Assembly (NCBI GenBank): GCA_035541015.1 | Contig: DATLFM010000023.1 | Coordinates: forward strand, 1-33,110 | Origin: Candidatus Thermoplasmatota archaeon | GTDB lineage: Archaea; Thermoplasmatota; SW-10-69-26; JACQPN01; JAIVGT01 | Reading direction: 5' to 3' | Length of the DNA: 33,110 bases | Shown here: piece after piece, positions 1-33,110 of the stretch | How the letters are laid out: every line of letters begins with the position of its first letter | Position numbering within the stretch: the first letter of the stretch is position 1 | Made by a program: the position numbers and the translations under genes | The notes under the pieces: generated by a model | The model's input: the letters and a program-made list of their open reading frames with translations, nothing else | Told to the model about the DNA's origin: nothing | The model's database searches: none

Positions 1-159
1 GTAGGCCCGCTTCTTCACCATCTCGAGATAGTGCGGGGCAAAGAGGTTCCAGACGAAGCCGCGCACGCCGTTGGCTGCGCGGAAGAAGTCGTACGCGGCG
101 TACCCTGCCAGGGCCTCGTCGATCGTGCGGTTGAGCTCCGCTAGGATCCACGCGTCCCA
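1..159 (-). pseudogene. valS: valyl-tRNA synthetase fragment (anticodon-binding region), inverted
   Basis: Read on the minus strand from 159 to 1 there is an open frame with DAWILAELN, then DFFRAANGVRGFVWNLF and APHYLEMVKKRAY. This matches the anticodon-binding helical domain of archaeal and bacterial ValRS, where a D-x-W-I-L segment opens the domain and a WNLF...YLEMVK segment follows. The frame leaves the window at position 1. ValRS charges tRNA-Val in the cytoplasm. The following part of the same domain lies at 150-461 on the plus strand, so the two pieces are head to head and cannot form one protein as they stand. The break is between about 141 and 170, near a palindromic ACGCGT at 150-155. 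It may be a real inversion or a chimeric contig end. The family assignment is firm from motifs; the status as pseudogene is inference. Confidence 0.72.
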
Positions 160-461
160 CGGCGCAAGGCGTTCGGGCCGCGCTCGCGCTGCTTGCTCCG
201 ATCACGCCGTTGTTCGCCGACACCGTTTGGGACGGCGTCTACGGAGGCGACGCGCACGCGCAGCGGTTCCCGCGGCCGGTCGAGGGCGTTCCGGACGAAG
301 CGCTCAAGGCCACCGAGCCGATCGTCGCGTTCAACAGCGAGGTCTGGAAACGGAAGAAGGAGGCGAATCTCCCACTCAACGCCCCCATCGCCGGCGTTCC
401 GGTCCCGCCGGAGCTTGCGGCGTTCGCCCGCGTTCTCACCGAGATGCACACGCTGCAATGA
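150..461 (+). pseudogene. valS: valyl-tRNA synthetase C-terminal fragment
   Basis: The plus frame gives AALALLAPITPLFADTVW followed by VYGGDAHAQRFP, then FNSEVWKRKKEANLPLNAP and a VPPELAAFARVL tail, ending with TGA at 459-461. LLAPITP...W and NSEVWK-KKE are typical of the last 100 residues of archaeal ValRS. An in-frame TGA at 132-134 and the inverted fragment at 1-159 mean that the upstream part of the gene is not continuous here. An ATG-initiated frame could begin only at 210, inside the domain, so this is a tail and not a gene of its own. The stop is 4 bp from the stop of the convergent small gene at 466. Confidence 0.8.
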
Positions 462-465
462 GGAT

Positions 466-651
466 TCAGGGGGGCTTGCCCCGCCTGGGGGTCGTGGCGG
501 CGTCCTCGATCGGTGCCTCGACAAGCTCGAAAGGCGTGGGCGTCGCCATCAAGCGATTCAAAATCTGGTCGTAAGTTTCGCCTTTACGGCCGAGGCTCTT
601 GAGCTTGTCGCGAGTCGCCGGTAAGAGCGGAATTGTGGTGAACTTGCTCAT
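466..651 (-). CDS. small antitoxin-like (ribbon-helix-helix type) protein, 61 aa
   Basis: The protein starts MSKFTTIPLLPATRDKL and continues KSLGRKGETYDQILNRLM. A short beta strand, a T/S-R-D-x-L helix and a G-E-T-Y-D-x-I-L-x-R-L helix is the pattern of short archaeal VapB/RHH-like antitoxins that bind DNA and neutralise a toxin. An ATG at 672 would add seven residues, but a TATA-like TTGTTATGAC (673-682) lies about 27 nt before the ATG at 651, which favours the shorter start and a leaderless message. No toxin gene (PIN or RelE type) is adjacent: on one side is the valS tail, on the other a divergent surface-protein gene. It could therefore be a solitary regulator. The fold assignment is by pattern only. 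Confidence 0.6.
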   Translation of the reverse strand: MSKFTTIPLLPATRDKLKSLGRKGETYDQILNRLMATPTPFELVEAPIEDAATTPRRGKPP

Positions 652-672
652 AGATGCACATTTGCGTTCCAT

Positions 673-682
673 GTCATAACAA
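673..682 (-). promoter_or_regulatory. TATA-like box for the antitoxin-like gene
   Basis: The minus strand reads TTGTTATGAC. Its centre is about 27 nt upstream of the ATG at 651, the spacing expected if transcription starts at the start codon. Confidence 0.4.
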
Positions 683-693
683 TTGTGATGCCG

Positions 694-704
694 ATGATAA
701 TCAT
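694..704. promoter_or_regulatory. 11-bp palindrome in a divergent promoter region
   Basis: ATGATAATCAT is an inverted repeat with 5-bp arms around one central base. It sits in the AT-rich divergent region between the antitoxin-like gene (start 651, -) and the giant surface-protein gene (start 773, +). It could be an operator for the small RHH-like protein; this is inference from position and symmetry. Confidence 0.3.
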
Positions 705-730
705 GAATGGCGTTTGAGGCTCATTCCAGA

Positions 731-740
731 ACCATTAAGT
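731..740 (+). promoter_or_regulatory. possible TATA box of the surface-protein gene
   Basis: ACCATTAAGT is the most AT-rich element upstream of the ATG at 773, about 36 nt before it. That would leave a leader of roughly 10 nt. No clear Shine-Dalgarno sequence is seen. Confidence 0.35.
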
Positions 741-772
741 ACGTAGCATTCTGTCCGGCGGCCTGAACCGGT

Positions 773-3700
773 ATGAGTCACGGCCGCGTCGCCAAGAGCT
801 CGGACCTCGATTTCCACTCGATCCTGTGGACGGGCGCGGCCTTTGCCGGAACCGTTCTGCTGCTCGTGGCGCTGTCGCCTGCCGCCTCGGCAACCCATGA
901 GGCGTCGCTCGTACAGCCCTACGAGTCGAACCTGTCGGTTGGCTCCGGCGCCCAATCCTTGGTCTTCCAAGTGACAAGCGACGCGGGCGGAAGCACCGGT
1001 TGGGTCAACTTCACCGCGCCGTCGGGGTACACGGTCCACTCCGCGAACGAAACGAGCGGGAATTGGATCGTCCAGTCGGTCTCCTCGAGCGCGGTCGTCT
1101 TCCGCAACGCGACGGTCTTCAACGGCGCCGGGACGTTCGGGTTCACGATCAACGCGTCGGCGACCGCCTTCAACAACGACCTCCACGACAACTGGACGAT
1201 CAACGTCACGAACGTGAGCATCGACGACACGGTACAGTTCAACGGCACGTCCTTCCGACGGAACGTTGGTTTCTCGGTGGCCGCGGTGAATCCCGACGTC
1301 CGCATCGACGCGAGCAACCTTCCGATCGTCTTCAACGTCTCGATCGGAAGCGGCCAGAGTGGGAACCTTTCGGAGCTTGTCTTCCGTCCGACGACCGACT
1401 ACACGCTCCGGACGGGCGCGGGCAACGAAGGCATTCCGCCGACGGGCTGGACGGTGGACGCGGCGGCAAGCAACGCGAACCAAGTCACGTTCCGCGCCTC
1501 GTCCGAGGAAGCCCGGCTTCGCCGGGCGGGCTTTGCACTCTTCACGGTGAACGTATCTTCCGTCGCTCCGCTCACCCAGGACTCCACGGACACGTGGACG
1601 GTCGTCGGCAACCACAGTATGAACCGTTTGGCGCCCGGGCTTGGCATCTTCAACGCGACAGGGACCACGACGACGACGCGGCACGTGTTTGCCATCGAGG
1701 AGTTCGCGATCCTCTCGCCGGGATACGTCAAGGACAACCACTACGGAGGAGCCGAGCAGGGAACCGCCTACACCGTTCGCGTCACCGCGAAGAACCTGCA
1801 TCCGACGATCTCGCTGCCCGTTACCGTCCAAGTGGTGAGCAGCCAGGGCGTGACCGCGAACACGAGCTCGACGATTAACGTTCCTGCCACATTCTCGCAT
1901 TCCTTTACGTTTGCTCGCAATGCCGGCATCACGGTCGGTACCGAAACGCTCGTCGCCTTTGCCAATTCGACCGGTGGCTCGTCCACCGACCGCACGCTTG
2001 CGCTGCCCATCATCCACCTCGACACAACAAAGCCGGAGTTCCCCATCACGAGCGTGCCAACCCTCGTGTGTTGGTCCGCGGGAGCTCCCGCCTATTCCTG
2101 TAACGACCCTAGTGTCCGTAACGCGCTCCCCAAAGGGACAGCCGTGAACGTCTCCTTGTTCGTGCGCGACAACGTAGAAGTCAACGCCACGAACGTGTTC
2201 GCGTTCGTCACGTTGCCCAATCGCACGAGCCTCAATCTTGTCGGGTCCTTGGTCGAGCAGCGTGTTGCAACTTGTTTCGGTTGCAACCCGACCAACAACG
2301 GAACATACGCGAACAACTCCACCTATTTGGAGGCCGGCACTTACAAGGTCTCCTTCGTGGCCTTCGACCGCCACCTTCGCAACTCGAACACCTCGTCCGA
2401 GATCACCTTCAAGATCCTCGACGAGGACGCTCCCACGCTCCAAAGCTTCTCCGTGATCGGTCCCCGAGCGCCGCGCTTTGCCGTCCGCGGCGACTGGATC
2501 AACGTCTCCCTCAACCTCTCGAACGACTACGCCGAGCAGATCGCGCCCGTCCGTCTCGACTTCTTCAATACGACCGGCGCGCTCTGGCACTCTGTGGACG
2601 TCACGTCCAGCCGCAACAAGACGACGAACACGACGAGCGAATTCTGGTTCAACCTCACGATCCCGCCCACCGAGCAGGGGTCCCGCATCAACTTCACGAT
2701 CAACGCAAGCGACGGGGCGGGCAACTGGCTTGCAAACGCGGGCGGCGCGCTCGCGACGATGCAGTACTTCGACATTCCCCGCTGGTCCGTCGACATCCAG
2801 GGATCGACGCCCATCGTGCGGACGGGCGCCAACGGCACGATCGTGACCTTCCCGGTCTTCCTGTACAACAACGGCAGCGAGGCGGACAGCTTCTATCTCA
2901 CGTTCAACTACTCGGCGAGCCGGCCGACGCTGCCGTCTGGGCTGACCGGCGGATGCATTGCCAACCCCAACACTTGCCGATGGAACATTACGCACGCTGG
3001 CTTCCTAGCGGCCGCGGATAACCCGCCCCAGCCTGTTCACAGCAACGTTACTTTCTTCCCGGCCTCTTCGAGCATGGTCTTGCGGGCGGACTCCGGCGCG
3101 CAAACCGGCTCACACCGCCTCAACGTCACGACCTCGGCTTCGGGCACCAACGACACCACGCACGAGAACGCGCGACGCTTGATGTTCTTCGTGAGCGTGT
3201 CCCTCAACGCTTCGTTGGACGGCGGCGACTTCCTGCTCTTTGACGTCGTGGCCCGCTCGCGCAACGCGACGATCGAGAACGCCACTTGGCTTGACCTCGT
3301 CACCGACCGCCTCCAGGTGAACGTGAGCGCCGAGTTCACGGGGGGTCTCTCGTGGGCCGGGAACACGCCGCGAGGGCCGCCCAGCCAGGTCACGCAAACG
3401 CAGTCCGATCCTATCCTTGGCAACCAGATGGTGAAGTGGCAGTTCAACGGGCAACTCGCCAACGGCGGCAACGGTCCCGACAACGTGCAGCTTCTCCTCG
3501 ACTTTGGCCGCGGCAACGGCACGCTCTTCAGCCGGCGCACGGACCTTTTGACGTCGGACTTCGTCCACGAGTTCGATCTCGACGGCGTGCCAGTTCCCAA
3601 CGGCCAAGTCACGATCGCCAAGGGAGGCAGCGCCCGCATCGGCGTCAACATCACCGTCCCCGACAAGATGCGCGCCTTGGACCGCGTCAACTTCAACGTG

Positions 3701-6700
3701 ACCGCCCGCAGCCTGCAGAACGCCACGGGCGCAGGCACGTACGTGGGCTTCGGGACGGCGACGTTCCCGGTGAGCGTGAACGTCACGACGCTCAACCGCA
3801 CGAACCTCACCATCCTCGGATCGCTCGATTCGAAGTCCGTGCAGCGGACCGTCGTTCCCGACGGCACGGTCTCCGTCACGCTGCGGGTGAAGAACTCGGG
3901 CAGCTGGCCCCCGTCGGGTCCCGCAACGACCAACTTCTGGATCCACAACGCCATCCTGGTCAACCAGACGGCGGGCGGCAACTGGAGCGTGCGAACGTCC
4001 GCCGGCGGCAACCTCTCGAACGTCACCGGTCTCATTCCGGGCCAGTTCGTGGACGTCGTGTGGGAGTTCAGGGCGCCCGAGAACGCGACGGCGGGCTCGT
4101 TTGCCAACTTCACCTTCAACACGTCGATCATCGGAACCCGCGTGGCGACGTCGTTTGACACGGTCACCGTGAACGTGTCGGTGGTCCAGTCGAACCTGAC
4201 GGTGTCGGACGTCTCGCCGACCCCGCTCACGGCGACGTACAACGGCACGAACGTCGTGAACTTCACCGCCCAAGTGGGCATCTTCGGGTCGCGGACGCTC
4301 ACGAAGGTCCAGCTGAACGTATCCTATCCGGGCGGCTCGATCGGCCCCTTCAACATGATCCCGGTTGGGTCCTCGGGCCTCTACTACTACCTGTGGGGAC
4401 CGCTCAACCGCACGGGAGTCTTCACGGCCCACGTGTACGCGACGTCGAACCTCTCCGAGCAGGTCGAGTCGACCAACCGCGTGACCTTCCGCATCGAGGA
4501 GCCGAATCCCGAGAACCCGACGGTGGTCGCCTCCTCCCTCGGGCCCAACGGCCAATCGTTCGAATTCGATCCGGACGCGGGCATCGCGATCCAGGCCGAC
4601 GCCTTCGACAACTTCGAGGTGGCCCGGGTGGGCGTCGTCCTGTCGAAGGGCGGCGTGACGTACTTCAATGCGACCATGTCGACATCCTCCACCTTTGCGA
4701 ACAAGAGCGGGACCTACCGCTGCGCCTGGATGGGCGGGCCCGCCTGCGGCGTCCTCAACACGAGCGTCACGCACGCGTTCCTCACGGGTTGGTGGAACTA
4801 CACGATCTTCGCGGTGGACGCGATGAACCAGTCGGTCGTCTCCCAGACGGCGAGCTTCAACGTGACCGACGGGACGCCGCCGACGGTCCGCAGCCTGACC
4901 TTCCACGGCTACCCGCAGGGCATCGTGGCCTACGACGTGCCGATCAACATCAGCGCGTTTGTGCGGGACAACATCCCCGGAAACCTGGACCTCTTGACGG
5001 TCCGCTTCACGGTCTCGCGGGTGAACGGAACAAGCCAAGTCTACAACGTGGGCGCCAACCGCAGCGGCGACACGTTCTGGCTGAACCTGACCTTCAACGC
5101 CTCGCAGGCCGGCTCCTACGTGCTCAACGTTTCGGCCTCCGACGGGCAGGGGCGCCTCGCGTGGAACGTGTCGTCGTTCCAAGTCGCCGCGAACGTGCCG
5201 CCGTCCTTCACGAACTTCCGACCCGGCTCCGTCGGCAACGCCACCCCCGTCATCGAGGTCGATGTCCTGCACCCAAGCGTGTCGAGCTCGGGCATCGTCT
5301 TGCGCGTGGACACGGGATCGGGCTTCCAGGTCCGTACGCCCGCGGTGACGACGATCCCCGGCGGCCTGCGGCTGGCGTACGCCTTCGGCCCGCCGTCGGG
5401 CAACCTCCACAACCAGCTCGTCCGCGTGAACGTCACGGCCACGGACGCCACGGGCCTTTCGTCCTCCGCGGACTTCGAGTTCCGCGTGGACCACCGCCCG
5501 CCGGAGCTCTCGGCGGCCTGCGCGGTGATCGGCCTGGGATGCGAGCCCGTCGGCACCGCCCGTCCGGTCGGCCTGCACACGCCCATCCGGATCGGCGCCG
5601 CGGAGAACGCGTCCCAGACGCCCGTCTCGGGCGTCGCGAGCGTGCAGTACAAGGTGATTCCCTTCTCCGGCGGCCAGTCGCCCACGTGCGGGGCCACCGG
5701 GTACACGGCCATCTCCGGGACGACCGGGACCCTCACGCTCGACGCCGCGCTGCCGGCCAACCAGCGCGCGGATGGCGATTATCTCCTGTGCCTGCGGGCC
5801 GAGGACGGCGTGGGCAACGTGGCGCTGCCGCCGACGGCCTCCCAGTCCTCGGCCGTGCTGCGGCTCAAGACGTCCGGTCCCGTGTTCGGCTCGCACGCCG
5901 TGACGGCGGGCAGGACCGTCACGGTGGACGTCCTGTCCACGGACGTCTGCGCGGTGCGCTTGCGGGTGGGCGAAGCCCCGACCGGGCCCTTCCCCACGAT
6001 CGTGCCGCTCACGCGCGCGACCGCGGCCGGCACGGCCTGGAGCGGCCAGCTGCCCGACCGGGACGAGACGTTGTACTTTATCCTCGAGGCGGAGGACTGC
6101 ATCGGCAACTCGAGCGAGAAGCGCGACGACAACGGCCAGGCGTTCCGATTCGATTCGACGAACCGGGCGCCGGTCCTCGCCCTCGCGCGCCCGGCCGCCA
6201 ACGCCACGCTTTCCGGCGTCGCGACGATCGCCTGGAACGCCACGGACGCCGACCAGGACGTGCTCACGTTCTTCGTCGTCGCCGAGGGTCCCGGGGGCGT
6301 CGTCTCGATCGCCAACAACACGGCGCTGCGATCCGTGACCTGGAACACGACGGCCGTGGCCAACGGCGTGTGGGTGATCGGCGTCACCGCAAGCGACGGG
6401 CAGCATCTCGTGAGCGTGAACGTCACCGTTCGGGTGAGCAACGAGCCGCCCGTGATCGACCAGGCCGGGGTGGATCAATCCGAGATCACGGAGGGAGGCT
6501 CCGTGCTCCTGACCGTACGCCTGCGCTCCGGCGTGAACGCGACCTCCGTCCAAGCCATCGTAACGGGCGGCGGGCAGCAGCAGACGATCGACCTGTACGA
6601 CGACGGCACGAACGGGGACTCCACGGCCGGCGACGGAATCTGGTCGGTGATCTTCACGCCCGGGCAGAAGGGCACCCACACGGTCGACGCGGTCGTGACG

Positions 6701-6859
6701 CTTGCAAGCGGCGAGGTCCAGACCGTGCGCGGCGTCGCCACCTTCCGCGTCGCGGACGGCGCGCCCTCGCTCCTGGGCAACCTCCTGCTGCTCCTGTTCG
6801 TCGCAAGCGCGACCGTGGCGCTTGCGGCCTACGGCGCCTTCGTGAGGTGGCGGCCATGA
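773..6859 (+). CDS. giant secreted, membrane-anchored surface glycoprotein, 2028 aa
   Basis: A short basic N-terminus and a hydrophobic stretch (about residues 18-40, ending ASAT) form a signal peptide. A single hydrophobic helix at the end (about 2000-2022), followed by RWRP, anchors the C-terminus. Between them lie repeated beta-sandwich, Ig-like or CARDB-like segments rich in Asn, Thr, Ser and Val. N-x-S/T sequons are extremely dense, roughly 80-90 by eye. Cysteines often come in pairs (CWS...SC, CFGC, GGC...TC, CAW...AC, CAV...GC), as expected of extracytoplasmic disulfides. Near the C-terminus LYDDGTNGDSTAGDG fits the calcium-binding-like pattern of 'choice-of-anchor X' beta domains. An S-layer or large adhesin role is likely but not shown. 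Its stop overlaps the start of the zinc-ribbon membrane protein (ATGA), so the two are probably made together. Confidence 0.88.
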   Translation: MSHGRVAKSSDLDFHSILWTGAAFAGTVLLLVALSPAASATHEASLVQPYESNLSVGSGAQSLVFQVTSDAGGSTGWVNFTAPSGYTVHSANETSGNWIVQSVSSSAVVFRNATVFNGAGTFGFTINASATAFNNDLHDNWTINVTNVSIDDTVQFNGTSFRRNVGFSVAAVNPDVRIDASNLPIVFNVSIGSGQSGNLSELVFRPTTDYTLRTGAGNEGIPPTGWTVDAAASNANQVTFRASSEEARLRRAGFALFTVNVSSVAPLTQDSTDTWTVVGNHSMNRLAPGLGIFNATGTTTTTRHVFAIEEFAILSPGYVKDNHYGGAEQGTAYTVRVTAKNLHPTISLPVTVQVVSSQGVTANTSSTINVPATFSHSFTFARNAGITVGTETLVAFANSTGGSSTDRTLALPIIHLDTTKPEFPITSVPTLVCWSAGAPAYSCNDPSVRNALPKGTAVNVSLFVRDNVEVNATNVFAFVTLPNRTSLNLVGSLVEQRVATCFGCNPTNNGTYANNSTYLEAGTYKVSFVAFDRHLRNSNTSSEITFKILDEDAPTLQSFSVIGPRAPRFAVRGDWINVSLNLSNDYAEQIAPVRLDFFNTTGALWHSVDVTSSRNKTTNTTSEFWFNLTIPPTEQGSRINFTINASDGAGNWLANAGGALATMQYFDIPRWSVDIQGSTPIVRTGANGTIVTFPVFLYNNGSEADSFYLTFNYSASRPTLPSGLTGGCIANPNTCRWNITHAGFLAAADNPPQPVHSNVTFFPASSSMVLRADSGAQTGSHRLNVTTSASGTNDTTHENARRLMFFVSVSLNASLDGGDFLLFDVVARSRNATIENATWLDLVTDRLQVNVSAEFTGGLSWAGNTPRGPPSQVTQTQSDPILGNQMVKWQFNGQLANGGNGPDNVQLLLDFGRGNGTLFSRRTDLLTSDFVHEFDLDGVPVPNGQVTIAKGGSARIGVNITVPDKMRALDRVNFNVTARSLQNATGAGTYVGFGTATFPVSVNVTTLNRTNLTILGSLDSKSVQRTVVPDGTVSVTLRVKNSGSWPPSGPATTNFWIHNAILVNQTAGGNWSVRTSAGGNLSNVTGLIPGQFVDVVWEFRAPENATAGSFANFTFNTSIIGTRVATSFDTVTVNVSVVQSNLTVSDVSPTPLTATYNGTNVVNFTAQVGIFGSRTLTKVQLNVSYPGGSIGPFNMIPVGSSGLYYYLWGPLNRTGVFTAHVYATSNLSEQVESTNRVTFRIEEPNPENPTVVASSLGPNGQSFEFDPDAGIAIQADAFDNFEVARVGVVLSKGGVTYFNATMSTSSTFANKSGTYRCAWMGGPACGVLNTSVTHAFLTGWWNYTIFAVDAMNQSVVSQTASFNVTDGTPPTVRSLTFHGYPQGIVAYDVPINISAFVRDNIPGNLDLLTVRFTVSRVNGTSQVYNVGANRSGDTFWLNLTFNASQAGSYVLNVSASDGQGRLAWNVSSFQVAANVPPSFTNFRPGSVGNATPVIEVDVLHPSVSSSGIVLRVDTGSGFQVRTPAVTTIPGGLRLAYAFGPPSGNLHNQLVRVNVTATDATGLSSSADFEFRVDHRPPELSAACAVIGLGCEPVGTARPVGLHTPIRIGAAENASQTPVSGVASVQYKVIPFSGGQSPTCGATGYTAISGTTGTLTLDAALPANQRADGDYLLCLRAEDGVGNVALPPTASQSSAVLRLKTSGPVFGSHAVTAGRTVTVDVLSTDVCAVRLRVGEAPTGPFPTIVPLTRATAAGTAWSGQLPDRDETLYFILEAEDCIGNSSEKRDDNGQAFRFDSTNRAPVLALARPAANATLSGVATIAWNATDADQDVLTFFVVAEGPGGVVSIANNTALRSVTWNTTAVANGVWVIGVTASDGQHLVSVNVTVRVSNEPPVIDQAGVDQSEITEGGSVLLTVRLRSGVNATSVQAIVTGGGQQQTIDLYDDGTNGDSTAGDGIWSVIFTPGQKGTHTVDAVVTLASGEVQTVRGVATFRVADGAPSLLGNLLLLLFVASATVALAAYGAFVRWRP

Positions 6860-7473
6860 TGGAAGCCCAAGCCGCGCCGACCGGCCTTCGCGCCTGGCCC
6901 GCGCAGCGGCGGCGCAGCGCAAGCCTCGGCGTGCTCGTCGGCGTGATCGCCATCCTGGGCGCCTCGCTCCTGGCGGCCCTTGTGATGCCCGCGCAGGCGC
7001 AGCTCCTGCTGCTCGCCTTCACGGTGGCCGTGCTGGCGCTCTTGGCCTTCCTCATCGTCCTCTTCGCCACGACGCCGCACGCGCTGCCCGAGGCCGGCCT
7101 GGGCGGAGGGCTCCCGGCGTCCGCCGGGGAGTCGTATGCGCAGACGATCACCCTCAAGTGCGGCAACTGCGGCACCATCTTCGACGTTCGGGACCTTGGC
7201 ACGCGGCCTCTCCACCACACGTGCCCTGGCTGCGGGGCCGAAGGCGTCCTTCGCGAGGAGGACGAGCTTGCCGCGCCGCCGCCTGCGCCGCAGGCGCCCT
7301 CGTCCATGGCCGAGCGCGCCGCGTCGCGCCCGGCGGGCTCGGTCGCACCGGCGGTCAAGGCCTTGCGCTTGCGCTGCAAGGGCTGCGCCACGGTCTTCCG
7401 CGTGGACGACACGGGGGAGCGGCCCCTCAAGCACCGGTGCCCCGGGTGCGGGGCCGCCGGCATCGTGCGCTAG
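6856..7473 (+). CDS. membrane protein with two cytoplasmic zinc ribbons, 205 aa
   Basis: The start at 6856 gives an ATGA overlap with the stop of the surface protein; a second ATG follows at 6859. Two hydrophobic helices (about residues 24-44 and 50-71) form a hairpin after an Arg-rich N-terminus. The C-terminal part carries two near-identical zinc ribbons: C102/C105/C123/C126 and C174/C177/C195/C198. Each has a C-x2-C...RPL(H/K)H-x-C-PGCG layout, and they are joined by an Ala/Pro-rich linker. The positive-inside rule and the reduced-Cys requirement place the ribbons in the cytoplasm. I do not recognise a named family. Coupling to the giant glycoprotein suggests a role in its synthesis, secretion or sensing. 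The duplicated ribbon could bind nucleic acid or protein. Confidence 0.85.
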   Translation: MMEAQAAPTGLRAWPAQRRRSASLGVLVGVIAILGASLLAALVMPAQAQLLLLAFTVAVLALLAFLIVLFATTPHALPEAGLGGGLPASAGESYAQTITLKCGNCGTIFDVRDLGTRPLHHTCPGCGAEGVLREEDELAAPPPAPQAPSSMAERAASRPAGSVAPAVKALRLRCKGCATVFRVDDTGERPLKHRCPGCGAAGIVR

Positions 7474-7533
7474 TCCGCCCACGCTGCGATCTCGGGAGAA
7501 CCGCCAAGTAGCGGGGCTGGCGCTGCCCGGCGC

Positions 7534-9621
7534 ATGGGACGCACTTCCTTCGCCCGGGCCCTTGCCGTCGCCACGATCGTCCTTGCCGGTTCCTTCCCGG
7601 GACTGGCGCAAGGCTCGTCCCCGGAGGTGGAAGTGGACGTCCACGCCGCCGAGCTTCGGGTTCGCGTGGTCGTCCGGCTTGCCGACCCCGGGCCGGCCGC
7701 CCTCCTGGCGCGGCTTGTCGCCAACGCGACGGGCGAAGCCGACGAAGTCCGCCACGAGGTTCCAGCCGGGCCGGCCGGGCGATCCGTCGAGGCTTGGCTT
7801 GCGGCCCTCGACGGGCCGGGGGACTACCGGCTGCTCGCGGAGATCCTCTCGGGCGGCGAGCGCACGGTCCACAAGCGCGACGTCCACGTGCCGCGAACCG
7901 AGGAAGGCCACGCGGAGGCCCGCGCGCAAGTGACCGTCGAGGAGCCGCACGTCGAGATCGTCCTCACAAACGACGACGTGAACCGGCCCAAGAACAAGAC
8001 GGCGGGCTCGGCCGTCGTGACGCGGGCTCGGGTGCGTGGCTCGCCGTCGCTTGGCATCGACCACGTCACGGTGGAGGTGTTTCGTGAAGGCCTGCTCGTC
8101 GAGCATGAGCGCATCCCGGTCGACCCAGCCTCCGCCGACGTCGCGCTGGAGCACCGCTACGAACGCTCGCCCCTGCGCGAGGGAAGCTACGTCCTGCGGA
8201 TGCGGGCGGGCTCCGCGTCCGTGGACAGAACCTTTTCGATCGTGCCCTCGAAACCCGCCGGGCAGCTTTCGCTCGATACGACGACGCTCGTTCCGGATCG
8301 CGCGGCGGCCCTGCGGGGGTTCGTCTCCGTCGCCAGCCGGAACTTCGGGAGTGGCCCGCTGGACCCCGAGTCGGCCGCGCCGTTTGCCAAGCTCGAGGTC
8401 AAGCTCTGGTCCGGCTCGCGGTTGGCCTCCGAGCCCTTCGAGCTTGCGGTTGAGCAAGCCTTGCGATCCTCGGTGTGGGGCAACTGGACGCTCTCCGATC
8501 GAACGCACCGGGCGGCGGGCTACCGCGTCGCGGACGGATTGGGCCTGCTCGATCTGCCCTTTGCCGTCCACGTGCCCGCCGCCGCGCGGGCCGGCTTCTA
8601 CCGGGCGTCCGCCTACGTGGACGGTACCCTCGTCGGATCGGCGACCTTCGAGCTCCTGCCCGTGCCCCGGCTGAAGGCCGTGCGCCTGCCCGCCGGCGCC
8701 GAACCGGGTCAAACGATCGCCCTGTCCGTGGATGGCGATCTTTCGACCGCGCAGTCCTTGGCCGTCGAGCTCCTCGACGCGAAGACGGGAAGCGAGCTCG
8801 TCGCGTGGACGGTGAACGCGTCGAACGCTTCGCTCTCCGTCGCGCTCCCCGCACCGCTTCGCGCCGGGCCCGCCCTCGTCCGCGTGTCCGCCTTTGGGCC
8901 CGGCGGCGTGCTCGTCGAGTCGTCCGACGGAACGGTGCTCAACCGCGCGCAAGCCGCCCTCTCCATCCTGGATGCGCCGCCGCGCGTGGAGGTGGCGCCC
9001 GCACGGAACCTGGACCGGGGCGTGTGGCCCGTGGCGCCCCGCCACTTCGAGGCGGTCGTGAACGCCTCCGATCCCAACGGCGACCTGCACGATTCCCCCC
9101 GAGCGCGGATCCTTGCGCCCGACGGGACGCCGACCGGCTGGAACCTCACGCACGATGCCACGAGAGGTTCCGTGCGATTCGAGGTCCCGGCCCTGGCGCG
9201 TCATGGACGGTACCAGCTTGAGGCCGAGGCGGTCGACGCTTCGGGCCGCCGCGCGACGGCCTTGCGCCCGTTTGAGGTGGGCCCCGTCCTGCGGCTGGCC
9301 GCCCGGATCGAAGAGGGGCCGGCGCGGGCCAGCGCGGCCGGTACCGCCAACTGGACGCTCCTTGTCCAAAACCTCGGGAACGTCGATCTGCCTCGGCTGC
9401 ACGTGGACGTTCGCGTCGGAAACGTTTCCGCCAATGGCGCGGTCCGAGTGGCCGGGACGAACGAATCGTGGAGCCTCGTGAACGGGCGCGCCGTGATCGC
9501 GCTGCCGGGAACCTTGCAGCCGCACGCCGACGTTCGACTGGTCGTCGAGCCGACCTTGCGCGGGATCGCCGCCGGAGCGCACGAACTGCGCATCCGCGTG
9601 GTAGCGCCGATGGCACGGTGA
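7534..9621 (+). CDS. secreted beta-sandwich repeat protein, 695 aa, function unknown
   Basis: The N-terminus (GRTSFARALAVATIVLAG, then LAQG) is a signal peptide. The rest is a chain of beta-rich segments with no transmembrane helix and, as far as I can see, no cysteine. Several segments look like Ig-like or CARDB/NEW3-type domains; for example the stretch near residues 605-625 (NWTLLVQNLGNVDLP) has the 'N-x-G-N-x-x-L' pattern of such modules. Sequons are present but much sparser than in the 2028-aa protein. With no C-terminal anchor it is either released or bound to another surface component, perhaps the small anchored protein encoded 4 bp downstream. The upstream gap to the zinc-ribbon gene is 60 bp with no obvious promoter. 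Confidence 0.8.
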   Translation: MGRTSFARALAVATIVLAGSFPGLAQGSSPEVEVDVHAAELRVRVVVRLADPGPAALLARLVANATGEADEVRHEVPAGPAGRSVEAWLAALDGPGDYRLLAEILSGGERTVHKRDVHVPRTEEGHAEARAQVTVEEPHVEIVLTNDDVNRPKNKTAGSAVVTRARVRGSPSLGIDHVTVEVFREGLLVEHERIPVDPASADVALEHRYERSPLREGSYVLRMRAGSASVDRTFSIVPSKPAGQLSLDTTTLVPDRAAALRGFVSVASRNFGSGPLDPESAAPFAKLEVKLWSGSRLASEPFELAVEQALRSSVWGNWTLSDRTHRAAGYRVADGLGLLDLPFAVHVPAAARAGFYRASAYVDGTLVGSATFELLPVPRLKAVRLPAGAEPGQTIALSVDGDLSTAQSLAVELLDAKTGSELVAWTVNASNASLSVALPAPLRAGPALVRVSAFGPGGVLVESSDGTVLNRAQAALSILDAPPRVEVAPARNLDRGVWPVAPRHFEAVVNASDPNGDLHDSPRARILAPDGTPTGWNLTHDATRGSVRFEVPALARHGRYQLEAEAVDASGRRATALRPFEVGPVLRLAARIEEGPARASAAGTANWTLLVQNLGNVDLPRLHVDVRVGNVSANGAVRVAGTNESWSLVNGRAVIALPGTLQPHADVRLVVEPTLRGIAAGAHELRIRVVAPMAR

Positions 9622-9625
9622 GCTT

Positions 9626-10195
9626 GTGCGATTGCCTTTGGCCGCGCTTCTTGTGGTTGCCTTCCTGCCGTCGGCAAGCGCCTTTGCCGTGCTGGGGATC
9701 GACGGGGCGTCTTGCGAAGGCGATTTCGAGGTGGTCCTGCTCGTCGACGACGAAGTCGTCGTGCGCGTGGAGACGGAAGACCGCCAGGAGGAGCGCGCGC
9801 TTCGTCCGGCGATCGAGGACGGCCGACCGGTCGCCCGGCTTCTGCTCTGGGACGACGAGGCTCCCGTTTGGCTCGTGGAACTTGGCGAGGTGGAGACCGG
9901 CGTCGAGATCGAGACGCTGTCCTGCCAGGAAACGGCAGCCCACGATCGGGCGGGATCCGAGGCAAGCGTGGACGCCTCGTTGCGTCGGCAGCATTCGCAC
10001 GGTCAGGGTCTGCACGCCACGGCGCCGGCGGACGAACGCGACCTTGCGCGCCCGTCCGGCCCGCCGCCCAGCGGCGACAGGACCGCGCCCAACGATTCCC
10101 GCGCAGTCGTCCCGTGGCCCTCGCCCGGGCTCACGGCCGCGGCGTTTGCGTTTCTGGCGCTCGCGAGCCGGCGCTGGCTTTATAAATCGGCCTAG
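9626..10195 (+). CDS. small secreted protein with C-terminal sorting-signal-like tail, 189 aa
   Basis: A GTG start 4 bp after the previous stop opens a signal peptide (MRLPLAALLVVAFLPSASA). The mature part is acidic with two cysteines (near residues 31 and 100), followed by a low-complexity Pro/Ser/Arg-rich stretch. The C-terminus reads PSPGL, then a hydrophobic helix AAAFAFLAL, then SRRW. That three-part tail (Pro-Gly motif, helix, basic cluster) resembles the PGF-CTERM signals that archaeosortases process to attach proteins to lipid. The match is to the layout, not the exact PGF motif. The last codons contain the TATA box of the purS promoter, so its 3' end doubles as regulatory DNA. Confidence 0.75.
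   Translation: MRLPLAALLVVAFLPSASAFAVLGIDGASCEGDFEVVLLVDDEVVVRVETEDRQEERALRPAIEDGRPVARLLLWDDEAPVWLVELGEVETGVEIETLSCQETAAHDRAGSEASVDASLRRQHSHGQGLHATAPADERDLARPSGPPPSGDRTAPNDSRAVVPWPSPGLTAAAFAFLALASRRWLYKSA
10179..10187 (+). promoter_or_regulatory. TATA box of the purS-purL-purQ-endA operon
   Basis: TTTATAAAT is a near-ideal archaeal TATA box. Its centre is 27 nt before the ATG of purS at 10210, so transcription should start at or within a base or two of the ATG, giving a leaderless message. It lies inside the 3' end of the preceding gene. Confidence 0.7.
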
Positions 10196-10209
10196 GTTCT
10201 TACCCGCCG

Positions 10210-10470
10210 ATGACGCCCACGTTCCGAGCCGGGATCCGTGTTGCCTTGAAAAAGGGGGTCACCGACCCCGAGGGCAAGAGCACCCACAAGGCGCTTGAGC
10301 TCCTCGGATTCCGGGACGTGCGCGGTGTCGCGGCCGAGCGCCTGTATGCGGTCGAGCTTGCCGCCCGGTCGGAGGAGGACGCCCGAAGGCAAGGCGACGA
10401 GATCGCGCGGCGGCTTCTGGCCAACCCGGTCATCCACGAGTACACGATCACGGTCGAGAAGGTGCGCTAG
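10210..10470 (+). CDS. purS: phosphoribosylformylglycinamidine synthase subunit PurS
   Basis: At 86 aa this is the usual length of PurS. It shows the family pattern V-x-L-K-x-G-V-x-D-P-E-G near residues 11-22, an L-G-F motif with V-R-G-V-x-x-x-R-L-Y, and the closing A-R-R-L-L-A-N-P-V-I-H-E-Y. PurS bridges PurL and PurQ in the three-subunit FGAM synthase, the fourth step of purine synthesis (FGAR + Gln + ATP to FGAM), and helps ammonia pass between them. It is the first gene of the operon and lies 2 bp before purL. A strong TATA box directly upstream suggests a leaderless transcript. Confidence 0.95.
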   Translation: MTPTFRAGIRVALKKGVTDPEGKSTHKALELLGFRDVRGVAAERLYAVELAARSEEDARRQGDEIARRLLANPVIHEYTITVEKVR

Positions 10471-10472
10471 GG

Positions 10473-12791
10473 ATGGTCCAGACGAGTCTCCTGCGCACCG
10501 AGCCGCCCGTGGCGCGCATCCACATCGGCGCGGCAAGCGCAAAGGATCTGGAGGAGCTCTCCGCCAAGGCCGGGCTTGGCCTCTCGGTCGAGGAGATGCT
10601 CGAGATCCAGGCCTACTACCGCAAGGTCGGCCGCGAGCCCACGGACGTCGAGCTGCAGGCGCTCGGGCAGGCGTGGAGCGAGCATTGCTGCTACAAGTCC
10701 TCGAAGCCGGTCCTGCGGCGGCACGTGTACGGCATCTGCGAGGACCGCATCCTCTGTCGCGAGGATGCGGGTGTTCTTCCCTTCGACGACGAGCACGTGT
10801 ACGCCGTCAAGATGGAGAGCCACAACCATCCGTCGGCCATTGAGCCGTACGGCGGCGCGGCCACGGGCGTGGGCGGCATCGTCCGCGACATCCTTTGCAT
10901 GGGAACCCAGCCCATCGCGCTCGTCGATCCCCTCTTCTTCGGCCCGCTTGACCTTCCCGCCGACGCGCTGCCCCGCGGCGTCAAGCACCCGCGCTACCTC
11001 TTCTCCGGCGTCGTCTCCGGCATCCGCGACTACGGAAACCGCATCGGGATTCCCACGGTCGCGGGGCAGATCGTCTTCCACCCCGGCTACACGGCCAACG
11101 TGATCGTGAACGTGGGCTGCGTGGGCATCGGCCGGCGCGAGCACCTCGTCCACTCCTCGGTGAAGCAGCCCGGGGACAACTACGTCCTCGTGGGCGGCCG
11201 GACGGGGCGCGACGGCATCCACGGAGTGACCTTCGCGAGCGCGGACCTCTCCGAAACGAGCGAGGAGGAGAGCCGAAGCGCCGTGCAGCTTGGCGATCCC
11301 ATCACGAAGGAGCCGGTCATCCACGTTTGCCTCGAGGCGGCGCGCCGCGGGCTTCTCCACGGCATGAAGGACCTGGGCGGCGGCGGCCTGTCGTGCGTCG
11401 CGGGCGAGATGGCCCTTGCCGCAGGGCTTGGCTGCGAGATCCGGCTCGACCGCGTCTCCACGAAGGAGCCCGGCATGGCGCCGTGGGAGATCTGGGTATC
11501 CGAGAGCCAGGAACGCATGATGCTTGCCGTCTCGGACGCGAACCTCGACGAGGTCCTCGCCATCGCGGCCAAGTGGGACGTCGAGGCGACCGTCATCGGG
11601 AAGGCGACGCGCGAGGAGCGCATCCGGGTCTTCTGGCGCGACACGCTTGTGCTCGACATGGACCTGCCGTTCATCTACGAAGGCCCCGTCTACGAGCGTC
11701 CCAAGTCCCCGCGTCGGATCGCCACGGTCGACGAGGCTCCCCCCGAGGCGAAGGACTACACGAAGACGCTCGAGCGCATCCTCGCGTCGCCCAACGTCGC
11801 GTCGAAGGAGCTCGTCATCCGCCAATACGACCACGAGGTGCGCGGGCGCACGGCCGTGAAGCCCTTGCAAGGGCGCGTGGGCCGCTACGGCCCGGGCGAC
11901 GCGACCGTGATGAAGCCCCTGGACGAGAGCTGGCGGGGCCTTGCCGTCACGACGGACGTGAACCCGTACGTCACCGAGCTCGACCCCTACTGGGGGACGG
12001 CCTGCGCCGTGGAGGAGTCGCTGCGAAACCTCGCAAGCGTCGGCGCGCGCCTGGACTCCCTCACCGACAGCCTCAACTTCGGCAACCCCGAGCGCCCCGA
12101 GCGCATGTGGGAGATCGAGGAGTCGGCCCGCGCGCTGGGCGACGCCGCCCGCGGCCTCTCGATCCCCTTTGCCAGCGGCAACGTCTCCCTGTACAACGAA
12201 AGCCACCTCGGAAGCGTTCCCCCCTCGCCCGCCATCCTGGCCGTCGGCATCGTGAAGGACGTGCGCCACGTCGCCACGACCGACCTGAAGGAGACGGGGA
12301 ACACGCTCTTCCTCGTCGGCGAGACGAAGGCGGAGATGGGCGGCAGCGAGTACTACCGCGTGGCCGGGGGCAGCGGCGGGACCGTCCCGCGCGTGGCCTG
12401 GCCCGCCTCCAAGCGCGCCGCGGACGCGGTCGTGTCGGCGATCGAGAAGGGGCTCGTGCGCGCCTGCCACGACGTCTCGACCGGCGGCCTCCTCGCCTGC
12501 GTTTCGGAGATGGCCATGGGTGGCGACCTTGGCGGGAAGATCGCGCTACCCGGAACGCTTCGGCCCGACGTCGAGCTCTTCAGCGAATCCAACACGCGCT
12601 GGGTGATCGAGACGGACGCGCCGCGCAAGCTCGAAGCGCACTTCAAGGGCAAGGCGCCCGTGCACCGCCTCGGGCGCGTGGGTGGAAAGGCCGTCGTCGC
12701 GACGGCGGGACGCCGGACGCTCGCGAAGATTCCCGTGGCCAAGGCGCGCGAGATCTGGTCCACGGCGATCCCGCGGATGGTGATCGGATGA
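10473..12791 (+). CDS. purL: phosphoribosylformylglycinamidine synthase subunit PurL
   Basis: At 772 aa this is the small PurL found in archaea and Gram-positive bacteria, without the fused glutaminase domain. Key motifs are WSEHCCYKS (about 68-76), MESHNHPSAIEPYGGAATGVGG near 115-135, DLGGGGLS in the first half, and SLNFGNPE and HDVSTGGLL in the second half, all features of the AIRS-like ATP-binding fold repeated twice. It catalyses ATP-dependent amidation of FGAR using ammonia from PurQ. Its TGA overlaps the ATG of purQ (ATGA at 12788-12791), which indicates coupled translation of the two subunits. Confidence 0.97.
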   Translation: MVQTSLLRTEPPVARIHIGAASAKDLEELSAKAGLGLSVEEMLEIQAYYRKVGREPTDVELQALGQAWSEHCCYKSSKPVLRRHVYGICEDRILCREDAGVLPFDDEHVYAVKMESHNHPSAIEPYGGAATGVGGIVRDILCMGTQPIALVDPLFFGPLDLPADALPRGVKHPRYLFSGVVSGIRDYGNRIGIPTVAGQIVFHPGYTANVIVNVGCVGIGRREHLVHSSVKQPGDNYVLVGGRTGRDGIHGVTFASADLSETSEEESRSAVQLGDPITKEPVIHVCLEAARRGLLHGMKDLGGGGLSCVAGEMALAAGLGCEIRLDRVSTKEPGMAPWEIWVSESQERMMLAVSDANLDEVLAIAAKWDVEATVIGKATREERIRVFWRDTLVLDMDLPFIYEGPVYERPKSPRRIATVDEAPPEAKDYTKTLERILASPNVASKELVIRQYDHEVRGRTAVKPLQGRVGRYGPGDATVMKPLDESWRGLAVTTDVNPYVTELDPYWGTACAVEESLRNLASVGARLDSLTDSLNFGNPERPERMWEIEESARALGDAARGLSIPFASGNVSLYNESHLGSVPPSPAILAVGIVKDVRHVATTDLKETGNTLFLVGETKAEMGGSEYYRVAGGSGGTVPRVAWPASKRAADAVVSAIEKGLVRACHDVSTGGLLACVSEMAMGGDLGGKIALPGTLRPDVELFSESNTRWVIETDAPRKLEAHFKGKAPVHRLGRVGGKAVVATAGRRTLAKIPVAKAREIWSTAIPRMVIG

Positions 12792-13621
12792 AGCGCTCGG
12801 AGATCAAGGTCGCCGTGCTGCAGATCGAAGGCAGCAATTGCGAGGAGGAGACGGCGGCCGTCTACCGCCACCTGGGCGCGCAGGCCGAGATCGTGCATCT
12901 CAACCAGCTTGCGGGCGACCGCGTGCGCGTCGAGGACCGTCGGCGCCTTGCGGACTACGACGTCCTCATGCTCCCCGGCGGGTTCTCGGCGGGCGACTAC
13001 GTGCGCGCCGGCGCCATCTTCGCCGCGCGGCTGAAGTCGGCGCTTCGCAAGGACCTCGAGCAGTTCATCGGCTCCGGCAAGCCCGTGGGCGGCTTCTGCA
13101 ACGGCTTCCAGATCCTCGTCGAGCTCGGGGCGCTGCCCGGACTTTCGGGCCCCATCGCCGATTCGCCCGAAGCCGTGCTCCACATCAACGACAGCGCGAA
13201 GTACGAATGCCGACCGACGCTTCTTCGGTACGAGGGGAGCCGCTGCCGCTTCACGTCGGAGCTTCGGCGCGGCAAGGTCCTCTCGATCCCAAGCGCGCAC
13301 GCCGAGGGCAAGCTCCTGTTCCCTTCGTCGCGCGACGCGGCCATGCGGCGCAAGCTTCGGGAGAACGGCCAGGTCGTGTTCCGCTACGTCGACGACAAGG
13401 GCAAGCCCGGCAAGTACCCCTGGAATCCAAGCGGGACGCCCGACGGCGTCGCCGCGCTCACGAACCCGGCCGGCAACGTGTTCGGCATGATGCCCCACCC
13501 CGAGCGAGCGTTCTTCGGCTGGCAGCATTCCGACTGGACGCGCGGGCGCGACCCGGCGGGCCCCGGCGACGGCCGCGCGCTCTTCGAATCCGTCCTGCGC
13601 GCGGCGGAGAGGGCCAAGTGA
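12788..13621 (+). CDS. purQ: phosphoribosylformylglycinamidine synthase subunit PurQ (glutaminase)
   Basis: This 277-aa class I glutamine amidotransferase has VLQIEGSNCEEET at the N-terminus, LPGGFSAGDYVRAGAI, the nucleophile elbow GGFCNGFQIL (the Cys is the nucleophile) and the His-Glu pair in MMPHPERAF. It releases ammonia from glutamine for PurL. It is somewhat longer than the roughly 225-aa PurQ of Bacillus, as in many archaeal forms. The ATG at 12788 overlaps the purL stop, and its own TGA overlaps the GTG of endA. The completeness of purS, purL and purQ implies a working de novo purine pathway. Confidence 0.95.
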   Translation: MKRSEIKVAVLQIEGSNCEEETAAVYRHLGAQAEIVHLNQLAGDRVRVEDRRRLADYDVLMLPGGFSAGDYVRAGAIFAARLKSALRKDLEQFIGSGKPVGGFCNGFQILVELGALPGLSGPIADSPEAVLHINDSAKYECRPTLLRYEGSRCRFTSELRRGKVLSIPSAHAEGKLLFPSSRDAAMRRKLRENGQVVFRYVDDKGKPGKYPWNPSGTPDGVAALTNPAGNVFGMMPHPERAFFGWQHSDWTRGRDPAGPGDGRALFESVLRAAERAK

Positions 13622-14682
13622 GCGCGAAGGCTCCCGCCGCACGGGGGGAGCTCCGGGGAAACCGGGTCCTCGTCGCCGACGAGGCGCAGGGGGCAAGCCT
13701 CTACAACAAAGGCGCCTTCGGCGTTCCCCGCTCGGGCGGAGGCGTCGACCTGTCGCTCCTCGAGGCCGCGTTCCTGGCCGAGGAAGGCCGGCTGTCCGTT
13801 CAGGACGGAGGCGCGCGCCGCGCGCTTCCGGAACTCTTTGAGATCGCCTCGCGGCTTGTGCCCGAATTCGAGACGCGCTACCTCGTCTACCGCGACCTCC
13901 GCAAGCGCGGCTACGTCGCGGCGGCCGCGCGCGACGGGCGCGAGTTCCACCTGCATCCCCGCGGGGGCTTCCCCGGGCGCACCGCTCCCACGCACGTCGT
14001 GTTTGCCATCGAGGAACGAGGCACCTTCGAGACGCTTGAGGTGCTGGAGGCGTGCCGCGAGGCGGCGCGACGCTTGCGCAAGGTCCTGCTCGCCGTGGCC
14101 GACGAAGAGGGCGATCTCACCTACTACGAGGCGGGCCTCGCCGAGCTTGCGGGGAAGGCCCCTGGCGCCGGGGTCGAGCTTCCGGCCGGTTCCGAGGGGG
14201 TCCTCGCGGCCGGGCGGGTGGGCGTGTGGGACTCTGCCGCCCAGGAGGCCTTGGCGCGCGGCGCGTTTGGCAACGCCGTGGGTCCCGTGCGCTGGCTGTC
14301 GCTCGTGGAGGCCGCCTGGCTGGCCGGTCGTGGACTTGCCGTGCGCGACGCGGTGACCGGAAGAGCCCTCTCCGCCGAGGGTCTGCGAGCGCTCGCCGAG
14401 AAGTCTCAATCCGATTTCCCGCTACGTTACCGTGCTTACGACGCGCTTCGCAAAGCCGGCCTTGTACCCAAGACGGGGTTCAAGTTCGGCACACATTTCC
14501 GCGTGTACCGCGGGGACCCGGCGACCGACCACGCGCCGTTCCTCGTCCACGCGCTCACGGAAGGCGCAAGCCGCCCCTGGCCGGAGGTCTCCGGGCCCGT
14601 GCGCCTGGCCCACGGCGTCCGCAAGCGCCTGGTGTTCCGCGTGGGGGACGATTGGCTCGAGCTTCGCCGCGCCCGACCGTAG
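13618..14682 (+). CDS. endA: tRNA-splicing endonuclease EndA, two-domain homodimeric type
   Basis: A GTG start overlaps the purQ stop (GTGA). The 354-aa product has two copies of the endonuclease fold. Each has a Y-(R)-x-Y-x-x-L-R-K-x-G helix followed by a strand motif: DGREFHLHPRGG in the first half, KTGFKFGTHFRVY in the second. H293 in GTHFRVY and K336 in GVRKRLVF fit the catalytic His and Lys. I could not place the catalytic Tyr securely; where family members often have G-Y the second half reads G-L. The length fits the archaeal alpha-2 enzymes that arose by duplication. It cuts introns at bulge-helix-bulge sites in pre-tRNA. Its place in the purine operon has no obvious mechanistic reason. 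Confidence 0.9.
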   Translation: MSAKAPAARGELRGNRVLVADEAQGASLYNKGAFGVPRSGGGVDLSLLEAAFLAEEGRLSVQDGGARRALPELFEIASRLVPEFETRYLVYRDLRKRGYVAAAARDGREFHLHPRGGFPGRTAPTHVVFAIEERGTFETLEVLEACREAARRLRKVLLAVADEEGDLTYYEAGLAELAGKAPGAGVELPAGSEGVLAAGRVGVWDSAAQEALARGAFGNAVGPVRWLSLVEAAWLAGRGLAVRDAVTGRALSAEGLRALAEKSQSDFPLRYRAYDALRKAGLVPKTGFKFGTHFRVYRGDPATDHAPFLVHALTEGASRPWPEVSGPVRLAHGVRKRLVFRVGDDWLELRRARP

Positions 14683-14704
14683 GCATCGAAGCCGATCTGC
14701 CGAG

Positions 14705-14715
14705 AAACCTTATGA
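14705..14715 (+). promoter_or_regulatory. BRE/TATA element of the metalloprotease gene
   Basis: AAACCTTATGA has the purine-A-A-A-C-C plus TTAT layout of archaeal promoters. Transcription is expected near 14735, leaving a leader of about 40 nt, unlike the leaderless genes nearby. Confidence 0.5.
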
Positions 14716-14760
14716 AGCCCCCAGCGGCTCGGCGGCCCCGTTCGGCCGGGGTGAGCCGAC

Positions 14761-14766
14761 GGGAGG
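14761..14766 (+). promoter_or_regulatory. Shine-Dalgarno sequence of the metalloprotease gene
   Basis: GGGAGG lies 7 nt before the ATG at 14774. It is one of the clearest ribosome binding sites in the window and fixes this start over upstream in-frame codons. Confidence 0.6.
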
Positions 14767-14773
14767 CGTTCGC

Positions 14774-16624
14774 ATGCTCTCGACCAAGCGCGCGTTGGCG
14801 GTGTTGTTCGTGATGGTGCTCGTGGTGCCCTACGTCCCGCTGGGCGAGACGAAGCCGGGCATGGGCGTCCACTTCGGCTTGGGACACGTCCCAGCCGGAT
14901 GCAACACGAGCTTCACCGGTTCGACGCCGCGCTTCACCGACGGCTGCTACCACATGCGGACGAACCTCAACCACCTCGACACGCCCATCCTCGACGTCCT
15001 CCTCGTCCCGCCCGCCACGACGTACCCCGAGCGCGACCTTCGCACCATGCGCCAGGCCATCGAGATGTGGCGCGACGGCATCCATTACCTCGCCCCGCAG
15101 ATGGGCCTCGATTGGCTGCTTGCCGTCGAGTTCAACATCTTCGTCGACGACGAGACGCTCACCACCGATCCCCTGTGGGATCCCGAGATCGTGGTCGTCG
15201 TCACCAACCCCGCCGGCGGAGCGGGCATCGGAATCGACCCTCTTGGCTTCCGCGCCCCCTGCCGCGGCGCAAACCCGCTCGCCTCCCTCGAAGCGTGGCA
15301 GGCCCTGCCCGGCTTCGACAGCCACCACCAAGGGCACGGCGGCACGTACGTCGAGGAATGCCCCGGCGGCGGCACGACCTGCTACGCCGTGAACGGCGCG
15401 ATCGACCCGGTGCCGGGCACGATCGACTTCTTCGGCCTCTACGACCTCGTCGCGCACGAGGTCGGGCACTGCCTGAGCGTGGGCCACGTCGGCGACGCGC
15501 TCGACCACAAGGCAAACGCCGTCCCGTCCGCCGACATCATGGCCTACGCCAACCAGGCCTTCAACAAGTGCGTCTCCACGCTCGACGTCGAGGCGTTCGC
15601 TCTGCGCATGAGCCGCTTCCTGCTCCCCCGCCCGCTTGTCGCCAACCATGAGGACGGGCCCGGCGGCCAGTTCCAGATCCAGCACCCCGCCGACCACTAC
15701 TACGCCTCGCCCACGGGTCTTGCGAAGGATTGCCCGCAGCCCGCCGAGCGCCTGCAGCAGATCGGCGGGACGGGCAGCTTCACGCCGTCAGGCGGCGTCC
15801 AGCGCGCGCCCCCGCGCATCGCGATCGCAAGCCACGTCGACGGCGCCACCGTCGCCGCCGGACCGATCGAGCTTGCCGGAACCGTTCGCTACAACGTGAG
15901 CGGTCCGGGCGCCCCCGACGGCTCGGTGCTCGGAAACGGCGCCTCCGGCCACCCCCACGGTCGCGTCGCGACCACGGTGAGCCTCCAGGATTCCGGAATC
16001 CCGCCCAACACGTTCTTCCCTCAGCACTCGTCCTTTGGCGTCCGAACCAACACGGGACGCACCTTCACGCTTCCCGTCGCCGAGCCAAGCGAGGTCACGA
16101 TCGACCTGCGCTGGTTTGGGAACCTCGGCGCGCTGGACGACCTCGACCTCTACGTGACGGGCGCGGCCGCCAAGAGCTCCACGCAGGGCTTCACGACCTC
16201 CGAGCGCGTCGTCCTCCCGAACGTTCCGGCGGGCACGCTTGCGATCCGCGTCGATCCCTACCAGGTGAACGACCCGCTCTTTGGCGTGCGCTACGAGCTC
16301 GTCGCCGACGTGCTTCCCAAGGCGCTTTCGCCCACCGACCAGGACGGCGACGGCGTCGCCAACGCCTCCGACGCCTGCTCCAACACCGCCTTTGGCGTCC
16401 CCGTCACGTCCGATGGATGCCCGATCGCCGGCTACGACGAGCGCGTCGTCGTGCTCGCAAACGGCGTCGTCAAGGCCGTCCAGGCCGTCAACGGAAACGG
16501 CGGCGCCGCGTTCAACCGCACGGTGGACCTCACCGGCCTCTCCGGCTCCGTCGAGGTCATGGCCGTTTGGTACGACGGAAACTGGATCGTCGCGAGCCGC
16601 ACGATCACGCTCGTCGTCGCCTAG
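14774..16624 (+). CDS. secreted zinc metalloprotease (metzincin type) with C-terminal beta and Ca-binding regions, 616 aa
   Basis: A signal peptide (LSTKRALAVLFVMVLVVPYVPLG) precedes a catalytic domain with the zinc motif HEVGHCLSVGH (H228, E229, H232, H238) and a downstream Met (M256 in ADIMAYAN) that could be the Met-turn of metzincins. Several cysteines before and after the motif suggest disulfides. About residues 345-500 form beta-rich, Ig-like or pre-peptidase-like modules. Near 520-545 DQDGDGVANASDAC is a thrombospondin type 3-like calcium-binding repeat, followed by a short beta domain at the end. No membrane anchor is seen, so it is probably released. Its own promoter and ribosome binding site lie upstream. 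It could feed peptide uptake or process surface proteins; the substrate is unknown. Confidence 0.88.
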   Translation: MLSTKRALAVLFVMVLVVPYVPLGETKPGMGVHFGLGHVPAGCNTSFTGSTPRFTDGCYHMRTNLNHLDTPILDVLLVPPATTYPERDLRTMRQAIEMWRDGIHYLAPQMGLDWLLAVEFNIFVDDETLTTDPLWDPEIVVVVTNPAGGAGIGIDPLGFRAPCRGANPLASLEAWQALPGFDSHHQGHGGTYVEECPGGGTTCYAVNGAIDPVPGTIDFFGLYDLVAHEVGHCLSVGHVGDALDHKANAVPSADIMAYANQAFNKCVSTLDVEAFALRMSRFLLPRPLVANHEDGPGGQFQIQHPADHYYASPTGLAKDCPQPAERLQQIGGTGSFTPSGGVQRAPPRIAIASHVDGATVAAGPIELAGTVRYNVSGPGAPDGSVLGNGASGHPHGRVATTVSLQDSGIPPNTFFPQHSSFGVRTNTGRTFTLPVAEPSEVTIDLRWFGNLGALDDLDLYVTGAAAKSSTQGFTTSERVVLPNVPAGTLAIRVDPYQVNDPLFGVRYELVADVLPKALSPTDQDGDGVANASDACSNTAFGVPVTSDGCPIAGYDERVVVLANGVVKAVQAVNGNGGAAFNRTVDLTGLSGSVEVMAVWYDGNWIVASRTITLVVA

Positions 16625-16638
16625 CGCGCAAACGCGTG

Positions 16639-16646
16639 CTTTAAGC
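16639..16646 (+). promoter_or_regulatory. TATA-like box of the thioesterase gene
   Basis: CTTTAAGC is centred about 31 nt before the ATG at 16673, giving a leader of only a few bases. Confidence 0.45.
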
Positions 16647-16672
16647 CCGCGGCCCTCCATTGCGCGCCCGCC

Positions 16673-17215
16673 ATGGACCGCCTCGCGCCCAAGCCCGTCT
16701 CCGCAAGCAAGAGCGAGCTTACCGAGCAGGTGCTCCCCGGCGAGGCCAATCCGCTCGGGTACCTCCTTGGCGGTCGCGTCATGCACCTCATGGACATCGC
16801 CTGCGCCATGGCCGCGCTGCGCCACTGCCGCCGTCCCGTCGTGACGGTCTCGGTCGACAAGCTCGACTTCCGCCACCCGGTCAAGATCGGCCACTTCATC
16901 ATCCTGAAGTCGAGCGTGAACTTCACCGGCAAGACCTCCATGGAGGTGGGCGTCAAGGTCGAGAGCGAGGACCCGCTCACGGGCGAGCGGTGGCACACCT
17001 CCTCCGCGTACTTCACGTTCGTCGCGTTGAACCAGTTCGGCAAGCCCACCCCCATCCCGGCCGTCGTCCCGCAGACGCCCGAGGAGAAGCGCCGCTTCGC
17101 CGAGGGAAAGGCGCGCTACGAGGCGCGGCGCGCCGAGCGCGAGCTTCGCACCGCCGCGCGCGGGACGGGCGGATCGGGCGAGCTTCCGCCGCGCGGCAAG
17201 AGGCGGGGGCGCTAG
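16673..17215 (+). CDS. acyl-CoA thioesterase, hotdog fold (YciA/BFIT-like)
   Basis: The 180-aa protein has the acyl-CoA hydrolase hotdog pattern: NPLGYLLGGRVMHLMDIACAMAA (about 27-49) with the conserved Asp in the long helix, then TVSVDKLDFRHPVKIGHFI and a strand VNFTGKTSMEVGVKVES. These are typical of YciA and the single-domain relatives of BFIT, which hydrolyse acyl-CoA to free acid and CoA in the cytoplasm. The last 40 residues are charged (EEKRRFAEGKARYEARRAE), a common tail in this family. The substrate chain length cannot be read from the sequence. It has its own promoter-like element. Confidence 0.9.
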   Translation: MDRLAPKPVSASKSELTEQVLPGEANPLGYLLGGRVMHLMDIACAMAALRHCRRPVVTVSVDKLDFRHPVKIGHFIILKSSVNFTGKTSMEVGVKVESEDPLTGERWHTSSAYFTFVALNQFGKPTPIPAVVPQTPEEKRRFAEGKARYEARRAERELRTAARGTGGSGELPPRGKRRGR

Positions 17216-17216
17216 C

Positions 17217-17375
17217 CTGCCCACGTGCGGATGCCCGGACGCGAAGCTCCACCTTGCCGGATTCCACGTCGAGCCCGACCTTCGCCACGTCGAGGTCCGC
17301 TACCGCTGCGCAAGCTGCGGGCGCGAGGTCGCGGCGACGTATCGCGAGCACGTTACGCGCCTTCGCGAATCCTAG
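17217..17375 (+). CDS. possible small zinc-ribbon protein, about 52 aa, no standard start
   Basis: Directly after the thioesterase stop a frame reads LPTCGCPDAKLHLAGF, then RYRCASCGREV and a closing RLRES, ending in TAG at 17373-17375. The C-x-C and C-x-x-C pair with aromatic and charged residues between them is a rubredoxin-like zinc-ribbon pattern, unlikely by chance. No ATG, GTG or TTG is in frame nearby; a CTG at 17217 is the only candidate. It may start at CTG, be a readthrough or frameshift product of the thioesterase gene, or be a relic. The function is unknown. Confidence 0.35.
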   Translation: MPTCGCPDAKLHLAGFHVEPDLRHVEVRYRCASCGREVAATYREHVTRLRES

Positions 17376-17387
17376 CCGAGAACGCGC

Positions 17388-17427
17388 GCATACGAATGTA
17401 TACAGACGTATACTTACGTATACATCG
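17388..17427. repeat. four-unit 10-bp phased GTATAC repeat
   Basis: Four units begin at 17388, 17398, 17408 and 17418: GCATAC, GTATAC, GTATAC and GTATAC, each followed by four variable bases, so the period is exactly 10 bp. GTATAC is itself palindromic, so neighbouring units can also pair as 6-bp stems with 4-nt loops. The block lies between the stop of the zinc-ribbon frame and the stop of lysS, which are convergent. It could be a protein-binding array on one helix face or a bidirectional 3' end signal; there is no T-run. Confidence 0.75.
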
Positions 17428-17429
17428 GC

Positions 17430-19040
17430 CTAGCCGGCGGCCGCATCCTGCAGCCGGCGCGCGACGAAATCCCGCTCTAGGCTCGCCAAGAAATAGCCGG
17501 CGCGCGGTCCTCGCGGCTGCCCGAGGAACGCCTTGTACACGACCTCGAAACCTTTCTTCCCCGGAAGACCGGCCTTCTCGGCGGCCGCGTAGACGGCGTC
17601 GTGGACGGCCTGCGGCTCCCACGCGACGGCGGAGAGCGCTTGGGCAAGCGTCGCGGCGAGGCGCCGGTCCGATTCGTCCAAGCCGCGAGCAAGCGCCGGC
17701 GACCAGTCCCCGTGCAGCGTGAACTTCCACTTGTCGGGCGCAAAGGCGGAGAGCCAGTACGCGACGTGCCGCACGCGGCTTTGCAGCCACGCCTCGTCCC
17801 GCGCGTCCAGGCGCACGCCCTGCCGCTCCTGGAGCACGCGGCGGATCTGCGCGAGGGGATCGCGCGTGTGCCGGTTGGCCTGCCAGAGGATGGCGAGGTT
17901 CTGCCAGGAGATGGCCGGGTGCGTGTGGTCGCGCGTCATGGGATGCTCCGGTTCGGAGAGCTCGATCACGCGGTCGAGATCCTCCATGTCGGGCCGCCGG
18001 TCGTCCTTGCCGAACTTGGCGCGGTCCCACGCGTCGTATTCGTCCACGAGCGTGGCGACGCCGTCGCCCGGGTCGAAGTCGATGTGCTTGGACGGGTGGG
18101 GGCGCATGAGGAGGAAGCGCAGCACCTCGGGCGGCGTCATCTTGAGCATGTCCGTGGCCGCGACCGCCGTGCCGGTGCTGCTGTGCATGGCGCCTACGCC
18201 TTTGAGCTGGATGAACTCGTAGACCGTGCGCGCCGGCGGCTGGCGTCCGTACACGTCGCGAACGATCTCCACGCCCGTGTCCCAGCTCGACCCGGCGGCC
18301 GCGTGGTCCTTTCCCATGGCCTCGAAGGTGACGCCTAGGAACCACCAGCGCGCGGGCCAGTCGACGCGCCAGGGCAGCTTGCCGCCGCCGCCTTGGCGGA
18401 CGTCCTTGCGGCCCTCGTGGCCGCACGCCTTGCACGCGTACTCGACGTACGGCGTCTCGTAGAGGAGAGGCACGGGGCCGTTGAGGCGCCGGCAGCGCTC
18501 GCATTGCACGTTGAAGGGAAGGTAGCTCTCCGGGATCTTGCCCTCGCGCTTGGCGACTCGCACGAGGATGTCGCGGATCGCGGTCGTCCGTTCGAGGGCG
18601 CGCAGGGTCGCCTCGACGTAGTCGCCGCGCTCGTACATCTCGTGGGCGAGCATCACGCGCGGCCGCACGCCAAGCTCCGAAAGCGCTTGGAGGAAGGGCT
18701 CGAGGAAGTGGTGCGCGTAGCTCGGATGGCAGCGGGCGGGCTTTCCGTCCGGGCCCGGGCACGGAATCTCCGAGAGCGGCTTTCCCACGTGCTCCTCGTA
18801 CGTCCCCTTGTCGAGGAAGGGGTACACCTTTCGGAGGGGATCGTACGTGTCGCCGATGTACAGAAGCTCGGAGCGCGCGCCGCGGTCCAAGAGCGCGCGG
18901 TGGACCGCGTCGGTCGTGAGCACCTCGCGCATGTTGCCCACGTGGATGGGCCCCGAGGGCGTGATGGCCGTCGCCAGCACGTGGGGTCCCGCGCTTTCGT
19001 CCGCGACGTCGCGGGCGAGCACGTCGGCCCAATGGACCAC
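17430..19040 (-). CDS. lysS: lysyl-tRNA synthetase, class I
   Basis: The 536-aa product starts at GTG (19040). It has the class I signature as TPSGPIHVGN (27-36), a YIGDTYDPLRKVYPF segment, and a zinc-binding pair CERC...CKAC (about 180-210) inside the catalytic domain. The second signature reads AMHSSTGT where many class I LysRS have MSSSKG. Archaea use this unrelated LysRS in place of the bacterial class II enzyme; it charges tRNA-Lys in the cytoplasm. The start is 1 bp from the stop of the upstream membrane coiled-coil gene, so it is probably transcribed from the lipoprotein promoter. The end faces the GTATAC repeat. Confidence 0.96.
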   Translation of the reverse strand: MVHWADVLARDVADESAGPHVLATAITPSGPIHVGNMREVLTTDAVHRALLDRGARSELLYIGDTYDPLRKVYPFLDKGTYEEHVGKPLSEIPCPGPDGKPARCHPSYAHHFLEPFLQALSELGVRPRVMLAHEMYERGDYVEATLRALERTTAIRDILVRVAKREGKIPESYLPFNVQCERCRRLNGPVPLLYETPYVEYACKACGHEGRKDVRQGGGGKLPWRVDWPARWWFLGVTFEAMGKDHAAAGSSWDTGVEIVRDVYGRQPPARTVYEFIQLKGVGAMHSSTGTAVAATDMLKMTPPEVLRFLLMRPHPSKHIDFDPGDGVATLVDEYDAWDRAKFGKDDRRPDMEDLDRVIELSEPEHPMTRDHTHPAISWQNLAILWQANRHTRDPLAQIRRVLQERQGVRLDARDEAWLQSRVRHVAYWLSAFAPDKWKFTLHGDWSPALARGLDESDRRLAATLAQALSAVAWEPQAVHDAVYAAAEKAGLPGKKGFEVVYKAFLGQPRGPRAGYFLASLERDFVARRLQDAAAG

Positions 19041-19041
19041 G

Positions 19042-19383
19042 CTAGCGCACCTGCCGCTCCAGGATCTCGATTCGCTTCGCGAGCGCCTGGTCGTGCCGCT
19101 TCATGTCGTCGAGCCGCTCGCGTACGTCGCCGAGCGTCTCGAGAAGCTCGCGCTCGAAGGCCGAGAAGCCGCGCGTGGAGAGGATGCGGTGGGCAAGCAG
19201 CATGCCCACGAAGACACCGCCCAGCGCCGCGAGCACGGTGACGGCGAACACCTGGAAGACGTAGTTGAGGAGGAGCAGGAAGACGCTCTCGACCGTCACG
19301 ACGCCCGTCGCGGTGAGCGCGACGGCGGCAAAGGCCAGGCCCACGAGCGCAAGGAGCGCGAGGTACGCCTTGGGAAGGCTCAC
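19042..19383 (-). CDS. small membrane protein with C-terminal coiled coil, 113 aa
   Basis: A GTG start at 19383 overlaps the lipoprotein stop (GTGA). A longer frame exists upstream, but its extra residues are Arg/Pro-rich shadow of the lipoprotein gene. Two hydrophobic helices (about 5-27 and 33-65) are followed by a charged region, ELLETLGDVRERLDDMKR and LAKRIEILERQVR, with heptad-like spacing that predicts a coiled coil in the cytoplasm. I do not recognise the family. Its position between a lipoprotein and lysS suggests co-transcription, not a shared function. Confidence 0.72.
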   Translation of the reverse strand: MSLPKAYLALLALVGLAFAAVALTATGVVTVESVFLLLLNYVFQVFAVTVLAALGGVFVGMLLAHRILSTRGFSAFERELLETLGDVRERLDDMKRHDQALAKRIEILERQVR

Positions 19384-19847
19384 GGCTCGTCCCCCCGCTG
19401 GAGCAGGCGCTCGTGGGGAAGCGTCAGGTTGCGCCACTCCCCGTAGGCGGTGCCGTTGAAAAGGCGCGTTTCGAGGAGCCGAGGCGAGGCCGTCTCGTTC
19501 AGGCGAAGGTACGCGGCGAAGCTCCAGGAGAGCGTGCCGTCGTCCACGGTCACTTCGACGTGCCCGGCCGAGGTTTCGAGAACGGCATCGAGGGCGTAGG
19601 CTTGGCGATGCGCGCGCACGGTCTCGTTCTCGAGGCTCACGTTGATCCAATCGTACCGCACGACGGCGTGCTTGGCGTGCACGTAGAGCTGGAGCGTGCC
19701 TGCGTGCGATCGATCGACGAGCAGGGCCGGCGGGAGGGACGATCCCGGAAGGCCCGGACCTGGCGCCGTTGGGCCGGCGCAGCCGGCCAGCACGAGGAAC
19801 AGAAGCGGCGCGGCGAGAAGGAAGCCGGCGCGGGGCCGATTCGACAT
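19380..19847 (-). CDS. lipoprotein of unknown function, 155 aa
   Basis: The N-terminus (MSNRPRAGFLLAAPLLFL, then LAGC) is a signal peptide with a lipobox; the Cys at about residue 23 would be lipid-modified. A Pro/Gly linker follows, then a beta-rich domain with sequons (NVS, NET, NGT, NLT). The start at 19847 is supported by a TATA-like CCCTTTAAG (19870-19878) about 26 nt upstream, which implies a leaderless message. The longer frame to 20522 is antisense-frame shadow of folP. The function is not recognised. Confidence 0.78.
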   Translation of the reverse strand: MSNRPRAGFLLAAPLLFLVLAGCAGPTAPGPGLPGSSLPPALLVDRSHAGTLQLYVHAKHAVVRYDWINVSLENETVRAHRQAYALDAVLETSAGHVEVTVDDGTLSWSFAAYLRLNETASPRLLETRLFNGTAYGEWRNLTLPHERLLQRGDEP

Positions 19848-19869
19848 CGTCGCCGAATCCCTTTCCCGT

Positions 19870-19878
19870 CTTAAAGGG
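19870..19878 (-). promoter_or_regulatory. TATA-like box of the lipoprotein-lysS operon
   Basis: The minus strand reads CCCTTTAAG, centred about 26 nt before the ATG at 19847, in the short gap after the folPB stop. Confidence 0.5.
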
Positions 19879-19887
19879 TTCGCCGTC

Positions 19888-21084
19888 CTAGGGCCGACGG
19901 ATTTCGACCTCGGAATGGTCGGCGGGTCCTCCAAAAGGAGGGTGGGGCTTGCGCACGCGCACGACGACGCGCGAGGCCGGCAGGTCGGAGATCGAATCGG
20001 CGATGCGCTCGGCGAGCGCCTCGAGCAGCACGTACTCGCGCTCCTGCGCGGCGGCGCGCGCACGGCGGAACACCTCGGCGTAGTCGGGCGCGTCCTCCAG
20101 CCGATCCGAGCGCCCGGGCCGCCGCAGGTCGGCGTAGAGGTCCACGTCGACCGAGACGTCGTGGCCAAGCTTCCGCTCTTCCGGTAGGTGGCCGACCTTC
20201 GCGTGGAAGCGCATGCCGCGCACGCTGATGCGGTCGAGGGAGGGCTCCCGGCCGCCGCGCTCGGCGAGGAACGCCTCGGCGACCTTGCGAGCGTCCACGG
20301 CCGCCGCGACGTCGTGCGTTCGGACCACGCGGGCTCCGCGCTCGATCGCAAGCGCGGCGGCCGCGACGCCGGCGTGCACGCGCTCGTGCACGTCGCGTCC
20401 CGTGAGGAACCCGAGCATCGACTTCCGGGAGAACCCCACGACAAGCGGTCGTCCGAGGCCGGCAAGCTCCGGGAGGCCCCGCGCAAGCGCAAGGTTGTGC
20501 TCGGTCGTCTTGCCAAAGCCAAAGCCCGGGTCGAGCGCGATCGCCTCGCGGCGCACGCCCGCGGCGACGGCGGCGTCGGCGCGCGAGCGAAGGAAGGACG
20601 CCACCTCGGCCACGACGTCCCCGTACCGCGGGTCCTCCTGCATGGTTTGGGGCGTCCCCTGCAGGTGCATGAGCACGAGCGCGGCCCGATGCTTGGCCAC
20701 GACGCCGGCCATGCCCGGGTCCGCGAGGCCCGACACGTCGTTTACGATCGAGGCGCCCGCCGCAAGCGCCCGCTGCGCTACGTCGGCCTTTCGGGTGTCC
20801 ACGGAAAGCGGCACGCCCGCGTCGCGCAGGCCCTCGAGGACGGGCGCGATGCGGCTCCACTCTTCTTCGCGGGAAACGGGCTTGGCGCCTGGCCTCGTCG
20901 ACTCGCCGCCGACGTCGAGGAGGTCGGCGCCCTCGGCCACGAGCCGGCGGCCCAGCCGGACGGCGTCCTCCGCGCTTGCGTACCGACCTCCGTCGGAGAA
21001 GGAATCGGGCGTGACGTTGACGACGCCCAGGACGAGCGCGCGTCGCGACAGGTCGAAGGCCGTGGAGCCCACGCGCCAGATCAT
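19888..21084 (-). CDS. folP: dihydropteroate synthase fused to dihydroneopterin aldolase
   Basis: The 398-aa protein has two enzymes in one chain. Residues 1-280 are dihydropteroate synthase: VVNVTPDSFSDGG, DVGGESTRPGA, SVDTRKADVA, SIVNDVSG, LDPGFGFGKT, GFSRKSMLG and RTHDV are all present. Residues about 288-398 are a FolB-type dihydroneopterin aldolase: ISVRGMRFHAKVGHLPEER with its Glu, the LLEALAERIAD helix with a Glu, and the VRKPHPPF strand with the catalytic Lys. The two act in the same pathway: FolB makes hydroxymethyl-dihydropterin, and FolP joins the activated pterin to p-aminobenzoate. The activating kinase FolK is not in the window. The ATG at 21084 overlaps the folC stop (ATGA). 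Confidence 0.92.
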   Translation of the reverse strand: MIWRVGSTAFDLSRRALVLGVVNVTPDSFSDGGRYASAEDAVRLGRRLVAEGADLLDVGGESTRPGAKPVSREEEWSRIAPVLEGLRDAGVPLSVDTRKADVAQRALAAGASIVNDVSGLADPGMAGVVAKHRAALVLMHLQGTPQTMQEDPRYGDVVAEVASFLRSRADAAVAAGVRREAIALDPGFGFGKTTEHNLALARGLPELAGLGRPLVVGFSRKSMLGFLTGRDVHERVHAGVAAAALAIERGARVVRTHDVAAAVDARKVAEAFLAERGGREPSLDRISVRGMRFHAKVGHLPEERKLGHDVSVDVDLYADLRRPGRSDRLEDAPDYAEVFRRARAAAQEREYVLLEALAERIADSISDLPASRVVVRVRKPHPPFGGPADHSEVEIRRP

Positions 21085-22409
21085 CGCCGTTCCGGACGCG
21101 AAGCGGCGATATCTAGTCGTCGGTCGCCAAGGGGCCGGTCGCGCAGCGACGCGAGGATGGCGCCCACGAAGTACAGGGACCCGGTGGCCACGACGGTGCC
21201 GCCGTCCGAGCGGGCAAGACGGCGCGCTTGGTCGAGCGCAAGCCGCGGGTCCTCCACCACGTCCGTCGCGATGCGGCCGCGCGTCCGGGCGGCAAGCTCC
21301 GCCGCCGGAAGGCCACGCGGGCCGGGGGCGGTCGAGGCGACGAGGCGGCTGCCGCGCGGCACGAGGCGTTCGAGCACGGAGTCCACGTCCTTGTCCTTGA
21401 GGATGCCAAGGACAAGCACCGCGGGCGAAAGCTCGTAACGATCGAGGAACGCGCCCAGGCGCGCCGCCGCGTCCGGATTGTGCGCGCCGTCCAGGAGCGT
21501 GAGCGGGTCCCGATCGCAGACGTCGAGCCGTCCGGGCCACCGGGCGCGCGCGAGTCCTGCGGCCAGAGCCTCGCCGTCCACGGGAAGCGCGGATCGTGCG
21601 CCTTCGAGCGCGAGCATGGCAAGGCCGGCGTTCTCGACCTGGTGGTCGCCCAGAAGGCGCGTGGAGAAGAGGCGGCGCTTTCCGCCCCACCGCGCCGTGA
21701 AGCGCTGCCCGTCGAGCGTGCCCCCTTCCGGCCGAAGCGCAAGCTCGTCCACGTGCCGCACGGGCGCGCCCACGCCACGCGCGGCGTCGGCGAGCACGGC
21801 GAGGGCGTACCCGCGCGCGGCGGTCGCAAGCGGGACTCCGGGTTTGAGAATGCCGGCCTTCTCGCGCGCGATGGACGGCACGTCGGGTCCAAGCACGTCC
21901 GTGTGCTCGAGGGTCACGTTCGTGATCACCGTCGCGGCCGGGCGCGCGATCGCGTTCGTCGCGTCCAGTCGGCCGCCGATTCCCACCTCCACGACGGCCG
22001 CCTCCACGCGCTCCTCCCGGAAATGGTGGAGGGCAAGCGCCGTGAGAAGCTCGAAGTAGGTCACCTCGCCCACGCGCGAGCGGGCGGCTTCGAACGCGGG
22101 AAGGATCGCCTCCATGCGCCCGGCGAAGACCGCCGGCGCGATGGGCGCGCCGTCGACCTGGATGCGCTCGGAGAAATCCACGAGATGAGGAGACGTGTAC
22201 AGGCCGGTCCTGCGGCCGGAGGCCCGAAGCGTCGCGTCCAGGAACGCGCACACGCTTCCCTTGCCGTTCGTGCCGCCGACGTGCACGATGGGATACGCCC
22301 GGTCGGGATGGCCAAGCTCCGACAGGAGGATCTCAATCGCGTCGAGCCGAAAGTTGGCGCGCCACGCCGACAGCGACTCCAGGAGCGCGCGAGCCTCGCC
22401 GATGTTCAC
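21081..22409 (-). CDS. folC: folylpolyglutamate synthase / dihydrofolate synthase
   Basis: The 442-aa Mur-ligase-fold enzyme has the P-loop VGGTNGKGSV, TSPHLVDFSERI, VEVGIGGRLDATN, NVTLEHTDVLG, the lysine-bearing REKAGILK, GDHQVENAGLA and LLDGAHNPDA. It adds glutamate to dihydropteroate and to folates using ATP. The GTG start at 22409 overlaps the purN stop (GTGA), and its own stop overlaps folPB. Residues read upstream of the GTG in the same frame are shadow of purN. It stands between purN and folPB, so the operon carries both folate synthesis and a folate-using step. Confidence 0.93.
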   Translation of the reverse strand: MNIGEARALLESLSAWRANFRLDAIEILLSELGHPDRAYPIVHVGGTNGKGSVCAFLDATLRASGRRTGLYTSPHLVDFSERIQVDGAPIAPAVFAGRMEAILPAFEAARSRVGEVTYFELLTALALHHFREERVEAAVVEVGIGGRLDATNAIARPAATVITNVTLEHTDVLGPDVPSIAREKAGILKPGVPLATAARGYALAVLADAARGVGAPVRHVDELALRPEGGTLDGQRFTARWGGKRRLFSTRLLGDHQVENAGLAMLALEGARSALPVDGEALAAGLARARWPGRLDVCDRDPLTLLDGAHNPDAAARLGAFLDRYELSPAVLVLGILKDKDVDSVLERLVPRGSRLVASTAPGPRGLPAAELAARTRGRIATDVVEDPRLALDQARRLARSDGGTVVATGSLYFVGAILASLRDRPLGDRRLDIAASRPERR

Positions 22410-23056
22410 GGTTCCACCGGCGGCGAGCACAGCGTGGATCCGGGGGAGGAAGGCGCATCCTTCACGCGCACCTGGCGCCCGCGAACCTCGAGGCGCCCCT
22501 GCGCGAACCACCGGACGACCTGCGGGTAGAGTCGGTGCTCCTGCGCGATCACGCGGCGGGCGAGCGTTTCCTCCGTGTCGTCGGCGAGCACCGGTACGAC
22601 GGCCTGCGCCACGATGGGCCCGGCGTCGACGGCCTCCTCCACGAAGTGGATCGTGCAGCCGGACACCTTCGCGCCGCCGAGGAGGACGTCCCGATGGGCG
22701 CGCGCGCCCGGAAAGGCGGGGAGGAGCGACGGGTGAACGTTGAGAAGGCGCCCGGCATAATGACGCACGAAGACGGGCGTGAGGATGCGCATGTAGCCCG
22801 CCAGGCACACGAGGCCCACGCTCGCCGCGTCCAGGCGCGCGATCATGTCGCCTTCGTGCTCCTCGCGCGAGCGGCCCGCGGGGTCCACGAAGGCGGACGG
22901 CACGCCCGCCCGGCGCGCCCGATCGAGCGCGTGGGCGTCGCGCTTGTCGGAAAGCACCATCGCGACCCTTCCAGGCACGCGTCCCTTGGCGCAGGCGTCC
23001 AGGATGGCCTGGAGGTTCGAGCCGCTGCCGGAGGCCAGGACGCCGATGGCAAGCAT
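22406..23056 (-). CDS. purN: phosphoribosylglycinamide formyltransferase PurN
   Basis: The 216-aa product starts MLAIGVLASGSGSNLQAIL. It has VLSDKRDAHAL, CLAGYMRIL, the catalytic NVHPSLLPAFPGARAH (Asn and His) and the loop Asp in EEAVDAGPI. It transfers a formyl group from 10-formyl-tetrahydrofolate to GAR, the third step of purine synthesis. An upstream in-frame start at 23104 would add 16 Arg-rich residues, but a BRE/TATA-like AACCTTTTTC at 23081-23090 lies between the two starts, so 23056 is preferred. The C-terminal 20 residues (KDAPSSPGST...) are extra compared with E. coli. Using PurN, not PurT, ties purine synthesis to the folate genes that follow. Confidence 0.94.
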   Translation of the reverse strand: MLAIGVLASGSGSNLQAILDACAKGRVPGRVAMVLSDKRDAHALDRARRAGVPSAFVDPAGRSREEHEGDMIARLDAASVGLVCLAGYMRILTPVFVRHYAGRLLNVHPSLLPAFPGARAHRDVLLGGAKVSGCTIHFVEEAVDAGPIVAQAVVPVLADDTEETLARRVIAQEHRLYPQVVRWFAQGRLEVRGRQVRVKDAPSSPGSTLCSPPVEP

Positions 23057-23080
23057 CGCGCGGGCAGCGCGCCTTCGGAG

Positions 23081-23090
23081 GAAAAAGGTT
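23081..23090 (-). promoter_or_regulatory. BRE/TATA element of the purN-folC-folPB operon
   Basis: The minus strand reads AACCTTTTTC, centred about 29 nt upstream of the ATG at 23056. It predicts a nearly leaderless message and decides the purN start. Confidence 0.5.
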
Positions 23091-23137
23091 CCGCGGGGAC
23101 GCACCCGCCCGACGCCCGCGAGCGGGACGGGCGCGGC

Positions 23138-23146
23138 ATTGAAATA
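23138..23146 (+). promoter_or_regulatory. TATA-like box of the DOHH-like gene
   Basis: ATTGAAATA is centred 28 nt before the ATG at 23170 in the divergent region shared with purN, which suggests a leaderless transcript. Confidence 0.45.
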
Positions 23147-23169
23147 GTCCTTGGCGAAATTGCCCCGTC

Positions 23170-23664
23170 ATGTCGCGCGCCGCCGAGGACCTTCGCGCCC
23201 CCCGACCGCCCGTGAGCGCCGCCGGAACCGTCGATCCCGCGCCCGCGGCGCCCGAGACCGACGTCCGCGCCCTGCGCGACAGGCTTCTCGACGTTTCGCG
23301 TCCCATGTTCGACCGCTTCCAGGCGATCTTCGCGCTTCGCAACCTCGGGACGGACGAGGCGGCCGTCGCGCTTGGCGCGGGAATGGTCCGGGACGCAAGC
23401 GCGCTCCTTCGCCACGAGTGCGCGTACGTGCTTGGCCAGATGCAGCGCGAAGCCGCCATCCCTTTCTTGGTGCAAGCCGCGCGCTTCGACGCAAACCCCA
23501 TGGTCCGGCACGAGGCGTGCGAGGCGCTTGGCGCCATCGGGACGGACGAGGTGCTTTCGGTCCTGCGCGAGATCGGCCGGACCGACGCCGCCGTCGAGGT
23601 GCGCGAAAGCTGCGAGGTCGCGCTCGCGCACATCGCCTACCTTCGCGACCCCGCCCGCTTTTAG
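23170..23664 (+). CDS. HEAT-repeat protein resembling the C-terminal half of deoxyhypusine hydroxylase, 164 aa
   Basis: After a Pro/Ala-rich N-terminus (1-30) come HEAT-like helical pairs. Residues 44-140 follow the order of the C-terminal half of eukaryotic DOHH: MFDRFQAIFALRN, LLRHECAYVLGQMQ, AAIPFL, NPMVRHEACEALGAIG and VRESCEVAL. In DOHH each half gives two His-Glu pairs that bind the diiron centre; here H82-E83 and H114-E115 are both kept, 32 residues apart. DOHH has two such halves in about 300 aa, while this protein has one, so a homodimer could rebuild the four-pair site. DOHH hydroxylates deoxyhypusine on eIF5A (aIF5A in archaea). The alternative is a phycocyanin-lyase-type HEAT protein without enzyme activity. 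The family resemblance is strong; the activity is inference. Confidence 0.82.
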   Translation: MSRAAEDLRAPRPPVSAAGTVDPAPAAPETDVRALRDRLLDVSRPMFDRFQAIFALRNLGTDEAAVALGAGMVRDASALLRHECAYVLGQMQREAAIPFLVQAARFDANPMVRHEACEALGAIGTDEVLSVLREIGRTDAAVEVRESCEVALAHIAYLRDPARF

Positions 23665-23668
23665 GGTC

Positions 23669-23953
23669 CTAAATCTCGTAGCCCTCGGGCGTCTCCCGCA
23701 CCGCCACGCGCCCGCCCACGTCGATGGCCCGGCGCGCTCTTGCCAGAAGCGAGGGGCCCGCATCGAGGCGAACGACGGCCACGCGCGCGCCCGGCCGGAA
23801 CCCCTCCGGCGGCACGTCCACGCGCGTCCAAGACAGCACGACGCCGGAAGCGGGCACGCGCCGCTTGCGCAACGGCTTGCCGCACGCGCCGCAGGACTTT
23901 CGCGGCGGAGCGAAAGCGTGGCCGCTTGCGCAACGCCCGATCGCGACCGTCAT
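23669..23953 (-). CDS. DUF35 (zinc ribbon plus OB-fold) acyl-CoA-associated protein, 94 aa
   Basis: The N-terminal part has a degenerate zinc ribbon: C8, then G11/H12 where a second Cys is usual, then C21-x2-C24. The rest (SGVVLSWTRVDVPPEGFRPG, VAVVRLDAGPSLLARA) is the short beta barrel of the DUF35 OB-fold family. Such proteins pair with thiolase-like enzymes and hold or channel acyl-CoA. The ATG at 23953 overlaps the stop of the thiolase-like gene (ATGA), matching the known partnership. At 94 aa it is shorter than the usual 120-140 aa. Its stop is 4 bp from the stop of the convergent DOHH-like gene. Confidence 0.82.
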   Translation of the reverse strand: MTVAIGRCASGHAFAPPRKSCGACGKPLRKRRVPASGVVLSWTRVDVPPEGFRPGARVAVVRLDAGPSLLARARRAIDVGGRVAVRETPEGYEI

Positions 23954-25083
23954 GCCGCCTCCAAAAGGGACACGAGCACGTTGTTGCCGTAGCCTCCGAT
24001 GTTGTGAACGAGACCGCGCCGCGCGCCGTCGACCTGCCGGCGGCCCGCGTCGCCGCGCAGCTGTCGGTGGATCTCCACCACTTGCGCCACGCCCGTTGCG
24101 CCGACGGGGTGGCCCCGCGCCTTGATGCCGCCGCCGGGATTCACGGGGAGCGAACCTCCAAGCGACGTGTCGCCGGAAAGCACCGCGCGGCGGACCCGCG
24201 AGCGGGGCACGAGGCCGAGATCGACGAGGTTCTGGAACTCGAGCACGGCAAAGGCGTCGTGCATCTCCACGACGTCGACGTCGCGGACGCTCTTGCGCGC
24301 GGAGCGCGCGCACCGCGCGGCGGCCGCGCGCGTGGCGCGAAAGGAGACGAGCGCATCGGGGTCGGTTCGACCGGCCAGCGAGAGGTCGTCCGTGGCGTGA
24401 CCAAGGCCTGCCACGCGCGTCTCCCCGCGGCGCGCCGAGAGCACGACGGCGGCCGCTCCGTCGGCCATGCTCGCGCAGTCGAGCACGCGAACGGGATCGG
24501 CCACGAGCGGGCTTGCGAGAACGTCCTCGACCAAGACGCGCCGGCGAAACTGCGCAAGCGGGTTCCGCGCGCCGTGCGCGTGCGCCTTCACGGGCGCGGC
24601 CGCGAGGTCCTCCCGCGAGAGGCCGCGCGCGTGCATCCAGGCGCGCGTGGTGAGCGCGGCAAGCGCCGGCATCGTGAGGCCGTAGCGCCGCTCGGAGGGG
24701 TGGATCATGGCGGCAAGGACGGCGGACGCTCTTGGCGTGGGAAGCGTGGTCATCTTCTCCGCGCCGACGACGAGCGCCGTTTGCGCCTGGCCCGCCGCGA
24801 TCGCGTGGCAGGCCGCTTCCACGGCGGAAAGGCCGGAGGAGGGAGCCGTCTCGACGCGCGTGGCGGCCACGCCGGCAAGGCCAAGCTCCGTGGCGACGGC
24901 CACGGCCGCGTTGGCGACGCCGGCAAACGCCTCGGGCGCTTGGGCGGACACGTAGACCCGGTCCACGGCTTGGACGCCCGCATCGTCCAACGCCTCCCGA
25001 CCGGCCGCGCGGGCAAGGTCGAGGAAGCCCTCGCGCAGGCGGCCAAAGCGCGTGTGCCCGCAGCCCGCGATCCGCACGTTCAC
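23950..25083 (-). CDS. thiolase-like protein (SCP2 type) lacking the nucleophilic cysteine, 377 aa
   Basis: The GTG start at 25083 overlaps the ATPase stop (GTGA). The fold markers of SCP2-type thiolases are present: VEMHDAFAVLEFQNL, the NPGGGIKARGHPVGATG loop with its His, and the closing HNIGGYGNN. At the nucleophile site, where the family has C-A-S-G, this protein reads P81-S82-S83-G84, so normal thiolase chemistry is unlikely. Ltp2-type retro-aldolases of steroid side-chain breakdown also lack the Cys and also need a DUF35 partner, which is encoded directly downstream here. An aldolase or a non-catalytic scaffold are both possible. The substrate is unknown. Confidence 0.86.
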   Translation of the reverse strand: MNVRIAGCGHTRFGRLREGFLDLARAAGREALDDAGVQAVDRVYVSAQAPEAFAGVANAAVAVATELGLAGVAATRVETAPSSGLSAVEAACHAIAAGQAQTALVVGAEKMTTLPTPRASAVLAAMIHPSERRYGLTMPALAALTTRAWMHARGLSREDLAAAPVKAHAHGARNPLAQFRRRVLVEDVLASPLVADPVRVLDCASMADGAAAVVLSARRGETRVAGLGHATDDLSLAGRTDPDALVSFRATRAAAARCARSARKSVRDVDVVEMHDAFAVLEFQNLVDLGLVPRSRVRRAVLSGDTSLGGSLPVNPGGGIKARGHPVGATGVAQVVEIHRQLRGDAGRRQVDGARRGLVHNIGGYGNNVLVSLLEAA

Positions 25084-25757
25084 GCGAGGATCCTCCCGTC
25101 CTGCATGGGCAGCGTGCGCCCCGCCCACGCGGCAAGCGAGGCGTCGTGGGTGGCCACGAGCATGGCGAAGCGGCGCTCGCGCCAGACGTGGTCGATGGCC
25201 TCCCGCACGAGCGCGGCCGCTTCCGCGTCGAGCTCGCCCGTGGGCTCGTCGGCCAGAAGAAGCGCGGGCCGGTTCACGAGCGCGCGCGCCACGGCCACGC
25301 GCTGCTGCTCGCCGCCGGAGAGCTCGCCCGGGCGGTGGTGCGCCCGGTCGGCAAGCCCCACGTGCGAGAGGAGCTCGTCGGCGCGGGCGGCCGCCGAGGG
25401 CGCGGCGAGGCCCGCTTCGAGCGCCGGCAGCGCCACGTTCTCGCGGGCGGTGAGCGCGGGGTGGAGGTGGAAGCGCTGGAAGACGAGGCCGACGCCGTGC
25501 AGCCGCCGGCGATCGCGCTCGTCGCGCGGCAGACCCGTCGCGGGCTTGCCGTCGAGGAGAACCTCGCCCGCGGAGGGGACGAGAAGGAGACCCGCCACGG
25601 CCAGCAGCGTGGACTTTCCGCAGCCCGAGGGGCCCGCAAGCGCCGCGCGCTCGCCGGGTTCGAGCGTCATGGCAACGCCGCGCAGGGCCTCCACGGGGCG
25701 CCTGCCGCCCACGGGCGGGAAGCGGTGGTGGACGTCCCGAAGCGCAAGCGCGGGCAT
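25080..25757 (-). CDS. ABC transporter ATPase, LolD/MacB type, 225 aa
   Basis: Walker A is GPSGCGKST, the Q-loop lies in LVFQRFHLHP, the signature is LSGGEQQRVAVARAL, Walker B is LLLADEPTGELD and the switch His is in VATHD. ELD after Walker B and the LTARENVALPAL segment are typical of LolD/MacB/FtsE-like ATPases, which drive FtsX-fold permeases. The only such permease in the window is at 27862-29061 on the opposite strand, beyond an ABC-2 pair; they may still work together. The ATG at 25757 is chosen because the domain starts there; a longer frame upstream overlaps the divergent gene. It overlaps the thiolase-like gene by GTGA. Confidence 0.9.
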   Translation of the reverse strand: MPALALRDVHHRFPPVGGRRPVEALRGVAMTLEPGERAALAGPSGCGKSTLLAVAGLLLVPSAGEVLLDGKPATGLPRDERDRRRLHGVGLVFQRFHLHPALTARENVALPALEAGLAAPSAAARADELLSHVGLADRAHHRPGELSGGEQQRVAVARALVNRPALLLADEPTGELDAEAAALVREAIDHVWRERRFAMLVATHDASLAAWAGRTLPMQDGRILA

Positions 25758-25766
25758 GCGCAGCGG

Positions 25767-25778
25767 AAACCTCAAACG
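25767..25778 (+). promoter_or_regulatory. possible BRE/TATA element of the ABC-2 operon
   Basis: AAACCTCAAACG lies about 26 nt before the GTG at 25800, inside the 42-bp divergent gap with the LolD-type ATPase gene. The AAACC part fits a BRE; the TATA part is weak. Confidence 0.3.
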
Positions 25779-25799
25779 AACGGAAAGCTCCTTCGCAAC

Positions 25800-26510
25800 G
25801 TGCCGCCGGCGATCGACGCGCGAGGCCTGGGCAAGCGCTTTGGCGCCCGCACGGCCCTGCGGGACGTGGACCTCCTTGTCCAAGAGGGAGAGACGGTCGC
25901 GCTGCTTGGGCAAAACGGCTCCGGGAAGACGACGGTCCTTCGCATTCTCGCCGCCGCCACGCCGGCCACGCACGGCGCGGCGCTCGTGGCGGGCTTCGAC
26001 GTCGCGCGCGAGCCCCGCCGCGTTCGCGAGCGCGTGGGATTCGTGCCGCAGGAGGCGGCCTTGCACGACGAGCTCTCGGCCCGCGAGTCGCTCGTTCTCG
26101 CCGGGCGCCTGCACGGGCTTTCTTCGGAGGCGGCCTTCGGTCGCGCTGCCGAGATCCTTGGCAGCATCGGGCTCGCGCCGCGCGCCGATTCGGCCGCCGG
26201 CGAGCTCTCGGGCGGCATGCGCGCGCGGCTCAACGTCGGCCTTGCGCTCGTGCACGACCCCCCCGTTCTATTGCTCGACGAGCCCACGACAGGGCTTGAC
26301 CCCGGCGCGGGACGCGAGTTCCGCGCGCTCCTCGAGCGGCTGCGGAGCCGGCGCCGGACCGTGCTCCTGTCGACGCACGACCTTGCCATGGCTTCGGAGC
26401 TTTGCGGCCGCTTCGTCGTGCTCGTCGACGGCCGCGTGGCGTCCGACGGCGCCTGGGAGCAGGTGCAGCCGGCGCTTGCGGAGGCGTACCGGGGAGGCCT
26501 CGTCGCGTGA
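25800..26510 (+). CDS. ABC-2 type transporter ATPase, 236 aa
   Basis: Walker A is GQNGSGKTT, the Q-loop sits in GFVPQEAALHDELSARE, the signature is LSGGMRARLNVGLAL, Walker B is VLLLDEPTTGLDPGAG and the switch His is in LSTHD. The LDP after Walker B and the short length fit the CcmA-like ATPases of ABC-2 exporters. The GTG at 25800 is the start nearest the domain (PPAIDARGLGKRFG); there is no ATG in frame nearby. Its TGA overlaps the GTG of the permease gene (GTGA), so ATPase and permease are coupled. The substrate cannot be told. Confidence 0.92.
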   Translation: MPPAIDARGLGKRFGARTALRDVDLLVQEGETVALLGQNGSGKTTVLRILAAATPATHGAALVAGFDVAREPRRVRERVGFVPQEAALHDELSARESLVLAGRLHGLSSEAAFGRAAEILGSIGLAPRADSAAGELSGGMRARLNVGLALVHDPPVLLLDEPTTGLDPGAGREFRALLERLRSRRRTVLLSTHDLAMASELCGRFVVLVDGRVASDGAWEQVQPALAEAYRGGLVA

Positions 26511-27865
26511 CCGGAGCGCTTGCGGCCGCGCGGATCGTCTTGGCCAAGGACGCCCGCGTGCTGCTGCGCCGCCGCGGGCTCCTGGCCATGCTGCTCCTGT
26601 ACCCGATGCTTGCGGGCGGCATCCTCGGCTTCGCCTTCGTCGCCCAGGACGTCCGGGTTCCCGTGGCCCTCGTCGTGCAGGACGAGGACGGCGTGCACCT
26701 GGTCGTGGACGGCGAGGCCATCTCGATCGAATCGCTTCGCGACGCGCTCGCGCAGGCCGCCGACGTTCGATCGGTGCGGACGCTCGACGAGGGCGTGGCC
26801 CTCCTCTCGCGCGGCGAGGTCGACGCGGTGCTCGTGATTCCCCCGCACTTTCTTCAGGACGTGCGGAGCCTCGTCCGCACGACGAACGTGACGATCGTGC
26901 TCGACCGTTCGGACCCCGTCCGCGCGCAGGTCGCCGACTCCCTGCTGCGGGGCGTCGCTCAAGAGTTCATCGAGCGGTTCGTGCGCCTCAAGATGACGAC
27001 GGTCCTGTCGAACCTGCGGTTGGCCTTGGAAGGCGGCCCGGCGCTGCCCGGCGTGGGCGACCTGCGGGGGTTCCGACAAGTCGTCGTGGACCTCGAGACC
27101 CTTCGTCACGAGGCGAATCTCACCCCCGATCAGGCGAGGCTTCTGGACGCCGACCTCGCCTTCCTCCGGCTGGCCGTGGGCGTGTTGGAGGACTCGTCAA
27201 CCTACCTTCGCGCCACCGCGCTTCCGGTGGAGGTGCAGGAACGAGGCGTGCTTTCCGGCCGCCTGTCGCCCGCGCAGATCCTCGCGCCCATCACGGTCGC
27301 TCTCTCCGTGTTCTGGACCGCCACCCTGGCCGGAGCCGCCGTCGTCGGGCTCGAGCATCCTCGAGGGCTCTTGCCGCGTCTGCTCGCGTATCCCGTTCCC
27401 GTGGCCGGCGTGGCGGCCGGCAAGGCCGGTCTTGCGCTTGCGATCGTGGGCGGTGAGACGATCCTTCTCCTGGTCGCCGGCGCCGCGTTGACTTCGCTCC
27501 CCACGGCCGGGCTTCCGCTCGCGGTGGCCGCGATCCTCGCCGCCGGCGCGGCCCTGGCGGGCGTGGGCGCGCTTCTGGGCTCGCTCGCGCGCGGGCTCTC
27601 GGATGCGGTGCTCGTGGCCGCCTTCCTCGCCTTCCCGATGTTCCTTGTCTCCGGCGTGCTGTTCCCCGTGGCCTTCATGCCGGGTCCGGTCGCGTCCGTC
27701 GCGGCGGCGCTTCCCGGCGCCGTCGCGCTCGAAGCCACGCGGGCGGCGTTGTTGCGAGGGGTGGACCTCGCGACGCTTGCACCGGCCCTCGCCTACCTTC
27801 TTGCGGTGGCCGTCGGAACGTGGGCGGCAACGTCGGCCGCGCTGCGTTGGAGGGCGAGGGCGTGA
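26507..27865 (+). CDS. ABC-2 type transporter permease, 452 aa
   Basis: A first transmembrane helix (about 24-44, LLAMLLLYPMLAGGILGFAF) is followed by a large extracytoplasmic domain (about 45-260), then six hydrophobic helices from about 265 to the end, including FLVSGVLFPVAFMPGPVASVA near the fifth. This layout is the ABC2_membrane_3 type used in drug, polymer or sodium export. The external domain carries the sequon NVT. The GTG at 26507 overlaps the ATPase stop, and the stop overlaps the FtsX-like gene (GTGA). Confidence 0.88.
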   Translation: MTGALAAARIVLAKDARVLLRRRGLLAMLLLYPMLAGGILGFAFVAQDVRVPVALVVQDEDGVHLVVDGEAISIESLRDALAQAADVRSVRTLDEGVALLSRGEVDAVLVIPPHFLQDVRSLVRTTNVTIVLDRSDPVRAQVADSLLRGVAQEFIERFVRLKMTTVLSNLRLALEGGPALPGVGDLRGFRQVVVDLETLRHEANLTPDQARLLDADLAFLRLAVGVLEDSSTYLRATALPVEVQERGVLSGRLSPAQILAPITVALSVFWTATLAGAAVVGLEHPRGLLPRLLAYPVPVAGVAAGKAGLALAIVGGETILLLVAGAALTSLPTAGLPLAVAAILAAGAALAGVGALLGSLARGLSDAVLVAAFLAFPMFLVSGVLFPVAFMPGPVASVAAALPGAVALEATRAALLRGVDLATLAPALAYLLAVAVGTWAATSAALRWRARA

Positions 27866-29061
27866 GCGCGTGGCGCCTGCTCGCTCGGGCGGAGTGGACG
27901 CAGCATCGCGGCCGCTATGGGGCGCTCGTCGTGGTCCTGGGATCGGGTGTCGCCGGGCTCTTCCTCGTGCTTGCGCTCCTGTCCGGTCTCGAGGCCGCCG
28001 TGGCCGACGAGCTTTCCGCCACCGTCGCCGGGGACGGGCGGATCGCACGCGCGTCGACGGACTTCGCGCGCGGGGAGATGGTTCCCATCGCTTCCGCGCA
28101 AGCCGCCTTCGGGGACGCGGCGCGTCCGCGTTTGGAAGCGCAGGTCCTTTGGACCAGGGGGGAGGACCATCGCAATTGGAGCGCCGGATTGGCGGTGGGC
28201 CTGGACCGTTTGGACCGGCGGCTGGCAAGCCGCATCGTGGAGGGGGCGTTGTTCGAGTCGGACTGGACGCAGGTCGACGGCATCGATGTCGCGCCCGTGG
28301 TGCTGGGCCAATCCGCGGCGCGCGACCGCGGCGTTGCGGTGGGTGACGTGGTGAACCTCACCGCGGGACGGACCGAGACCGTTGGAGGGGAGCTTCGGCC
28401 CATCGTTCGCCCGGCGCGCGTGGTCGGGCTGTATTCGACAGGCTTGCCCGTCGTGGATCTCTACGCGGTCTTCCTTCCCATCGAGCGCGCGCGGACGCTC
28501 GTGGGCGAACATCCGGGACGGCCCGTGGCCAATGTCTTTGTCGTCGACGGCGAGGGGGGCGAGCGCGCGCTTGCCGCGGCGGGCGCGACCGGCTGGAGCG
28601 CCCGTTCGCTCCCCGAGTTCGAAGCCTACTACCTGGGCCCCCTGTTCGGATCGCTGCGTGCGGTGGCCCTTCTCCTCGCCACGATCGCCGTGGCGGCCAT
28701 CCTCGCGTGGAGCGCGCACGCGCTCACCATGCTCGTGTTGCAGGACGCGCACAAGATCGCCACGCTTGCCGCCGTCGGCGTGTCGTTTGCCACGGTTCGA
28801 AACGCCTACCTGGCCGCGGGGGCCGCCGTCGGCGTGTCGGGCGCGGCAGTCGGCATCCTCGCGGGAGGCCTCGTCGTGCTCCTCGCGTCGGTCGTTCCCG
28901 TGCTGCCGGGGTTGGGAGGCCTGCCTTTGCGCCTGCAGGCCGCCTGGACGGACGCGCTCCTGCTTGCCGCCTTGTCCGTTTCGGTCGCGCTGGCGGCCGC
29001 GCGGATCGCGCTTTCTTACGCCCGGCGCCAGGACCCGCTCGACGCGCTCCGCGCGGGCTGA
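27862..29061 (+). CDS. FtsX/MacB-like ABC permease, 399 aa
   Basis: The GTG at 27862 overlaps the previous stop. The protein has one N-terminal helix (about 22-44, ALVVVLGSGVAGLFLVLALL), an extracytoplasmic domain (about 45-255) with GVAVGDVVNL, as in MacB-type domains, and three helices at the end. The loop HKIATLAAVGVSFATVRNAYL between the second and third helices is the FtsX-fold coupling region, followed by GILAGGLVVLLAS. The protein ends with RQDPLDALRAG, and the P-x-x-A-L/I-R close is typical of the family. Such permeases pair with LolD-like ATPases, here encoded at 25080-25757 on the other strand. Confidence 0.87.
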   Translation: MSAWRLLARAEWTQHRGRYGALVVVLGSGVAGLFLVLALLSGLEAAVADELSATVAGDGRIARASTDFARGEMVPIASAQAAFGDAARPRLEAQVLWTRGEDHRNWSAGLAVGLDRLDRRLASRIVEGALFESDWTQVDGIDVAPVVLGQSAARDRGVAVGDVVNLTAGRTETVGGELRPIVRPARVVGLYSTGLPVVDLYAVFLPIERARTLVGEHPGRPVANVFVVDGEGGERALAAAGATGWSARSLPEFEAYYLGPLFGSLRAVALLLATIAVAAILAWSAHALTMLVLQDAHKIATLAAVGVSFATVRNAYLAAGAAVGVSGAAVGILAGGLVVLLASVVPVLPGLGGLPLRLQAAWTDALLLAALSVSVALAAARIALSYARRQDPLDALRAG

Positions 29062-29064
29062 CGT

Positions 29065-29811
29065 TCAGCCCCGCTTGACCTCGGCGACGATCGCTCGAAG
29101 CGCCTCGAAGCCCCCCTTCTCTGCGACCGTGCCCGTGACGACGATGTCGGCGCCGCCGGCAAGCACGCTGCGGGCGTGGGCGGCCTCGCGGATGCCGCCG
29201 CCCACCATGACGGGGATCTCGACGGCGCGCTTCACCGCCGCGACGATGGATGCGGGCACGTGCTCGTGGGCCCCCGAGCCCCCTTCAAGGTACACGACCT
29301 TCATCCCGAAGAATTGCGCCGCGAGCGCGTAGGCCGCCGCCATCCGAGCGCCTTCCTCCGTCCGAGGGATGAGGTCCGCCTCGCTCACCTTGCCGACTGT
29401 CATGCCCGGCTCGACGATGAGGTACCCCATGCCGATGGCTTCGATGCCCGCGGCCGCGAGGATTGGCGCGCCAAGCATCTGCTCGCGCGTGATGAAGCGC
29501 GGATTCCGGCTGTTGAGCGTGGACATGAACCAGATGGCGTCCACGTTGGGCGAGAGCGCCTTCGCCTGGTTGGGAAAATGCACGACCGGAAGGCCCGTGG
29601 CCTCCTGGATGGCGCGCACGAGGGCGTCGAGATTCTCGCTCGTCACGCCCGTGGAACCTCCGACCATGAAGCCGTCGGTCCCAAACTCCTTGGCCTTGAC
29701 GGCGATCTCGGCTCCGCGCTCCGTGGGCTGGCTTGCGGGGTCGAGGAGCGTGAGGTGCACCTTTCCCTTGGCGGTCCGCTCCTGCAAATAGCGCCACACC
29801 GCGTCCCTCAC
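29065..29811 (-). CDS. geranylgeranylglyceryl phosphate synthase
   Basis: The 248-aa TIM-barrel protein shows VHLTLLDPA at the N-terminus, DGFMVGGSTGV, VVHFPNQA, WFMSTLNSRNP, GYLIVEPGMTVG, VVYLEGGSGA and VMVGGGIREAAHA, the phosphate- and prenyl-binding motifs of GGGP synthase. It joins geranylgeranyl diphosphate to sn-glycerol-1-phosphate, the first ether bond of archaeal membrane lipids. Its ATG overlaps the stop of the UbiA-type gene (ATGA), which acts next in the same pathway. Its stop is 3 bp from that of the convergent FtsX-like gene. Confidence 0.95.
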   Translation of the reverse strand: MRDAVWRYLQERTAKGKVHLTLLDPASQPTERGAEIAVKAKEFGTDGFMVGGSTGVTSENLDALVRAIQEATGLPVVHFPNQAKALSPNVDAIWFMSTLNSRNPRFITREQMLGAPILAAAGIEAIGMGYLIVEPGMTVGKVSEADLIPRTEEGARMAAAYALAAQFFGMKVVYLEGGSGAHEHVPASIVAAVKRAVEIPVMVGGGIREAAHARSVLAGGADIVVTGTVAEKGGFEALRAIVAEVKRG

Positions 29812-30689
29812 GCTCCCATCCTCCCCACGAGGAAGGCCACGAGCCCCACGAGCATGCCAAGCTTGGCCAGGCGCGAACTCCTAGATGGCCGTTTCGCCTC
29901 GAACGCCGCCCACAGGAGCACAACGTCGGCCGCGGCCACGGCGGGAAGGTACGACGGGCCCATGGTTCCAAGGAGCCACGGAAGCGGCGAGAGGGCGACG
30001 CCCGCCAGGATCGCCGCGCGGGCGAGAGCCGTGGCGGCCGAAACGCCGGCCGTCATGGGAAACGTCCGGCGCGCGCCCGCGTCGGCCTGCATGTCCTCCA
30101 CGTCCTTCACCACTTCGCGGCCCAGGTTCACGAGCACCGCCAGGAGCGCGAGCACGAGGACGGGGGTTTCGGGCGCGTTCACGGCGATGCCGCCCATGAC
30201 AAAAGGCGCGCCTGTGAGGAGGCTCACGGCGACGTTTCCGGAGAGCCCTGTCGCCTTCAGACGAAGCTCGTAGGCCACCATGAGCACGAGGGCCGGGAGG
30301 ACAAGGAGCAGCGCAAGCGGCGAGGTGAACGTCCAGGCGATAGCCGCGGCCGCCGCGACGGAGAGGGCAAACAGCACAGCCTGCGCCCGCAGCGCCGCGT
30401 CGGGGGAAAGCCGGCCGGACGGAAGCGGTCGGCCCGGATGCGCCCTCGCGTCGACCTCACGGTCGACCCAATCGTTGAGCGCGTTTCCCGCGCCCGCGAA
30501 GGCGAACCCCGCCGCCGCCCCCAGCGCCACCGTGGGCCAAAGCGACGCGGCGGCGGGCCCCGAGGCGACGAGGGCCCCCGCGACCACGCCGACGGCGGTC
30601 ATGGCGCAGTTGCCGGGGCGAAGGAGCTGCCACAGCGCCGCCGCGCGCGCGACGGCCGGGGGCGATTGGGCCCGGATCTGCGCCTGCAC
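29808..30689 (-). CDS. digeranylgeranylglyceryl phosphate synthase (UbiA family)
   Basis: This integral membrane prenyltransferase of about 293 aa has the two Asp-rich motifs of the family, NALNDWVDREVDA in the first half and REVVKDVEDMQAD in the second, with about eight or nine hydrophobic helices. It adds the second geranylgeranyl chain to GGGP. A TTG at 30698 would add three residues, but the TATA-like GCTTCATATC (30711-30720) is 26 nt before the GTG at 30689, so a leaderless GTG start is preferred. It is coupled to the GGGP synthase gene downstream. Menaquinone- or heme-related UbiA enzymes are less likely given this neighbour. Confidence 0.9.
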   Translation of the reverse strand: MQAQIRAQSPPAVARAAALWQLLRPGNCAMTAVGVVAGALVASGPAAASLWPTVALGAAAGFAFAGAGNALNDWVDREVDARAHPGRPLPSGRLSPDAALRAQAVLFALSVAAAAAIAWTFTSPLALLLVLPALVLMVAYELRLKATGLSGNVAVSLLTGAPFVMGGIAVNAPETPVLVLALLAVLVNLGREVVKDVEDMQADAGARRTFPMTAGVSAATALARAAILAGVALSPLPWLLGTMGPSYLPAVAAADVVLLWAAFEAKRPSRSSRLAKLGMLVGLVAFLVGRMGA

Positions 30690-30710
30690 GGCGCGCAAGC
30701 CCGGTGCCCG

Positions 30711-30720
30711 GATATGAAGC
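30711..30720 (-). promoter_or_regulatory. TATA-like box of the ether-lipid operon
   Basis: The minus strand reads GCTTCATATC, between the moaA stop and the UbiA-type gene, centred 26 nt before the GTG at 30689. Confidence 0.45.
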
Positions 30721-30728
30721 CTGCGGGC

Positions 30729-31739
30729 TCATCGCGCGCGAGACGGGTCGGCGGGCACCCATTCCCCCGACGCATCCTTCCGAAGGTGCGCGCCGTAGTA
30801 GGGCACGCGCGCGGCCACGACGCGCCGAAACGCCGCGGCGAGCTCGTCGTCGGAGAGGCCGCGCGTGGGCACGAGATCGTCGTTGCGGTTGAGGCAACCC
30901 TTCAGGTGCCCGGTCGCCGTCACGCGCAAGCGATGGCAGTTCGCGCAGAACTCGGCGTTGCCCACGGGGTCCACGATTTCGACGTCGGCGCGTCCGTCGC
31001 CCGTCCGCACGTGGTAGACGCGACGGTGGTGCATGGCGCGCACGTCCACGGACTCGGCCCGTGCGGCCAACGCCCGATGGACGTCCTCGATGGGCACCAT
31101 CCATTCGCGATGCGCGACGAGCTCCGGCATGAACTGGATGAGCTGGAGCTGCGTGCCCGGCGTTCGCGCGACGAACTCGACCATGTCGAAGACGTACGGG
31201 AGCGTCGGCCGGAAGACGACCATGTTGAGCTTCACGGGCGTAAGGCCCGCCTCGAGCGCGGCGCCCACGCCGGCCATGACGGAGGGAAGCGAGCCGCGCG
31301 TGATGGAGCGGAACGCCTCCGCGTCGGGCGCGTGCAGGCTCACGTTCACGCGCCGCAATCCGGCCTCCTTGAGCGCTCGGGCGCGACCGGCAAGAAGGCT
31401 CGCGTTCGTGGTGAGGCTCATCTCCATTCCCGGCGGGGCGCGGAAGACGATCTCCTCCACGTCGCTTCGCACGAGCGGCTCGCCGCCCGTGAGCTTGGCG
31501 CTTTGCACGCCCAGGCTTTGCGCCACGTGAAGCAGGCGAACGACCTCGTCTGTCGACATCTCGCCCGGCGCGGGCGCGCGCGGCGCGCGAACGAGCCCCT
31601 GCCCTTCGTTGTGGCAGAAGACGCACCGGAAGTTGCACCGGTCGGTGAGCGAGACGCGGAGGTCGGCGACGGGGCGGGCGAAGCGGTCGGCCAAGGGAGA
31701 TCCGGCCGCCTGCATCCAATCTCGCGCCTGGTTGTCCAT
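30729..31739 (-). CDS. moaA: GTP 3',8-cyclase MoaA (radical SAM)
   Basis: The 336-aa product has the radical SAM cluster C35/C39/C42 in TDRCNFRCVFC, the SAM-binding KLTGGEPLVR, TTNASLLAG, and a second cluster site CANCHRLRVTATGHLKGCL (C-x2-C-x13-C) that holds the GTP-binding 4Fe-4S cluster. The two Arg of HRLR are kept; the usual N before R is H here. It converts GTP to 3',8-cyclo-GTP, the first step of molybdenum or tungsten cofactor synthesis. The C-terminus ends SRAR with no Gly-Gly, which characterised MoaA proteins use to complete the active site. A weak TATA-like CTGCATAGGC lies about 26 nt before the ATG. Confidence 0.9.
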   Translation of the reverse strand: MDNQARDWMQAAGSPLADRFARPVADLRVSLTDRCNFRCVFCHNEGQGLVRAPRAPAPGEMSTDEVVRLLHVAQSLGVQSAKLTGGEPLVRSDVEEIVFRAPPGMEMSLTTNASLLAGRARALKEAGLRRVNVSLHAPDAEAFRSITRGSLPSVMAGVGAALEAGLTPVKLNMVVFRPTLPYVFDMVEFVARTPGTQLQLIQFMPELVAHREWMVPIEDVHRALAARAESVDVRAMHHRRVYHVRTGDGRADVEIVDPVGNAEFCANCHRLRVTATGHLKGCLNRNDDLVPTRGLSDDELAAAFRRVVAARVPYYGAHLRKDASGEWVPADPSRAR

Positions 31740-31789
31740 AGGGCCCTTCGCTCGCTTCCGCCTATGCAGGGGAAGCCGCTCGCGTCGGG

Positions 31790-33110
31790 CTATCGGGGAT
31801 GCCCGCTTTCAACGTTGCGCCCGGCGGAACGTCGAGCTGCCGCAACAAGACCCGCCACCACGGCGAGGATTCCAGACGGAAAAGGCGTCTCCTGCCGCGG
31901 CAGGACGAGATCGCGCGCGCCCGAGTCTTCCTCGGACCGTTCCGGCGGTTCATCGTCACGCGGGGCTTCGCGGTCCTCCGAGCGTTCCGCGGCTTCCGAT
32001 TGCGATGCAGATTCCGAGTTTGGTGCGGGTAGCGCTCGGATCGTGAGGAATCGGCTCCACCGCTCCGCACCATTGCACAGGAATGTGCAACGTAGCGGAT
32101 AGTCCTGGTCGATGTCGACATCGACCCCGATCGAATGCTGGCCCGCCGGAAGCGCGCCCTCGCCCGCTTCGACGCGAATCGTTCCTTCGGGGATCTCCGG
32201 CACGTCGACTTCGGCAAGTGGTACGTCGTCAAGGAGCACCCGCATCCGCGAGGGCGGCGCCTTGAGCTCCCCTCGATTCTCGATAACGACCTGAACCCGA
32301 AACGGCTCGTTCGCACGGGGTTCGGTTGGATTCGTGGAGACTGCCACGACGTATACCTTGGCCGGCTCGGGAAGGATGGTGAAGTTGAAAGTTCGCACGT
32401 TGTCGACCGTCGTCGACTCCTCGATGGCTTCATCGGGATCGACGACCATGCGCGCCGTGAAGTTGCCCGCACGCAACGAGAGGCGCTTCGTCGACGGGTC
32501 CGATTGTTGGCTGATCCCCCGAACGAGTGTCGTGCCCGGATCGAGGACGAGCGTGACGTTGTAGGTGTCGAAAACGGTGTCGTCGAGGAAGAACCGCACT
32601 TGGAACGGCATGGCGGCGGCCCCGCCGTGATTTTCGACGTTCCAAGAGAAATTGATGCCGCTTGGCCGCGTGACGTTTGCGTCTGTGGCCCGGAAAAGAC
32701 TCGCCACGAGATTCGCGCGGGCCGCGGGGTCGTCGCGGACGACGACGGACTTGGAGAGGGGTTCGCTGTAGGTCGCTCCGGACCGCTGGAGGATCGTCGC
32801 GTTGATCGTCCATGCGCCCGCTGGGACCCACGCGCGGAGACTGGAGGCAAACTCCGTCGATCGACCCGGCTCCAACGGCGGTTGATCGTAAAAGTTGACG
32901 GGTTGGCTCGCATCGCCGCGGAAGGATACGGAAACCCGCTGCCACCCCGTTGTCTCCGTGCCGTCGTTCCTCACCCGTAGCCGCACGCTGATGGGTCGCC
33001 CGTCCGACGGATCGGCGGGGTCGAGGAGGATTTCCTCGATCACAATGGGCCGCGGATGGCTCGTGGCGACGACACCCCCGGCAAGGACTCCAAGCGCAAG
33101 ACAAAGCCAC
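31790..33110 (-). CDS. secreted CARDB-type surface protein, N-terminus beyond the window
   Basis: The frame is open to the right edge. The first visible residues (WLCLALGVLAGGVVATSHP) are the end of a signal peptide, so the true start is just outside; an internal GTG at 33043 is not the start. Three beta-sandwich modules of about 100-110 residues follow, each with a V-x-V-x-N-x-G-type strand (LRVRNDGTE, NVENHGG, VVIENRGEL) and a second strand like TVDNVRTF, as in CARDB domains. A Ser/Glu/Asp/Arg-rich stretch then leads to TPFPSGILAVVAGLVAAARRS, a helix after a Pro-Ser-Gly motif and before basic residues, resembling an archaeosortase-type tail. One C-x3-C pair is seen (CTFLC). The function is probably surface adhesion or structure. 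Confidence 0.83.
   Translation of the reverse strand, partial: WLCLALGVLAGGVVATSHPRPIVIEEILLDPADPSDGRPISVRLRVRNDGTETTGWQRVSVSFRGDASQPVNFYDQPPLEPGRSTEFASSLRAWVPAGAWTINATILQRSGATYSEPLSKSVVVRDDPAARANLVASLFRATDANVTRPSGINFSWNVENHGGAAAMPFQVRFFLDDTVFDTYNVTLVLDPGTTLVRGISQQSDPSTKRLSLRAGNFTARMVVDPDEAIEESTTVDNVRTFNFTILPEPAKVYVVAVSTNPTEPRANEPFRVQVVIENRGELKAPPSRMRVLLDDVPLAEVDVPEIPEGTIRVEAGEGALPAGQHSIGVDVDIDQDYPLRCTFLCNGAERWSRFLTIRALPAPNSESASQSEAAERSEDREAPRDDEPPERSEEDSGARDLVLPRQETPFPSGILAVVAGLVAAARRSAGRNVESGHPR

Follow-up and report, generated by a model that had tools for sequence, protein, structure and literature searches.

A translation factor carries the unique amino acid hypusine. Deoxyhypusine hydroxylase (DOHH), which carries out the last step of hypusine synthesis, requires O2. 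The described eukaryotic enzymes, among them human DOHH (PDB entry 4d4z) and yeast Lia1, are single chains of ~300 aa in which eight HEAT hairpins form two symmetrical halves. In the human protein, H56, H89, E90, H207, H240, and E241 anchor a diiron center, and the side chain of deoxyhypusine is bound by E57, E90, E208, and E241 together with two glycines (PMC9117371). With respect to archaea, deoxyhypusine synthase (DHS) exists in all genomes and DOHH has been found in none, yet hypusine is present in some of these organisms (PMC5178350, PMC6105217, PMC7773846). Archaeal hypusine is documented mainly in the Crenarchaeota, including anaerobes (PMC5178350). In the open-access literature to August 2026, we found no report of an archaeal DOHH.

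Here, we describe a half-length DOHH homolog, half-DOHH, encoded in a stretch of archaeal DNA of 33,110 nucleotides; "the window" denotes that whole stretch. The gene runs from ATG to TAG (Table 1). The encoded protein contains the motifs FALRN, RHECAYVLGQ, NPMVRHEACEALG, and VRESCEVAL, which account for four of the four motifs quoted in an earlier, sequence-only reading of this DNA. Half-DOHH is a member of an archaeal half-length family and not a broken gene. Specifically, neither a second copy nor an N-terminal half of DOHH was found elsewhere in the window's genome, and only 65 bases separate the gene from the divergent purN, which rules out that it is a piece of a longer gene. Contamination of the genome bin is likewise ruled out, as the gene exists in more than 100 genomes with conserved neighbors. 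One of the genomes that possess it, G019, consists of one assembled contig of 2.06 Mb.

Table 1. Features of the half-DOHH locus, in window coordinates
Feature	Position	Strand	Remarks
Half-length DOHH homolog gene, 164 aa, four HEAT hairpins (predicted)	23170..23664	+	Homologs of similar length in 112/391 genomes of the phylum
TVDPAP segment, corresponding to human SVDPAP, start of the DOHH C-terminal half	23227..23244	+	[ST][VI]DPAP in most homologs
His82-Glu83, corresponding to human H56-E57 and H207-E208 (iron ligand and substrate-binding residue)	23413..23418	+	Invariant in 30 homologs; roles from PMC9117371
Gly89, corresponding to human G214 (deoxyhypusine binding)	23434..23436	+	Invariant in 30 homologs; role from PMC9117371
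His114-Glu115, corresponding to human H89-E90 and H240-E241 (iron ligands)	23509..23514	+	Invariant in 30 homologs; roles from PMC9117371
Thiolase-family gene	23950..25128	-	Lies within 23669..25128 (-)

When the 164-aa protein is used as a single query in a sequence search of the PDB, human DOHH is the top match (E 1.7e-64). Residues 17–153 align with the human C-terminal half (126.4 bits, i-Evalue 1.1e-35, 56% identity), with the TVDPAP segment included, and residues 28–159 align with the N-terminal half (96.2 bits, 2.4e-26, 45% identity). Resemblance to the C-terminal half, previously proposed for residues 44–140, is thus borne out over a longer span. The two human halves are 40% identical to one another. 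A chain that served as both halves would be expected to lie closer to each human half than the halves lie to each other, and this is the pattern that these identities display. A profile built from 30 archaeal homologs retrieves human DOHH from the PDB at 1e-102, phycocyanobilin lyase at 6e-9, and Escherichia coli YibA at 4e-6, which favors DOHH over the lyase, in line with the sequence-only proposal of a DOHH-like half protein. In the single-sequence and profile searches alike, the next natural proteins after DOHH score 6e-9 or weaker. Designed alphaRep proteins also obtain high scores, as the contributions of their many regular repeats sum up.

Structure prediction yields a parallel picture. 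An AlphaFold2 monomer model, produced with 30 homologs, has a mean pLDDT of 93.8 and consists of eight helices that form four HEAT hairpins. In a Foldseek comparison of this model with the PDB, human DOHH occupies ranks 1 and 2 (E 2e-10, rmsd 1.3–1.4 Å, 147–149 columns, 52% identity), and designed alphaReps follow (E 1e-4, ~30% identity). Sequence, predicted fold, both His–Glu pairs, the glycine of a half, and the SVDPAP segment are common to half-DOHH and the human and yeast enzymes. In particular, the residues of half-DOHH that align with the human metal- and substrate-binding residues are H82, E83, G89, H114, and E115, and all five are invariant among the 30 aligned homologs. H82–E83 and H114–E115 are the two His–Glu pairs of one half-site that the sequence-only reading had recognized. 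In the human N-terminal half, the equivalent of G214 is G63 by count on 4d4z; the review prints G65 (PMC9117371). Thus, half-DOHH possesses the conserved His–Glu motifs and the substrate-binding glycine of a DOHH half. By contrast, it lacks the eight hairpins in two symmetrical halves of one chain that define DOHH: the modeled protein departs from that architecture in having one half and four hairpins. By analogy, we infer that one chain provides one half-site and that a full site would need a second chain. A half-DOHH dimer is predicted because human DOHH has pseudo-two-fold symmetry. The archaeal protein, unlike eukaryotic DOHH, would need to dimerize, with four His–Glu pairs coming together, to complete its diiron site.

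Half-DOHH homologs, typically ~160 aa in length, occur in 112 of 391 genomes of one phylum, with carriers defined by a match E-value of at most 1e-15. Regarding the names of these groups, a member of family f27 possesses a proteasome alpha subunit that closely matches 1pma, the proteasome of Thermoplasma acidophilum; on this basis, f27 is most likely the family identified with the Thermoplasmales, and the phylum is most likely the Thermoplasmatota. Carriers spread over at least eight families. They include five of the five genomes searched from the window's order as well as members of f17, f25, f31, f33, and f39. Families f17 (genomes of ~1.9 Mb) and f25 (genomes of ~1.4 Mb) are probably Marine Group II. 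Longer open reading frames of half-DOHH occur in GC-rich contigs, with the conserved part unchanged, and no tandem fusion or two-half relative was seen among the matches listed for the 391 genomes. The window protein is 43–58% identical to its aligned relatives. A scan of named genomes with the single sequence yielded one locus, a relative with 58% identity in JACPAO010000024.1, "Euryarchaeota archaeon NC_groundwater_233." Between close pairs with measurable dS, dN/dS is 0.02–0.07, revealing strong purifying selection. No relatives came to light when plasmids, phages, and viral contigs were searched.

The partners that a deoxyhypusine hydroxylase would require are present. The sequence-only reading had proposed a search for DHS and aIF5A, and both are found in the window's genome. 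Specifically, this genome encodes one aIF5A, whose modifiable loop, SKPGKHGAAK, is intact and whose gene adjoins an agmatinase gene, and two DHS homologs (G000:C12, at L062:5629-6696, and G000:C82, at L061:7421-8395). One is a canonical archaeal DHS that scores above the cut-off. The other, on C12, is nearest to PRK00805 and PRK02492, which are DHS-like and agmatine-coupling models, and scores below their cut-offs. Two DHS-type proteins also exist in most of the relatives checked. More broadly, of 36 genomes checked, all 36 encode DHS and 35 encode aIF5A, and a GKHG.[AS]K loop is present in all 30 aIF5A sequences read. Searches of the window's genome for AdoMet decarboxylase and spermidine synthase found neither. 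Thermus converts agmatine to homospermidine in two steps, with an agmatine-coupling synthase acting first and a ureohydrolase second (PMC10981699). By analogy, we speculate that the second DHS-like protein and the agmatinase could make homospermidine, which could be the aminobutyl donor for DHS.

A link between half-DOHH and aerobic life emerges from the distribution of the terminal oxidase subunit COX1. COX1 is present in 101 of 112 carriers versus 100 of 279 non-carriers (Fisher p 2e-24, across genomes that are related to one another), and the 11 carriers that lack it are incomplete assemblies. Because of this relatedness, the comparison was also made by family: COX1 occurs in 8 of 8 carrier families versus ~16 of ~49 families overall (p ~3e-5), figures that are approximate, as they cover the families listed. 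This co-occurrence is consistent with O2 dependence of half-DOHH. Family f27 possesses COX1, and half-DOHH exists in 0 of its 27 genomes, which agrees with the report that hypusine is scarce or absent in the Thermoplasmales and that deoxyhypusine is present there (PMC5178350). Several COX1-positive lineages encode DHS and aIF5A without half-DOHH. Thus, hydroxylation appears to be dispensable.

In the window, half-DOHH is transcribed divergently from purN and convergently with the thiolase region. Beside the thiolase-family gene, on the same minus strand, lies a short open reading frame, zinc-ribbon/OB-like as judged by eye, whose end lies within a few bases of the half-DOHH stop codon; together, the two look like an archaeal thiolase/DUF35 pair. 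Elsewhere in the phylum, genes encoding a primase small subunit and a MetRS-like protein reside near half-DOHH in Marine Group II-like loci. In the neighborhoods read, no DHS or aIF5A gene adjoins half-DOHH, a point against a role in hypusine synthesis.

Gene order does furnish an argument that half-DOHH retains the DOHH fold and diiron chemistry and acts on some other substrate, such as one in quinone biosynthesis. In seven of seven genomes read that are probably Marine Group II, drawn from two families (L054 to L060), half-DOHH comes immediately after an MqnD-like menaquinone gene of the same strand. Aerobic respiration, moreover, would account for the COX1 association equally well. However, four carriers (G062, G149, G211, and G001) lack the menaquinone family PF02621, and four genomes without half-DOHH (G052, G056, G077, and G049) possess it. 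This uncoupling across the phylum speaks against a role in menaquinone synthesis. The neighborhood in the window's order, furthermore, is an unrelated one, and the counterparts of the residues with which human DOHH binds deoxyhypusine are invariant. We regard a different substrate as improbable. Still further from the data is the idea of a generic HEAT or bilin-lyase-like binding protein whose His–Glu pairs are coincidental, to which we assign almost no weight. In its favor, Pfam names only HEAT and related repeats in the 164-aa protein, the best NCBIfam match is the phycobilisome protein NblB, and the cyanobacterial proteins CpcE/CpcF and NblB do have HEAT_PBS-type repeats in common with half-DOHH. 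The NCBIfam matches, however, fall far below threshold (24.5 bits against a family cut-off of 300 for NblB, 18.3 against 220 for CpcF, and 13 against 330 for CpcE), indicating that the protein is neither a bilin lyase nor NblB. CpcE/CpcF are poorer matches in fold (20–23% identity, ~5 Å rmsd). The designed alphaReps and E. coli YibA display the same HEAT superhelix and match it mostly at 2–5 Å rmsd and ~20–32% identity, far behind human DOHH. Given that human DOHH is well ahead of all other natural PDB proteins in both sequence and fold, and that the metal- and substrate-binding residues are invariant, sequence and modeled fold identify the 164-aa protein as a true relative of DOHH at half length and set it apart from generic HEAT and phycocyanin-lyase-like proteins.

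The hypothesis that we favor, with a probability of roughly 80%, is that half-DOHH is an O2-dependent deoxyhypusine hydroxylase that functions as a homodimer, in which two half-sites form one diiron center, and that acts on aIF5A. Its homology to DOHH, its fold, the conservation of the five residues, the presence of aIF5A and DHS, purifying selection, and the aerobic co-occurrence are established; dimerization, iron binding, and activity on aIF5A are what we infer. In the proposed mechanism, two identical chains would be related by a two-fold axis in the manner of the halves of eukaryotic DOHH. H82, H114, and E115 of both chains would hold the single diiron center, and E83 and G89 would hold the deoxyhypusine side chain. 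DHS would first make deoxyhypusine on aIF5A, and half-DOHH would subsequently activate O2 and hydroxylate that residue to yield hypusine. The prediction is that aIF5A of carriers bears hypusine and not deoxyhypusine. If so, half-DOHH would be a small, concrete candidate for an archaeal enzyme reported missing, in a phylum that probably includes the abundant Marine Group II. The sequence-only reading went further in suggesting that such a protein fills the archaeal DOHH gap. That suggestion stands in part: there is now a candidate in aerobic members of one phylum, but hypusine in anaerobic Crenarchaeota is left unexplained because an O2-dependent DOHH could not work there.

Half-DOHH also bears on the origin of the human enzyme, as it shows one form that an undivided precursor of the pseudo-symmetric eukaryotic DOHH may have taken. 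The sequence-only reading had named a dimerizing single-half protein as a plausible ancestor or analog of DOHH. At aligned sites where the human halves differ, the archaeal majority residue is that of the C-terminal half at 23 and that of the N-terminal half at 12. The identities and these site counts fit an undivided ancestor with a slower-evolving C-terminal half, and they also fit an old derivative of the C-terminal half. The tree, in which human DOHH, as two halves, is the only eukaryotic sequence, leaves the attachment of the human halves undecided, with long branches and weak support (p-AU 0.26 for the halves as one clade). We tentatively entertain, at somewhat less than even odds, that the enzyme began as the half-length homodimeric hydroxylase, O2-dependent and archaeal, and that eukaryotic DOHH arose later by duplication and fusion of an archaeal-type gene. 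Were this the case, the final reaction of hypusine synthesis would trace back to archaea and would not be purely eukaryotic in origin. The converse, that an archaeon acquired a eukaryotic two-half DOHH gene and kept the C-terminal half alone, as a homodimer or in another role, seems to us unlikely. It concerns origin and is compatible with the hydroxylase function proposed above. It would explain why the window protein is nearer to the human C-terminal than N-terminal half and why it retains the segment that precedes the human C-terminal half, and the tree accommodates it. However, the window protein is nearer to the human N-terminal half than the human C-terminal half is, the 12 sites that the archaeal majority shares with the N-terminal half alone run counter to descent from a C-terminal half, and the matches listed for the phylum include no two-half relative. 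Finally, the sequences group broadly by host family. Together with the spread over at least eight families and the divergence of the window protein from its aligned relatives, this grouping means that any transfer would have to be old.

Possible signs of erosion exist in individual genomes. Three half-DOHH genes contain one or two internal stops each (G103:C122:4338-4787, G095:C36:95378-95836, and G384:C22:87293-87742), which suggests recent loss or assembly errors. In the two f17 genomes read, G052 and G056, the expected site beside the MqnD-like gene contains no half-DOHH homolog. In G077, of f25, the site beside the MqnD-like gene, which in neighboring genera contains half-DOHH, is occupied by a gene for a 517-aa protein (L117:602-2155, minus strand) in which the first ~20 residues of half-DOHH (EFGSVDPAPPSS) are joined to an apparently unrelated helical protein; this may be the scar of a deletion or an N-terminal segment put to new use.
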